From Algoriphagus sp. (lineage in GTDB: Bacteria > Bacteroidota > Bacteroidia > Cytophagales > Cyclobacteriaceae): DNA of 64,000 nucleotides. Each line of letters begins with the position of its first letter. Position 1 is the first letter of the stretch. Of this stretch, positions 1 to 64,000 are shown one piece after another. The notes beneath the pieces are model-generated. The model made no database searches. It worked only from the letters and a program-made list of their open reading frames with translations, and had not been told where the DNA came from. The stretch is from the NCBI GenBank assembly GCA_030729785.1, contig JANQWS010000023.1:62001-126000 (forward strand), given 5' to 3'. The position numbers were made by a program, and so were the translations under genes.

Positions 1-2
1 GG

Positions 3-1463
3 AACAAGGGTACGCAGGCGCAATTGGCGGATTTTCGTACGCCAGAACTATTAGAAGCCGATTTAACCAGCCTTGTTCTAGACATGCATGTCTGGGGCAA
101 AAAGGATATCCGCAGCATGACCTGGCTCAATCCTCCGCCAGTAAATTCCCTGGTGTCGGCAGAAAAAGTGCTTGAAGCCATTGAGGCCCTCGACCAAGGT
201 CAATTAACTTCACATGGGAAAGAATTGCATCAGGTACCTGCACATCCGAGAATCGCGCATATGCTCGTCTATGCCAAAAAAGCAAACCTCCTGCCACTAG
301 CCACCGATATCGCCGCCATTCTGGAGGAAAAGGATCCGCTTGCTTCCCAAGCTGGTGTGGACCTTAATCTACGAATTGAAGGACTGAGACGCTTCCGAGG
401 TCAGGTAAATGGGGCATTTGCTTACAAAAAGATTGAAAAAGTGGCTGCTCAATACCGCAAATTACTTTCTGTTACTCCTGAAAATAGCCCCGTAGATCCT
501 TGGGCTACAGGATTATTACTTGCCTATGCCTATCCAGAGCGGATTGCGGCTGCAAGACCTGGGAACAATGCTCAGTTTCAACTTGCAAATGGAAAAATAG
601 CCCAAATCGGACATAAAGATGATCTTGCCTATGAATCCTGGTTGGCCGTAGCGCACTTGGATGGGCGCGATGGCATGGGCAAAATTTGGATGGCGGCACC
701 ATTAAATCCCAAGGATTTGGTACCCATGCTCAAAACCAAAGAGGTGCTAGAATGGGATCGAAAGAAAGGTGGACTTCAAGCACATGCTGAAATACGGATT
801 GGAGCAATCGTCCTGGGAAATAGACCGCTACCAAAGGTAAAACCAGAATTAGTTGTTCAACTACTTCTTAAAACCATTCAGGAAGAAGGGGAATTTTTGC
901 TGGACTGGAACGAGTCTGCAAGGGAATTAATAGCACGAGTGCAGTCAGTAGCGATTTGGCATCCGAATCAGGGCTGGCCTACCTGGTCGGAAGAGTCTCT
1001 CTGTGCAAGTGCTGCAGACTGGCTTACACCCTACTTGATGGGCATTACGAAAAATGAGGAATTGAAGAAATTGAATCTTAGTCAATACCTGTTGCATTCC
1101 CTCAAATTTGAGCAGCAGCAGAACTTGGAGAGGATTGCACCTAGGAATTTGAAGGTACCTTCTGGAAGTGAAATCTTGATCCACTACCAAGAAGATGGCA
1201 GTGCTCCTCGCCTCTCGGTTCGATTGCAAGAACTGTTTGGGCTGCTTGAAACCCCGAAAGTAAATGAAGGACGCGTCCCAATTTTGATCGAATTGCTCTC
1301 CCCTGGCTACAAACCAGTACAACTTACTCAAGATTTAAAAAGCTTCTGGAGTTTAGGCTACTTTGAAGTTAAAAAAGAGCTCAAACAGCGGTATCCCAAA
1401 CACTCCTGGCCAGATAATCCGATCCAGGCAACAGCTACAAGAGGAGTCAAAAAAAGAGAATAA
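3..1463 (+). CDS. hrpB: ATP-dependent helicase HrpB, C-terminal part (5' truncated by window edge)
   Basis: Frame open from the window start; ELLEADLTSLVLDMHVWG...WLNPPP...LTSHGKELHQVPAHPRIAHML is typical of the HrpB C-terminal half. Confidence 0.85.
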   Translation, partial: NKGTQAQLADFRTPELLEADLTSLVLDMHVWGKKDIRSMTWLNPPPVNSLVSAEKVLEAIEALDQGQLTSHGKELHQVPAHPRIAHMLVYAKKANLLPLATDIAAILEEKDPLASQAGVDLNLRIEGLRRFRGQVNGAFAYKKIEKVAAQYRKLLSVTPENSPVDPWATGLLLAYAYPERIAAARPGNNAQFQLANGKIAQIGHKDDLAYESWLAVAHLDGRDGMGKIWMAAPLNPKDLVPMLKTKEVLEWDRKKGGLQAHAEIRIGAIVLGNRPLPKVKPELVVQLLLKTIQEEGEFLLDWNESARELIARVQSVAIWHPNQGWPTWSEESLCASAADWLTPYLMGITKNEELKKLNLSQYLLHSLKFEQQQNLERIAPRNLKVPSGSEILIHYQEDGSAPRLSVRLQELFGLLETPKVNEGRVPILIELLSPGYKPVQLTQDLKSFWSLGYFEVKKELKQRYPKHSWPDNPIQATATRGVKKRE

Positions 1464-1470
1464 AGTTGAA

Positions 1471-1995
1471 TTACTCCTCAAAAAGATCTTTCAACTCTTT
1501 TAACATGGGTTCTACCTCTAGCTTCTTCAATGCTAGACTTTCCTCGTCCTCAGGATTGTGCAGGTAATGATTCCAATGCTTCTCGGCTTTGCGAATAGTT
1601 CTTGGAGTAACATCAAATTCCACACTATCCAAATACCCTTTAGCTAGTGTAGAAGCTTTAAAGTTGCCAAAAAGATACACTCGAAAGACATCCACAAAGC
1701 GTTCCGCTAGGTTAAACTCCTCTAAAATTTGCACGAAAGCCCCTTGTATAGCTCTATTCTTTTTATCTGATATGGCTTCAAATATGGCATCCAAAGATTC
1801 TTCATTCCAGGAAGTTTTGGCTAATGCGCGGCAAGCCAAATAAGCTATTTCCCACTGTTCTCCTTTTACCAAGGTAATCAAGTGGTCTTTGGTCTCTTCA
1901 TCAGCCATGCCTCCTAGTTTTTCTGCAAAGTGATAGGCTTCCTCTTCCTTAGGGTTGCACATCCGATTCAGCACTTTTTGTATGTCTTCCTGCAT
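1471..1995 (-). CDS. HEAT-repeat-like hypothetical protein
   Basis: ORF; likely start at internal Met (MQEDIQKVL); helical repeat pattern. Confidence 0.6.
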   Translation of the reverse strand: MQEDIQKVLNRMCNPKEEEAYHFAEKLGGMADEETKDHLITLVKGEQWEIAYLACRALAKTSWNEESLDAIFEAISDKKNRAIQGAFVQILEEFNLAERFVDVFRVYLFGNFKASTLAKGYLDSVEFDVTPRTIRKAEKHWNHYLHNPEDEESLALKKLEVEPMLKELKDLFEE

Positions 1996-2043
1996 AGATT
2001 TTTTCTTTATTTGTACAAAGATAGCTATGGAACTGGCTTTACG

Positions 2044-2742
2044 ATGAAAATACCACAAACTGAGGTCTTAGGTGATGAAAAGGCTCTTCAAGTATTAAAA
2101 ATAGCCAAATCAAAGGGATGGCAAATCCACTATATACCTGATAAGCATCAGGTACTGATCGAAAATAAAACAAGTTGGCTAGCCAAACTGTATTTACCAT
2201 GGACGAAAGTTTGGCTCCCTGAAGGTGAATTTTGCCTTGGCGACAATGTGCATTACTGTTTGACTTTGGTACGAGCAGGACAAGCTGCGGTGGGGTACTT
2301 CCATCAAGGAATTTTGCTTGACCATAAGGTTTTTCGCGGGTATTTAGTGCGACAGAAGCAAGGAATGTCTCAATTTAAATACTTGAAAACCAAAGGAAAA
2401 TCAAGAGCAGGTTCACGCATTAGATTAGAAGAAACACAGTTGTTTTTCAAAGAGATCAATGAGCGGTTACAAGTTTATGCAAATCAGTACCCGCTCAATT
2501 TTTGGGGCTTAGGATGCGCCAAAACGATGTGGCCCTTGTTATTTGATGCGGAGGTGAAACCACCCTTTTCTTCCAAATCCCATGAATTGATTGAACTCCC
2601 CTATCCATTTGTTAAAGCTTCCTTTGAAGAATTACAGAAGTTAGAACATCGCTTAACCCAATTCCATTTGCTTCTTTCTCCTTTAGGCAAGCCCTTATTT
2701 CAATTACATCACTCCCCAGATCTAGAGGAAGAATCTTGGTAG
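2044..2742 (+). CDS. hypothetical protein
   Basis: ORF from likely ATG (MKIPQTEVLGDEKALQ); no family recognised. Confidence 0.55.
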   Translation: MKIPQTEVLGDEKALQVLKIAKSKGWQIHYIPDKHQVLIENKTSWLAKLYLPWTKVWLPEGEFCLGDNVHYCLTLVRAGQAAVGYFHQGILLDHKVFRGYLVRQKQGMSQFKYLKTKGKSRAGSRIRLEETQLFFKEINERLQVYANQYPLNFWGLGCAKTMWPLLFDAEVKPPFSSKSHELIELPYPFVKASFEELQKLEHRLTQFHLLLSPLGKPLFQLHHSPDLEEESW

Positions 2743-2753
2743 ACAAAAAAAAA

Positions 2754-2779
2754 CCTTTGGCTTCCAAGGAAACCAAAGG
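2754..2779 (-). terminator. hairpin CCTTTGG-N12-CCAAAGG flanked by A/T tracts; terminator for the TM2 gene, possibly bidirectional
   Basis: perfect 7-bp stem, T-run on the minus strand immediately after. Confidence 0.6.
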
Positions 2780-2802
2780 AAAAAAGGAAAGTGGGCGTTG
2801 GT

Positions 2803-3180
2803 TTAGCTTTCTTTGGGTCCTTTTTCTGGAAATGAGAGAGACAACATATTGATAGTCTCATGTGCCATCTTGATGTTGAATTCGTAGGCTAGACTCTTGT
2901 AATTCACTAAATCCACTATCGTACCAATAAAGCATAGACCAACAGTAAGTAAGTATAAGATCCCAAGGCCAATTTGCCCTAGGATAAATCGGTGAAGACC
3001 CGCGAAGCCAAAGAAGCCAAGTAAGGTCAAGATCAAAATCATCTGGGGGTCTTTCCGTCTTGCTCGGTATACTTGAGCAAATAAAGAAGCTTCTTCTTCA
3101 TCCATGCTCTTCATTAAACCTTGGATATAACCCAATTCCATTCCTTCCAATTCAGGAAGATGTCTCAATACATTAGCCAT
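2803..3180 (-). CDS. TM2 domain-containing protein
   Basis: LLGFFGFAGLHRFILGQIGLGILYLLTVGLCFIGTIVDLV TM2 signature. Confidence 0.85.
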   Translation of the reverse strand: MANVLRHLPELEGMELGYIQGLMKSMDEEEASLFAQVYRARRKDPQMILILTLLGFFGFAGLHRFILGQIGLGILYLLTVGLCFIGTIVDLVNYKSLAYEFNIKMAHETINMLSLSFPEKGPKES

Positions 3181-3475
3181 AGTGTGTGCGATTTTTCAGT
3201 TGTTTGATTAATTTCCAAATACGATGAAAGATGACCCCGTATGCCAAACTTGCCAAAGGATGCATTTCCCAAGATGCTAGAAATTTGCCTCTAGCAAGCA
3301 AATTCATGGCCCTCCCCAGTCCACATCCAGGGCACCAGTGCAAGCCTAAATTATCCAAAAGACAAAGGCTGAAGGAGTCTGAATAGGGATTGATGGTAAA
3401 TATGGCAAGTATACTCACTATCCAGGCAATTAATTCCACTGGGAGGGTTTGTAGTCGATGCCCAAAATCTTTCAT
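3173..3475 (-). CDS. DUF2752 domain-containing protein
   Basis: HWCPGCGLGRAMNLLARG motif; overlaps the TM2 gene start. Confidence 0.8.
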   Translation of the reverse strand: MKDFGHRLQTLPVELIAWIVSILAIFTINPYSDSFSLCLLDNLGLHWCPGCGLGRAMNLLARGKFLASWEMHPLASLAYGVIFHRIWKLIKQLKNRTHYG

Positions 3476-3585
3476 TGTAAGACGAATTACTAAAATGATG
3501 CCAAACCTCCAAAAAATGAATGGAGGAGGTTTTTACGAAATAAGCATGCCCTACCTGTCAGCTAATTGAACAGCTACCTGTCCGT

Positions 3586-4668
3586 TTATGAACGTTTTAG
3601 TTCGGGGATCTTTAATTGAAGTACCTTTCCAAATTGCTGAATCTGTTGACGCTCTAAATTCTTTCTTAGCGATTCATGGTTAGTTACTGCTCCAAAAGTT
3701 TTGAAGCTGGAAAATTTTAAAAATAGTCCCAAAATATCTCCAGGAACCGGAGTTTGACCGGAAATACCCACTGCTTTCGATGCTTCTTTTCCAAGAAAAA
3801 ATGCCAGCATGGACTCGAGTTGTGAGGTCAGCAGTGAATCTTGAATATTTTTCTGATAGAATTCCAAAAGTGCTCTTGTGAGTTTCTTTCCTTCTTCTGA
3901 AGGTTTCATTTGCCTTCGGCGAATCAATCGATCCAATTCAAATGCTTCCTTAGCTGTAGTGGGCCAAAGATTAGTTTCAACCCCCATCAATTCACCAATC
4001 CACTTCCAATACCAAAGGAGGGCCTGGTGTTCTTTTGGCGTAGGTCCAAATCCAATTTTAGTCATCCCACGCAATACAATATGGCTAAAGGCCAGGTTGG
4101 TACCCAAAAGGTCTTCCTGGTTGATGGGTTCTCCGAATGCTGGATTCCAATCCTTGGCGTGCATTTGAATAAAATATCGACTGTAGGCATGAATCAACCG
4201 AACCCGCGCACATGTCAAAAAGGCTTCATCCTGCCTAGAAAAAGCCCCTGGTTTGAAGATATCCAAGACAAATCGGGTGGTCTCCCCTAGCCTTTCGCCA
4301 ATTTGGTTCAGAATCCGCTGAGAACGAACCAATACTTGGGCTCCATCTGCAAAAGCATAGCAATAGGGCAAAGAGTAAAAACCTAGCATGGCAAGGTATA
4401 AACCTCCATTGCGCTCAAAAAAAGCTTGGGCTTCTTCGTGTTTAGAAGCAGAAGATTCAGCTAACTTATTTTTATAAAAATCGAAATATTGTTTTAACTC
4501 CAACGGAAAATCATCTGGGAGAGAATCTGGAATGAATTTCCAGGAATTGATTTCTTTAGCGAAATTAGCATCAGAAACTAAAACCTGAACTGCTCGATCA
4601 GCTAAGGAATCTTTTTTGAATCGTAAACGATCAAAAACTTCATTGTTGTAGTCAGAAAGTAGTTTCAC
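3586..4668 (-). CDS. DUF2236 / MpaB-family oxygenase-like protein
   Basis: GGLYLAMLGFYSLPYCYAFADGAQVLVRSQRILNQIGERLGETTRFVLDIF... similar to DUF2236 proteins. Confidence 0.6.
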   Translation of the reverse strand: MKLLSDYNNEVFDRLRFKKDSLADRAVQVLVSDANFAKEINSWKFIPDSLPDDFPLELKQYFDFYKNKLAESSASKHEEAQAFFERNGGLYLAMLGFYSLPYCYAFADGAQVLVRSQRILNQIGERLGETTRFVLDIFKPGAFSRQDEAFLTCARVRLIHAYSRYFIQMHAKDWNPAFGEPINQEDLLGTNLAFSHIVLRGMTKIGFGPTPKEHQALLWYWKWIGELMGVETNLWPTTAKEAFELDRLIRRRQMKPSEEGKKLTRALLEFYQKNIQDSLLTSQLESMLAFFLGKEASKAVGISGQTPVPGDILGLFLKFSSFKTFGAVTNHESLRKNLERQQIQQFGKVLQLKIPELKRS

Positions 4669-4717
4669 ATCATCTTAACCGAAAATCCGTACTTTAGTTG
4701 GCTCAGAATTCTAATCC

Positions 4718-5632
4718 ATGCGAAAAATACATTTCACCCTGCTTCTGTGCTTAATTTTTCAAAGTTACCCGCTATTTTCACAGGTATCCACCGATTTATG
4801 GGTAGTCGGTACGGAAGGCAGAGGAGCTCAGTTAAAATTAAAAATCAACACGGCCAAGCCGTTGACCAACCGACCGGAATACGACAACCAACCTAGCTTT
4901 ATCAATGATTCGGAATTTATTTTTTCTGCAGCAGATGAAAAAGGCAATCATGACTTGATCCTATATAGTTTCCGAACTGGTAGATTTACCAACCTAACCC
5001 AAACTCCAGATCGTAGTGAGTATTCCCCTAGCCTCACGGAATGTGGATCCTATTTTTCTACTATTGTGGTAGAGCCAGATGGCACCCAACGGTTATGGTT
5101 GTATCCAGTAACCGGAGAGGCCCCCGAATTATTGTATGAAGACATTCTCCCGGTGGGCTATTACGATTGGTACGATGGAAAGGCTGCGCTGTTTGTGCTC
5201 GGCCAGCCCAATTCCTTGATCTATGTCCGAGGAAAAGGAAAGGTAGATTCCTTGGATACGGATATTGGGAGAACGGTCAGAAAACGACCCAACACCGCCG
5301 AAATCACCTATTTGGATCGAAAGAAATTCCTAGAAACGGATCAAGGAAAAGCGCTTGGCATCGCTTCGGTGAATCTAAAAACAGGGGTAAGAAAAGATTA
5401 CGGATTTGCTGTTCCTGACTCCCAGGATTTTATTTGGATCCACAAAAACTACCTCTTAATGGCTAAGGGGAATGAGATTTTCACCAAACATATCCGGGAA
5501 AATAATTGGGAATTCTTGGGAAAAATTGAATCTTCAAGCCATCAAGGAATTACGCGTATGGCGTATAATTCAGAAAGCAACCAACTCATCCTTGTCCTTA
5601 ATAGAATAAAAATTCAAAAAAATGAACGCTAA
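4718..5632 (+). CDS. TolB/PD40 beta-propeller-like secreted protein
   Basis: signal peptide; FSAADEKGNHDLILYSFRTGRFTNLTQTPDRSEYSPSLT. Confidence 0.65.
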   Translation: MRKIHFTLLLCLIFQSYPLFSQVSTDLWVVGTEGRGAQLKLKINTAKPLTNRPEYDNQPSFINDSEFIFSAADEKGNHDLILYSFRTGRFTNLTQTPDRSEYSPSLTECGSYFSTIVVEPDGTQRLWLYPVTGEAPELLYEDILPVGYYDWYDGKAALFVLGQPNSLIYVRGKGKVDSLDTDIGRTVRKRPNTAEITYLDRKKFLETDQGKALGIASVNLKTGVRKDYGFAVPDSQDFIWIHKNYLLMAKGNEIFTKHIRENNWEFLGKIESSSHQGITRMAYNSESNQLILVLNRIKIQKNER

Positions 5633-6545
5633 AATCTACCTACTCGGACTTACTTCCGCTCTTTTGCTGGTATCTAAATCACTTTTTGGACAAATTGAAG
5701 ATAAGCGCGGAATTATCGTCAAGGGTGCTCAACTTGAATTGGTGAAGGATGGATTTTCATTTACGGAAGGACCAGCAGTCAATCGATTTGGAGACATCTA
5801 TTTCACGGATCAGCCAAATGATAAAATCTACGTATGGAATGCAAATAGCAACCAAGTAAGCCTAGCCAAAGAAGGCACTGGCCGTTCCAACGGATTGTAC
5901 TTTCAATTGGACGGCAAACTGATTGCAGCAGCAGACTTAAAAAATGAATTGGTAGAGATGGACATACAAACTGGAAAAGAAACAGTGCTGGTGCCTTCAT
6001 TTAAAGGCAAAAAATTAAATGGCCCCAATGATATCTGGATACGACCCAAAGGGGGATTGTATTTTACAGATCCTCTTTATCCTCGCCCTTACTGGGAAGG
6101 GGTACGTGGGAAAGAAATGGAACAAGATGGAAGGCATGTTTATTTTCTTTCTGAAGATCGTACCGAGTTATTTCGCGTAGCTCAGGATTTGAAACAACCC
6201 AATGGCATCATTGGGACCCCAGATGGAAAGTATTTGTATGTAGCAGATATTGGAGCATCTAAAACCTGGAAATATGAAATCCAAGAAGATGGGTACTTGA
6301 CCAATAAAACCCTGTTTTGTGAGATGGGATCTGATGGAATGACTATTGATGACCGAGGCAATGTTTATTTGACTGGAAAAGGAGTCACTGTTTTTGATAG
6401 GAAGGGGGAAAAAATAGCCCATATCCCTGTTCCAGAAGATTGGACCGCCAATGTCACTTTTGGGACGTTAACTCGCAACGTCCTGTTCATTACTGCTATG
6501 GACGCGGTCTACACCCTTAAAATGAAAAGTAGAGGGGTTTGGTAA
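5622..6545 (+). CDS. SMP-30/gluconolactonase-like protein
   Basis: FTEGPAVNRFGDIYFTDQPNDKIYVWN...NGPNDIW...GLYFTDP; overlaps upstream ORF by 11 nt. Confidence 0.8.
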   Translation: MNAKIYLLGLTSALLLVSKSLFGQIEDKRGIIVKGAQLELVKDGFSFTEGPAVNRFGDIYFTDQPNDKIYVWNANSNQVSLAKEGTGRSNGLYFQLDGKLIAAADLKNELVEMDIQTGKETVLVPSFKGKKLNGPNDIWIRPKGGLYFTDPLYPRPYWEGVRGKEMEQDGRHVYFLSEDRTELFRVAQDLKQPNGIIGTPDGKYLYVADIGASKTWKYEIQEDGYLTNKTLFCEMGSDGMTIDDRGNVYLTGKGVTVFDRKGEKIAHIPVPEDWTANVTFGTLTRNVLFITAMDAVYTLKMKSRGVW

Positions 6546-6548
6546 TAA

Positions 6549-6621
6549 TGTCGACAGTCAATGGTTGACAGACCAAGGCTAACTTAATTGAATTTCAAAT
6601 TTTATTTGCTTAAGTAACTTG
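6549..6621 (+). repeat. diverged partial copy of the dispersed GATTATCCG element
   Basis: GTCGACAGTCAATGGTTGACAGACCAAGGCTAACTTAATTGAATTTCAAATTTTATTTG...AAGTAACTT matches the 3' half of the copies at 51.0 and 58.0 kb. Confidence 0.45.
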
Positions 6622-6702
6622 TACTTAACCAAATAATTATAAAAGACAAAAAGTCGGAATTTATACCCGTCTTTTTTTTTGTGATTAATTCAAAGTCAGC
6701 CC

Positions 6703-7341
6703 TCACTTGACTTCATCCAAGGCCTGCCTGAGTGTTCGGTCAAAGACCTCATCTGGTTGTGCCCCAGATATCCCGAATTTTCGATCAAATACAAAGAAGG
6801 GTACGCCTTGCACCCCTATCAATCGGGATTCATACACATCCTGGTCGATGGCTGCATCAAAATTCCTTAAATCCAGCACCTGCTTTGCTTCATCCCTATC
6901 CAATCCTACAGAATCGGCACAGTGGAGCAAGACCTCCTGTTGATCAATATTTTTGCCTTCTATAAAATAGGCTTGAAACAAGCTTTCCTTCAGGGCGTCT
7001 TGCTTGCCCTTTTCTTTTGCTAAATGAAGCAATCGATGGGCCTTTTTGGTATTCGCTACGACAGTTTGTGTAAAATTAAAATTCAAGCCTTCCTCCCTGC
7101 CCATGGCTGCTACTTGAGCAGTCATCTGAATGGTTTGGGCTTGAGTCCATCCTTTCGTTTGCGATAAATAGTCTAGCGTGTTCTGAGCTTCATTGGTTTC
7201 TAAATCAGGATTCAACTGAAAACTCTTCCATTCGATTTGAATCGAGGAGGATTCCGGTAATTTTTGAATGGCTTTTTCTAGTTTTCGCTTGCCGATGTAG
7301 CAAAATGGACAAGCGATATCCGACCAAATTTCAATATTCAT
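6703..7341 (-). CDS. DsbA-family (FrnE-like) oxidoreductase
   Basis: MNIEIWSDIACPFCYIGKRKLEKA. Confidence 0.88.
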   Translation of the reverse strand: MNIEIWSDIACPFCYIGKRKLEKAIQKLPESSSIQIEWKSFQLNPDLETNEAQNTLDYLSQTKGWTQAQTIQMTAQVAAMGREEGLNFNFTQTVVANTKKAHRLLHLAKEKGKQDALKESLFQAYFIEGKNIDQQEVLLHCADSVGLDRDEAKQVLDLRNFDAAIDQDVYESRLIGVQGVPFFVFDRKFGISGAQPDEVFDRTLRQALDEVK

Positions 7342-7399
7342 CTGATTTTTTGTTTCTTCATGTGATAAACAGCATACTTCATAAAGAGTTCCCGATATT

Positions 7400-7555
7400 T
7401 TGAAAACTAAAGAATGCCCCTCCTGTGCTATGGAAGTCGAAAATTCCCTTTCTATATGTCCGATTTGTCAATTTGAATTTCCAAAACGTGCACCTTGGAT
7501 TACAGGAATGGCTATTTTTTTACTTGTAGTTTGGTTACTTTCCTACCTCCTTTAA
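7400..7555 (+). CDS. small zinc-ribbon plus single-TM protein (51 aa; TTG start or internal ATG at 7430)
   Basis: Manual translation (M)KTKECPSCAMEVENSLSICPICQFEFPKRAPWITGMAIFLLVVWLLSYLL; absent from ORF track because short. Confidence 0.65.
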   Translation: MKTKECPSCAMEVENSLSICPICQFEFPKRAPWITGMAIFLLVVWLLSYLL

Positions 7556-7565
7556 CTCCATCCTC

Positions 7566-8813
7566 ATGAAAAAACGTTCCTTTTTAAAGTATTTTGCAGC
7601 GCTAGGCCTTGGAGGATCCTTGCTTCCCTCTGAATTAAAAGCCTTTGATTTCGATACCTTGGATTGGTCAAGTGAAGATATCTGGGATCAATTACGCGCA
7701 GGCTACCGACTCAAACCAGATTACCTCAACTTTGAGAATGGGTACTATTGCTTTCTTCCTCAAGAGTTACTTGAAAAATACATTTCCCATATCCGTGAGA
7801 TCAATTACCAAGGATCGCATTACATGCGTGGAGTTCAATTTGAAAACAAAGCTAAATCTGCAGCTGCCTTAGCTGGCTTTCTAGATGCCGATCCTGAAGA
7901 AGTTGTTTTAACTCGAAATACTACCGAGTCCTTGGATTTGATTATTTCTGGCTATCCTTGGAAGGCCGGTGATGAGGCGATCTTTGCCAACCAGGACTAT
8001 GGTACTATGCAAACCATGTTTGAACTGGCATCTAGACGCTGGGGAATAAAAACGGTGAAAGTGGATATTCCCATGCATCCCAAATCGGATGAAGAAGTGG
8101 TGGAAATTTATCGAAAGGCAATTACGCCCAAAACCAAGCTGTTGATGGTGCCACATATTGTCAATATCACTGGTCATATCCTTCCTGTCCGGAAAATTGC
8201 GGACATGGCGCATGCCCAAGGAGTAGAAATCATGTTGGACGGCGCTCATGCAGTGGGACATTTTACCTTTAGTATGAAAGATCTGGATTGCGATTATTAC
8301 GGATCCAGCCTACACAAGTGGTTAAGCGTCCCGTTAGGTGCAGGTTTACTTTATGTAAAAAAAGATAAGGTTTCTAAAATCCAACCCCTTCTGGCACCAG
8401 GTAACTTGAATTTGACTAGCATTGCCTACCTCAACCACATTGGTACCCACCCTGCGGCCACGGATTTGACGGTGCTGGATTCCATTGCGTTCCAAGAGAA
8501 AATCGGTTCCAAGAGAAAGGAAGATCGACTTCGGTTTATCCAAAAATACTGGTCTGATCAAGTGCGGAATGTGCCCGGTATCCGTGTAAATACACCTGAA
8601 GATCCAGCTCGATGCTGTGGCATTGGAAACGTGTGGGTAGAAAAACTGTCCCCTTCAGAAATGGGCAAAATACTGATGGATAAATACAAGATTTTTACCG
8701 CGCCTATTGATGGATCGGGAGTTCGGGGGGTTCGTGTGAGCCCAAATATTTATACGAGCACTGCGGATTGTGATGCATTGGTGATAGCACTGAAAGAAAT
8801 GGCAAAATCTTAA
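7566..8813 (+). CDS. PLP-dependent aminotransferase class V (isopenicillin-N-epimerase-like), exported
   Basis: N-terminal signal; VVLTRNTTESLDLIISGYPW...LDGAHAVGHF...YYGSSLHKWLSVPLGAGLLY PLP-lysine region. Confidence 0.85.
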   Translation: MKKRSFLKYFAALGLGGSLLPSELKAFDFDTLDWSSEDIWDQLRAGYRLKPDYLNFENGYYCFLPQELLEKYISHIREINYQGSHYMRGVQFENKAKSAAALAGFLDADPEEVVLTRNTTESLDLIISGYPWKAGDEAIFANQDYGTMQTMFELASRRWGIKTVKVDIPMHPKSDEEVVEIYRKAITPKTKLLMVPHIVNITGHILPVRKIADMAHAQGVEIMLDGAHAVGHFTFSMKDLDCDYYGSSLHKWLSVPLGAGLLYVKKDKVSKIQPLLAPGNLNLTSIAYLNHIGTHPAATDLTVLDSIAFQEKIGSKRKEDRLRFIQKYWSDQVRNVPGIRVNTPEDPARCCGIGNVWVEKLSPSEMGKILMDKYKIFTAPIDGSGVRGVRVSPNIYTSTADCDALVIALKEMAKS

Positions 8814-8833
8814 CACTATAAGAAAAATTTACT

Positions 8834-8858
8834 AAAAGGGCTTCTTTAGTCCTTTTTT
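8834..8858 (+). terminator. rho-independent terminator after the aminotransferase
   Basis: AAGGGCT-TCTTT-AGTCCTT stem followed by T8. Confidence 0.65.
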
Positions 8859-8947
8859 TTGTAAACAAAAAAAACCTTTCCACTAAAAATAATGGGGGAA
8901 TTACTTGGAATTCATTGATAGATAGGCAAATTTTGCAGCCTCAAATC

Positions 8948-9064
8948 ATGGAAACCTCTAAAAACATATCATTTAGCTCAAAATCGTCTTTTTTCCAGAC
9001 GACAGATACGTTATTGAAGGTTATTTTTTCAGCATTTTGCTTCAGGCAGACCTTCAGGGTTTAA
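8948..9064 (+). other. 38-codon leader ORF upstream of the arginine operon (candidate)
   Basis: ATG...TAA ORF METSKNISFSSKSSFFQTTDTLLKVIFSAFCFRQTFRV; stop overlaps hairpin GGGTTTAACCC. Confidence 0.25.
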
Positions 9065-9172
9065 CCCTCTATCGATTTATGTCTCCCTTCGCGGAAGGCA
9101 CCAATAGCACCCTCCTTTTTATACAAGTTTGTAGCCTTGCCCATCAAGTGGCAAAATTATGTTGACTAAACT

Positions 9173-9730
9173 ATGGAAGATTTAGCATTCCACATTGGAG
9201 TTGCGAATAGCACTCATAAACTATATGCCGATCAAATAGCAGCAGAGATGGAAAATTCTGCCAAAGCTCGAGGAACTGGTATAGCCAAACGAAGTCCTGC
9301 TTATTTGGAAGCCAAAATGGAAGAAGGAAAGGCAGTCATTGCTTTAACTAGCGCAGGAAACTGGGTAGGGTTTTGTTACATTGAGGCTTGGGGACATGGG
9401 AAGTTTGTTGCTAATTCTGGGTTAATTGTAGCTCCTGAATACAGACAATATGGGTTGGCTCGAAAAATCAAACAAGAAGTATTTAAATTGAGTCAAGAGA
9501 AATACCCGGAATCAAAGATTTTCGGTTTGACTACCGGAGCAGCAGTCATGAAAATAAATTCAGAACTGGGCTATATTCCCGTTTCTTATTCCGCATTGAC
9601 TGATGACGAAGAATTTTGGAAAGGCTGCCAAAGTTGCGTCAACTTTGAAATCTTAACCGCAAAAAATCGACAAAATTGTCTCTGTACTGCCATGCTTTTT
9701 GATCCAAAATCGAAGAAAAAAGAAAGTTAG
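9173..9730 (+). CDS. GNAT N-acetyltransferase, arginine-operon type (putative N-acyl-glutamate synthase)
   Basis: GLIVAPEYRQYGLARKIKQ acetyl-CoA loop; first gene of arg operon. Confidence 0.75.
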   Translation: MEDLAFHIGVANSTHKLYADQIAAEMENSAKARGTGIAKRSPAYLEAKMEEGKAVIALTSAGNWVGFCYIEAWGHGKFVANSGLIVAPEYRQYGLARKIKQEVFKLSQEKYPESKIFGLTTGAAVMKINSELGYIPVSYSALTDDEEFWKGCQSCVNFEILTAKNRQNCLCTAMLFDPKSKKKES

Positions 9731-9780
9731 TACAATAGAGAAAAAGTAATAATTACTTTAATGCTTTCAAAACCTATCCT

Positions 9781-10974
9781 ATGAAAAAAGTAGTTTTAGC
9801 TTACAGTGGTGGATTAGACACCACCTTTTGTGCTCTTCATCTCTCAAAAGACTTGGGGTACGAAGTTCATGCAGTCCTAGTAAATACGGGTGGATTTGGA
9901 GAGCAAGAACTTTTAGCAATTGAACATCGCGCGCATGCTTTGGGCGTTGCTTCCTTTCGACAATTGGATGTAGTTCAAGAATATTACCAGGAAGTAATTC
10001 GCTTCTTAGTTTACGGAAATGTTCTAAAAAATGACACCTACCCCCTTTCTGTTTCCGCAGAACGAATTCTTCAAGCCAAATCAATCGCAGAATATGCACA
10101 ATCCATAGGGGCCAAAGCAATTGCCCACGGTTCTACAGGAGCAGGAAATGATCAGGTACGATTTGATATGATTTTCCAAATACTAGTTCCAGAAGTGGAA
10201 ATCATTACCCCGATTCGTGACCTAAAACTAAGTAGACAAGAAGAGATAGACTATTTAAAAAAGCATGGTGTATCTATGAATTTTGAAAAGGCGGCTTACT
10301 CAGTCAACAAAGGAATTTGGGGTACTTCTGTGGGAGGAAAAGAAACCTTAACTTCTTTAGGTTTTCTTCCAGAGGAGGCATGGCCTACGCCAGTTACGGA
10401 AAGTAATCCAAAAGAAATCAAATTGACTTTTGTTCAAGGAGAAATAAAAGGCATAGATGGAGTTACTTATGCTAACCCTGTTGATGCCATTCTAAAACTT
10501 CAATCTTTAGCTGCTCCCTACGGAATAGGACGAGATATCCATGTAGGAGACACAATTATAGGAATTAAAGGTCGAGTAGGTTTTGAAGCTGCTGCTCCTT
10601 TAATTCTGATTAAAGCACACCAACTAATCGAAAAGCATACTTTAACCAAGTGGCAACTGTATTGGAAAAAACAGTTGTCCGAGTTCTATGGAAATCACCT
10701 CCATGAAGGTCATTTTTTGGATCCAGTAATGCGCAATTTTGAAACGTTCCTAGAAAGCACGCAAGCCCAAGTGACTGGAGAAGTTGCGGTTTTATTACAA
10801 CCTTATCGATTTACTTTGCTTGGAATTACATCCAATCACGACTTAATGTCCGCCAAATTTGGAACCTATGGCGAAATGAATTCTGGATATACTGGCGAGG
10901 ATGTAAAAGGATTTACACGCATATTGGGAAACCAAACGTCTATTTTCCATAAGGTAAAAAAATCAAATGACTAA
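9781..10974 (+). CDS. argG: argininosuccinate synthase
   Basis: VVLAYSGGLDTTFCALHL; GSTGAGNDQVRFD. Confidence 0.95.
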   Translation: MKKVVLAYSGGLDTTFCALHLSKDLGYEVHAVLVNTGGFGEQELLAIEHRAHALGVASFRQLDVVQEYYQEVIRFLVYGNVLKNDTYPLSVSAERILQAKSIAEYAQSIGAKAIAHGSTGAGNDQVRFDMIFQILVPEVEIITPIRDLKLSRQEEIDYLKKHGVSMNFEKAAYSVNKGIWGTSVGGKETLTSLGFLPEEAWPTPVTESNPKEIKLTFVQGEIKGIDGVTYANPVDAILKLQSLAAPYGIGRDIHVGDTIIGIKGRVGFEAAAPLILIKAHQLIEKHTLTKWQLYWKKQLSEFYGNHLHEGHFLDPVMRNFETFLESTQAQVTGEVAVLLQPYRFTLLGITSNHDLMSAKFGTYGEMNSGYTGEDVKGFTRILGNQTSIFHKVKKSND

Positions 10975-11935
10975 AATCAAAACAGCAATTATAGGAGCCG
11001 CGGGGTACACTGGGGCTGAGCTTGTTCGGCTTTTGGTGCATCATCCCGCTTGCGAACTAGTATGTCTCTATTCCTCCAGCCAAAAAGGCAAACGTATTGA
11101 TGAATTGCATGGTGATTTAATTGGGGATTGCGACCTTCTATTTACAGATGTAGTTCCACATTCTGGATTAGATGCGGTTTTTTTATGCTTACCACATGGC
11201 GAGGCTACCTCGTTTCTCAAACAACATTCATTTTCAGATACAACTGTCCTTATTGACTTATCCACTGATTTCCGAAATGAATCCGCTGGATTTGTTTATG
11301 GTTTACCAGAAGTGAATGCACATAAAGTAAAAACAGCAAAACGAATTGCTAATCCTGGCTGCTTTGCAACAGCGATTCAATTGGCATTAGCTCCGGCAAT
11401 TCAAAAAAATTGGGTTCAGGGCCCTATTCATGTCACAGGCATTACGGGTAGTACAGGTGCAGGTAAAAGTTTAACCGAAACCTCTCACTTTAGCTATAGA
11501 ACAAACAACCTATCAGTTTATAAACTTTTCAATCATCAGCACCTTCAAGAAATTAAGCAAACCTTTCAACAGCTTAATCCTGAGGCAAAAGAAGAAATTC
11601 TATTTGTTCCCTACCGAGGAAATTTTTCAAGAGGAATTTGGATTACTGCCTATTTCCCTTTTACTGGAACAACGGAAATGGCCATAAATTACTACAAGGA
11701 ATTCTATTCTCAAGCAGTATTTACCCACGTTACAGAAGGTGAACTTGATCTAAAGAAAGTAATAAACACAAATAAGTGCCTCCTTTCCTTACAGGTTCAA
11801 AACGGTCAATTGATTATTTATTCAGCAGTGGATAACCTCTTAAAAGGAGCTTCGGGGCAGGCGGTTCAAAACTTTAACCTTGCTTTTGGATTAGAAGAAA
11901 AAATGGGTTTGAATTTAAAATCTGTTGTTTATTAA
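10967..11935 (+). CDS. argC: N-acetyl-gamma-glutamyl-phosphate reductase
   Basis: AAGYTGAELVRLLVHHP; ANPGCFATAIQLALAP. Confidence 0.95.
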   Translation: MTKIKTAIIGAAGYTGAELVRLLVHHPACELVCLYSSSQKGKRIDELHGDLIGDCDLLFTDVVPHSGLDAVFLCLPHGEATSFLKQHSFSDTTVLIDLSTDFRNESAGFVYGLPEVNAHKVKTAKRIANPGCFATAIQLALAPAIQKNWVQGPIHVTGITGSTGAGKSLTETSHFSYRTNNLSVYKLFNHQHLQEIKQTFQQLNPEAKEEILFVPYRGNFSRGIWITAYFPFTGTTEMAINYYKEFYSQAVFTHVTEGELDLKKVINTNKCLLSLQVQNGQLIIYSAVDNLLKGASGQAVQNFNLAFGLEEKMGLNLKSVVY

Positions 11936-11973
11936 GTTAATATTCTTGCAGTCACTTCACTTGAATAGAAAAA

Positions 11974-13116
11974 ATGAAATTATTCGATGTTTATCCCCTC
12001 ATTCCAGTAAACCTTGTTAAAGCTAAAGGAAGCCGTTTGTGGGATGACCAGGGTCAAGAATATTTGGATTTATATGGAGGACATGCGGTCATCTCTATCG
12101 GACATAGCCATCCGCATTATGTGCAGCGCATCACAGAGCAAGTTGAGCAACTAGGCTTTTATTCCAACTCGATTCAAATCCCTTTACAGCAAGCATTAGC
12201 TACCAAATTGGCTGAATTATCTTGTCTTCACGAATACCAGTTGTTTTTGGTCAATTCAGGTGCAGAGGCAAATGAAAATGCCCTAAAAATGGCTTCATTT
12301 GTTACCAATAAATCTGGTTTTATTGCATTTTCTGGATCCTTCCATGGCCGTACTTCTGCAGCAGTAGCCTTGACAGATAATGCCAAGTTAGTGGCTCCTT
12401 GCAATGAAAGAGATGATTTTTATATTTTGCCTTTAGGTGATTTAGAAGCAGTAGAAAAAATACTGGCTACACAATCCATTGCAGGAATTCTAATTGAAGG
12501 GATTCAAGGAGTAGGTGGTATTCAAGTACCAGAATCCAATTTTCTCCTAGGCCTTCAAAAATTAGCCAAAACCTATGGTGCTAAATTAATCCTTGATGAA
12601 GTACAATCGGGATATGGCCGAACAGGTCGTTTTTTTGCACACCAATGGGTAGATGGCTTGGAACCCGATTTAATTACAATTGCTAAGGGAATGGGGAATG
12701 GATTTCCTATTGGTGGACTATTACTTTCTCCAGATTTTAAGGCAAGCTACGGATTGTTAGGAACTACCTTTGGTGGAAACCATTTAGCTTGTGCAGCAGG
12801 TCTTGCGGTCCTAGAAGTTTTAGAAAAAGAACACTTACAGAAAAAGGCATTGGAATTGGGCACAAAACTCATAGCTGAATTACTTACACTACCGGGAATA
12901 ACTGCTGTACGAGGGAAGGGATTAATGATTGGGTTTGATTTAAACCAAGATGCAGGTCCTATTCGTAGCCTCTTGGTATCAAAATACAAGATTTTCACGG
13001 GTTCTGCTGCAAAGAAAGAAACAATTCGTCTATTGCCTCCTCTGACTATTACTTGGGAGGAGCTCGCTTCATTTGTAAGCGCTTTAAAAGATGCATTAAA
13101 CTCACATTCTCATTAA
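11974..13116 (+). CDS. argD: acetylornithine/succinylornithine aminotransferase
   Basis: NSGAEANENALKMA; LILDEVQSGYGRTGRFFAHQ; ITIAKGMGNGFPIGG. Confidence 0.93.
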   Translation: MKLFDVYPLIPVNLVKAKGSRLWDDQGQEYLDLYGGHAVISIGHSHPHYVQRITEQVEQLGFYSNSIQIPLQQALATKLAELSCLHEYQLFLVNSGAEANENALKMASFVTNKSGFIAFSGSFHGRTSAAVALTDNAKLVAPCNERDDFYILPLGDLEAVEKILATQSIAGILIEGIQGVGGIQVPESNFLLGLQKLAKTYGAKLILDEVQSGYGRTGRFFAHQWVDGLEPDLITIAKGMGNGFPIGGLLLSPDFKASYGLLGTTFGGNHLACAAGLAVLEVLEKEHLQKKALELGTKLIAELLTLPGITAVRGKGLMIGFDLNQDAGPIRSLLVSKYKIFTGSAAKKETIRLLPPLTITWEELASFVSALKDALNSHSH

Positions 13117-13128
13117 ATTCGCTGATCA

Positions 13129-14073
13129 ATGAATCATTTTTATAAGTTTGAATCCAAAGAAATCGGTCAAGAATTACTGGAGTTAGCCACTTTATACAAG
13201 GCAAATCCTACCCTTCATTCAAGCAAAGGCAAAGGAAAGCGAATTGGATGTATTTTTTTAAATCCTTCTCTTAGAACACGTGTATCTACACAAATAGCTG
13301 CCCAGCAACTCGGCATGGAAGCCATCGTATTGAATATGGATAAGGAGGGTTGGGCTCTAGAAATGAAAGATGGAGCACTTATGAATGGGAGCACTGTGGA
13401 GCACATCAAAGATGCTGCAGGAGTTTTGGGTTCTTATTTTGACATTTTAGCACTTCGTGCATTTCCTACTTTAACCCAAAAGGAAGAAGATATTTCCGAT
13501 TTTGTATTCCATCAATTTGTGAACTATTCTCGGATTCCAGTGATTAGTTTAGAATCTGCTATTCGCCATCCATTGCAGAGTTTGGCAGATCAACTGACCA
13601 TTCAAGAATTAACTCAAAAAGAAAAAAAACCAAAAGTAGTACTCACTTGGGGCCCACACATAAAAGCAATTCCGCATGCTGTAGCCAACAGCTTTGCAGA
13701 ATGGACCTTAGGAATGGGACATGATTTGACCATTTGTCATCCTGAAGGATACGAGCTAGACCCTATCTTCACTCATGGCGCATTAATTACCACCAAGCAA
13801 GAAGAGGCGCTAGAGCAAGCAGATTTTGTTTATGTGAAAAATTGGTCTTCTTACAAGGACTATGGGAAGATTTTGACTACGGATCCCTCTTGGATGTTGA
13901 CAGAAGCGCATTTTAAGAATGCTCCTCAAGCCAAAATCATGCATTGTTTGCCTGTCCGGAGAAACGTAGAGCTTTCCGATGAACTTCTAGATGGACCTCG
14001 TTCCTTGGTACAGCAACAAGCCTTCAATAGAATCTATGCCGCACAAGCGGTCCTCAGTAAACTTCTCCCTTAA
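13129..14073 (+). CDS. argF': N-acetyl/N-succinyl-ornithine carbamoyltransferase (ArgF')
   Basis: FLNPSLRTRVST; RHPLQSLADQLTI; MHCLPVRRNVELSDELLDG. Confidence 0.9.
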   Translation: MNHFYKFESKEIGQELLELATLYKANPTLHSSKGKGKRIGCIFLNPSLRTRVSTQIAAQQLGMEAIVLNMDKEGWALEMKDGALMNGSTVEHIKDAAGVLGSYFDILALRAFPTLTQKEEDISDFVFHQFVNYSRIPVISLESAIRHPLQSLADQLTIQELTQKEKKPKVVLTWGPHIKAIPHAVANSFAEWTLGMGHDLTICHPEGYELDPIFTHGALITTKQEEALEQADFVYVKNWSSYKDYGKILTTDPSWMLTEAHFKNAPQAKIMHCLPVRRNVELSDELLDGPRSLVQQQAFNRIYAAQAVLSKLLP

Positions 14074-14095
14074 ATTTTCTTAAATTCACCTGTTT

Positions 14096-14896
14096 ATGAA
14101 AATATCTATCATCAAAATCGGAGGAAATGTAATTGACTATCCTGAAAAGCTGGAGGAGTTTTTAAGCATTTTTGCCAAAGTTCCAGGCTTTAAAATCTTG
14201 GTACATGGTGGTGGAGTAATGGCGTCTCGTTTTGGGGAAAGTATGGGGATAATGCCTGAAATGATAGATGGTCGGAGAATCACCGACAAGGACACCTTAG
14301 ATATGGTAACGATGGTCTATGCAGGCTTAATCAGTAAAACTGTAGTGGCTAAACTTCAAGCGCTTAAAGTGAATGCAATTGGACTGACAGGTGCTGATGG
14401 AAACCTAATACGTTCAGTTAAGCGCCCTGTTCGTGGAATAGACTATGGCTTTGTAGGTGATATTCAGGAGGTAAACACGACTTTATTTCAACAATTACTT
14501 CAAATAGGTGTATTGCCTGTTGTGAATGCAATCACACACGACAAAAAAGGGCAGTTATTAAATACCAACGCCGATTCCATAGCGTCCGCCCTTGCTACAA
14601 GTTTGGCTGAAGAGCACCATGTGGATTTGTACTTTTGTTTCAACAAGCAAGGTGTACTTATTGATGAAAATAATGAGCAATCCATCATTCCACTGATTAA
14701 TGAGGACATTTACAGCGAACTACGGAAGGAAAATGTAATTCATTCTGGAATGATTCCTAAGCTTGACAACGCCTTTGAAGCCCTTAAACAAGGCGTTCAA
14801 CGTGTTTGGATTGGGAAAGCAGAAAATTTAATGATGGCTGTAAAAGGAAAGACAGCTGGAACTATCATTGAGCGACAACGTTACGATCTGTACTAA
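14096..14896 (+). CDS. argB: acetylglutamate kinase
   Basis: IIKIGGNVI...ILVHGGG...DGRRITDKDTLDMVTMVYAGLISK. Confidence 0.93.
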   Translation: MKISIIKIGGNVIDYPEKLEEFLSIFAKVPGFKILVHGGGVMASRFGESMGIMPEMIDGRRITDKDTLDMVTMVYAGLISKTVVAKLQALKVNAIGLTGADGNLIRSVKRPVRGIDYGFVGDIQEVNTTLFQQLLQIGVLPVVNAITHDKKGQLLNTNADSIASALATSLAEEHHVDLYFCFNKQGVLIDENNEQSIIPLINEDIYSELRKENVIHSGMIPKLDNAFEALKQGVQRVWIGKAENLMMAVKGKTAGTIIERQRYDLY

Positions 14897-15963
14897 TGGA
14901 TAACCTTGGAAAAGAAGCCGTTAGCTTATTAAAAAAATTGATTTCAATTTCTTCCTTTTCGAAATTTGAAGAAAATACTGCTTCAGAAATCAATAAATTT
15001 TTTAAAAAGAAAGGGGTGCAAACCCAAACTTCAGGAAATAATGTTTGGGCCTTTGCCAATCCTTACCAGGAAAAACTACCCACTGTATGGTTAAATTCCC
15101 ACCACGATACAGTAAAACCAGCATTAGGCTATACCAAAGATCCATTCACCCCCATTGAAGTTGATGGAAAATTATACGGTTTGGGTTCAAATGATGCAGG
15201 GGGACCTTTAGTAGCATTAATTGCATCTTTTTGCCATTTTATTGGTAAACCATTGCCTTTTAATTTATTACTTATTGCTTCAGCCGAAGAAGAAATTTCT
15301 GGATCGAATGGCATCAGTAGTCTACTTTCTATCCTCCCTCCTGCCGAATTAGTACTTGTTGGGGAACCTACTCAAATGAAATTAGCTGTAGCAGAAAAAG
15401 GCTTGCTCGTTTTGGAAGGTACTATTAAAGGAAAAGCAGGACATGCTGCACGAGAAGAAGGAGTGAATGCCATCTACCTCGCTTTGAATGATTTGATTAA
15501 AATAAAGGAGTATCAATTCAAGAAGATTTCTCCTTTTTTAGGTCCCTCCAAGCTGTCCTGTACCATTATTCATGCTGGGGAACAGCACAATCGGGTTCCT
15601 GAAATTTGTTCGTATGTTTTGGATATTCGAATGAACGAACTGTACACACATGAGGAAATAATTGACGAGTTAAATAAAGAGTTAACTGCAGAATTGGTAC
15701 CAAGAAGTACGCGGCTTCGTTCTTCATTTCTTCCAGAAAATCATGCACTACAGCAGGTTGCAAAAAAATTAGGATTGGAAATGTTTGGAAGCCCCACCCT
15801 ATCGGATCAAGCGTTAATTCCCTATCCTTCAGCAAAAATTGGACCTGGAGATTCTGCAAGATCCCATACTGCCGATGAGTTTATTTACATTCAAGAATTG
15901 GAAGAAAGTATCCCCCTTTACATATCGATTTTAGAGCAGTATGCTGCTTTACGAGGCCATTAA
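14896..15963 (+). CDS. argE: M20 family deacylase, ArgE-type
   Basis: WLNSHHDTVKPALGYTKDPF...GLGSNDAGG; start overlaps argB stop. Confidence 0.88.
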   Translation: MDNLGKEAVSLLKKLISISSFSKFEENTASEINKFFKKKGVQTQTSGNNVWAFANPYQEKLPTVWLNSHHDTVKPALGYTKDPFTPIEVDGKLYGLGSNDAGGPLVALIASFCHFIGKPLPFNLLLIASAEEEISGSNGISSLLSILPPAELVLVGEPTQMKLAVAEKGLLVLEGTIKGKAGHAAREEGVNAIYLALNDLIKIKEYQFKKISPFLGPSKLSCTIIHAGEQHNRVPEICSYVLDIRMNELYTHEEIIDELNKELTAELVPRSTRLRSSFLPENHALQQVAKKLGLEMFGSPTLSDQALIPYPSAKIGPGDSARSHTADEFIYIQELEESIPLYISILEQYAALRGH

Positions 15964-15977
15964 AAAAATAAGGTGCA

Positions 15978-17318
15978 ATGAAACTTTGGCAAAAAACAAG
16001 TACTAGCAAACAAGAGGTAGAACAATTTACTGTAGGAAATGATCCACTTTTTGATATTCTTTTGGCTCCCTACGATGTGCTAGGTTCAATGGCCCATGCC
16101 ACCATGCTTTGCAGTATTGGTTTAGTTAGCCAAAAAGAAAATGAATTACTTCAAAAAGGGCTAAAAGAAATTTTTGAAGAAATTAGAGCTGGGAAATTTG
16201 AAATAGAAACAGGAGTTGAGGACGTACATTCCCAGGTTGAAGTATTACTTACACGACGGTATGGAGAAGTTGGAAAAAAACTCCATAGCGGACGAAGTAG
16301 AAACGATCAAGTTCTAGTTGATTTAAAATTATTTTATAGAGAAGAAATTCGAGATATCGTACGAGAAATCCGTGCTTTGGGAGACCGACTATTGGCATTA
16401 GCAGAAGCTCACAAAGGAGATCTAATGCCAGGATACACCCATACTCAATTAGCGATGCCCTCCTCTTTTGGATTGTGGTTTGCCTCCTTTGCAGAAAGCC
16501 TAAGTGAAGACTTAAATTTATTACAAGTTGCCTTTGAATTAAGCAATAAGAACCCGCTAGGATCTGCTGCCGGTTATGGATCTAGCTTTCCATTAAACAG
16601 AACATTAACTACAAAATTGTTAGGTTTTGCAGATTTACATCACAATGTGATCAATGCCCAGAATGCTAGAGGGAAAACCGAGCGAACCCTAGGATTTGCG
16701 GTTGCGGGATTAGCGGGAACGCTCAACAAATTGGCAGCTGATGTTTGTTTGTTTTGCAACCAACATTTTGCGTTTATTTCTTTTCCAGATGAGTTGACCA
16801 CTGGATCAAGCATCATGCCCCACAAAAAAAATCCTGATGTTTTCGAATTAATCCGCGCAAAAACTAATCAATTGCAAGGATTGCCCAATTCGATTAACTT
16901 GATGTTAACTAACTTGACTACTGGATATCATCGTGATTTACAGCTTTTGAAAGAAGCTGTTTTTCCTGCCCTAACTACACTCAAGTCCTGTTTAGAAATG
17001 AGCACATTCATGCTTGAGTCGATTGAAATTCGAAAGAATATTCTCAATGATTCTTTTTACCAACACCTTTTTTCAGTGGAATCTGTAAATGAATTGGTAT
17101 TAAAAGGAGTTCCCTTTCGAGATGCTTACAAACAAATAGGTGCAAAGATTGAATCCAATGATTTTTCTCCAAACCAAGAAAAAGTCGAGCATACCCATGA
17201 AGGCAGCATAGGAAATCTTTGTTTGGAAGAAATTCAATTTAAATTGACTCAAGCAGAAGCAGATTTTGATTTTTCGAAGATGGATCAAGCATTTGAAAAT
17301 CTTTTGAAAATCAACTAA
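15978..17318 (+). CDS. argH: argininosuccinate lyase
   Basis: GKKLHSGRSRNDQV; TTGSSIMPHKKNPDVFELIRAK. Confidence 0.95.
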   Translation: MKLWQKTSTSKQEVEQFTVGNDPLFDILLAPYDVLGSMAHATMLCSIGLVSQKENELLQKGLKEIFEEIRAGKFEIETGVEDVHSQVEVLLTRRYGEVGKKLHSGRSRNDQVLVDLKLFYREEIRDIVREIRALGDRLLALAEAHKGDLMPGYTHTQLAMPSSFGLWFASFAESLSEDLNLLQVAFELSNKNPLGSAAGYGSSFPLNRTLTTKLLGFADLHHNVINAQNARGKTERTLGFAVAGLAGTLNKLAADVCLFCNQHFAFISFPDELTTGSSIMPHKKNPDVFELIRAKTNQLQGLPNSINLMLTNLTTGYHRDLQLLKEAVFPALTTLKSCLEMSTFMLESIEIRKNILNDSFYQHLFSVESVNELVLKGVPFRDAYKQIGAKIESNDFSPNQEKVEHTHEGSIGNLCLEEIQFKLTQAEADFDFSKMDQAFENLLKIN

Positions 17319-17324
17319 TCTGTT

Positions 17325-17478
17325 GATCCGCTTTGCCACTAGTAACCAAAGAAAAGTAATGTTTGAAATTCATTTAGGTGAGTTGTGGTCTGTGAACTGC
17401 CTGTAGACTGCGGTCTGTCGACGATTATCCGCAGTACTTCAACTAGACTTCAAGCTTTTGGTGTGATTGCGGATAATC
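17325..17478 (-). repeat. dispersed MITE/REP-like element, copy A (minus orientation)
   Basis: GATCCGC...GCGGATAATC ends; internal GATTATCCGCAG; reverse complement aligns by eye to the copy at 51016-51197. Confidence 0.75.
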
Positions 17479-17647
17479 ATATCATCTAACTATAGCTTGC
17501 CCCCCTACTCAACAGCCCCCTTTCTTTTAAAAAAATTGCGACGATTTAAAATTTAGGTAGGGGATTCGAAACATGCAACTATTAATTTAGTTTACAGGTT
17601 GTAGAAGATTATCTTATAACAAAGCTTTCTTTTCTGTAAACTTGCAT

Positions 17648-19189
17648 ATGGATACTCGGTTTCGTTCTACCTTCCCTAGCGACCTCAAGTCAAGTTTAGT
17701 AGTTTTTTTAGTTGCCCTACCTCTTTGTTTAGGCATAGCAGTAGCAAGTGGCGCACCTCCTATGTCTGGTCTATTAGCAGGGATAGTTGGAGGTATTGTC
17801 GTAGGTGCATTTTCTAAGTCGTCTGTTGCAGTAAGTGGACCAGCAGCAGGTCTTACAGTTATCGTTTTGGACTCCATCACCAGCTTAGGTTCTTTCCCAT
17901 TATTTTTGGGAGCGCTAGTGGTAGCAGGGATCCTTCAATTCATTTTTGGAGTCGCAAAAGCGGGTGTATTGGGCTACTATTTTCCGAATGCAGTGATTAA
18001 AGGAATGCTCACCGCTATTGGATTAATTTTAATATTAAAACAAATCCCACATGCCTTGGGGTATGACAAAGACTTCTTAGGAGATTTTGCCTTTCAACAA
18101 GCTGATCAGCACAACACTTTTTCAGAGATTTACTATGCTTTCATCTATTTTAGCCCAGGGGCAATTCCAATTGTCCTGCTTGCATTGGGATTAATTTTAT
18201 TTTTTGAAAAACCTTCGATCAAGAAACATCGCGTCCTCGGAGTGGTACCCGGTGCATTATGGGCTGTGCTTTCAAGTATTGGACTTAATGCTTTCTACAA
18301 AAAATATAAACCTGAGTGGGTATTGGACAACGAGCACTTAGTCACAATTCCATCCTTATCGAGTTGGCAAGAACTTCCAACTTTACTTACTTTTCCTAAT
18401 TTTGATTTACTTTTTGAAAGTAGTTTCTGGCTAATCGCATTCACACTTGCCTTAATTGGAAGCATCGAAACCTTATTATCTATTGAAGCCGGAGACAAAA
18501 TGGATCCTTACAAACGGACCACTCCCGCAAGCAGAGAACTAATGGCTCAAGGAATTGGGAACACCGTCTCTGGTTTTATTGGAGGATTACCGATAACGGC
18601 AGTTATTGTCCGGACCTCCGCCAATATTGAATCAGGAGCACGAAGCAAATGGTCTACAATTTTTCACGGTTTTTTATTACTGGCCCTCGTGCTAAGCATT
18701 CCGGGACTGCTAAATCAAATTCCTTTAAGCGGGCTAGCCGCTGTTCTCCTAGTGGTGGGCTACAAACTAGCAAAGCCTAGTTTATTTTTAAAAGAGTATC
18801 ATAAAGGCTGGAATCAATTTTTGCCTTTTTTGGTGACCATTACTGCAATTTTACTTACTGATTTATTACTAGGCATTGGAATTGGATTGGTCGTGGGATT
18901 ATTTTTTGTCATCAAAACTAATTTTCATCGTGCCATTCAGGTTACAGAGCGAAAAGGGAATTACTTAGTCAAACTTCAAAAGGACGTTTCGTTCTTGAAC
19001 AAAGGCCCGTTGATGAAAGAATTAAGCCAAATTCCAGATGGCAGTAAGGTTGTTTTAAATGCCACTATGGCGAGGTTTATAGATCATGATATCCAAGAGG
19101 TTTTGAATGATTTCATTGCCTCTACAGCCACTAAAGACATTACCTTATTGATTGAAGGCTATACTTACCACGAAATAGAAAAAAAATGA
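17648..19189 (+). CDS. SulP-family anion/bicarbonate transporter
   Basis: LPLCLGIAVASGAPPMSGLLAGIVGGIVVG; SGPAAGLTVIVL; multi-TM. Confidence 0.88.
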   Translation: MDTRFRSTFPSDLKSSLVVFLVALPLCLGIAVASGAPPMSGLLAGIVGGIVVGAFSKSSVAVSGPAAGLTVIVLDSITSLGSFPLFLGALVVAGILQFIFGVAKAGVLGYYFPNAVIKGMLTAIGLILILKQIPHALGYDKDFLGDFAFQQADQHNTFSEIYYAFIYFSPGAIPIVLLALGLILFFEKPSIKKHRVLGVVPGALWAVLSSIGLNAFYKKYKPEWVLDNEHLVTIPSLSSWQELPTLLTFPNFDLLFESSFWLIAFTLALIGSIETLLSIEAGDKMDPYKRTTPASRELMAQGIGNTVSGFIGGLPITAVIVRTSANIESGARSKWSTIFHGFLLLALVLSIPGLLNQIPLSGLAAVLLVVGYKLAKPSLFLKEYHKGWNQFLPFLVTITAILLTDLLLGIGIGLVVGLFFVIKTNFHRAIQVTERKGNYLVKLQKDVSFLNKGPLMKELSQIPDGSKVVLNATMARFIDHDIQEVLNDFIASTATKDITLLIEGYTYHEIEKK

Positions 19190-19827
19190 ATCCATACGAA
19201 AAATTATTGCTCCAAAACAAAGCTTGGTCTGAAGAGAAGCTTCACGTTGACAAAGACTTTTTTAATCGGCTTTCTCATCAACAAAAGCCAAAATTCTTAT
19301 GGATAGGATGTTCGGACAGCCGTGTACCTGCCAATGAAATTACAGGCACTGACCCTGGGGAAGTGTTTGTACACCGAAATATTGCGAACATGGTGGTGCA
19401 CACCGATTTAAATTTATTGGCAGTGTTGCAATATGCAGTGGAAGTTTTAGAGGTTGACCACATTATAGTTTGTGGTCACTATGGATGCGGGGGAATTGAA
19501 GCCGCCTTGGGAAATAAAAGTTTTGGACTGATCAATAAGTGGTTACGAAATATTAAGGAAGTCTATAAAATCTACCAAGCTGAAATAGACGCCTTAACCG
19601 ACCATATGGATCGGGTAAATCGGCTAGTTGAGTTAAATGTATTGGAACAGTGCCAAGATCTCATCAAAACGTCAATCATTCAAAAATCTTGGCAAAACAG
19701 AAAATCTCCTGAAATACATGGGTGGGTTTATGGACTCAATAATGGCTTGGTGAATGAATTGACCACTATAAAGCCAAATATTGACGCGATACACCCTATT
19801 TTTAGATATACCGAAGGTAATTTATAG
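19186..19827 (+). CDS. can: beta-carbonic anhydrase
   Basis: WIGCSDSRVPANEI...VFVHRNIANMV...IIVCGHYGCGGIEAAL. Confidence 0.93.
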   Translation: MNPYEKLLLQNKAWSEEKLHVDKDFFNRLSHQQKPKFLWIGCSDSRVPANEITGTDPGEVFVHRNIANMVVHTDLNLLAVLQYAVEVLEVDHIIVCGHYGCGGIEAALGNKSFGLINKWLRNIKEVYKIYQAEIDALTDHMDRVNRLVELNVLEQCQDLIKTSIIQKSWQNRKSPEIHGWVYGLNNGLVNELTTIKPNIDAIHPIFRYTEGNL

Positions 19828-19913
19828 TCTTGAGGCCCGAAAAAATTGATTGATTTAGGTTTCGAGCTGAAAGGTTCAATTGGATTTCTTAATTTTCCGA
19901 CGATTATTTATCC

Positions 19914-20936
19914 ATGCCTTTTATGAACTTGGAGTATTTTAAGTCTTCGGAGCCCTTATTACTAGAATCGGGGGCTGTATTAACTGATTTTTCAATTGCA
20001 TACAGTACCTATGGTCAACTAAACGCCGAACGATCCAATGTTATTTGGGTTGTACATGCCTTAACAGGAGATAGTCAAGTGGCAACCTGGTGGAATGGAA
20101 TTGTTGGAGAGAATGGATTATTTAATTTTTCCAATCACTTTATTATTTGTGCAAACTTGATCGGAAGTAGTTATGGTTCCACAAATCCCTTGAGTACAAA
20201 TCCAAACACAGGCACTTCCTATTTCTACGATTTCCCGAGTTTAACTACTCGTGACTTGGCACACAGTTTAGAATTACTTCGAAAGCACCTGAAGCTAGAG
20301 CAAATTCATACGTTGATCGGGGGGTCTTTAGGAGGTCAAGTCGCACTTGAATGGGCTTTTTTGTTGGGTTCCAAGCTAGCTAATGCCATTGTAATTGCAG
20401 CAACGGCAAAAACATCCCCTTGGGTGATTGGTTTTAATGAAGCTCAACGTATGGCCATATCAGCAGATACTAGCTGGGGACAAGGCCATCCAGATGCTGG
20501 AAAAAAGGGATTGGAAGCCGCAAGAGCAATTGCCATGTTGAGTTATAGAAACCCACTTGACTTGAATGCGAAGCAGCAAGAATCAACAGAAAAATTAGAT
20601 GGTTTTTTAGCCTCTTCGTACTTAAACTACCAAGGCGCAAAATTAGCCAAGCGATTCCAAGCTTTTTCCTATTGGACCCTAACCAAATCTATGGATAGTC
20701 ACGACATGGGTCGAAGTCGAGGAGGTTTAGAAAGCGCTTTGAATGGGATTTATGCACGAGTTTTTGCAATTGGGGTCAATTCTGATTTACTTTTCCTCAC
20801 TGAAGAATCTAAATTTATTAGTAAAATGGTACCCTCAGGACAGTATGGTGAAATTATCTCCACCACAGGCCATGATGCATTTTTAATCGAATTTCAACAA
20901 CTTTCAAGGCTTATTCAAAAGTTCTATAAAAGTTGA
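19914..20936 (+). CDS. metX: homoserine O-acetyltransferase
   Basis: GQLNAERSNVIWVVHALTGDSQ; LIGGSLGGQVALEWA; SMDSHDMGRSRGG; GHDAFLIE. Confidence 0.92.
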   Translation: MPFMNLEYFKSSEPLLLESGAVLTDFSIAYSTYGQLNAERSNVIWVVHALTGDSQVATWWNGIVGENGLFNFSNHFIICANLIGSSYGSTNPLSTNPNTGTSYFYDFPSLTTRDLAHSLELLRKHLKLEQIHTLIGGSLGGQVALEWAFLLGSKLANAIVIAATAKTSPWVIGFNEAQRMAISADTSWGQGHPDAGKKGLEAARAIAMLSYRNPLDLNAKQQESTEKLDGFLASSYLNYQGAKLAKRFQAFSYWTLTKSMDSHDMGRSRGGLESALNGIYARVFAIGVNSDLLFLTEESKFISKMVPSGQYGEIISTTGHDAFLIEFQQLSRLIQKFYKS

Positions 20937-21002
20937 CCTCTTCCCATAATCAATCCTTTTAGTCTTACTTAATTTCCTTCTCTAATTATCTTCTTGGTCC
21001 CC

Positions 21003-21100
21003 TATAACCAAAAAAAATACGATTTGAAGTTCGGTTTAATCAGCTGTGGTCTGTAGCCGATTATCAGCAGTAACTCAAACAAATTGGTAGCTCCTATTCA
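21003..21100 (-). repeat. dispersed element, degenerate partial copy B
   Basis: AACCAAAAAAAATACGATTTGAAGTTCGGTTTAATCAGCTGTGGTCTGTAGCCGATTATCAGCAGTAACTCAAAC matches copy A in the same orientation. Confidence 0.55.
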
Positions 21101-21194
21101 GATCGCTGATATTCAAAATTTGTATTTACCCCACCCCCTTCCTTGCAAAAAACTTTTTCGTCCTATTTTTATGTTTTCTAGGAAATCAACACCG

Positions 21195-21860
21195 ATGATC
21201 TCTGCAACAATTACCCATTCCAACTTAAACTTAGATCTTCTTTTTGAAAAGGGAGTATGGATTAAAGAATTAAAAGTTCTTTTGATTGCTGACCTTCATT
21301 TGGGGAAAGCCACCCATTACAGGAAGGCTGGAATCCCAATTCCAGAAACCATACATCAACTTGATTTCTTAATTTTAGAAAAACTAGTGCATCGTTTTCA
21401 ACCGTTACATCTCTACTTTTTAGGAGATTTATTTCACAGCCATTGGAATGAACAATGGGACTATTTTTTAGAATTTTTAAAGCAATTCCCACAAACAAAC
21501 TTTCACCTAATCAAAGGAAATCACGATATCTTGCCAGAGCAAAACTACCGGACCACCTTTCTTAAAATTCATTCAAGCCCTGTCACTTTAGGAAATCTGT
21601 ATTTATCCCATGAACCGGTAGCAGTGCCTGAAAAACAGCTCAATATCTGTGGGCATATTCATCCTGGAATCTATTTAAAAGGGCGTGGAAAGCTTTCGTT
21701 ACGACTACCATGTTATTATTGGAGTAATAACACCTTGGTACTACCCAGTTTTGGGAATTTTACAGGACTTCAGTTGGTGGAAAAGAAAGCTTCCGATCGT
21801 ATTTGGGTAATTGGTGAGGATCGTGTCTTTCCCCTCCTTTCTACAGGAAGGATTGGGTAA
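21195..21860 (+). CDS. calcineurin-like metallophosphoesterase, PdeM (ligase-associated) type
   Basis: VLLIADLHLGKATHYRKAGIPIP...YFLGDLFHS...LIKGNHDILP; likely start at internal ATG. Confidence 0.82.
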   Translation: MISATITHSNLNLDLLFEKGVWIKELKVLLIADLHLGKATHYRKAGIPIPETIHQLDFLILEKLVHRFQPLHLYFLGDLFHSHWNEQWDYFLEFLKQFPQTNFHLIKGNHDILPEQNYRTTFLKIHSSPVTLGNLYLSHEPVAVPEKQLNICGHIHPGIYLKGRGKLSLRLPCYYWSNNTLVLPSFGNFTGLQLVEKKASDRIWVIGEDRVFPLLSTGRIG

Positions 21861-21881
21861 ATCGGCCAAGCTTTTCTATTT

Positions 21882-22793
21882 TTGAGCAGAATTCTTTTCT
21901 CCATGGCCTATCCAGCAAGAACAAAAAAAAAACTCGGACATTTTAAATTTGGAAGTGTACTGTTTAGTACCACTCTTTCCCTATTTATTGTTGGACTATT
22001 TGGGATGCTACTAATTCAGGCAAGCTCCTTAACGAAAATGATTCGAGAGAACATTGAAATTCAGGTCTTTTTGGATAAAAATTTACCTGAAAAACAATTG
22101 GGGGATTTAAAAAGAAATTTGGCAAAGAGACCCTTTATTTTAAGCAATCGGGATAGCCTACACTTAAAATTCGTCTCCGAAAAAGAAGCAGCAGAAACTT
22201 TTATCAGCAGTACCGGTGAGGATTTTACAAAATTTTTAGAGGATAATCCTTTACGCGATAGTTTCGTTTTTGGGGTAGCTGAAGAGTTTCAAAGTTCGGA
22301 ACAGCTAGCCACTATCTCCAAAGAGTTGGAAGCCATGCCTGGGATATTTGAGGTTTCTTACATGACAGATTTGGTCGATTCGATCAACAATAATTTGTTC
22401 AAGGTAGGAATCATTATGGGTGCGTTTATTTTGATTTTGATTATTACAGTCATTATGTTGATCAACAACACCATTCGATTAGCCCTTTTTTCTCAACGTT
22501 TTTTAATCAGATCCATGCAATTGGTCGGCGCAACACGGGGTTTTATCCGTAAACCGTTTTTAGTTCGTGCATTCTTTTTCGGACTTCTTGCTGGAATTAT
22601 TGCTTCAGCAATTCTTTTTGGACTTTTTGAATATACCAAGGATACAATCGAAGGATTTGCTGCGCTTCAAAATACGAAGCAAATGGGTCTTTTGTTTTTA
22701 AGCCTATCAATTATGGGAGGCGCTTTGTCCGTATTTAGTACCTTGCGCTCGGTAAATAAATACTTAACTATGTCATTGGACGAACTGTATTAA
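21882..22793 (+). CDS. ftsX: cell division protein FtsX (permease-like)
   Basis: ECD plus FtsX permease region MQLVGATRGFIRKPFLVRA. Confidence 0.88.
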   Translation: MSRILFSMAYPARTKKKLGHFKFGSVLFSTTLSLFIVGLFGMLLIQASSLTKMIRENIEIQVFLDKNLPEKQLGDLKRNLAKRPFILSNRDSLHLKFVSEKEAAETFISSTGEDFTKFLEDNPLRDSFVFGVAEEFQSSEQLATISKELEAMPGIFEVSYMTDLVDSINNNLFKVGIIMGAFILILIITVIMLINNTIRLALFSQRFLIRSMQLVGATRGFIRKPFLVRAFFFGLLAGIIASAILFGLFEYTKDTIEGFAALQNTKQMGLLFLSLSIMGGALSVFSTLRSVNKYLTMSLDELY

Positions 22794-22795
22794 TT

Positions 22796-23005
22796 ATGAG
22801 CAAATCTGCTTTTCCTTTTTCCAGAAAAAATTACCTACTCCTCTTTTTGGGTTTGGCACTAATTTGCTTGGGCTTTATTGTAATGGGCATGGATGGTGAG
22901 CCACATGGAAATGGATTCCTGGGTCTTACTCTGGGTCCTATTCTTACCCTCTCTGGTTTCATTCTTGAATTTTTTGCGATTTTTGTAAAGCCATCAAAAC
23001 CCTAA
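22796..23005 (+). CDS. DUF3098 domain-containing membrane protein
   Basis: FSRKNYLLLFLGLALICLGFIVMGMD next to ftsX. Confidence 0.8.
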   Translation: MSKSAFPFSRKNYLLLFLGLALICLGFIVMGMDGEPHGNGFLGLTLGPILTLSGFILEFFAIFVKPSKP

Positions 23006-23030
23006 TTAGTAAGCCAAGGGCAACCAATCT

Positions 23031-23726
23031 ATGCAGCAAGAAGCTTACGGAGAAGTATTTTTAATCAATAAACCATTGCAATGGACTTCCTTTGATGTGG
23101 TTAAGAAAGTTAGGAATGCCTTACGCATTAAAAAAGTAGGACACGCGGGAACACTTGACCCATTGGCCACAGGACTTTTAATCGTTTGTTCAGGTAAAAT
23201 GACCAAGCAAATTGAAGGCTATATGGGGCAGGAAAAAGAATACACCGGAACTTTTGTACTCGGTAGCACTACCGAATCTTTTGATTTAGAGAAACCAATT
23301 ATTCCAGTTGGAGATCCGAGTGCTATCACTTTCAATGAAGTCGAAAAGGCCGTTCACCAGTTAACAGGAAACATACTTCAGATTCCTCCAATGCATTCTG
23401 CTATCAAAGTTGATGGGAAGCGGGTCTATGCGTCGGCACGCTTGGGCCTAGAGGTAAAAATGAATCCTAGACAAGTGGAGGTTCGGGAATTTGAGATTAC
23501 CCGATTTGAAAATGGAGAATTAGATTTTCGAATTAGCTGTTCAAAAGGCACATATATTAGAAGCTTGGCTAGAGATTTAGGTGAGTTGTTGGGAGTTGGA
23601 GCATACCTAAAAACGCTTTGCAGAACAAGGATAGGAACCTATTCCTTAAATGATGCGTTTGAGATCTCCGATTTGGTTAGTTTAATTCAATCAAGAACCA
23701 ATGAAAATCTACCAGCAGCTAACTGA
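23031..23726 (+). CDS. truB: tRNA pseudouridine(55) synthase
   Basis: INKPLQWTSFDVVKKVR...KVGHAGTLDPLATGLLIVC. Confidence 0.95.
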   Translation: MQQEAYGEVFLINKPLQWTSFDVVKKVRNALRIKKVGHAGTLDPLATGLLIVCSGKMTKQIEGYMGQEKEYTGTFVLGSTTESFDLEKPIIPVGDPSAITFNEVEKAVHQLTGNILQIPPMHSAIKVDGKRVYASARLGLEVKMNPRQVEVREFEITRFENGELDFRISCSKGTYIRSLARDLGELLGVGAYLKTLCRTRIGTYSLNDAFEISDLVSLIQSRTNENLPAAN

Positions 23727-24624
23727 TTTTCAGCCTCCTACTTACTCGGTAGTTACTTCAGGAACTTTTGATGGGGTTCACCTTGGGCACCAAAAGATTC
23801 TGAAACGGCTAAAAGAAATTGCTCAAAAAAACCAAGGAGAAACGGTTCTTCTCACCTATTGGCCACATCCTCGGTTGGTACTTCGACCTGAAGAAAAATC
23901 CCTTCAACTTTTGTCAGCCTTTGAAGAAAAAGTAGAATTATTAGAAAGATTGGGAGTGGATCACTTAATTATCCTGCCTTTTACCAAAGAGTTATCCCAA
24001 ATGAGTTCCGAGGAGTTTATTCGAGAAATCTTGGTCAATAGAATTAATACAAAATCCTTGATCATCGGCTATGATCATAAATTTGGTAAAAATAGAGAAG
24101 GGAGTTTCGAGTACCTCCAAAGCCATAGTCACCTTTTTGGTTTTGAAATTGAAGAGATTTCAAGACAAGATGTGGATGATTTAGGCGTCTCAAGTACCAA
24201 AATCAGAAGTGCCCTTGCGCTAGGGGCTATTTCGACCGCAAACAAATACTTAGGTAGGCCTTATTTCCTCCGAGGAAAAGTTGTTAAGGGCCATCAAATC
24301 GGCCGTTCTATTGGATTCCCTACTGCAAATATTCAAGTCAAAGAAGATTACAAGTTGCTTCCACGCGATGGTGCTTACGCAGTAGTTACGGAAGTGGATT
24401 CCATTCGATACAAAACTATCTTAAACATTGGTGATCGGCCTACCGTATCCGGGAAAGAGAAGACTATTGAAGCACACCTAATTGATTTTGAAGGGGATCT
24501 ATATGATCAAAACCTTCAAATTTATTTTCATGAATTTTTACGAGAAGAGCATAGATTTGAAAGTTTGGATGCACTCAAAAATCAATTATTAGTGGATCGT
24601 GAACGAGCTATATTGCTTCTTTAA
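23701..24624 (+). CDS. ribF: bifunctional riboflavin kinase/FAD synthetase
   Basis: SGTFDGVHLGHQKIL; IIGYDHKFGKNREG; GRSIGFPTANI. Confidence 0.95.
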   Translation: MKIYQQLTDFQPPTYSVVTSGTFDGVHLGHQKILKRLKEIAQKNQGETVLLTYWPHPRLVLRPEEKSLQLLSAFEEKVELLERLGVDHLIILPFTKELSQMSSEEFIREILVNRINTKSLIIGYDHKFGKNREGSFEYLQSHSHLFGFEIEEISRQDVDDLGVSSTKIRSALALGAISTANKYLGRPYFLRGKVVKGHQIGRSIGFPTANIQVKEDYKLLPRDGAYAVVTEVDSIRYKTILNIGDRPTVSGKEKTIEAHLIDFEGDLYDQNLQIYFHEFLREEHRFESLDALKNQLLVDRERAILLL

Positions 24625-24717
24625 CGAAAAAAATGATTCAAAAAAAGTGGATTAACTAGGTAGCCGCCTAATTTGGGATGGATGCGCTAAGAAAATGAGT
24701 CGGTAAATAAAAAACGT

Positions 24718-25059
24718 ATGAAAAAATCAGGAATCAACTTTCAAATTGAATTGGATGATGCTAACCTTCCTAAGGCGATTCATTGGGACGCATCTGATAA
24801 GGAAGGAGAAGAATTAGAAGCCACAAAGAGCATTAGTTTGAATGTTTGGGACAATTTAAATCATTCAACGCTACGAATTGACCTTTGGACAGAGGACATG
24901 TCTGTTGTAGAAATGAAACGATTTTACATCGATATTTTGGGAGGAATGGCACAAACCATTCTAAATAGCACTGGGGATGAATACATGTCGGAAGAAATAA
25001 AGGACTTGTGCGACCGTTTGGTCAAGCATGTCAATGAAGAAAATAAAAAAGGACTTTGA
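24718..25059 (+). CDS. gldC: gliding motility protein GldC
   Basis: FQIELDDANLPKAIHWDASD...KSISLNVWDNLNHSTLRIDLWT. Confidence 0.9.
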   Translation: MKKSGINFQIELDDANLPKAIHWDASDKEGEELEATKSISLNVWDNLNHSTLRIDLWTEDMSVVEMKRFYIDILGGMAQTILNSTGDEYMSEEIKDLCDRLVKHVNEENKKGL

Positions 25060-25121
25060 TCAAATGCATGACCACAATCAACTTGTGTTAGATGATTTTT
25101 CAATGATTTTGCTTTAACTAC

Positions 25122-25168
25122 TAATTATTGTTTTGACAATCCAAATGTCAAAACTCAAACAATAATTC
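25122..25168. promoter_or_regulatory. large imperfect inverted repeat upstream of the TonB receptor
   Basis: TAATTATTGTTTTGACA-atccaaa-TGTCAAAACTCAAACAATAATT; arms complementary apart from a 4-nt insertion. Confidence 0.45.
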
Positions 25169-25365
25169 ATTAATGTTTTCATTTTATTAAAAATTATAAA
25201 TAAAAACTCCCTTTTTTAACAAATAGAGAAAAAAATAGAAATGGGATCAATTATTTTTTTTATCAGAAAACGATAGAAAATTACCTTTTTAACATAAATT
25301 TCGAATAATTGAACTGGGTAATACCAAATTCAACAACCATCTTAACTATTTTACAAAATTAGCCT

Positions 25366-28300
25366 ATGAAAAATTTTACCAGAAAAATCTGGGGCTCCGT
25401 ACTTTCTTTAGTGGTTTTCCTTTCTTTGGGTACCTCTATTGCACTAGCCCAGACTACCATCTCCGGTACAGTCACGGATGCGGATACTAAAGAAACATTG
25501 GTAGGGGTAAACATCCTCGTAAAAGGAAAAGTAATTGGAACGATTACTGACTTGTCGGGTAAATTTACTCTAAACGTAAATCAGGAGCCTCCATTCACCT
25601 TGGTTTTCTCCATGGTGGGTTTCGGTTCTAAGGAAGTTGAAATCACGGGAGGAATCTCCAACCTATCAGTAGAACTAGGTGAATCAACAATTCTAGGACA
25701 AGAAGTCGTTATCTCCGCTTCGAGAGTAGAAGAAAGCATCCTCAAATCTCCTGTTTCTGTTGAAAAAATGGATATCATCGCTATCAGAGATGTTCCACAA
25801 GCGAGTTTCTACGATGCCCTTAACAACATGAAGGGGGTAGAAATGAGTACGCAATCCTTGACATTTAAATCATTTAACACGAGAGGCTTCAATGCGAACG
25901 GTAACGTAAGAACGGTACAAATGATCGATGGAATGGACAACCAAGCTCCTGGTCTTAATTTCTCTGTAGGTAATATAGTAGGTATCTCAGAATTGGATTT
26001 GGAAAGCGTTGAATTACTTCCAGGTGCTTCTTCAGCACTCTATGGGCCAAATGCGATTAACGGTATACTTTTGATGAACTCCAAAAATCCTTTCCAATAC
26101 CAGGGATTGTCTATGAATGTTCGAACTGGGTTGATGGACCAAGAAAACAGAACTACTGCAGCAACTGGATTTTATGATTTCAGTGCGCGCTATGCCAAGG
26201 CTATCAGTGATAAGGTTGCTTTTAAAGTAAATGTATCCTATTTGAAGGCAGATGACTGGCAAGCAAATGATTTCAGAGATCAATCACTATTGAATTCCTC
26301 AACGATTGAGACCGGTAATCGAATCTCCAACCCAGGTTACAATGGTGTAAACGTCTACGGTGATGAGACCAACGTTAACATGAACTCCATTGCGCAAGGA
26401 ATGGTTACTGCTGGTGTACTACCTGCCGCTCTCCTACCCTTGATTCCTCAAACTTTTGTATCTAGAACAGGATATAGAGAATCTGATTTAGCAGATTATG
26501 GGACTAAATCATTAAAGCTAAACGCTGCCTTGCATTACAGAATCAATGACCGTGTAGAAGCAATTATTCAAGGTAATTATGGTTTTGGTACTACAGTTTA
26601 CACGGGTGCAGATCGTTACTCCATTGCTAATTTCAAATTGGGTCAATACAAAGCAGAATTGAAGGGCGCAAACTGGTTCTTGAGAGGATATACTACGCAA
26701 GAACGTTCTGGTGATGCCTTTGCTGTAGGTATTGCTGCTTCAGGTGTCAACGAAGCATGGAAACCTAGTAGCCTTTGGTTCCCTCAATATGTAGGTGCTT
26801 TTGCTCAGGCAAGAGCTGGAGGAATGGACAATGCGATGGCGCATGATGCTGCTAGAGCATTCGCAGATCAAGGAAGATTGGTACCCGGTACTGCAGCATT
26901 TGATGCTGCAAAAAATACGGTGGTCAATAAACCTATTCCAGGCGATGCAACAGGCGTAGGAGCAAAATTTGTTGACAAAACAAACCTATACCACGTGGAA
27001 GGATCTTACCAGTTTACGGAAGTTAAGTGGGCTGATTTTGTAATTGGTGCAAACTTCAGAACCTATGAATTGAATTCTGAAAAAACACTGTTTGCAACTG
27101 ATGAAAATGGAGATGAATTCTCTATCAATGAATTTGGTGGGTATATTCAAGGAGCAAAATCCTTATTTAATGATAAATTTAGATTAACCGCTTCTGCTCG
27201 ATACGATAAGAATGAAAACTTTGAAGGCCAAGTTTCACCTCGTATTTCGGGAGTCTATTCAGCAGGTAATCACAATTTCCGTGCTTCTTACCAGACTGGC
27301 TTTAGAATGCCAACTACTCAAGATCAATACATTGACTTGGTAACCCCTCAAGCACGTTTGATTGGCGGTCTTCCTTTGTTTAGAGATCGTTACAATTTCT
27401 CTGGTAACCCTGTGTATTCGCTTGCTACGGTCACTAGCTTTGGTGGCGCTGTTTTGGCAGGTACACAACCTTCTTCTCCAGTGTATCAAGCATCTATTGC
27501 ACAAGCTACACAATTAGCGATTACTCAGGCTACGTCTATCGTTACTCAACAAGTACTAGCAGGATTAATTCCAGCTGCTCAGGCACCTGCAGCTATAGCA
27601 GCCTTGGTGCCTAGCATCGTTCCTGTGATTGCTGCACAATTGGTGCCAGCAAATGCGGCAGCAGCAGCAAAAGATAAGCTTGTTGCTTACGAACCAACCA
27701 CCTTCCAGCCTGAGATTGTTAAGTCTTATGAGATTGGCTATAAGGGATTGTTTTCAAATAAACTATTGATTGATGCGTATGCCTATTTCAATAGCTTTGA
27801 GAATTTCATTGGAGGTCAGGTTTTGGTACAGGACAAAAACTTCAATCCAGCAAATCCTGCTTCGGCACTTGGACTCAATTTGTTAAGCTCTAGTTCAAGA
27901 AATATTTTCTCTATGCCAGTCAATAGAACAGAGATTATCAAGTCTTGGGGATGGGCTTTAGGTGCAGATTATCGCTTACCTAAAAACTATACACTTGGTG
28001 GTAATGTGTCTTACAACACCCTTCAAAATTTGGATGAGTTAGTAGTTACTGGTTTCCAGCCTTCTTTCAATACTCCTGAATACCGCTATGTAGTAAACTT
28101 TGCCAACCGTGAAGTTGTCAAGAATTTAGGTTTTGCGCTTTCTTACAGATGGCAGGGTGAATTTGCTTGGCAGTCATCTTTCGTAGCTCCTGAAGTTTCA
28201 TCACAGCAACTTTCTGTAATGCCTGCATTCGGAACGTTTGATGCGCAAATGAGTGTAAAAATGAAGGCATTGAAGTCTATCTTGAAAATTGGTGGGTCAA

Positions 28301-28398
28301 ACCTATTCAACAGCACCGGATACAGACAAGCATGGGGTAACCCAACTGTCGGTTCCATGTACTATGTGAGCTTGACGTTTGATGAGTTCTTGAACTAA
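25366..28398 (+). CDS. TonB-dependent receptor with carboxypeptidase-regulatory-like N-terminal domain
   Basis: TISGTVTDADTKETLVGVNILVKGKVIGTITDLSGKF; VEKMDIIAIRDVPQASFYDALNNMKGVE plug; long beta-barrel. Confidence 0.92.
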   Translation: MKNFTRKIWGSVLSLVVFLSLGTSIALAQTTISGTVTDADTKETLVGVNILVKGKVIGTITDLSGKFTLNVNQEPPFTLVFSMVGFGSKEVEITGGISNLSVELGESTILGQEVVISASRVEESILKSPVSVEKMDIIAIRDVPQASFYDALNNMKGVEMSTQSLTFKSFNTRGFNANGNVRTVQMIDGMDNQAPGLNFSVGNIVGISELDLESVELLPGASSALYGPNAINGILLMNSKNPFQYQGLSMNVRTGLMDQENRTTAATGFYDFSARYAKAISDKVAFKVNVSYLKADDWQANDFRDQSLLNSSTIETGNRISNPGYNGVNVYGDETNVNMNSIAQGMVTAGVLPAALLPLIPQTFVSRTGYRESDLADYGTKSLKLNAALHYRINDRVEAIIQGNYGFGTTVYTGADRYSIANFKLGQYKAELKGANWFLRGYTTQERSGDAFAVGIAASGVNEAWKPSSLWFPQYVGAFAQARAGGMDNAMAHDAARAFADQGRLVPGTAAFDAAKNTVVNKPIPGDATGVGAKFVDKTNLYHVEGSYQFTEVKWADFVIGANFRTYELNSEKTLFATDENGDEFSINEFGGYIQGAKSLFNDKFRLTASARYDKNENFEGQVSPRISGVYSAGNHNFRASYQTGFRMPTTQDQYIDLVTPQARLIGGLPLFRDRYNFSGNPVYSLATVTSFGGAVLAGTQPSSPVYQASIAQATQLAITQATSIVTQQVLAGLIPAAQAPAAIAALVPSIVPVIAAQLVPANAAAAAKDKLVAYEPTTFQPEIVKSYEIGYKGLFSNKLLIDAYAYFNSFENFIGGQVLVQDKNFNPANPASALGLNLLSSSSRNIFSMPVNRTEIIKSWGWALGADYRLPKNYTLGGNVSYNTLQNLDELVVTGFQPSFNTPEYRYVVNFANREVVKNLGFALSYRWQGEFAWQSSFVAPEVSSQQLSVMPAFGTFDAQMSVKMKALKSILKIGGSNLFNSTGYRQAWGNPTVGSMYYVSLTFDEFLN

Positions 28399-28419
28399 TC
28401 AAATTCGCTTTCTTAAAAA

Positions 28420-28450
28420 AAGGGCTGCTCTTACGAGCGGCCCTTTTTTT
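28420..28450 (+). terminator. strong rho-independent terminator after the TonB receptor
   Basis: AGGGCTGCTC-TTAC-GAGCGGCCCT followed by T-run. Confidence 0.85.
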
Positions 28451-28920
28451 GTACCAAGTACCATGTAGACTCATTGGGTCGAGACACGAGATTCGTATGG
28501 CTTACGAACTTTCAGTTCTTATGTCAATATTCGGCGTTGGGCGTTCGACATTGAAAAAGTATCTAGTCGTTAGATGAATTAGCAAGATGAGGAAAGAATT
28601 CTAGTCCATACTTTGTACTTCGTCTTCGTATTACTTACTAGTATCTAGACACGAGATTCAAACTTCTGAGTTCGACGTCCGGCGTTCAGCGTTAGTTATT
28701 TAATGCTTTGCCAGCCTACCGCCTGTATATCGTAGCTCAAACTTGATTTCCTAACTCTTACTTAACACAATACCGTAGCTCGTATCTCGTACTTCCTTTT
28801 TTGTACGAAGTACATTGTACTTATTCCTGTAGACATTCTTCGATCGGCTTTCGGTGTTCAAAATTAATTTAGATACCGTATTTCGCCTGCCTGGAAGGCA
28901 GGTATCTCGTATTTCTACCT
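28451..28920. repeat. intergenic island of degenerate heptanucleotide tandem tracts
   Basis: GTACCAA-GTACCAT-GTAGACT; TTCGGCG-TTGGGCG-TTCGACA; TTCGACG-TCCGGCG-TTCAGCG; ATACCGT-AGCTCGT-ATCTCGT; GTACGAA-GTACATT-GTACTTA. Confidence 0.75.
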
Positions 28921-28947
28921 AATCCTTTTTCCACGAAGAAATTCTGA

Positions 28948-30510
28948 TTAATGTACTTCGCCCATCATTTTCTTCAATACAGGCTTTAGAAGAAGCAATA
29001 CAAAGGCAGAACCCATTACCGTATACACAATCATCATAAATTGATCTGGCATGGCAGCAAGCCCCTCTTCTGAGCCCCCACTCGCTTCCCCTGCAATCAA
29101 TCCTGCAAATAAGTTGCCCAAAGCCACCGAGAGGAACCAAATTCCCATCATTTGACCACCATATCCTTTAGGAGCCAATTTGGTCACCAATGATAGTCCA
29201 ACAGGGGACAAACTCAATTCACCAAAAGTGTGTAATAAGAAAGTAATGATTAACCAACTAGGAGCTGCCAATTCTCCTGAAGCTGCGATTTTGGTTGCAA
29301 AATACATTACAAAAAAGCCAACACCCAGCATCGCAAGTCCAAAAATGAATTTTAAGGGAGAACTAGGTTCCAAATTCTTACGCCCCAACCAAACCCAAAG
29401 CGCGGCAAAGAATGGTGCGAAAATGATAATGAATAAGGAATTGATAGATTGAAAATAGCCTGTAGGTATTTCCCAACCTAAAACCTGCCGATTTGTAAAA
29501 CGCTCCGCGAATAAATTCAGCGTTGATCCTGCTTGTTCAAACCCAGACCAGAACATGGCTGAAAAAAAGAAAAGAATCGCAATCACGCCTACTTTATTCT
29601 TGTCCGATGTATTCAGTCCCCCAAAAGCAATCACGTAACCCAAATATCCTACGGCTACAAGCGCAATTACTAGCCCTGATGATTTGGCAATTGCCGCTGC
29701 ATCGATGGAAACAATACCAGAAAATAAAATGCCAATCACAACCAAACCAACCAAACCAATTAGTGAGGTGATGCTTTTCAATTTTTTTTGCGCAAGCTGT
29801 TCTTCTGTAGATTGAATCAAAGGAACCTCTCCAAATCCATCAAGCGATTTTCCAGTGAGTTTGTATTGAATCAATCCAAAAATCATTCCTAATCCTGCCA
29901 ACCCAAATCCCAAATGCATGTCGTATTCCGCTACTGTCGCACAAGCTAATGGTGCGATAAAACCGCCAATATTGATACCCATATAAAAAATGGAAAAGCC
30001 TGCATCTCTTTTGGAACTTCCAGCAGGGTAAAGTTGCCCCACAATTGAACTAATATTAGGCTTTAACAATCCAGTGCCCAAAACAATCAAAAGCAATCCC
30101 AGAAAGAAGGAAGTGGTATCCAAGGTGCTCAAGGTAGTTCTTTCCGTTACACTACCTCCTATCCAGCCCTCGATTCCTGGTACTGCCATCATAAAATGGC
30201 CTAAAGCAATGATAATCCCCCCATACCAAACAGACTTCTTCAAGCCAAATAAACGATCAGCAAGCCATCCACCAGGTAAAGCCAAGAGGTATACTCCCAT
30301 CGTATATAGTCCATAAACTGCTCCCGCTGTAGGATCATCAAACCCAAGACCACCTTCGGTAATGGCTTTGGTCATAAATAAAATCAATAAGGCACGCATG
30401 CCGTAGTAACTGAAACGCTCCCACATTTCGGTAAAGAATAACGTCATCAGTCCCTTTGGATGACCAAAAGCAGTAGGACCTGCAAATTCAGAATTAAGTG
30501 CTTTTTCCAA
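28948..30510 (-). CDS. POT/PTR-family peptide MFS transporter
   Basis: GHPKGLMTLFFTEMWERFSYYGMRALLILFMT; FSIFYMGINIGGFIAPLAC. Confidence 0.93.
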   Translation of the reverse strand: MEKALNSEFAGPTAFGHPKGLMTLFFTEMWERFSYYGMRALLILFMTKAITEGGLGFDDPTAGAVYGLYTMGVYLLALPGGWLADRLFGLKKSVWYGGIIIALGHFMMAVPGIEGWIGGSVTERTTLSTLDTTSFFLGLLLIVLGTGLLKPNISSIVGQLYPAGSSKRDAGFSIFYMGINIGGFIAPLACATVAEYDMHLGFGLAGLGMIFGLIQYKLTGKSLDGFGEVPLIQSTEEQLAQKKLKSITSLIGLVGLVVIGILFSGIVSIDAAAIAKSSGLVIALVAVGYLGYVIAFGGLNTSDKNKVGVIAILFFFSAMFWSGFEQAGSTLNLFAERFTNRQVLGWEIPTGYFQSINSLFIIIFAPFFAALWVWLGRKNLEPSSPLKFIFGLAMLGVGFFVMYFATKIAASGELAAPSWLIITFLLHTFGELSLSPVGLSLVTKLAPKGYGGQMMGIWFLSVALGNLFAGLIAGEASGGSEEGLAAMPDQFMMIVYTVMGSAFVLLLLKPVLKKMMGEVH

Positions 30511-30716
30511 GGTTGTTTCGGGTTGAATGAATTAAATTTCTTTGCAATGATAAACTTTTTTGGCAGTTGATTGCAAAGAAATCCAAGGAACTGTTTCTGA
30601 AAAACAAAATGACTCTCATTCAGGTGCAGACTTTTTAGTGCTTCATACCTAAAAAGCAAAATCAACCCCTATTTTTGCAAGACAAACAGGAAAAACTATA
30701 CTAATCCTATACAAGC

Positions 30717-31154
30717 ATGAAAACAGCTGAAATAATTACTGAAAAAGGAACAATGCGGGTAGAATTCTATGAGAAGGATGCGCCAATTACTGTACAAAAT
30801 TTCGTAGATCTCTCCAACAAAGGCTTTTACGATGGACTCACTTTCCACCGTGTTATCCCAAATTTTGTCATCCAAGGAGGCTGTCCAACAGGAACAGGTA
30901 CTGGCGGCCCAGGTTACAAAATCCAATGTGAATTAGAGGGTGAAAATCAATACCACGATCGAGGAGTCCTTTCTATGGCTCATGCTGGTAGAAATACTGG
31001 AGGATCTCAGTTTTTTATCTGCCACAGCCGTACCAATACCGCACACTTAGATCGAAACCATACCTGCTTTGGCAAAGTCGTAGAAGGTCTAGAAGTAATA
31101 GATACGATCCGTGCTGGAGACAAAATTGAAAAAATTGTAATCCACGAATCCTAA
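30717..31154 (+). CDS. peptidyl-prolyl cis-trans isomerase (cyclophilin)
   Basis: [47 protein letters not shown]. Confidence 0.93.
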
Positions 31155-31207
31155 GCTCATCTCAAATCCGGTGCCTCCTTGTTCTCAAGTAATGGGGTGC
31201 CGGATTA

Positions 31208-32776
31208 TTATTTTTTCAACAATTGTAGGTCCTTCAAAATGCTAAGAACCTCTCCATGGATTTTTGGAGCAGTTTCTGGGCCTAAAGAATTGATTTCACC
31301 ATAAGGACGGTCTTGGTAATCGTAGCTGAATGGAGGGTTTACATCCCACTGACTTTTGGGGACAATGTAGCCAATCATGTCGTTTGACATTCCTGAGAAA
31401 AAAATATACTGTCCTGGAATTTTTTCTTTCAGAGCAGGTACTTCTACTGGATCAATTTTGAAATCAGCCCCATTTGGCGATTCAATCCCTCCATGAAGAA
31501 TTTCTGGATATAGTTCTCCAGGCACATGAACAAAGGTGGCTGGACCTAACTTCCAAGCCGAAATCTCCGATCGAATTTTTTTCCAACCCACAAATCCTCG
31601 ATCAAAAATTCCAACAAAAGCTGCCAATTGAAAAAGTGAATTGTCCATGGCTAAGGAAATAGACCTAGCTCTAATACCCAAATCAAGGCTGGAATAAACT
31701 TTCAAGCTAGAGTCATTTAAAGTTTCTAAGGTCACTTTAGCAAGTGCTTTTCCTTGAGCAAGAAGCTTTTCAGGAGTCTGCTCTTGATAAATAATTCCCG
31801 TATACGGATCCTTAATCACTTGGTCTGGGTGTGTAGTCATCAATCCTCCTACTGCTCCATTCAAAAAAATCGCTACACCGCCTACCCCTGGTTCGGTCAA
31901 GTTATCTGATACTGGAATTCCATCTTCGACAAAATTTCGCCAAGGATCCGCAAAATCAGAACTAATTTGAATATTTTCCAACCAAAGGGTCTCAGGATGA
32001 TTGCCCCAATTCATAAGGGTACCTAGTGTGGATCCCGTTTGTGCATCAAGAACCTGCATCAATTGCAATCCAGCATCAAGAACAAAAGGGGGACGCGTAT
32101 CCCCTACCAAATCCTTTAGCCTCTCTGGCTCCTGCGCAAATTTAAAGTGTGCAGGCCTTCTAGTAGAATACGCCTCTCCTATCGCCTTCGAAATTCCTTC
32201 TTGAACATACTTCATGTAGTCTGGATTGACTCCTCTCACGTACTCTGAAGGGCCCCACATGCCCATTAAATCAGGGGCTGAATGTACGTGAGTACTCGAA
32301 ATGACCACATAATCTAATCCAGGATACTTTTCTTGAATTAATTTTCGGGTGGCAATCACCTCATCATTTCCAAATCCAATCATGTCAATGACACAAAGAG
32401 CAAGCGAAACATCTCCAGACTCAAGCACCATGGCCCTTGCCCAAAGTTTATCAAGAACCCCTTGCGCTGGTCTTGAATTATGAAACCCAGCTAACCAAAT
32501 CGCATCAAACTCACCATTTCCATTGGCATCTACAAAACGATCCCCTTTTTCTGGAACATACTTCGAATCCCGATCCACATCCTCCCAAGTTTCAAAATCG
32601 ATAGGTGTGAGATCAACTTTAGAAAATCCCGCTTGGATGATGTCCGCCGATCTATACAAAGAAACGTCAGTTTGATAGCCTGAATGCCGATCTCGGAATT
32701 GATATCCTGCATAAGCTAGGATTGAAACAAAAACTACAAGAACAATTCTCAAGAAAATTAGCAGTCCTTTTCGCAT
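31208..32776 (-). CDS. neutral/alkaline non-lysosomal ceramidase-like protein
   Basis: signal/TM; QAGFSKVDLTPIDF...VISSTHVHSAPDLMG...NWGNHPETLW. Confidence 0.7.
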   Translation of the reverse strand: MRKGLLIFLRIVLVVFVSILAYAGYQFRDRHSGYQTDVSLYRSADIIQAGFSKVDLTPIDFETWEDVDRDSKYVPEKGDRFVDANGNGEFDAIWLAGFHNSRPAQGVLDKLWARAMVLESGDVSLALCVIDMIGFGNDEVIATRKLIQEKYPGLDYVVISSTHVHSAPDLMGMWGPSEYVRGVNPDYMKYVQEGISKAIGEAYSTRRPAHFKFAQEPERLKDLVGDTRPPFVLDAGLQLMQVLDAQTGSTLGTLMNWGNHPETLWLENIQISSDFADPWRNFVEDGIPVSDNLTEPGVGGVAIFLNGAVGGLMTTHPDQVIKDPYTGIIYQEQTPEKLLAQGKALAKVTLETLNDSSLKVYSSLDLGIRARSISLAMDNSLFQLAAFVGIFDRGFVGWKKIRSEISAWKLGPATFVHVPGELYPEILHGGIESPNGADFKIDPVEVPALKEKIPGQYIFFSGMSNDMIGYIVPKSQWDVNPPFSYDYQDRPYGEINSLGPETAPKIHGEVLSILKDLQLLKK

Positions 32777-32861
32777 AGATTATTTTAGAAAAATGTATAA
32801 CTAAAGTATCTATTTTTCTTGGAGAAGGAAAGTTAACCCACTGAATTTAAGGGGATCAACT

Positions 32862-33578
32862 TTACAAATTTTGAATTTGCTGACGAAAATATCGCTCGTG
32901 AATATCGGCGTGGGGGACAATTAACTTATACCACCTCAAGCGAAGCGCAGCTTGTTCTTTTTCTGTAAGATTGAAATTCGGGATTTTCATATCATTGACC
33001 CGCTTTATCAATTCATAAAGAAAAATAGATGCGGAAACTGAAATATTGAAACTCTCGGTGAATCCTCGCATCGGGATATGCACGAGCCCGTCTACTTTGG
33101 ATTTCACTTCTTCACTAATTCCTTCGTGCTCGTTACCAAAAACAAGGGCTACTTTTTGATTGGGCAGGATAGGGAAGTCATGAATAGACAAGGAATTTGA
33201 TGCGGGGCTTGTACCATAGATTGTATAGCCTTCCGACCGCAATCTTCCAAAGCAGTCATCCACAGCTGATCCATCTGTTTTAAAATATTTATGTAAATCC
33301 ACCCATTGAGCCGCTCCACGGGTCACAAAGGGATTGATTTTATAGGTGTCTGTCTTTTCAATTAAATGGATATCCTGAATACCAAAGCAGTCACAGGTCC
33401 GAAGGACCGCACTGGCGTTGTGTGGTTTGAAAATATCTTCAAGAACAATGGTAAAAAATCGGGTTCGTTTTGCTAGTACATTATCTATAGCAGACTTTTT
33501 ATGAGCAGTAATGTATTTCCCTAGGTAGTTGATTAATTCCTCTTCCCCATACCCTTGTTTGAATTCCTCCTGACCCAT
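32862..33578 (-). CDS. TrmH/SpoU-family RNA 2'-O-methyltransferase
   Basis: FTIVLEDIFKPHNASAVLRTCDCFGIQDIHLIE; VALVFGNEHEGISEE; FTESFNISVSASIFLYEL; start set at MGQEEF. Confidence 0.9.
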   Translation of the reverse strand: MGQEEFKQGYGEEELINYLGKYITAHKKSAIDNVLAKRTRFFTIVLEDIFKPHNASAVLRTCDCFGIQDIHLIEKTDTYKINPFVTRGAAQWVDLHKYFKTDGSAVDDCFGRLRSEGYTIYGTSPASNSLSIHDFPILPNQKVALVFGNEHEGISEEVKSKVDGLVHIPMRGFTESFNISVSASIFLYELIKRVNDMKIPNFNLTEKEQAALRLRWYKLIVPHADIHERYFRQQIQNL

Positions 33579-33593
33579 ACCGTACTTATTCAA

Positions 33594-36233
33594 TTAAAAA
33601 AGCCCTAATTGCTCATCCTCCCCTTTCTTTGGAGTTAGGGTTAGGGTACTTCCTATCTCCAAATCCTCTGAGGATTCTTCCTGAAGCTCCTCCTTGGAAG
33701 CATCTACTTCTACTTCCTCTGCAGCTATGGGTTCGGCAGCTTGTTCGGACTCAATCAATTGCAATTCCTTTACCTCGTTTGTGCTCAATTTATTGCCAAT
33801 AGCCTTCCACCCTTTCACATCAATCAGCATTTCAAGATCGTAATCCATTTGTTCCTCGCTCTTGCCTTTGATCAGGGTCACAGAAACCTGCGCTTGGGAA
33901 TCGGTAGTAACCAATTTGAGGTAAGATTGCTTGTGTTCAGTAATAAAGTTAAACCGCTTATTAAGTGTGGTGGTCTCAATCAAAAACCGTTTCACAAAAA
34001 ATCCTTTGCTAGCCCCATCGAAGTAGACGGCACCAATTATTTTTTGCGAATCAAATTTTTGAATCAAAAGTACATCTAAAGGCTCATAGCGATTGGTCAG
34101 CTCAAAACTGGTTAACTCGTAATCCCCATTTTTGTAGCAAACTAAAATTTTATCATCACCTAGGAAATTACCAATTAGCTTGCCCCTTGAATCCGTATTT
34201 ATTCTACCTACCGAGGCATCGTAGAAGATATTGATACCCCCTAAGGTTGATTTGCCCTCCATCTTAAATTGAACCTTACGAACAGGGTACCTCGTCATTA
34301 TATTTCCTCCAGCAGCTCGTCCTTTGATTTCAAGGTCTGCAAAGTCAAAATCAAAAACTTTGACTCTTGCCTTAGCTCCTTGCGTCAAATAAACAGTCAC
34401 TACTTCTGCTTCTCCATTGGGATTGGCCGTGAGGTACACTAACTTAGATCCTTTGGTCCCTTTGGTAAGGTCATATTCCTTATCGCGTGTCACCCCACCC
34501 ACTTGGAAACGCTTGACCATAGCCCTACCTGATACTCCATCCAAATAAATGAAGTTATAAGTCATACGCTCGTCATTCTTCCGAAATACACCTACATAGG
34601 CGATATCCTTGCCCATGAATAACTTTTCTTGAATTTTGGAGACCATCAATTTTCCGTCTCGGCGAATGGCTATAATATCATCCAAATCCGAGCATTCACA
34701 GACATATTCGTCCTTTTTGAGGCCATAGCCCACAAAACCATCTACGCGATTAACATACAATTTGGCATTATTTGCCGCTACAACAGCAGCTTGAATGGTA
34801 TCAAATGCCCTTATCTCAGTCTTTCGCTCCCTACCCTTCCCATACTTATCTAGCAAATTTTGGTAATAGGCAATGGCAAAATCGGTCAAGTGCTTCAGGT
34901 TGTAATTCACTTCCTTCAATTCATCCTGAAGCCTCTTCATCAACTCATCCGCCTTAAAGGCATCAAACTTTGATATTCGCTTGATTTTAATCTCTGTCAA
35001 TCGAACCAAATCTTCTTGGACAATAGTCCGGTAGAAATCAGGCTTGTAGGGATCCAATCCCTTATCGATTGCTTCTAATACGGCGTCCCAGGTAGTACAC
35101 TCTTCAATGTCTCGGTAAATCCGATTTTCAATAAATATCTTTTCGAGTGATGAGAACAAGAGTTTCTCCAACAACTCCCCCTTTCGAATTTCCAGTTCCT
35201 TACGGAGCAATTCCTTTGTTTGAGTGGTATTGTACTTTAAAATTCGATTGACAGTTAAGAAAACAGGTTTCTCATCAATAATGACGCAAGCATTCGGAGA
35301 GATGGATACTTCACAATCTGTAAATGCATACAAAGCATCGATGGTCACATCTGGAGAAACCCCTGGAGCTAATTGAATCTGTATCTCTACATCCTTGGCC
35401 GTATTGTCTACCACCTTTTTTATTTTGATCTTCCCTTTATCGTTGGCTTTCAGGATAGAATCAATTAAGGAATCAGTGGTTGTCCCAAAAGGTATTTCCT
35501 TGATTAATAATGTTTTATTAGCATCCTCTTCTATTCTAGCTCTAACTTTAATCTTCCCACCTCGTAAGCCTTCCTGATAATCCGAAAAGTCTGCCAAACC
35601 ACCCGTAAGAAAATCGGGAAGAACCTGTGGAGAATTGCCACGGAGGATTTCAATGGAAGCTTCGATCAACTCTCTAAAATTGTGAGGCAAAATTTTGGTA
35701 GACAATCCAACTGCTATGCCTTCCACCCCTTGAGCCAAAAGCAAGGGAAACTTTACAGGTAGGGTTACGGGCTCACGTTTTCGTCCATCGTACGAAAGCT
35801 GCCAGTCTGTGGTTTGTGGATTAAATACCACATCCAAAGCAAACTTGGATAGCCGAGCTTCAATGTATCGTGCCGCAGCAGCCCCATCCCCAGTGCGCAC
35901 ATCCCCCCAGTTGCCTTGAGTCTCGATCAATAGGTCTTTTTGCCCCATGTTGACTATAGCATCCCCAATGGATGCATCCCCATGAGGATGGTATTGCATG
36001 GATTGACCAATGATGTTGGCGACCTTATTGAATCGACCATCGTCCATTTCCTTCATGGCGTGAAGGATTCGCCGTTGGACTGGCTTCAACCCATCTTCAA
36101 TGGCAGGTACGGCCCGCTCAAGAATTACGTAGGATGCATAGTCAAGGAACCAGTCCTTGTACATGCCAGTTACGGGTACTGAACCGTGCAAACTGCTATC
36201 AGGACTTACAGATAATGGGGTATCGTCACTCAT
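33594..36233 (-). CDS. parC: DNA topoisomerase IV subunit A
   Basis: YASYVILERAVPAIEDGLKPVQRRILHAM...GQSMQYHPHGDASIGDAIV. Confidence 0.92.
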   Translation of the reverse strand: MSDDTPLSVSPDSSLHGSVPVTGMYKDWFLDYASYVILERAVPAIEDGLKPVQRRILHAMKEMDDGRFNKVANIIGQSMQYHPHGDASIGDAIVNMGQKDLLIETQGNWGDVRTGDGAAAARYIEARLSKFALDVVFNPQTTDWQLSYDGRKREPVTLPVKFPLLLAQGVEGIAVGLSTKILPHNFRELIEASIEILRGNSPQVLPDFLTGGLADFSDYQEGLRGGKIKVRARIEEDANKTLLIKEIPFGTTTDSLIDSILKANDKGKIKIKKVVDNTAKDVEIQIQLAPGVSPDVTIDALYAFTDCEVSISPNACVIIDEKPVFLTVNRILKYNTTQTKELLRKELEIRKGELLEKLLFSSLEKIFIENRIYRDIEECTTWDAVLEAIDKGLDPYKPDFYRTIVQEDLVRLTEIKIKRISKFDAFKADELMKRLQDELKEVNYNLKHLTDFAIAYYQNLLDKYGKGRERKTEIRAFDTIQAAVVAANNAKLYVNRVDGFVGYGLKKDEYVCECSDLDDIIAIRRDGKLMVSKIQEKLFMGKDIAYVGVFRKNDERMTYNFIYLDGVSGRAMVKRFQVGGVTRDKEYDLTKGTKGSKLVYLTANPNGEAEVVTVYLTQGAKARVKVFDFDFADLEIKGRAAGGNIMTRYPVRKVQFKMEGKSTLGGINIFYDASVGRINTDSRGKLIGNFLGDDKILVCYKNGDYELTSFELTNRYEPLDVLLIQKFDSQKIIGAVYFDGASKGFFVKRFLIETTTLNKRFNFITEHKQSYLKLVTTDSQAQVSVTLIKGKSEEQMDYDLEMLIDVKGWKAIGNKLSTNEVKELQLIESEQAAEPIAAEEVEVDASKEELQEESSEDLEIGSTLTLTPKKGEDEQLGLF

Positions 36234-36283
36234 GTTGGGAATCCAAAGGTTTAGGAAAATGGATTGGGAAAATTCTAGAAAAC

Positions 36284-38185
36284 TTAGGTATCTACCTCAG
36301 CATTTACTTCTTCGAGTTCAAGTTGAGGGTCATCTAGGGCCAAATCCTTCTCTACACGCAAATTATCAATAATAAAAACTTGACGATCTGGGGTGTTTTT
36401 ACCCATATAGAAGGTAAGTAGGTCAACAATTTTGGTGTCTTTATTAAGTAGAATGGGATCCAATCGGATATCCTCACCGATAAAAGTCCCAAACTCCTCT
36501 GGGGATATTTCACCCAAACCCTTGAATCGCGTAATTTCAGGTTTACTTCCCAACTTGTGTATGGCACGTTGCCGCTCCTCATCGGAATAGCAATAAATCG
36601 TTTCCTTCTTGTTTCTTACCCGAAACAACGGCGTATCCAAAATAAACAAATGTCCGTTTTTCACAAGATCTGGAAAAAACTGAAGAAAATAGGTCATGAT
36701 CAATAAGCGAATATGCATCCCATCAACATCCGCATCGGTAGCAATCACAATCTTGCGATAACGGAGATTTTCGATCCCGTCCTCGATGTTAAGCGCGTGT
36801 TGAAGTAAGTTAAACTCTTCATTTTCATAAACCACTTTCTTGGTCATTCCAAAGCAATTGAGTGGTTTACCACGAAGTGAAAAAACAGCCTGAGATTGAA
36901 CATCTCTACTTTTTGTAATCGAACCCGAAGCCGAATCGCCTTCAGTGATAAAAAGCATCGTCTTATTTTTCATCTCCTCATCTGCTTTCGGGTCGTCGTA
37001 ATGCACGCGACAGTCACGAAGTTTTTTATTATGGAGATTTGCCTTTTTTGCACGCTCATTTGCCAACTTCTTGATGCCCGAAATTTCCTTGCGCTCCCGC
37101 TCAGACTGCAAAATTCTCTTCAACAATGCATCGGCTGCTCCTGGATTTTTGTGCAAATAATTGTCCAGTTCAGTCTTGATAAAGTCATTGACAAAGGTTC
37201 GAAGCGTAGGTCCATCCGGACCAATGCTCTGGGAACCCAACTTAGTCTTAGTTTGGGATTCAAACACAGGTTCTTGTACCCGGACGGCAATAGCAGCAAC
37301 GACCGACTGACGAATGTCAGAGGCATCGAAATCTTTTTTATAAAACTCCCGAATTGTCTTTACAATTGCTTCCCGGAATGCAGCCAAGTGCGTACCTCCT
37401 TGGGTAGTATACTGCCCATTTACAAAGGAATAGTATTCTTCCCCATAACTTCCAGAGTGCGTAATCGCTACCTCAATGTCATTTCCTTTTAGGTGAATGA
37501 TGGGGTAACGAATACTTTCCTCATCCACCTTATTGGATAAAAGATCAAATAATCCCCGATCTGAGAAGTACTTCTTCCCATTGAATTGGATACTCAGGCC
37601 TGCATTCAAGTAGGCATAGTTCCACATCTGATTCTCTAGATATTCTGGAATAAAGTGGTAATTCTTGAAGATGGAGGCATCTGGAGAGAACACGATCTTG
37701 GTACCATTCCGATCTGATGACTTTCCTAGTGGAGCATCATTGACCAAAATTCCTTTCTCAAATTCTGCCACTTTGGTATCTCCTTCACGGAAAGATTGCA
37801 CCCTGAAAAAATCTGAAAGTGCGTTTACCGCTTTGGTACCGACTCCATTCAAGCCTACAGACTTTTGAAAGGCTCCTGAATCGTATTTTCCTCCAGTATT
37901 GATTTTAGAAACGCAATCAATTACTTTTCCAAGAGGTATCCCTCTCCCATAATCCCGCACTTCCACTTTATGCTCTGTGATTTTAACTTCAATAACTCGA
38001 CCATGACCCATCATGTGTTCGTCTATGGAGTTATCTAAAATTTCCTTCACTAGCACATAAATTCCATCATCAGGAGCACTTCCATCTCCTAATTTACCGA
38101 TGTACATTCCAGGTCTCAAACGGATATGCTCTCTCCAATCCAACGAGCGGATGCTATCTTCGGTATAGTTTACTTGTTCTGCCAT
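36284..38185 (-). CDS. parE: DNA topoisomerase IV subunit B
   Basis: [16 protein letters not shown]...[18 protein letters not shown]...[13 protein letters not shown]. Confidence 0.92.
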
Positions 38186-38193
38186 GGACTAGT

Positions 38194-38685
38194 TCACCCC
38201 ACTTGGGTGGCTTTAAATTTTTTGAAAAGCAATACAAACAAACCGCCCACCCATACAAAAAGTACAATTGGCATTAGCAAAAACCATAGATTGTAGGAAG
38301 CGGCACTCAATTCTTCTTGATTGTTGATGGCATGGATATATAAAGCTGAAAGCGCCAGGCTAAAATTGACCCAGCCCCCAAAAGAATAAAACCAAGCCAA
38401 TAGGTAATCGCGGAACGGATCACCCACTGGAAATAGGCGATGCAATTTTTGGTTGGTTTTAGTTTCTAGGGTTTTTGGAGTATATAGAGTCACTAGATTC
38501 AGCAGTAAGAAACCAAAAGCCAATCCATAAAAGAAACTATTTTTTTCAAAATCACGAAGAATACCTCCTTGATTATCCAAGCGAAATCCTATCTGCTCGG
38601 GAAGTGCCGCATAGATATACAAGAGCGCCAAGAGAAAAACTAAGACACTAAAGAAATAAAAAACTTTTCCGAATCTTGAATACAT
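38194..38685 (-). CDS. hypothetical multi-TM protein
   Basis: ORF upstream of parE with four hydrophobic segments. Confidence 0.6.
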   Translation of the reverse strand: MYSRFGKVFYFFSVLVFLLALLYIYAALPEQIGFRLDNQGGILRDFEKNSFFYGLAFGFLLLNLVTLYTPKTLETKTNQKLHRLFPVGDPFRDYLLAWFYSFGGWVNFSLALSALYIHAINNQEELSAASYNLWFLLMPIVLFVWVGGLFVLLFKKFKATQVG

Positions 38686-38844
38686 GAAATTTGGGATTAT
38701 GCTGCAATATAAGCGATTTGACTAAACCTTCTGCTTTCAATTGGTGTACAAAATTGACAATTTAAGTCGAAACTTAATTTTTGAAGCGATTCGTACGGAC
38801 ACTAGCATTTTTCCAACGATCTTTAGACTTTTAAAATTCATCCC

Positions 38845-39231
38845 ATGAAAAATTCAATTTTCGTTTTCGCCCTTTTCCTTCTCACTTGGCTCAGCTCTTG
38901 CAGTTCTGCAGTAGAAGCTGGAAAAATAAATTTAGAAAACTGGAAATCAGATCGCTATGGATGCAAAGGCTTACGCTTGCAGGATTTGGAAGAATTCCGC
39001 AAAATCAAAAACCAATTTTTAGGAATTGACAACCAAGCCATGATTAAAACATTTGGTCGACCAGACCGCGTGGAATTGGTCGATAAAAGCCAAAGTTTTT
39101 TCTTTTACTTCTTAGAGCCTAGTACCGATTGCGTGGGTATTAAACAAGAAAAAGAACCCTTACGAGTTCTTTTCCGAATGAATGCATTGAGTAAAGTTTC
39201 TGAGGTTACAGTTACAGACCTGAATCCATAA
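38845..39231 (+). CDS. hypothetical lipoprotein
   Basis: signal peptide with lipobox LSSC. Confidence 0.65.
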   Translation: MKNSIFVFALFLLTWLSSCSSAVEAGKINLENWKSDRYGCKGLRLQDLEEFRKIKNQFLGIDNQAMIKTFGRPDRVELVDKSQSFFFYFLEPSTDCVGIKQEKEPLRVLFRMNALSKVSEVTVTDLNP

Positions 39232-40144
39232 AGCACAAGGCTGCAGCTCCAAGGGTTCCGGCATTATTTTCTAGCGTTGCCTTTTTCAACTTCAAGTCCT
39301 TCACGTAATACGGGGTAAGGTACTTTCTGGTATTGTATTCGATAGTCGGCATCATAAACTCCAATCCGGCAGCAATCCCTCCTCCAAAATAAACGTCTGT
39401 TACATCCAAAACTCGAATTGCAGATACAATGGATTCGCTGATGATTTCGGCTACTTCCTTAAATACCATTAGGGATACCTCGTTGCCCATACGAGCAGTA
39501 TCTACTAATAAATGAGTTCCCAACTCCTTGCCCACCAACTCCCCTGCTTTTTCCGGATAGGCAGAGATCAGGTTATCCATGATTTTTAAAATTCCCTGTC
39601 TTCCAACCAAGGTTTCAAGTCCAGTATTGCCTCGAGAAAGCATGTGTCCCATTTCCAACGCATTGCCTCTTGAACCTTTGAAAACCTCTCCATCCAACAC
39701 CAGAGCACTACCTATTCCTGTACCCATGGTGATAAATAAGAAATTAGAAGATACTTCTCCCTTTCCAAATTGAAATTCTCCAATTGCTGCCGCTGCGGCA
39801 TCATTTTCCAAGTAAAAATCGTGATTGGGGTATTTTGCTTTTAACGTAGCCTTCAAGGGATAATTATTCAAAGCAGGAATCGCTGGAATCTCCAAGGGAG
39901 TCATTCGATCCTTACTAATCATGCCAGGTAGGCCAATCCCTATCTTTTTTACCTGAGGATATTTTTCTAGGTAGGTTCCAATCACCTGAATAAAATTGGG
40001 GCCAAAACCGTCGGTATGTTCGCGGTAGGACGTGGTATCTTCTTTATAAAACTCACAAATTTTACCTGACTTATCTACTAATCCAATCTTAAGGTGCGTA
40101 CCTCCAACATCTATTCCCAAAAACTGAGTATCCGAAATATTCAT
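39212..40144 (-). CDS. ROK-family sugar kinase
   Basis: FLGIDVGGTHLKIGLVD; ENDAAAAAIGEFQFG; FITMGTGIGSALVLDG. Confidence 0.88.
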   Translation of the reverse strand: MNISDTQFLGIDVGGTHLKIGLVDKSGKICEFYKEDTTSYREHTDGFGPNFIQVIGTYLEKYPQVKKIGIGLPGMISKDRMTPLEIPAIPALNNYPLKATLKAKYPNHDFYLENDAAAAAIGEFQFGKGEVSSNFLFITMGTGIGSALVLDGEVFKGSRGNALEMGHMLSRGNTGLETLVGRQGILKIMDNLISAYPEKAGELVGKELGTHLLVDTARMGNEVSLMVFKEVAEIISESIVSAIRVLDVTDVYFGGGIAAGLEFMMPTIEYNTRKYLTPYYVKDLKLKKATLENNAGTLGAAALCFMDSGL

Positions 40145-40191
40145 AATTTACTTGATCCTTTTTCGTTTGCTAAAAAAGCAAAACTATTCCT

Positions 40192-40686
40192 TTACTTCTT
40201 ATATTCTTTGCCGACCTCAGAAAATATTTTTAGTACTGCAGGACATACCAAGGTGTTCTTTAGCGTTAAATCTAAAATTCCAAGCATGTTTTTTCGATCC
40301 GTATGCGGGTATTCTCTACAAGCTTTTGGGCGATTTTCGTAGACCAAACACCCATTATCCTCCCCTAAAAATGGGCAAGGTGCCCCATTAAAGACGTAAT
40401 CCCCCTCCTCATCTCTAAAAAGATAGGTTTCAATAAATTCACTAGAACGCATCCTGAATACCTTGGAAAGTCGATCTATATCCGTTTGAATTAGAATAGG
40501 ACTTGTGGTTTTGCAACAATTAGCACAATCCAAACAATCCATTTTTGCAAAAACTTCAGAATGAGCTTGATGAAATTTGGCATCGAGATTCTTGGGACGA
40601 GTAGCTTTTAGCTTTTCTTTTAATTTTTTGTTTGTCGGAAATTCTGACCTACACTCCTTTGAAAACTTGTTAAGATCTAAAGACAT
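40192..40686 (-). CDS. YkgJ-family cysteine cluster protein
   Basis: MDCLDCANCCKTTSPIL...APCPFLGEDNGCLVYENRPKACREYP. Confidence 0.88.
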   Translation of the reverse strand: MSLDLNKFSKECRSEFPTNKKLKEKLKATRPKNLDAKFHQAHSEVFAKMDCLDCANCCKTTSPILIQTDIDRLSKVFRMRSSEFIETYLFRDEEGDYVFNGAPCPFLGEDNGCLVYENRPKACREYPHTDRKNMLGILDLTLKNTLVCPAVLKIFSEVGKEYKK

Positions 40687-40731
40687 TGTGAATTAGGCTA
40701 CTAAATTACCGATAGAAAAAATACCAAAAGC

Positions 40732-41565
40732 TTAATCTCGATTAATGGAAATACCATCTGGATAAATGGAAATTTCTTGCGCCTTATACAATTGCCCTAT
40801 ACACTGCTTAAACTGCTTTTTACTCATCCCCAAGGCCTTTTTAATTGCCTCTGGATCGGATTTATCGTGCAAGGGTAAAAATCCTTTTTCTTGCACTAAC
40901 TTAAGAATCTTCTCTGCTCCTTCTTCGTACTTCACCCGGCCGAATGGAAGTAATTGAAGATCTAGTTTTCCATCATCACGGCGTTTTTTTACCCACAGTT
41001 TACGAATTTCTCCTAAAGTCAACTCTTGAAAAACTTCGTTGGCATAAAGCAACCCTTCGTAACGATCTTCCAATAATACCTTGTAACCCAAATCGGTTTT
41101 TTCAAATACCATTCCTTGACATTCGTTACCTGGCTGGTAATCCTTTGGAGCTGGATACATAAATTCTCGATACTTACTCACTCCAATCAATCGATTGGAA
41201 CGGTAATCCGCACATAGTCGAACCAAGTATTTTTGACCGATAGTCATTGGCTTCGCCATTTCAGCATTGGGCACAAAAAGATCTTTCAACAAACCCCAGT
41301 CCATAAATGCTCCAAAGGAAGTTACTTCCTTGCAAGTCAATACCGCAAATTGATCCAAAACCAATGCAGGGGTATCAGTAACCGCCACAGGTCTATCCTC
41401 GCTATCGGTATATACAAATACAATCACCTCATCACCTGCTATCTCCTCCCCAGTCAAGTAGCCTTTAGGAAGTAATACTTCTTCCCCATCACTCAGCGCT
41501 AGGTACGCACCAAAATCTGTAAATCGGTTAATTTGTAGGCGGCTGACCAGTCCAAGTTCTTTCAT
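40732..41565 (-). CDS. CvfB-like S1 RNA-binding protein
   Basis: INRFTDFGAYLALSDGEEVLLPKGYL repeated S1-like modules; C-terminal winged-helix-like KKALGMSKKQFKQCIGQLYK; start set at MKELGL. Confidence 0.8.
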   Translation of the reverse strand: MKELGLVSRLQINRFTDFGAYLALSDGEEVLLPKGYLTGEEIAGDEVIVFVYTDSEDRPVAVTDTPALVLDQFAVLTCKEVTSFGAFMDWGLLKDLFVPNAEMAKPMTIGQKYLVRLCADYRSNRLIGVSKYREFMYPAPKDYQPGNECQGMVFEKTDLGYKVLLEDRYEGLLYANEVFQELTLGEIRKLWVKKRRDDGKLDLQLLPFGRVKYEEGAEKILKLVQEKGFLPLHDKSDPEAIKKALGMSKKQFKQCIGQLYKAQEISIYPDGISINRD

Positions 41566-41726
41566 AGGGCAAAGGTAAAGATTAATCCTGTTTACAGAAC
41601 GATAAAAATTGCCGACTCTCACAACAGGAAAGCAGGTCGTTGAGTTGGAATTCGCAGACCTTACCCGTAGTTTTGGAAGCTACATCACAGCGCATATCCA
41701 TTCTAATTTCTCAAGATTTTAACTCC

Positions 41727-42617
41727 ATGAAAAACATTACCGTCATAGGTTCGGGTACCATGGGCAATGGCATTGCTCACCTATTTGCCCAGCAAGGGTT
41801 TTCTGTTGTTTTGGTAGATTTGTCTGCAGAGCAACTGACTAAAGCAGTGGCGACCATTTCCAAAAACATGGACCGTCAAGTCAATAAGGGGATCTTGAGC
41901 GAAAGCGATAAAATGGCTGCTTTGCAGCGCATCCAAACGCATACGGACCTCGCAATTGGCGTAAAACATGCTGATCTAGTCGTGGAAGCAGCGACTGAAA
42001 ATTTAGAAATCAAATTAGAACTATTCCGCCAATTGGACCAGTTGGCGCCAACTACAGCTATTTTGGCTTCCAATACCTCTTCCATTTCGATTACTCAAAT
42101 TGCTGCGGTAACCCAACGTCCTACACAAGTCATCGGAATGCATTTTATGAATCCAGTTCCGGTCATGAAACTGGTCGAGGTGATTCGAGGCTATGCTACA
42201 TCAGAGGAAATTACAGCCCAGATCATGCAACTATCCCTTCAATTGGATAAAGTGCCAGTGGAAGTTCAGGACTACCCAGGATTTGTTGCCAACCGAATTT
42301 TGATGCCCATGATCAACGAGGCCATCTACACTTTATACGAAGGAGTGGCAGGGGTTTCGGAGATTGATACGGTGATGAAATTGGGTATGTCACATCCCAT
42401 GGGACCACTTCAACTTGCAGATTTCATCGGTTTGGATGTGTGCCTTTCCATTTTACGCGTACTTTATGAGGGCTTTGGAAATCCAAAGTATGCTCCATGC
42501 CCCCTATTGATTACTATGGTCACAGCTGGATACAAGGGTGTAAAATCAGGGGAAGGATTTTATTGTTACCCTGCTGGCACCAAAGATTTTCCAGTTTCTT
42601 CTAGATTTTCAAAGTAA
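41727..42617 (+). CDS. 3-hydroxybutyryl-CoA dehydrogenase
   Basis: ITVIGSGTMGNGIAHLFAQQGFSVVLVD; QVIGMHFMNPVPVMKLVEVI. Confidence 0.92.
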   Translation: MKNITVIGSGTMGNGIAHLFAQQGFSVVLVDLSAEQLTKAVATISKNMDRQVNKGILSESDKMAALQRIQTHTDLAIGVKHADLVVEAATENLEIKLELFRQLDQLAPTTAILASNTSSISITQIAAVTQRPTQVIGMHFMNPVPVMKLVEVIRGYATSEEITAQIMQLSLQLDKVPVEVQDYPGFVANRILMPMINEAIYTLYEGVAGVSEIDTVMKLGMSHPMGPLQLADFIGLDVCLSILRVLYEGFGNPKYAPCPLLITMVTAGYKGVKSGEGFYCYPAGTKDFPVSSRFSK

Positions 42618-42628
42618 TACACAATCAC

Positions 42629-43246
42629 ATGCATTTAGCAGTAGCTGGAAATATTGGAAGCGGCAAAACCACGCTTACCGAAAAATTAGCCAAACATTAC
42701 GGCTGGAAAGCTGAATTTGAGGCTGTGGATGATAATCCCTACCTCGCAGATTTTTACGAAGACATGAAGCGCTGGGCTTTTCACTTACAGGTATACTTTT
42801 TGAATTCGCGTTTCAACCAACTGAAAACCATCCAAGCAAGTAGTGAATCGACTATCCAAGACCGGACAATCTATGAGGATGCATATATTTTTGCAGCCAA
42901 CCTCTACAAGAGTAACCTCTTGACCGAACGAGATTATGCCAATTACAAGAGTTTATTTGATTCCATGATCTCCCATGTAAAAGCTCCAGACCTCTTGATT
43001 TATTTGAAGGCAGACATCCCGAAACTTGTAGGTCAAATCGAAAAACGAGGTAGAAGTTACGAGACAGCCATGCGAATCGATTACCTAAAAAATCTAAACT
43101 CCCATTACGAAGACTGGATTGCTGAATACAAGGAGGGCAAACTACTGATCATTGATGTCAATAATTTGGATTTCGTGGAGCGGTCAGGTGATTTCTCCTT
43201 TATTGTTGAAAAAATAGAGCGGGAAATGTTTGGACTTTTTGCCTAA
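42629..43246 (+). CDS. deoxynucleoside kinase
   Basis: LAVAGNIGSGKTTLTEKLAKHYGW; QDRTIYEDAYIFA. Confidence 0.88.
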   Translation: MHLAVAGNIGSGKTTLTEKLAKHYGWKAEFEAVDDNPYLADFYEDMKRWAFHLQVYFLNSRFNQLKTIQASSESTIQDRTIYEDAYIFAANLYKSNLLTERDYANYKSLFDSMISHVKAPDLLIYLKADIPKLVGQIEKRGRSYETAMRIDYLKNLNSHYEDWIAEYKEGKLLIIDVNNLDFVERSGDFSFIVEKIEREMFGLFA

Positions 43247-43273
43247 ATTCTCTTTTTCCCATGTAGGGGGTAT

Positions 43274-43918
43274 TTAGGCCAATTTCCGCATCAGCCAACC
43301 ATACAACATGCTACGATGCTCTTCCTTTGGGTTGATTAAAAGTTGATCCAAACGCTTCAAAGAGCCTCCAGTCATGATGGTTTCGTAAGGGCTGAGGCGA
43401 ATCAATTTGTACCCATGAATACGAGTCAGTAAATCCACTTGCATCTGATTGTATGCGCCTAACTTCCATCCACTAGCGCCCACCCCATGGAAATCTCCAG
43501 GATCTGAAGAACTGCCAAAAATCCGTGTTGCCAACGGGGGGCCATCCCAGATCCGCTTGGGCATACCCGCCTTCAATGCTTCCTTTTCAAAAGTGCGACA
43601 AAGCCGCTTGTGGCCTTCAAAAAAAGTGTATTGAAATTCTTCATACATCGGGGATCGCAAACTGATTCCACGATACCGATTAAAGTTCACTTCATCGTCC
43701 CAAAGGATAAGGGTTCTACCTAGCTTAAAATCAACGGGAACTTTTTCAAAAAGCGGAAACGAACCAGTTCCTCCTAAATCTTCCAAAACAGAATTCAACC
43801 AGGATTTACTGCGGGAATCCAAATAGCGGGGTTGAACTTCAAAATCTACTTGCCAGTCGTAGGTGGCCCCACCTTCCTTTAAAATGAGATCTAGTTGCCT
43901 GGTCATCAGGTGCTCCAT
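43274..43918 (-). CDS. hypothetical protein
   Basis: ORF; no family recognised. Confidence 0.6.
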   Translation of the reverse strand: MEHLMTRQLDLILKEGGATYDWQVDFEVQPRYLDSRSKSWLNSVLEDLGGTGSFPLFEKVPVDFKLGRTLILWDDEVNFNRYRGISLRSPMYEEFQYTFFEGHKRLCRTFEKEALKAGMPKRIWDGPPLATRIFGSSSDPGDFHGVGASGWKLGAYNQMQVDLLTRIHGYKLIRLSPYETIMTGGSLKRLDQLLINPKEEHRSMLYGWLMRKLA

Positions 43919-43922
43919 ATCC

Positions 43923-44381
43923 TTAACTTACGTCTCGAAGGATCTCCCAGGTATGGTCAGCCAATAACTTAATCTCAGCCACAAAATTTGCCCAGTTCTT
44001 TTTTCTTCCCCACTCCTCGGGAGCGATCATGCTCAAAAAATCTGTGCCATCTTCTTTTTGATACAAAAAATAGCGGTGATTGATCAATGGCTCAAAGGAA
44101 ATGGAAGCCTGGTAAATCCGCTCTGAAACTTCAATACGAGACTGGATTTTCTTTGCTTGATCTGCCAAGAGTTTCATTTGATCGTATATCTGGGACATTT
44201 GCATGTCAGTCTGACTGTGCATAGCTGCCACAGCCCTACCGGTAATCTTTCCTTTATCTTCTGGCTTGATGATCGCACTACCAGCATGATGCGCATACGG
44301 TAAGATGCCTGGATTCTCCGTGGTCTTCTCCTTCATCAAATCCAGATCTAAACGATCTACATCAATCTTTTTTCCTATCAT
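43923..44381 (-). CDS. DUF2452 domain-containing protein
   Basis: NPGILPYAHHAGSAIIKPEDKGKI...FLSMIAPEEWG. Confidence 0.75.
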   Translation of the reverse strand: MIGKKIDVDRLDLDLMKEKTTENPGILPYAHHAGSAIIKPEDKGKITGRAVAAMHSQTDMQMSQIYDQMKLLADQAKKIQSRIEVSERIYQASISFEPLINHRYFLYQKEDGTDFLSMIAPEEWGRKKNWANFVAEIKLLADHTWEILRDVS

Positions 44382-44386
44382 GCCTA

Positions 44387-44536
44387 TTATTTTTCAACTT
44401 CCGTAGAAATACGTTCTTTCAAATTACCTTTTGATCCTGGAAAAGTAGTTTTTCTTGATATATCATAGCTCACATAGAGAATGATCAGCATGAAGACCAC
44501 GAAAATGAACAAGAAGATTTTTTTATTTTTCTGCAT
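44387..44536 (-). CDS. small single-TM protein (49 aa)
   Basis: Manual translation MQKNKKIFLFIFVVFMLIILYVSYDISRKTTFPGSKGNLKERISTEVEK; below the ORF track length threshold. Confidence 0.6.
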   Translation of the reverse strand: MQKNKKIFLFIFVVFMLIILYVSYDISRKTTFPGSKGNLKERISTEVEK

Positions 44537-44855
44537 TAGTAAAAGATTCAACGCACAAAATTAATGACAATTCCTTTTTTTGTTTCTTAATCGAGAAGTC
44601 ATTTTCACTTCAATTATCCACATCTTGTGGCTTAAAAATACTATTCAAGAACAATTTCAAGGTTTAAACTCATTCGTTACCTATTTGTTAAAAAACTGTA
44701 CGTTTAAATTTACTGATAGAATTTCCACCAAAGGAAGGCCTTAGCTCAGGGAGAATGATAAATTGCAGTACTTTGCGCTTTATTGGGTAGCGTCTAGATT
44801 TAAGCTTTACTTCATTTCCCTCTCTTTTCAACCAAATTTTACTTTAACTAGTTGT

Positions 44856-47216
44856 ATGCAACGGAAAATCTTTCTTCTACTGTCCCTACTTTGGGTATAT
44901 TCCCACTCTTCGGCTCAATCCCAATTGTCCGTGGAATCCATCATGCGTCACCCAAATTGGATGGGGACATTTCCTTCTAGACATTATTGGAGTGCTAACA
45001 GCCAGCAGATTTATTTCAATTACAACCCTGAAAAAAACCAAGCCGACTCGCTGTACAAAATTGATGCTGTAGCTGGAGCCGAAGCCATTCGAGTACCTTG
45101 GTCGGAGGAAAAAATATTACAAAAAGAGGCTATTTTATCCGCCGATGAAAATTTAAAACTATACAAAAAAGGCAATCAGGTAGTATTGGAGGATTTAAAA
45201 AAAGGAAAAACAAGCACCTTATTTGATTGGTATGGACCTTTGGATAAGCTCAAATTTCTCACCAATGAAAATTACATCGCCTTTAGTTCGGAACTGAATT
45301 TTTACCGTTTTGATCGGAAAACCAATCGCCTTGAAAAACTAACATCCATCGTCAAAGGTGCAAAGCCTGCAAAGCCAAAATCTACGGAATTGGCAAAAAT
45401 TAATTTTCTAGAGCAGGAAAACCTAGCCTTGCTGGAGGAAGTTCGATTGCGAAAAGAAGCCCAGAAAGCATCCCAAGCCTACCGAGCCAGCATCCGGGAA
45501 GCTATCACTGAAGAGTTTGTGTTTTATACCGAAGGTAAAAATTTAACTAACCTCCAACTTTCACCAGATGCACGCTATGTCACCTTTTCTGTGTTTACAC
45601 CCCCAGCAGGCAACAAAAACACCAAGGTGCCAAATTATACCGCTGCTTCTGGCTACACAGAAGATTTGAATAGTAGACCAAAAGTGGGTACACAAGCAGG
45701 TAAGACGGAAATGGGAATTTATGACCTGAATCGCGATACCGTCTACTATGTAACTACCGCCAGCCTCCCTGGAATTCAAGATGCTCCAGATTACCGGGCA
45801 GATTATCCTGAAAAAACATGGGAGAAAAAGAATCGGGAATTATCCCTTACAGGACCGTATTTCTCCCCAGATGGAACAAAAGCCATCCTTCAAGCGAGAG
45901 CTATCGACAACAAAGATCGCTGGATAGCTTCCATTGATTTGACTACAGGGGCCTTAACTACGCTAGATCGACAGCGCGATGAAGCTTGGATTGGGGGACC
46001 AGGAATAGGTTGGGGCGGAACCCTCGACTGGCTTCCCGACTCCAAGCATATTTACTTCCAATCCGAAGAAAGCGGCTATTCCCATCTGTATTTGGTTCAT
46101 GTGGATACCAAAGAGAAAAAAGCGTTGACTACAGGGAAATTTGAAGTATTTGATCCCTTCTTGTCCAAAGACAAAAAGTCTTGGTACTTGACCACTTCGG
46201 AAGTACACCCGGGTGAACGTCATTTTTATCGGATGCCTTTGTGGGGTGGAAAAATGGAGAAGTTGACCTCCATGGAGGGTGAAAATCAGGTGGTCCTGTC
46301 TCCTGATGAACAACAACTTGCCATCCTACATAGCTACTCTAATGTACCTCCTGAATTGTATGTACAAGACAATAAAGTTGGTGCTAAACCCATACAACTT
46401 ACTTCTGGTCAATCAGAGGAATTCAAAAACTATGCCTGGCGCGACCCAGAACTGGTTCTATTTACTGCTCAGGATGGTGCTCAAGTACCCGCACGTCTTT
46501 ATCTACCAGAAGCTTCAAAAAAGAATGGAGCAGCAGTGATCTTCGTACACGGTGCAGGCTACTTACAAAACGTACACAAGTGGTGGAGCAGTTATTTTAG
46601 AGAGTATTTTTTCCATAATCTCCTCACTGACCTAGGCTATACCGTCCTAGATATTGATTACCGAGGATCCGCGGGCTATGGCCGGGATTGGCGAACAGGG
46701 ATCTACCGTCACATGGGAGGTAAAGACCTTTCTGATCAAGTGGATGGAGCAAACTACCTGGTGAAGCAGCACGGCGTTGAAGCGGAAAGAATTGGGATTT
46801 ATGGAGGAAGTTATGGTGGATTTATCACCCTGATGGCTCTATTTAATCATGGAGATGTATTCGCCTCAGGGGCAGCCTTACGCTCAGTGACTGATTGGGC
46901 ACATTACAACCATGGCTACACAGCAAATATTTTGAATACTCCTGAAGAAGATCCCATTGCCTTTCGCCGCTCCTCTCCCATTTATTTTGCTGAAGGCTTA
47001 AAGGGAAACCTATTGATCGCGCACGGGATGTTGGATGTAAATGTGCACTTCCAAGACGTAGTACGCCTATCGCAGCGATTGATTGAGTTGAAGAAAGATA
47101 ATTGGGAGATGGCCGTTTATCCCATAGAAGATCATGGATTTGTGACCCCAAGTTCTTGGACTGACGAGTACAAACGAATTTTGAAATTATTCAACACCAC
47201 ACTCCCTAGAAAATGA
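44856..47216 (+). CDS. S9 family prolyl oligopeptidase/DPP-IV-like peptidase
   Basis: signal peptide at MQRKIFLLLSLLWVYSHSSAQ; IGIYGGSYGGFITLMALF serine motif; DHGFV. Confidence 0.9.
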   Translation: MQRKIFLLLSLLWVYSHSSAQSQLSVESIMRHPNWMGTFPSRHYWSANSQQIYFNYNPEKNQADSLYKIDAVAGAEAIRVPWSEEKILQKEAILSADENLKLYKKGNQVVLEDLKKGKTSTLFDWYGPLDKLKFLTNENYIAFSSELNFYRFDRKTNRLEKLTSIVKGAKPAKPKSTELAKINFLEQENLALLEEVRLRKEAQKASQAYRASIREAITEEFVFYTEGKNLTNLQLSPDARYVTFSVFTPPAGNKNTKVPNYTAASGYTEDLNSRPKVGTQAGKTEMGIYDLNRDTVYYVTTASLPGIQDAPDYRADYPEKTWEKKNRELSLTGPYFSPDGTKAILQARAIDNKDRWIASIDLTTGALTTLDRQRDEAWIGGPGIGWGGTLDWLPDSKHIYFQSEESGYSHLYLVHVDTKEKKALTTGKFEVFDPFLSKDKKSWYLTTSEVHPGERHFYRMPLWGGKMEKLTSMEGENQVVLSPDEQQLAILHSYSNVPPELYVQDNKVGAKPIQLTSGQSEEFKNYAWRDPELVLFTAQDGAQVPARLYLPEASKKNGAAVIFVHGAGYLQNVHKWWSSYFREYFFHNLLTDLGYTVLDIDYRGSAGYGRDWRTGIYRHMGGKDLSDQVDGANYLVKQHGVEAERIGIYGGSYGGFITLMALFNHGDVFASGAALRSVTDWAHYNHGYTANILNTPEEDPIAFRRSSPIYFAEGLKGNLLIAHGMLDVNVHFQDVVRLSQRLIELKKDNWEMAVYPIEDHGFVTPSSWTDEYKRILKLFNTTLPRK

Positions 47217-48922
47217 ACCCTTTATTTCGAACCGGAATTTCCCTTGCACTTACCTTAGGTATTGTAGGAGGTTTTATTGCCCAAACTGTGGCGCAGAGCA
47301 ACAAAATTCAGGGACTTGTATCTGACAAAGCCATGGTGGTCTCTGCTCGAGAGGAAGCCTCACAAATAGGAATCGAGATCATCCGACAAGGAGGCAATGC
47401 CTTTGATGCCATGATGGCTACCGAAATGGCCTTAGCAGTGAGTTTTCCCTTTGCAGGTAACCTTGGTGGTGGTGGTTTTATGGTCTACCGCATGGCTGAT
47501 GGACGGATAGGGAGTTTGGACTACCGTGAAAAAGCCCCTTTGGCAGCTTCCAAAGACATGTACTTGGATGAAGAAGGTAATGTCATCCCCAGATTAAGTA
47601 CACAAGGCGCCCTAGCCTCCGGGGTTCCTGGAACTCTTGCGGGAATTTTTGAAGCACAGGCCAAGTTTGGTAAACTGAAACCCAAACAAGTACTACAACC
47701 CGTAATTGATTTAGCAAGAAATGGCTTTGTAGTTACCAAAAATCAAGCGGAACGTCTTCGCATAAATCGGCAATTATTCGTCCAGGTAAATGGTCCAAAT
47801 ACCTTTTTTGGAAAAGAAATAAAAGCCGGAGAATTAATTCAAAATCCTGCTCTTGCCAATACCTTAGAGCGAATTGCGAAAAAAGGAAGAAACGAATTTT
47901 ACAAAGGGGAAACTGCAAAAGTGATGGTCAACCACCTACAAAAAATAGGAGGAATCATCACCATGGCTGATTTAGCCCAATACAAAGCCGTTTGGAGAGA
48001 TCCCATTGTATTTCCCTACCGAAACTTGAAAATCATTTCTATGGCGCCTCCAAGTTCTGGAGGAGTCACATTAGGTCAAATCCTCAAAATGCTCGAACCT
48101 TATCCCCTACGCCAACTGGGGCATCATTCTCCTGAATACATCCAAGTACTTGTGGAAGCGGAACGACGTGCCTATGCCGATCGAAATTACTATTTGGGGG
48201 ATCCTGACTTTGTACAAATTCCTGTCAACCAATTGCTTGATTCTGCCTACCTAAAATCTAGAATGAGTGATTTTTCCTTTGAAAAAGCAAGTAAGTCGGC
48301 AGACATTGGTAAAGGAGATATCCAATTTTCAGAGAGCATGGAAACTACTCATTACTCCATTGTCGATGCGGAAGGAAATGCCGTATCCGTGACCACTACC
48401 CTCAACGGGGGGTATGGATCTAAGGTGTTTGTGGAGGAACTAGGATTCTTTATGAACAATGAAATGGATGATTTCAGTGCCAAGCCAGGCATCCCAAACA
48501 TGTTTGGCCTAATCGGTGCCGAAGCAAATAGCATTGCACCAGGCAAGCGCATGCTCAGCTCCATGACCCCCACCATTGTGGAAAAAGAGGGAAAGTTAGC
48601 TATGGTTGTGGGTACTCCTGGCGGTTCCACTATCATCACCGCAGTATTGCAGACGATTTTGAACGTTACCGAATTTGACATGGGGATGCAGGAAGCAGTC
48701 AATGCCCCTCGATTTCATCACCAATGGTTGCCTGACCTGGTCAACTTTGAACCCAAAGCCTTTGGAGCGGATTTGGTCGCTCAACTAAAATCCAAAGGAT
48801 ACTTAATCAACGAAGGAAATAGCCCCATCATTGGAAAAGTAGATGCCATTCGCGTTTTACCCAACGGCAAACTCGAAGGAGGCGCTGATCCAAGAGGAGA
48901 CGACAAAGCGATAGGTTTTTAA
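47213..48922 (+). CDS. ggt: gamma-glutamyltransferase
   Basis: GGNAFDAMMATEMALAVSFPFAGNLGGGGFMVYR; ETTHYSIVDAEGNAVSVTTTLN nucleophile Thr region. Confidence 0.93.
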   Translation: MNPLFRTGISLALTLGIVGGFIAQTVAQSNKIQGLVSDKAMVVSAREEASQIGIEIIRQGGNAFDAMMATEMALAVSFPFAGNLGGGGFMVYRMADGRIGSLDYREKAPLAASKDMYLDEEGNVIPRLSTQGALASGVPGTLAGIFEAQAKFGKLKPKQVLQPVIDLARNGFVVTKNQAERLRINRQLFVQVNGPNTFFGKEIKAGELIQNPALANTLERIAKKGRNEFYKGETAKVMVNHLQKIGGIITMADLAQYKAVWRDPIVFPYRNLKIISMAPPSSGGVTLGQILKMLEPYPLRQLGHHSPEYIQVLVEAERRAYADRNYYLGDPDFVQIPVNQLLDSAYLKSRMSDFSFEKASKSADIGKGDIQFSESMETTHYSIVDAEGNAVSVTTTLNGGYGSKVFVEELGFFMNNEMDDFSAKPGIPNMFGLIGAEANSIAPGKRMLSSMTPTIVEKEGKLAMVVGTPGGSTIITAVLQTILNVTEFDMGMQEAVNAPRFHHQWLPDLVNFEPKAFGADLVAQLKSKGYLINEGNSPIIGKVDAIRVLPNGKLEGGADPRGDDKAIGF

Positions 48923-49046
48923 ATGGATGGATTTATTTCCAAGGTACTCTTGGCCTTGCTCTTTGATTCTCCACCGCTAATCAAATAATTGATTTACATG
49001 CTAACTTAGTTCTTAACTTTTGCAGAGATAAACCTAATTTATACCT

Positions 49047-50075
49047 ATGAAAAATCGTCGCGAGTTTCTTCAAAAATCAGTACTTGGAATTGCAGGCGTC
49101 CTAACAGCGCCCACTTGGCTACAAGGAGCACCCGCCTTGATTAAATCGCTTGGCAGACCAAACTCCCTGATCAATGGAGTTCAGATCGGTTGCATCACCT
49201 ACTCTTTCCGCTCCCTAGCCGACCAAAGCGCGGAGGCTACGCTTCAATACGTACTTGATTCTGGTATTTCATCCATTGAATTGATGGGAGATCCAGCAGA
49301 GAGCTTTGCAGGGATGCCTAAACCTACTTTCAATCGCTCACGGATTTTTCAATTGGGTGGGAAGCAGCGACGTGGAGAGTCACTCAATGAGGACGAAAAA
49401 AAGGAACTAGCCGATCTTCAGGCACAAACAGCTGCTTACAGCCAAACTGTTGCTGAATGGCGTGCAAACGCGGACATGAGGAAGTTTGAACAGGTGGGCA
49501 AAATGTACAAAGATGCGGGAGTATCGATCTATGCCTTCAAACCAAATGCATTTGGAACCACGAACTCGGATTTAGAAGTCGTTTACGGCATGCGAGCGGC
49601 CAAAGCCCTAGGAGCTAGCCATGTGACCCTTGAGCATCCTTCCAACGATGAGCAGACGATGCGATTAGGTAAGTTGGGAGAAAAAGAGCAAATGGCCGTA
49701 GGCTACCATGGACATGAACAGGAAACCTTTACTTTTTGGGATACTGCACTAGCGCAAAGTACTGCAAATGGATTAAATCTAGATGCTGGGCACTACATTG
49801 CTGCCGGACACACGGATTTGATTCCTTTAATCGAAAAGCAGCACTCCAGAATCTTGAGCATGCACACCAAGGATCGTAAAACTCCTGCCAACGGAAAAGG
49901 AAACGTGGCTTGGGGTACAGGCGACACCCCTATCGTTGACATGTTGCAATTGATGAAGAAAAAGAAGTATGCCTTCCCAGCCACGATCGAACTCGAATAC
50001 CAAATACCTAGTGGTTCGAATGCAGTCGCTGAGGTTCAGCGTTGCGTGGAGTTCTGCAGAGAAGCATTGAAATAA
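49047..50075 (+). CDS. Tat-exported sugar phosphate isomerase/epimerase-like TIM barrel
   Basis: MKNRREFLQKS Tat motif; QIGCITYSFRSLADQ...MHTKDRKTPANGKGNVAWGTGD. Confidence 0.85.
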   Translation: MKNRREFLQKSVLGIAGVLTAPTWLQGAPALIKSLGRPNSLINGVQIGCITYSFRSLADQSAEATLQYVLDSGISSIELMGDPAESFAGMPKPTFNRSRIFQLGGKQRRGESLNEDEKKELADLQAQTAAYSQTVAEWRANADMRKFEQVGKMYKDAGVSIYAFKPNAFGTTNSDLEVVYGMRAAKALGASHVTLEHPSNDEQTMRLGKLGEKEQMAVGYHGHEQETFTFWDTALAQSTANGLNLDAGHYIAAGHTDLIPLIEKQHSRILSMHTKDRKTPANGKGNVAWGTGDTPIVDMLQLMKKKKYAFPATIELEYQIPSGSNAVAEVQRCVEFCREALK

Positions 50076-50076
50076 G

Positions 50077-50111
50077 AAAGGGGTTTATCCCCTTTTTTTA
50101 TGGATAAACCC
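50077..50111. terminator. overlapping hairpins in convergent intergenic space
   Basis: AAAGGGG-TTTAT-CCCCTTT plus T-run, overlapping GGGTTTATCC-N11-GGATAAACCC. Confidence 0.75.
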
Positions 50112-50983
50112 TATTCATGCCCTTCTGGCATTTTTTCTCCTGCAGGAACTGCGAAAGGGAGCCGATTGGATTTAGGAGGTATTGGACAGGTAGCAAACTC
50201 CGTATAAGCACAAGGAGGATTGTAGGCAAAATTAAAATCAAGAGTTGTCATTCCCTGTCCGTCAGGGGAATCGACATAGAGGTAACGACCTGTAGGATAG
50301 GTTTCCATGGCAGAAGTCTCATCCGAGAATAGCACAAAAAGTTTACCCAATTCATCCAAAACCAGAAGCTCAAATTGTTGTCCTTCTCGCTCAAACTCGA
50401 GAACACCAATTACCTTCCAGGTAATGAGTTGACCCAAGACATTGGGGATTTCAAGGGTTTGGTTGAATCTAGGTACCAACTTTGCAGTAAACCGGAAGTC
50501 TGGATTGTAATCAAAAGTAGACGTAGGAGTGAAATTTTGAAGATTGGGATGATTAAGATCACGCAATCGGAGTGCATAATTCCCGCCTCGCTGAATAATA
50601 GTCCATTTCCAATTCTTGTAGTAAACCCCTCCTCCAGTGCCATAGGCAATGGGGTAAACCAGTATCCTATTGGATGTTGACGTGTTAGTTTCCTTTTGAA
50701 TCGCCAATTCCGTAGGTTCAAACCAAACCGAATCTTGTACAAATTCAAACTTACCTAGGGTGGCAGCTCCGGAAATTTTGCCAAAGCCCAGGGTATTTGC
50801 ATTCACTTCTTCCAAATAGGGCGAATCTCTTTCCATCCAAATCAACCCAACTAAATTTAGCCATCCATCTTCTCCAGTCAATTCCAACTGTCTTTTGATT
50901 TTCCATTGAGCAAACTCCAATTCTTGAGCAACCGAAATAGTCACAAATGAAAGCCAGATCAGGAAAAGAAGGGAATACTTCAT
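50111..50983 (-). CDS. DUF1684 domain-containing protein
   Basis: FAQWKIKRQLELTGEDGWLNLVGLIWM; FNFAYNPPCAYTEFATCPIPPKSNRL. Confidence 0.88.
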   Translation of the reverse strand: MKYSLLFLIWLSFVTISVAQELEFAQWKIKRQLELTGEDGWLNLVGLIWMERDSPYLEEVNANTLGFGKISGAATLGKFEFVQDSVWFEPTELAIQKETNTSTSNRILVYPIAYGTGGGVYYKNWKWTIIQRGGNYALRLRDLNHPNLQNFTPTSTFDYNPDFRFTAKLVPRFNQTLEIPNVLGQLITWKVIGVLEFEREGQQFELLVLDELGKLFVLFSDETSAMETYPTGRYLYVDSPDGQGMTTLDFNFAYNPPCAYTEFATCPIPPKSNRLPFAVPAGEKMPEGHE

Positions 50984-51015
50984 GGAGTGGTTTATTTTTA
51001 AGTACTACTTAATCT

Positions 51016-51197
51016 GACTATCCGAAAACTTACCAGTAGCTTATAAATTGTTTGAAGTACTGCGGATAATCGCCGACAGACCGCAGTCTGCAGGCAGACG
51101 ATAGGCCACGGCCTACAGGCAGTCCACGGACCACGGCTTATTAAAATGAACTTCAAACCTTATTTTTCTTTGGTTACTATTGACAAAGCAGATAATC
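51016..51197 (+). repeat. dispersed MITE/REP-like element, copy C (longest)
   Basis: GACTATCCG...GCAGATAATC ends; TGCGGATAATCGCCGACAGACCGCAGTCTG; GAACTTCAAACCTTATTTTTCTTTGGTTACTATTGACAAAGC. Confidence 0.8.
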
Positions 51198-51249
51198 AAA
51201 TACTTAATTTAATAATATACAATTAATTAATATTCAATAGTTTAATTAG

Positions 51250-52404
51250 TTAAAAAATAGTGGCTATTTTTTGTATTCGACGCAAGGCTTCCTCCAGCTC
51301 TTCTTCTTTTTTGGCAAAGCAAAAGCGAAGCACTTGATGGTCCTGCTTAGTTGAATAAAATACGGAGACAGGAATACAAGCCACCTTGAGTTTGCGAGTC
51401 ATCTGCTCCGCAACATATACATCGGATTTTTTACTTAGATGGGCATAAGATACCAGCTGGAAAAAACTTCCCTGGCTGGCTTGAAAATTAAATGGGGTGG
51501 ATTTCAAGCCTTCTACAAATAAATCACGCTTTTTTTGGTAGAAGGAAGGCAAATTCAAGTAATGTTTTGGATCATCCAAGTATTCGGCTAATGCAAATTG
51601 AATTGGGGTGACGGTACTAAAGGTTACGTATTGATGAATCTTTCGAAATTCTTGACTTAATGGGACTGGCGCAATACAATAGCCTATTTTCCAACCCGTT
51701 ACATGAAAAGTTTTTCCAAAAGAACCACAAACAAAGGTTCGTTCTCTCAATTCAGGATGCGAACCCAAGGAATGGTGGACTTTTCCATCAAATAAGATGT
51801 GTTCGTATACTTCATCGCTAATCACAAAAATACCGCTCTTTGAAACGAGAGAAGCTAATTGCGCCACATCCTCCTTACTCCAAACCTGGCCACTTGGATT
51901 GTGTGGACTGTTGACCACGATGGCTCGGGTTTTATCAGTGATTTTGGAGGCTACCAACTCCCAATCCACTGAAAAATCAGTTGGGTTTAAAGCTACAAAA
52001 ACAGGAATCCCCCCATTTAACAAGATTCCAGGTACATAACTATCGTAGGATGGTTCCAAAACTAGCACTTCATCTCCAGGCCGAACTACAGCAGAAAGTG
52101 CTGAAAAAAGTGCTTCTGTGGCTCCTGATACAATCGTTACTTCTGATTCTGGATCAGGAAAATAGCCTTGGGTACGCTGAGTTTTGGTAGCTAGTGCTAA
52201 TTTCAACTCGGATACACCCGACATTGGAGCATACTGATTATTTCCATCTCGAGTAAATTTGGCCACCAATTCCAATAGGATTGGATCCGAGCCAAAGCCT
52301 GGAAAACCTTGAGCTAAGTTAATCGCATTTTCTTCCTGCGCCATCCTAGACATGATCGTAAAGATGGTTGTTCCTACCTGAGGTAATTTTGAAATCAAAG
52401 ACAT
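51250..52404 (-). CDS. PLP aminotransferase (methionine/kynurenine aminotransferase type)
   Basis: INLAQGFPGFGSDP; VNSPHNPSGQVWSKEDV; CGSFGKTFHVTGWKIGYC. Confidence 0.9.
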   Translation of the reverse strand: MSLISKLPQVGTTIFTIMSRMAQEENAINLAQGFPGFGSDPILLELVAKFTRDGNNQYAPMSGVSELKLALATKTQRTQGYFPDPESEVTIVSGATEALFSALSAVVRPGDEVLVLEPSYDSYVPGILLNGGIPVFVALNPTDFSVDWELVASKITDKTRAIVVNSPHNPSGQVWSKEDVAQLASLVSKSGIFVISDEVYEHILFDGKVHHSLGSHPELRERTFVCGSFGKTFHVTGWKIGYCIAPVPLSQEFRKIHQYVTFSTVTPIQFALAEYLDDPKHYLNLPSFYQKKRDLFVEGLKSTPFNFQASQGSFFQLVSYAHLSKKSDVYVAEQMTRKLKVACIPVSVFYSTKQDHQVLRFCFAKKEEELEEALRRIQKIATIF

Positions 52405-52477
52405 TTGACTCTAAATTGAGTTTATACTTGCCAAGAAAGGAATTTTTTTCAAATTTGAGAAGTAAAGCCTTATACTC

Positions 52478-52756
52478 ATGAAAATCCAAATTCTACTTTT
52501 TACGTTCCTCGGATTGCTACTATTTGCCTGTACGGAAGAATCCCCAGAAGATCCATTGGATGTGTACCGCGAAATTGCCTATAGCGCGTTAAGTAGTTCA
52601 CAAAAAGAATCAATATTAGGCGATTGGAAGCAAGCAGAAGTAGCCGCTTGGACAGATGGAAATTACCTAGTAGTCTTTTTAACAAAGGACGGCATGCCGC
52701 CAATTCGAGTAGTAGTCAATCCCGAGACTGGACGAGTGGTAGAAATCTTAACCTAG
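52478..52756 (+). CDS. small hypothetical lipoprotein
   Basis: MKIQILLFTFLGLLLFACTEE lipobox. Confidence 0.65.
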   Translation: MKIQILLFTFLGLLLFACTEESPEDPLDVYREIAYSALSSSQKESILGDWKQAEVAAWTDGNYLVVFLTKDGMPPIRVVVNPETGRVVEILT

Positions 52757-52776
52757 TACTTCAAGAAGGCCATTCC

Positions 52777-53520
52777 ATGGATTATGCTCATTCCTACCTA
52801 AGTACCTCCTCACTTCAAATCAACTGTGATCTTGGAGAAGGAATCCCCTGGGAAAAGCAACTATTCCCGCTAATTGATGTAGCTAGTTTGGCTTGTGGAG
52901 GACATTTTGGAACACGAGCCAGTTTGGATGCTTCCTTGGCCTTAGCCACTAAATACGGCAAAAAAGTAGGCGCCCACCCCTCCTATCCAGATCAAGAAAA
53001 CTTTGGAAGGATTTCGCTTATTATTCCCATAGAAACACTGATTGAAGCGATTGGGCAACAAATTGAAAGGTTTAAACAGAGGGCTCAAGCCCATAATTTA
53101 GCCATGGATCATATCAAATTTCATGGAGCCTTGTACAACGATGCAGCAAAAGATTCGAGTTTAGCCAATTCGTTGACTGATTTTTTAATTGAAAATTACC
53201 CGCAAACCCCCTTGCTAGTTCCCCCACATTCTGAATTGGAGAAAAAAGCACAGGAAAAAGGACTTACAATTCGCCTTGAAGTATTTGCGGATAGAGCCTA
53301 TACATCAGACTACTTGCTCAGTCCAAGAACTCTAGAAGGGTCCTTACTTCAAGATATTACTTCTGTAGAACCCCAAGTCAAGCGCTTGCTTTTTGAAGGG
53401 CAGCTACTGAGTATGGAAGGTGTTCAATTGCCAATTCAAGCAGATACGCTTTGCTTTCATGGAGATAATCCAGGTATCCTTGACTTTTTACCCATCCTTA
53501 GAAAGCGGTATTGGACATGA
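52777..53520 (+). CDS. pxpA: 5-oxoprolinase subunit A (LamB/YcsF)
   Basis: INCDLGEGIPWEKQLFPLIDVASLACGGHFG; HIKFHGALYNDA; start at MDYAHSY. Confidence 0.9.
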   Translation: MDYAHSYLSTSSLQINCDLGEGIPWEKQLFPLIDVASLACGGHFGTRASLDASLALATKYGKKVGAHPSYPDQENFGRISLIIPIETLIEAIGQQIERFKQRAQAHNLAMDHIKFHGALYNDAAKDSSLANSLTDFLIENYPQTPLLVPPHSELEKKAQEKGLTIRLEVFADRAYTSDYLLSPRTLEGSLLQDITSVEPQVKRLLFEGQLLSMEGVQLPIQADTLCFHGDNPGILDFLPILRKRYWT

Positions 53521-54206
53521 TTCCTCACTATCAACTCCTCAGCCCAACTTTTGGGGAATTGGTATGGGATCAGCACCCAACCGATGAATTGCTTGGATTC
53601 CAATTGGCCTATTTGACTTACATTCAATCTAACTTCTCGGATACCCTAGCGGAAGCCCGACAGGGTTTTACACGGATCAGTTTGGTTTGGAAAAATCCCA
53701 AAACCCAACTTGATTTTTTAGCCCAGTTAAAAAATATCAAACTCCCACCAATGGAGTTATCTACTACCATTTGGCAGGTTCCGGTGTGCTATGACCCAGA
53801 ATATGGACAAGACCTAAACGTCTTAGCAGAATCCAAAAATCTAAGCTCAAGTGAACTTATCCAAATCCATTTAGAACCTATATACCGAATCCATTTCTTT
53901 GGATTTTTACCAGGTTTCTTTTATCTAAACGGCCTTTCCCCATTGCTCCATACTCCGCGAAAAAGCGTTCCAATGATCGCGGTTCCTCCTGGGTCTGTAG
54001 CAATAGGTGGCAACCAAACAGGAATTTATCCCATGCAAAGCCCTGGTGGATGGCATATCATCGGCAGAAGTCCGCTAGCATTTTTTGATTCTAAACAGCC
54101 TATCCCTGTTTGGGCCAAGGCAGGGGAACGCGTACAATTTGTTCCTATCAATGCTACCCAATTTCGAAACTGGAAGGATACCTCCCCTAAATCTACTTCT
54201 CAATGA
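53511..54206 (+). CDS. pxpB: 5-oxoprolinase subunit B
   Basis: YRIHFFGFLPGFFYLNGL; VPPGSVAIGGNQTGIYPMQSPGGWHIIGRSP. Confidence 0.92.
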   Translation: MDMIPHYQLLSPTFGELVWDQHPTDELLGFQLAYLTYIQSNFSDTLAEARQGFTRISLVWKNPKTQLDFLAQLKNIKLPPMELSTTIWQVPVCYDPEYGQDLNVLAESKNLSSSELIQIHLEPIYRIHFFGFLPGFFYLNGLSPLLHTPRKSVPMIAVPPGSVAIGGNQTGIYPMQSPGGWHIIGRSPLAFFDSKQPIPVWAKAGERVQFVPINATQFRNWKDTSPKSTSQ

Positions 54207-55066
54207 TAGAAGTTCTTGGAAAAGCAAAACTACTACGCTGCCCTCCAGGCACATCCTTGCAGGATGAGGGTCGTCTCTCGGGTGCACAATATGGCATTCC
54301 CTCCTCAGGGGCAATGGATCAAAAGAGTTTCCGATGGGCAAATCACCTCCTGAAAAATAAAAGTAATGCTGTAGCCTTGGAATTGTCGCAACCTGGTTTA
54401 CAAATTCAATTTACCCAAGCCTGCCTGATTGCATTGATAGGAGCAAATGCTCTGGTAAACCTTAACCAAAATAAAGTATCCAATTCATCATTGATTTCAA
54501 TCACGGCAGGAGACATCCTTGAAATTGGTGCATTTCTGTCCGGTAGCCGTTTGTATCTATGCATTCAAGGTGGATTTCAAGTGGAGCGCTATCTAGAATC
54601 CGGAAGTGATTTTGAATCCATTACCTTCCCCTCTAAACGAAGTACTCACGATCTCTTAACCTATTTTCCCTATCCTCAAGCGCAAAATCTTGGCGCCAAA
54701 CCGAAGTGGGTAACTTCCTGGTTTGAATCTCCAAAAATCGAAACCTATCGAGGAGCAGATTGGGAACTTTTGTCTTTGGCGCAACAAGAATTAATTTGCT
54801 CTACCACTTTCCATCTCTCCAAATTCAGCAATCGCATGGGAATTCAGTTGGAAGAACTCGTTTCCAACCAACTAGAAGAACTCCCCACCAATCCTGTTTT
54901 TCCAGGAACTGTACAATTGACTCCAGGAGGAAAAATCATTGTATTGATGCGAGATGCAGGGGTAACGGGTGGATATCCTCGTATTCTACAACTCACCGAA
55001 GAAGGACAATCCATTCTTGCTCAAAAGAAGCTGGGTGAGTCGATTCGATTTCAACTCCTCGAATGA
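54203..55066 (+). CDS. pxpC: 5-oxoprolinase subunit C
   Basis: TSLQDEGRLSGAQYGIPSSGAMDQKSFRWAN; VFPGTVQLTPGGKIIVLMRDAGVTGGYPRI. Confidence 0.92.
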   Translation: MIEVLGKAKLLRCPPGTSLQDEGRLSGAQYGIPSSGAMDQKSFRWANHLLKNKSNAVALELSQPGLQIQFTQACLIALIGANALVNLNQNKVSNSSLISITAGDILEIGAFLSGSRLYLCIQGGFQVERYLESGSDFESITFPSKRSTHDLLTYFPYPQAQNLGAKPKWVTSWFESPKIETYRGADWELLSLAQQELICSTTFHLSKFSNRMGIQLEELVSNQLEELPTNPVFPGTVQLTPGGKIIVLMRDAGVTGGYPRILQLTEEGQSILAQKKLGESIRFQLLE

Positions 55067-55166
55067 ATTATGGGCTAATTCAACCAAATAAAAGCCAAGA
55101 AAGTGTTGAGGTTTAACAGAAAGTAAATTACCTTAATGAATTAAGTTAATCCTAAAATATCCAGTC

Positions 55167-56678
55167 ATGGACGCTATCCTTACTCAAAAGATAACTGCAC
55201 AAGGCAAGCAGGTTGATGCAATTCAACAACAGCTGGAAAGTTTTAAGCAAGGTTTTCCTTTTTTGCGTTTAGTTGGTCCAGCCACTCCTGGGCGAGGAAT
55301 ACAGGTTTGGGAGGAAAAGCAAGTACAGCATTACCAAAGGTTCTTCGAACGTAAAGCCATTGAATTGGATATAGTCAAATTTGTTCCAGCTTCTGGTGCT
55401 GCCAGCCGCATGTTCAAGGATTTATTTTCCTTTTTAGAATCGGATGGTGATTTGGCACAAAGTGCCTTTACCCAGAAATTTATTGATAAAATCCAACATT
55501 TCGCCTTTTACCAAGACTTAGATGCGTTGCTACACCAAGGAGGTGAATCCATTGACAGTGTATTGGAAAAAAAAGAATACAAAAAATTAGTAGCAGCCTT
55601 ACTTACAGAAACAGGCTTAAACTACGGCAATCTCCCCAAAGGATTATTAAAATTTCATGCCTATACCGATGCAAATCGCTGCCCAGCCGAGGAGCATTTA
55701 GTGGAAGGAATTCAATACGGCAAAGGAAAAAATCAGCAGGTACACATTCATTTCACTGTATCGCCAGAACACGAAGAGGGCTTTGTCAAGGAAATAAATC
55801 AGCACCTTCCGCGACTTCAGAAATCAACTGGATTAGTATTCCGGGTGAGTTATTCCCATCAAAAAAAGTCTACCGATACCATCGCTGTCGATGAAGCAAA
55901 CGAACCCTTCCTAGAAGACGATGGTAGCCTTTTGTTTAGACCAGCAGGTCATGGCGCCTTACTCGAAAATCTAAATGAGGTAAATGGAGATCTAATTTTC
56001 ATCAAGAACATTGATAATGTCGTTCCTGATCGGCTTAAGCCACTGACAAAGTCCTACAAAATGGCGCTTGGAGGGCTGCTACTAGAGGTTCAAGCTCGTG
56101 TATTTGAAGCTCTAAAGGCACTGCAAGAAGTATCCTCTCAATCGGTAAGAAAAGCGCAAGAAGTCTATGTTTCCGATTTTGGGGGGATTCTTCCTGATCA
56201 CTTCCAAAATGCAAATTTGACCGAAAAAGCGACCTTTTTTCAAGCTAAACTGAATCGCCCAATTCGAGTGTGTGGTATGGTGAAAAACACTGGTGAACCT
56301 GGAGGAGGGCCGTTTTGGATCCAGGAAAAAGATGGTGCCCAATCCCTTCAAATACTGGAAACTGCCCAAATTGATTTGAATGACCCCATATCCAAGCAGC
56401 ATTTTCAAGCATCCACCCATTTCAATCCTGTGGATTTAGTTTGTGGAACACGAGACTTTCAAGGCAAATCATTTGATTTGCTTCACTATCGAGACATGAA
56501 TACGGGTTTTATTACGGAAAAATCAAAAAATGGAAAGCTATTGAAAGCATTGGAACTTCCTGGTTTGTGGAATGGGGCTATGGCAAATTGGAACACCCTT
56601 TTCGTGGAAGTTCCACTGGTGACCTTTAATCCTGTAAAAACCATCAACGACCTACTCCGAGAAGAACACCAAGCCTAA
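55167..56678 (+). CDS. DUF4301 domain-containing protein
   Basis: VKFVPASGAASRMFKDLFSFLES; GLLKFHAYTDANRCPAEEHLVEG. Confidence 0.88.
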   Translation: MDAILTQKITAQGKQVDAIQQQLESFKQGFPFLRLVGPATPGRGIQVWEEKQVQHYQRFFERKAIELDIVKFVPASGAASRMFKDLFSFLESDGDLAQSAFTQKFIDKIQHFAFYQDLDALLHQGGESIDSVLEKKEYKKLVAALLTETGLNYGNLPKGLLKFHAYTDANRCPAEEHLVEGIQYGKGKNQQVHIHFTVSPEHEEGFVKEINQHLPRLQKSTGLVFRVSYSHQKKSTDTIAVDEANEPFLEDDGSLLFRPAGHGALLENLNEVNGDLIFIKNIDNVVPDRLKPLTKSYKMALGGLLLEVQARVFEALKALQEVSSQSVRKAQEVYVSDFGGILPDHFQNANLTEKATFFQAKLNRPIRVCGMVKNTGEPGGGPFWIQEKDGAQSLQILETAQIDLNDPISKQHFQASTHFNPVDLVCGTRDFQGKSFDLLHYRDMNTGFITEKSKNGKLLKALELPGLWNGAMANWNTLFVEVPLVTFNPVKTINDLLREEHQA

Positions 56679-56697
56679 TTGAACTTTTGCAAAAAAG

Positions 56698-57612
56698 TTA
56701 ATAAAACCCTTTTTGGATTTGCTCTGCTAAGTAGGCTTTTAGCTCATTGCCTTCTTCTACCTTGACTTCTCCTGGAAGGCTAAGAATAAATCGCGCTAAA
56801 CCTGGTAAATGTGGAATTTCCCCTTCAAAATAAAAGTGATTTCGATTCTTAATTTGAATGAAAGGACGAGCTGTTGGGTACTCTTCTACCATCAACTGAT
56901 AGGCTTTTTTGCTTAGCTTGAGTTTGATAGGAAATTTTCCTTTCCCTGTAAATCCAAAAAGGGCCTGCTCTGGTAGTTCGTGTGCGGTTTCAAACTTCCA
57001 ATTTTCGGTAGCGATGACTACCTCTCCCATTCGCTCTAGCTTAAACATCTTCATGGTCTGACTTTCCAGTTCAAATGCATGAATATGTTCGTAGTCTGAA
57101 GTAAACCCAACCGGCTCAACCAAGCGATCAGATACCGTATCACTTCGCAATGAATAATATTCTTTGATCCAAACTTGCTTCTTTTTTGTGATTCCTTGCG
57201 CAATTAAGTCTACCAAGCGACCTAGATTAGCTTTAAAAAGGACTTCGGTACTTAGTGGTACTTCGGAATTGAGGTTGAGTTTTTGAACTACCGCATCTTT
57301 TAGTGCATTTCCTTTCCCCTGGCTTTCCAATACCGTACTTAGCCATTGATTTTCCTCCGCCGAAAAAGTAGCACTGGAACTAGGATTAGGAAGGTATTCC
57401 GGCCGTTCTTGAATTTTGTATTTACTAAACTCCTTGACAACAACAAATCCAAGCGCTTCCAAAAGCTTAAAATACCTGTAAATAGTACGTTCGTCTGTTT
57501 GTAATAATTCAGCAAGGCGATGCACCGGCTTACCAATTGTGCTTTGCAACAAGTTTATTAATTTAAATATCCGTAAAATTTTTTGCTGTTCGATAGGGCT
57601 TGATTTGGCCAT
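56698..57612 (-). CDS. HTH/WYL-domain transcriptional regulator
   Basis: N-terminal HTH (LLQTDERTIYRYFKLLEALGFVV) plus WYL-like region. Confidence 0.8.
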   Translation of the reverse strand: MAKSSPIEQQKILRIFKLINLLQSTIGKPVHRLAELLQTDERTIYRYFKLLEALGFVVVKEFSKYKIQERPEYLPNPSSSATFSAEENQWLSTVLESQGKGNALKDAVVQKLNLNSEVPLSTEVLFKANLGRLVDLIAQGITKKKQVWIKEYYSLRSDTVSDRLVEPVGFTSDYEHIHAFELESQTMKMFKLERMGEVVIATENWKFETAHELPEQALFGFTGKGKFPIKLKLSKKAYQLMVEEYPTARPFIQIKNRNHFYFEGEIPHLPGLARFILSLPGEVKVEEGNELKAYLAEQIQKGFY

Positions 57613-57734
57613 GGAATTTTTGACGATTAGTGTCTAAAAATACCATTATTATAATTTCAAAACTAATATTTGACACTAATTGTCGTTTTTACAGGAAAAA
57701 ATATCGTCCAAAAAAAGTAAGTATTTAAAAAGGT

Positions 57735-57876
57735 GATTATCCGTAATTATGCCAGTGGCTTCAGATTTGTTTGACTTACTGCGGATGGTCGACAGACGAC
57801 TGCCCACAGTCCACAGCTACCCTAAATGAACTTCCATCCTAATGTTCTTTAATTACAAGTAACTGAGCGGATAATC
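57735..57876 (+). repeat. dispersed MITE/REP-like element, copy D
   Basis: GATTATCCG...GCGGATAATC ends; TACTGCGGATGGTCGACAGACGACTGCCCACAGTCCACAGCT. Confidence 0.75.
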
Positions 57877-57918
57877 AGAAAAGGAATAAATGGCGTTAAG
57901 ACGTGAACTTCTTAGTTT

Positions 57919-57977
57919 ACGCTGATTCAGGAGAAAAGGTCTCCTGATTTTTTGTTTCTCCGAGGGTTTATCAGCGT
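57919..57977 (+). ncRNA. candidate structured small RNA 3' end / orphan terminator
   Basis: outer stem ACGCTGAT...ATCAGCGT enclosing TCAGGAGA-AAAGG-TCTCCTGA-TTTTTT; no plus-strand CDS upstream. Confidence 0.35.
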
Positions 57978-58016
57978 TATTTTTCCCTTTTGATCCGCGT
58001 GAAAAAAAGAAATTCG

Positions 58017-58171
58017 GATTATCCGTTATCTTAACAGTAGCTAAAAATTGTATGAAATACTGTGGGTAATCGTCGACAGACCGCGGTTTGCAGACAGACC
58101 ACAAACCACAGCTCATTAAAATATCTTTCAAACCTTATTTTCGTTGGTTCCTGTTGACAATGCGGAGAATC
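58017..58171 (+). repeat. dispersed MITE/REP-like element, copy E
   Basis: GATTATCCG...GCGGAGAATC; TAATCGTCGACAGACCGCGG; TTTCAAACCTTATTTTCGTTGGTTCCTGTTGACAATGCGG. Confidence 0.8.
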
Positions 58172-58216
58172 AAATAAAAAAAGGAGGATTCGAAAGAAAG
58201 TCCCAAAGCATATTTG

Positions 58217-58711
58217 TTATTTGTTGATCGTAAGGGTAGTACCAGAAACAGAGGTATTATACACTTGCAAAGGTTGGGTAGCAGGGCCTTGAAGAACTTG
58301 CCCAGCTGTATTAAAAATAGAATTGTGACAGGTACAGGTAAATCGATTATTGGTGAATGACCAACTATCAAAACAGCCAGAGTGCGTACATACCGAGGTC
58401 ATCGCCACAAAAGCACCATCTAAGTTAGCGATCAAAGTTTTAGCCGAAACCACCAACAACCAGCCACCAGAAGCTGCTAGTTTAGTTTGAACGGATAAAT
58501 TGATTTGAACCGTACTTCCAGAAATAGTAATGCCATCATTGCTGCTTGCATTTGCTGGTGGAGTCACATCTCCTGGTTCTTCAGTACTGACACAAGAAGT
58601 AAAAAAAGAAATTCCAAAAGTGCTCATAACTGCTGCAAAGCCAGCTTTCTCTAAAAATTGTCTCCTAGATTCCGAAAGACTTCCTGACTGTAAAAGTGAT
58701 TGATTTTTCAT
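58217..58711 (-). CDS. Rieske [2Fe-2S] protein, Tat/lipoprotein-type leader
   Basis: SRRQFLEKAGFAAVMSTFGISFFTSC leader; CTHSGC...CTCHNSIF cluster ligands. Confidence 0.9.
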   Translation of the reverse strand: MKNQSLLQSGSLSESRRQFLEKAGFAAVMSTFGISFFTSCVSTEEPGDVTPPANASSNDGITISGSTVQINLSVQTKLAASGGWLLVVSAKTLIANLDGAFVAMTSVCTHSGCFDSWSFTNNRFTCTCHNSIFNTAGQVLQGPATQPLQVYNTSVSGTTLTINK

Positions 58712-58782
58712 AACGAGCAAGTTGAGAAACTTTGTAAATATCAAGTAATCAACTAATTCGATTTGAAAAAGTTTGTTGTTAG

Positions 58783-59304
58783 TTAAAAATGTTTTGTTTG
58801 TAAAATTTCGCTTACAATTACTGCATCTCTGAAGGACTTTCTATTTTTCAATAAAGAAGCATACGGGTTAATTCTTTTTTCATTGGTTTCAAAAAGTATT
58901 TGTTTGGGAGCATTTGAAGGAAGACCTTCCAAACTAGTGCGATCCAATTTCTCGCGGTAAGATCGCCCTACTTCTTCGTAATCTTGCCCTTCTGCCATCA
59001 CTTCTTCAACAATTGGAGGGATTTTTTCTTTTGCCTTGAAAGACTGTTTAGGAAGTGTACGTTGATCTACTGCAGGTTCAGTTTTTTGTGAGGGTACTTT
59101 CTCTGCCTTTGGTACTTGACTTTCACGAATCTCTCGTAGTAAGTCTTCAAAGGTTAGCCCCTTTTGAGGGGATTCAGGTGCCAGATCTCCATCTTCAGGT
59201 AGTGTTGTTCCTTTCTTTTTGGCCGTAGCCTTGTAGATAAAATAAGCCACTATGGCCACAGCATACAGAATCTGTCCTAACTCCATGTGGTCAAGATAAT
59301 CCAA
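58783..59304 (-). CDS. hypothetical protein with N-terminal TM segment
   Basis: ORF, one TM (LGQILYAVAIVAYFIYKA) then charged region. Confidence 0.6.
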   Translation of the reverse strand: MDYLDHMELGQILYAVAIVAYFIYKATAKKKGTTLPEDGDLAPESPQKGLTFEDLLREIRESQVPKAEKVPSQKTEPAVDQRTLPKQSFKAKEKIPPIVEEVMAEGQDYEEVGRSYREKLDRTSLEGLPSNAPKQILFETNEKRINPYASLLKNRKSFRDAVIVSEILQTKHF

Positions 59305-59351
59305 AAACTTTTAAAAAAGAAGTTCCACCATTGAATCAAAAAAATTGAAAT

Positions 59352-59441
59352 CGTTCCTAGACGACGGCCCATAGACCACAGCGCTACTGATTGAACTACA
59401 AACCTTATTTTATTCCGTTACTGGTGAACAAGCGGATAATT
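59352..59441 (+). repeat. dispersed element, 3' half copy F
   Basis: GACGACGGCCCATAGACCACAGCGCT...GAACTACAAACCTTATTTTATTCCGTTACTGGTGAACAAGCGGATAAT. Confidence 0.65.
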
Positions 59442-59551
59442 ATTAATTGAAAAATACTAGCTCTAAACTTACAAAGGTTATTCCCCTTGATTTATTGCCA
59501 AATTCTAAGATTAAAGCTATTTTAACCTTTTATTTTCACCAAAAAACACTG

Positions 59552-62500
59552 ATGCTACTTAGTAAGCTGGAAATCAAAGGATTCAAAAGTTTTGGAGACA
59601 AAATGGTCATCCACTTTGATAAGGGTATTACAGGTGTTGTCGGTCCAAATGGATGTGGCAAGTCCAATGTGGTGGATGCTATCCGTTGGGTATTAGGGGA
59701 ACAAAAATCACGAATGCTCCGCTCTGACAAGATGGAGAACGTAATTTTTAATGGTACAAAAAACAGGAAGCCAACTAATTTGGCAGAGGTGTCCCTCACT
59801 TTTGAAAACACCAAGAATCTCCTCCCCACCGAATATACGCATGTAACCATCACACGTAGGTATTACCGAAGTGGTGATAGTGAGTATCAAATCAATGGAG
59901 TCACCTGCCGATTAAAGGACATCACCAACCTCTTCTTGGATACTGGAATCAATTCAAATTCTTATGCGATTATTGAACTAAAAATGATCGATGAGCTATT
60001 GAATGATAAAAATAATTCTCGTCGTGAGCTTTTTGAAGAAGCTGCTGGAATCTCAAAATTCAAAACAAGAAAGCGGGAAACCTTACGAAAATTAGAAGAT
60101 ACCGATGCAGATTTATCACGCGTAGAGGACTTACTTTTTGAAATTGATAAAAACCTCAAGTCACTAGAAAAACAAGCTAAACAAGCCGCCAAATATTTTG
60201 AAATTAAGGCAGATTATCGAGTAGCAAGTATCAATTTGGCCAAAAAGTCCTTGGAACAGTTGCAACTTGCACTGGCAGAAGCACATAAAAAAATACAACA
60301 GGAATCTGATCAAAAACTTAGTATTCAAGCTCAAATCGCCTCTTTGGAAGCACAATTGAGTTCCTGCAAATCTGACTTGATTGGAAAAGAAAAATTGTTG
60401 GCTGCCCGACAAAAAACTCTAAATGAACAAGTCAACAAAATCCGAACTTTTGAATCGGATAAAAAAATTAAAAATGAACGACTTCGGTTTTTAGAAGACC
60501 GTTCCCAAATCCTTCGTGAACAAATCGAGCAAGATCGTAAATCTAACGAAAGAGCCGCATTTGCGATCCGATCACTGGAACAAGAAAAGGAATCTGCAGA
60601 AAAAATTTTATTGGAAAAAGAAGCTTGGGTTGCTCAGCTAAGGGAAGCCTATGACCTTCAAAAAACAGTCGCTACCACCAAGCAAGAGCAGCATAAAAAA
60701 TTAGGGCTACGCGTTGAAAGAGTAAAGGAACATGTATATCAGGTAGGTAAAGAAGTTGAAATTAAACAAATTCAGCTTACTACACTGAAACAAGAGTTGG
60801 AAAGAACATCCACAGATGACAGTTCACAGGAAGCAAATTTATTTTCCTTTGAACAAAAGCTTGACTTGGTAAAAGACCAATTGAATGAAGCACAAAATGA
60901 ATTTGATATTCTAAAAAGTAAACAGGAAGATCAAAATCTAAAAATCGAGGAGACCGCCCGGGTTGTTGAGTTGATCCGAGAAGAGCTTACACAAGTCTCT
61001 CGAAAACTGGATTCAAAAACGAATGAATTCAACTTAACCAAATCCTTGGTCGAAAACTTGGAAGGATTTCCCGAAGCGATTAAGTTTCTTAAAAAAAATC
61101 CAAGTTGGGGAAAGGATTTCCCGCTCTTGTCCGACCTGCTCACTACCGATGAAAAATACCGGGTTACTATTGAGAATTACCTAGAAAATTACTTAAACTA
61201 TTATGTTGTAGATACGGAAGCTGAGGCACTTTCAGCCATCCAACTCTTAAGTGATTCATCCAAAGGAAAAGCAAATTTTTTCATTTTAGATCATTTTGAA
61301 CATTTTTCCCCTAGCCAAACACAGCTCTTTCCAAATGCTCGGGCAGCTACTGAAATTATTGAATTTGATCTGAAATACAGTAGGCTTATTAACTTTATTT
61401 TGGATAATGTCTACTTGGTTCAAGGTGAATTCCAGGATTTTCCAAGCCAAAAGGAAGGCGTATTTCTTTCTGAATCAGGTAAATACATCAAAAAGAAATT
61501 TTCGCTGTCAGGTGGATCTGTGGGCTTATTTGAAGGAAAACGAATAGGTAGAGCCAAGAACCTTGAAAAATTAGAGAAAGAAATAAAAGACTTACAAAAA
61601 AAGGCAAGCAGTTCTCGTGCAAACTTGGATCAAAAGTTGAGCGATTTAACTAAAATGAAGGAATTTACCTTCAAAAAAGAACTTGAAGAAAGTCAAAAAA
61701 GGTTGCAGGCACTAACTTCTGAATTCGTTTCCATACGCACAAAAAAAGAGCAACTTTCTGAATTACTTTCCTCCAATGCAAACAAACGAGAGGACATTAC
61801 TGCAAGAATTGTATCGATTGAAGAGAGTTTAAGCAATATTGAGCCTAAACTAATTGCAGAAAGACAATCCTTTGATGAATTAAATGAACAATTAGAACAT
61901 CTTTCATTGGAATTGGAAGATGCATCCAAGATCCTTTCTGAGAAATCTCAGCTTTTCAATCAAGAAAATATTACTTACATCCAGCAACTAAACCGTGTGA
62001 GTAGTGCTGAACAAGAAATTGAATTCAAGCAGGCAGCTTTTGAGAGTTCAAAGGAAAGAATAGAAAAGTCACAACAGGAGCTCCAGCAGCTAGATTTAGA
62101 GATTAAATCCTTACTAGATACGAATGAAGTAAAGGATGAAGAATTATTGGATCTATATGCAGAAAAGGAAGGAATAGAACTTGGAGTCCTAGAAGCTGAA
62201 AAATCATATTACGATGGAAGAGGATCGATTGACACCTATGATTCTCAAATCCGAAGTTTACAAAAAACCAAAGAAGGGTACGATGAATTAATTTTGGCAC
62301 TACAGTCCCAAGTCAGTGAATTGCGCCTAAAGATGGCAGGAATGAAGGAAAGGTTGAATGTCGAATTTGATTTGGATTTAGAAACCTTGATCGAAGAAAA
62401 TCCTAGCCTAGACGAAGAGTTTTTGGAATTTACAGAGGAAGACTTAAAAGAACTTGTTAAAAAACAAAAAGAACGATTAGATAAAATTGGACCTATCAAT

Positions 62501-63091
62501 CCCATGGCCATGGAAGCTTACGATGAAATCAAGATTCGTTATGACTTCATTTCCTCTCAAAAAGAAGACTTAATCAAAGCCAAGGAATCCCTCTTATCTA
62601 CCATATCTGAGATTGACCTAGTTGCAAGGGAGACGTTCTTGGATGCATTTGGGAAGATAAAAGAAAACTTTATCCGCGTGTTCAGATCCTTGTTCACAGA
62701 ACAAGACGATTGTGATTTGACCTTGGTTGACCCTGATAATCCATTAGAGTCTGCCATCGAGATTATGGCCAAACCAAAGGGAAAGCGTCCATTGACTATC
62801 AATCAGTTAAGTGGTGGTGAAAAGACATTGACTGCCACTTCCCTATTATTTTCAATTTACCTCCTGAAGCCTGCTCCATTTTGTATTTTTGATGAAGTAG
62901 ATGCCCCATTGGACGATGCCAATATTGATAAATTCAATCAGATCATCCAAAAATTCAGCTCAGAAAGCCAGTTTATTATTGTTACGCACAATAAACGAAC
63001 CATGGCAAGTACAGATATTATCTACGGAATTACCATGATTGAAGCAGGTGTTTCTCGCGTGGTTCCTGTAGACTTGCGAGAGCTAGATTAA
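59552..63091 (+). CDS. smc: chromosome segregation protein SMC
   Basis: LEIKGFKSFGDKMVIHFDKGITGVVGPNGCGKSNVVDAIRWVLGEQ; coiled coils, hinge; LSGGEKTLTATSLLFSIY...FCIFDEVDAPLDDAN. Confidence 0.96.
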   Translation: MLLSKLEIKGFKSFGDKMVIHFDKGITGVVGPNGCGKSNVVDAIRWVLGEQKSRMLRSDKMENVIFNGTKNRKPTNLAEVSLTFENTKNLLPTEYTHVTITRRYYRSGDSEYQINGVTCRLKDITNLFLDTGINSNSYAIIELKMIDELLNDKNNSRRELFEEAAGISKFKTRKRETLRKLEDTDADLSRVEDLLFEIDKNLKSLEKQAKQAAKYFEIKADYRVASINLAKKSLEQLQLALAEAHKKIQQESDQKLSIQAQIASLEAQLSSCKSDLIGKEKLLAARQKTLNEQVNKIRTFESDKKIKNERLRFLEDRSQILREQIEQDRKSNERAAFAIRSLEQEKESAEKILLEKEAWVAQLREAYDLQKTVATTKQEQHKKLGLRVERVKEHVYQVGKEVEIKQIQLTTLKQELERTSTDDSSQEANLFSFEQKLDLVKDQLNEAQNEFDILKSKQEDQNLKIEETARVVELIREELTQVSRKLDSKTNEFNLTKSLVENLEGFPEAIKFLKKNPSWGKDFPLLSDLLTTDEKYRVTIENYLENYLNYYVVDTEAEALSAIQLLSDSSKGKANFFILDHFEHFSPSQTQLFPNARAATEIIEFDLKYSRLINFILDNVYLVQGEFQDFPSQKEGVFLSESGKYIKKKFSLSGGSVGLFEGKRIGRAKNLEKLEKEIKDLQKKASSSRANLDQKLSDLTKMKEFTFKKELEESQKRLQALTSEFVSIRTKKEQLSELLSSNANKREDITARIVSIEESLSNIEPKLIAERQSFDELNEQLEHLSLELEDASKILSEKSQLFNQENITYIQQLNRVSSAEQEIEFKQAAFESSKERIEKSQQELQQLDLEIKSLLDTNEVKDEELLDLYAEKEGIELGVLEAEKSYYDGRGSIDTYDSQIRSLQKTKEGYDELILALQSQVSELRLKMAGMKERLNVEFDLDLETLIEENPSLDEEFLEFTEEDLKELVKKQKERLDKIGPINPMAMEAYDEIKIRYDFISSQKEDLIKAKESLLSTISEIDLVARETFLDAFGKIKENFIRVFRSLFTEQDDCDLTLVDPDNPLESAIEIMAKPKGKRPLTINQLSGGEKTLTATSLLFSIYLLKPAPFCIFDEVDAPLDDANIDKFNQIIQKFSSESQFIIVTHNKRTMASTDIIYGITMIEAGVSRVVPVDLRELD

Positions 63092-63192
63092 ATGAAGTCT
63101 TTTTTGAAGATTCAAATCTGAGCCTCAAAACCTTAATAATACCCTAACCTCTACTTAAAGTTAAGTATCACCTAGGATCTTAATTTTAGTGA

Positions 63193-63855
63193 GTGAAAAT
63201 AAAAACAAATAGGTACTCAGTTTTAGGAAATTACTTCTTAAGCCTAGTTATTATAGGGCTGGTTTTTATTCCTTTTTATTCAAAAGGAGAACTAGAATTA
63301 ACTATAAATCAATTTCACCATCCATTTTTCGATAGTTTCTTTTCCTTGGTGACTCACTTAGGGGATGGGGTTATTTTAGTTATCCCTTTGGTAGTTTTTA
63401 TATTTCACAAATCCTGTCACCTCGTATTACTTACCCTTGCTTCTGCTTTCCATCTCGGATTGGTTCATGTAGGGAAAAAATGGCTTTTTCAAGGAATGCC
63501 AAGACCAGCAGAATTTTTTAAAGACATTCCGTTTCATGAAGTTCCAGGCGTCACACTTCACCATTGGGGTAGCTTTCCGTCCGGCCATACAGCAACTGCA
63601 TTTATGCTTGCCTCATTATTCTATTTGGTTTTGCCCAAAAAACACAAACTACATTATCTAGTGATGGGAATTGCCTTTATTGTCGGGTTGAGCAGAGTGT
63701 ATTTAATGCAACATTTCCTGATGGATATCTGGGCTGGAGCATTGCTAGGAATTTTCTCTAGTTTGGTAAGCTACATTCTTGTTTTAAAGTTTTTCTCAAA
63801 AAAAACGTACCAAAAAAGTATTATTGAGAACCTCAAACTTAAACCTTCCTTTTGA
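63193..63855 (+). CDS. PAP2-superfamily phosphatase (GTG start)
   Basis: KKWLFQGMPRPAEF...HHWGSFPSGHTATAFMLASL...SRVYLMQHFLMDIWAGALLG. Confidence 0.85.
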   Translation: MKIKTNRYSVLGNYFLSLVIIGLVFIPFYSKGELELTINQFHHPFFDSFFSLVTHLGDGVILVIPLVVFIFHKSCHLVLLTLASAFHLGLVHVGKKWLFQGMPRPAEFFKDIPFHEVPGVTLHHWGSFPSGHTATAFMLASLFYLVLPKKHKLHYLVMGIAFIVGLSRVYLMQHFLMDIWAGALLGIFSSLVSYILVLKFFSKKTYQKSIIENLKLKPSF

Positions 63856-63915
63856 AATCAAGTCAAAAGAAGAGTAAAAAATTGAATTATTTCGATTTCC
63901 CTCAAGTTCAACCCT

Positions 63916-64000
63916 ATGAAAAATACTAGTTCATCCTGCACCCTCGCAGTCTTCTTTTTTATTTTCCTTTTCTCCAATTCTTTAAAAGCTCAAGCACCAA
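63916..64000 (+). CDS. N-terminal fragment of a secreted protein (3' truncated by window edge)
   Basis: MKNTSSSCTLAVFFFIFLFSNSLKAQAP signal peptide. Confidence 0.55.
   Translation, partial: MKNTSSSCTLAVFFFIFLFSNSLKAQAP

Follow-up and report, generated by a model that had tools for sequence, protein, structure and literature searches.

Heptamer repeats of an intergenic island in an Algoriphagus-like genome and the repeat arms of PF05635 (S23p) genes

Directly ahead of its S23p gene, the 23S rRNA intervening sequence (IVS) of Coxiella carries GACAGAT heptamers in a copy number that varies between strains, and this IVS is excised by RNase III (PMC4990558); it is an independent published case of heptamers lying beside an S23p gene. 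The S23p protein of Xanthomonas is a homopentameric toroid (PMC4990558). The elements described below resemble the 23S rRNA IVSs that hold an S23p ORF (Coxiella, Leptospira; PMC4990558), and likewise the 23S IVS of Azospirillum, in that a PF05635 (S23p) gene lies between inverted arms with heptamers beside the ORF. However, those of Bacteroidota and cyanobacteria are found in operons or at intergenic sites rather than in rRNA, and their solo copies are numerous. The Avd protein of diversity-generating retroelements is similar to PF05635 in both structure and sequence family (PMC10053308), although neither a reverse transcriptase nor a template repeat was seen at the PF05635 elements studied here.

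Tandem 7-nt words also make up the STRRs of heterocystous cyanobacteria, which are intergenic, occupy multiple loci and comprise several families per genome. The tracts of Bacteroidota share this layout, but they are shorter and degenerate rather than built of perfect or near-perfect units, and the likeness stated here concerns the layout. TAACTGA heptamers are similar short intergenic direct repeats with a patchy distribution in Beggiatoaceae, Cyanobacteria and Bacteroidetes; unlike the present repeats they consist of a single fixed word, which in most cases directly precedes a start codon, and related heptamers are rare (PMC4679880). The text of that paper held no link between PF05635 and the TAACTGA repeats. 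Finally, REP/BIME and MITE-like hairpins are short, dispersed, non-coding inverted repeats near gene 3′ ends, whereas the arms considered here consist of tandem heptamers that are locked in phase and vary in their words. A literature search that reached few subscription journals, and that does not establish priority, found no paper joining STRRs and S23p.

The heptamer island between two convergent genes

The island spans positions 28451–28920 of the window, by which we mean the whole 64-kb stretch of DNA analysed. It comes from a draft genome of 2.57 Mb in 96 contigs that is 84% complete, an assembly state that may affect repeat copy numbers. The preliminary description placed the island after a strong terminator and between convergent genes, and both features were found: the TonB-dependent receptor gene on its left (25366–28398, + strand; identified by reading its translation) is followed by a GC-rich hairpin and T-run, read directly at 28416–28450 (+) and likely to be its terminator, and the gene on the right encodes a POT-family transporter (28948–30510, − strand; identified by translation and by protein comparison with relatives). 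The six heptamer tracts quoted in that description were all read exactly as given, at the same positions. Identity at lag 7 across the island was 0.425, compared with 0.262 in 2000 dinucleotide-preserving shuffles of the same sequence (z 8.1; 0/2000 as high); lag 14 was raised, as expected, and lags 5, 6 and 8–12 were flat. Within the window the island is the top-scoring 470-nt lag-7 stretch, and the strongest single lag-7 segment falls inside it. Similar tracts, on whose presence elsewhere in the genome the idea had been made to depend beforehand, were abundant, with GTACTTNGTACNNNGTAC occurring 66 times in the draft genome and its reversed control 0 times. A plain microsatellite was rejected: Tandem Repeats Finder reports nothing at the island, missing the tracts because they are degenerate. 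An Rfam scan of the island gave no family above the gathering score.

Several word families co-occur in the genome, namely A (GTACNAA/GTACTTN), B (GAACGCC-like), C/D (GTATCAAGTAGCAAG, CAAGARA) and E (GTACGAG/ATACGAA), and the tract words recur at dozens of intergenic sites. All tracts of the island are given on the + strand. The first, of family A and with 5′-arm polarity (28449–28472; GTACCAA GTACCAT GTAGACT), has as its best match in the genome an arm of the PF05635 gene on contig C39, and forms an inverted pair with a family A tract of 3′-arm polarity at 28607–28632 (TACTTTG TACTTCG and following). Between them lie a family B tract whose words recur at other loci (28530–28550; TTCGGCG TTGGGCG TTCGACA, that is, GAACGCC words on the reverse strand) and a non-repetitive core (28551–28606), recognized by comparison with orthologous junctions. 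The core is closely alike at the orthologous junction of close relatives, one of which (L148) carries it in tandem doubling. Further right comes a second family B tract (28671–28691; TTCGACG TCCGGCG TTCAGCG). It is followed by a family E tract (28770–28796; ATACCGT AGCTCGT ATCTCGT ACTTCC) that matches the PF05635 arms of contig C24 with a score of 17.5, a family A tract (28803–28826; GTACGAA GTACATT GTACTTA) that matches the C39 arm, and a weak family B tract read directly at 28838–28861 (TTCTTCGATCGGCTTTCGGTGTTC). The last segment, 28873–28916, has words assigned to family E by eye, ATACCGTATTTCG and GTATCTCGTATTTC, between which lies the REP-like palindrome CCTGCCTGGAAGGCAGG; for the final part of this segment the highest score, 12.5, is the one with the element of contig C18.

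REP-like palindromes of the form CCTGCC..GGCAGG are embedded within the heptamer arms of several islands (window 28884–28906, L147, L208). They are merely interspersed, and the repeating unit of the island is the heptamer rather than the 20–40 nt GC-rich palindrome of REP/BIME elements. Compared with an IVS, the island has terminal inverted repeats in the form of family A pairs, but the S23p ORF and the 23S rRNA location are absent: it sits between protein genes, and the 64-kb window holds no PF05635 ORF, the four PF05635 genes of the genome lying elsewhere. "Mixed, decaying heptanucleotide repeats", as the preliminary description put it, remains an apt description, but these are not merely decaying microsatellites: their word families are those of the inverted arms around PF05635 genes in this genome and its relatives. 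The island is probably a mosaic of arms that belonged to IVS-like elements, have no ORF and are decaying.

Repeat arms and period of PF05635 genes

PF05635 genes, which encode the 23S rRNA intervening-sequence protein, are bracketed by tandem 7-nt repeats that are usually inverted, and by 8-nt repeats in one protein clade. Among 88 such genes from several phyla, one of them inside a 23S rRNA gene, 83 were flanked by a tract on one side or both, and 63 of these on both, compared with 15 of 339 control segments. For 46 loci of the bacterial family, taken by E-value order with their flanks disregarded, the lag-7 score was at least 9 upstream in 36 and downstream in 42; the other lags gave counts of 0–3, apart from the raised lag-14 harmonic, and the control segments 1. 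The words differ by site, and in these 46 loci the arms of an element matched each other better than permuted arms did (0/20000), because word families are shared by both arms. Flank periodicity persisted in 30 PF05635 loci drawn from the whole phylum, some with period 8. Perfect or near-perfect heptamers bracketed most of 16 plasmid loci, which came chiefly from Nostoc, Calothrix, Anabaena, Pseudanabaena and other cyanobacteria and also covered Gemmatimonadota and Azospirillum; at the Gemmatirosa and Picosynechococcus loci the flanking units were octamers. The comparison with STRRs made in the preliminary description holds as a description and reaches further than was claimed, because such heptamer arrays bracket the plasmid-borne S23p genes of Nostoc, Anabaena and Pseudanabaena. 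In the Azospirillum plasmid locus the PF05635 gene, with heptameric arms, lies inside the 23S (LSU) rRNA gene. The PF05635 protein matches the solved structure 2gsc (E 1e-24).

The GTAC pattern of family A is patchy, being present in 41 of 198 genomes of the bacterial family and in several other families of the order. All 41 genomes have PF05635 and the pattern occurs in 0 genomes that lack it, a count that ignores kinship. The broader statement that all heptamer tracts adjoin PF05635 genes was rejected, as only 1 of 44 lag-7 tracts in 1.3 Mb of diverse named genomes was near one; in other phyla most tracts lie far from these genes.

Period-8 flanks were found at eight loci (L312, L313, L317, L329, L333, L335, L402, L404), and six of the eight elements, all those from Bacteroidota, fall into one protein clade (SH-aLRT 99). 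On a tree of 89 PF05635 proteins the period label changes fewer times than in any of 500 shuffles (0/500 as low); because this tree is built on few columns and leaves many forks open, only a coarse statement on the clustering of periods is made. The repeat period, 7 or 8, is inherited along with the PF05635 protein.

These observations bear on neutral replication slippage, according to which polymerase geometry favours 7-nt tandem duplication (proposed by Mrazek et al., according to PMC4679880), the tracts then mutate and PF05635 is incidental. Heptamers are reported as the most abundant class of longer bacterial repeats (PMC4679880), and 7-nt copy differences do occur: in one genome (G087; L220, L221 and L222, at about 768–870 of L220) a GTAC-heptamer hairpin lies between the 23S and 5S rRNA genes of three operons, and one operon copy is without one heptamer unit (L220/L222 versus L221). 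However, the tracts are tightly localized to both sides of one gene family, and one clade of that protein has period 8. Moreover, family A tracts occur as inverted pairs of fixed polarity ((−,+) 32 times and (+,−) 4 times for neighbouring tracts up to 200 nt apart), and the GTAC anchors are conserved across 29 sucB–PF05635–lpd orthologues with 59–100% protein identity. Slippage alone is therefore an improbable source of the tracts. In other genera the family A pairs have different loops, some enclose a PF05635 gene and one lies between 23S and 5S rRNA.

Solo tracts and their turnover

The source genome holds four PF05635 genes, the fourth (G000 C43:24622) near a contig end. The arms belong to family A on contig C39, to family C/D on C18 and to family E on C24. 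Forty-nine solo tracts matched these resident arms with a score of 21.6, compared with 12.2 ± 3.8 for random trios of other elements (0/5000). The solo-tract loci had been selected with the GTAC pattern, and 29 non-GTAC tracts, which that selection did not favour, showed the same match to the resident arms (0/20000). The solo tracts of the genome thus use the words of its own PF05635 arms. In the island, the family A segments match the C39 arms and the family E segments the C24 arms; for family B words no PF05635 arm was found among the arms of the three genes read in the source genome, the fourth being the one near a contig end.

The solo family A element, about 100–140 nt long, is dispersed, with 40–58 matches in several genomes of the clade. 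In the source genome its 45 matches compare with 4 PF05635 genes, an excess that would be expected if heptamer hairpins pre-exist, PF05635 genes insert into them and the arms belong to the target. Such an insertion-site preference is nonetheless unlikely, as the repeat period follows the protein clade and arms also surround the S23p gene inside 23S rRNA, where no prior heptamer array is expected. Mobility of the elements is suggested by their dispersal and by their turnover between related genomes.

This turnover was followed at orthologous junctions. By POT protein, the closest named relatives are Algoriphagus and a Cyclobacteriaceae bacterium. At the POT/TonB junction, a clade of small-genome relatives carries islands that differ in length and content, whereas larger-genome congeners have an ordinary spacer of unrelated sequence with no tracts. 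Relatives exchange modules at a second junction, where one of them has the core reversed. The idea that named relatives conserve the island at their orthologous junction was rejected, as synteny differs and nothing but a terminator is present; dispersal of the non-repeat cores of the island was rejected as well, the similarity in the loci compared being mostly orthology with a weak second copy only. The orthologous junctions compared, at which congeners without tracts have unrelated spacers, showed neither a target-site duplication nor a clean empty site.

A strict RNA stem maintained by compensatory changes was also rejected. At the 29 orthologous sucB–PF05635–lpd sites, arm pairing within the genus scored 19.1 for own arms and 19.1 for crossed arms (9136/20000 permutations as high), and the same comparison on solo hairpins gave no difference. 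RNA folding predicts the island to be only mildly stable (z −1.75). Since pairing at variable positions is not maintained and the fold is weak, conservation extends to the phased word and its polarity but not to a perfect stem. It is unlikely that the arms serve, with no mobility, as stems in RNA or as binding sites through which operon expression or 3′ ends are adjusted: the location of PF05635 genes inside operons would fit, as would the preference of islands for convergent (7/13) and co-directional (11/58) over divergent (1/24) gaps (in loci picked for containing tracts and with crude gene calls), but sequence is rapidly gained, lost and rearranged at one junction among close relatives, the fold is weak and arm pairing is not specific.

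Proposed origin of the island and of scattered heptamer repeats

The reading of the island as a mosaic of decaying arms suggests the following course of events. An intact element would consist of a 5′ arm of tandem purine-rich heptamers, a PF05635 gene of about 120 codons encoding a four-helix bundle, and a 3′ arm with the same words inverted. The pentameric S23p protein may recognize its own repeat words, in DNA or in the transcript, and hence set their spacing. Transcripts would fold loosely across the arms, and RNase III might cut them as it does in rRNA IVSs. ORF-less copies would spread mainly to the 3′ ends of genes, where they could grow and shrink by 7 nt at a time, become duplicated and degenerate into islands like that at 28451–28920.

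A wider proposal is put forward tentatively. PF05635/S23p genes may define very widespread IVS-like selfish elements in ordinary operons, their arms providing the 7-nt ruler (8-nt in one clade) that the pentameric four-helix-bundle protein of the element reads, and their ORF-less offspring may be the source of scattered bacterial heptamer repeats, including the STRRs of heterocystous cyanobacteria. Scattered 7-base repeats of bacteria, among them those beside cyanobacterial S23p genes, would then be tied to one kind of genetic element. The shared architecture makes the questions of STRR origin and role and of S23p function testable, since it offers the protein as a candidate agent behind the repeats and, conversely, the repeats as a candidate ligand of the protein.

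The operons that contain PF05635 genes include sucB–PF05635–lpd, fadB–PF05635–fadA (the suc and fad names being a reading of the flanking sequence) and cas6–PF05635–cas4. In CRISPR-Cas operons the gene lies inside with its arms, as cas6–PF05635–cas4 or cas10–PF05635–cmr3 (L390, L391, L402). On plasmid gamma of Nostoc PCC 7120 (L406:12997–15501) the upstream arm is 2 kb off, with an ISL3-family transposase gene between it and the PF05635 gene. An acidobacterial locus (L123:11574–11700) carries GTCAGTA heptamers as inverted arms, separated by about 50 nt, and has no PF05635 gene in its vicinity. At L007 (about 1560–1700) the draft has an N gap with the same sequence on both sides, likely a scaffolding artefact. 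Seven contigs of the draft source genome G000 (C2, C24, C25, C67, C78, C94, C95) start inside heptamer arrays, which suggests that the arrays break this assembly. A genome from another family of the order (G405; L054, L260) carries very long, near-perfect CTCAGTA/GTACTTA arrays.
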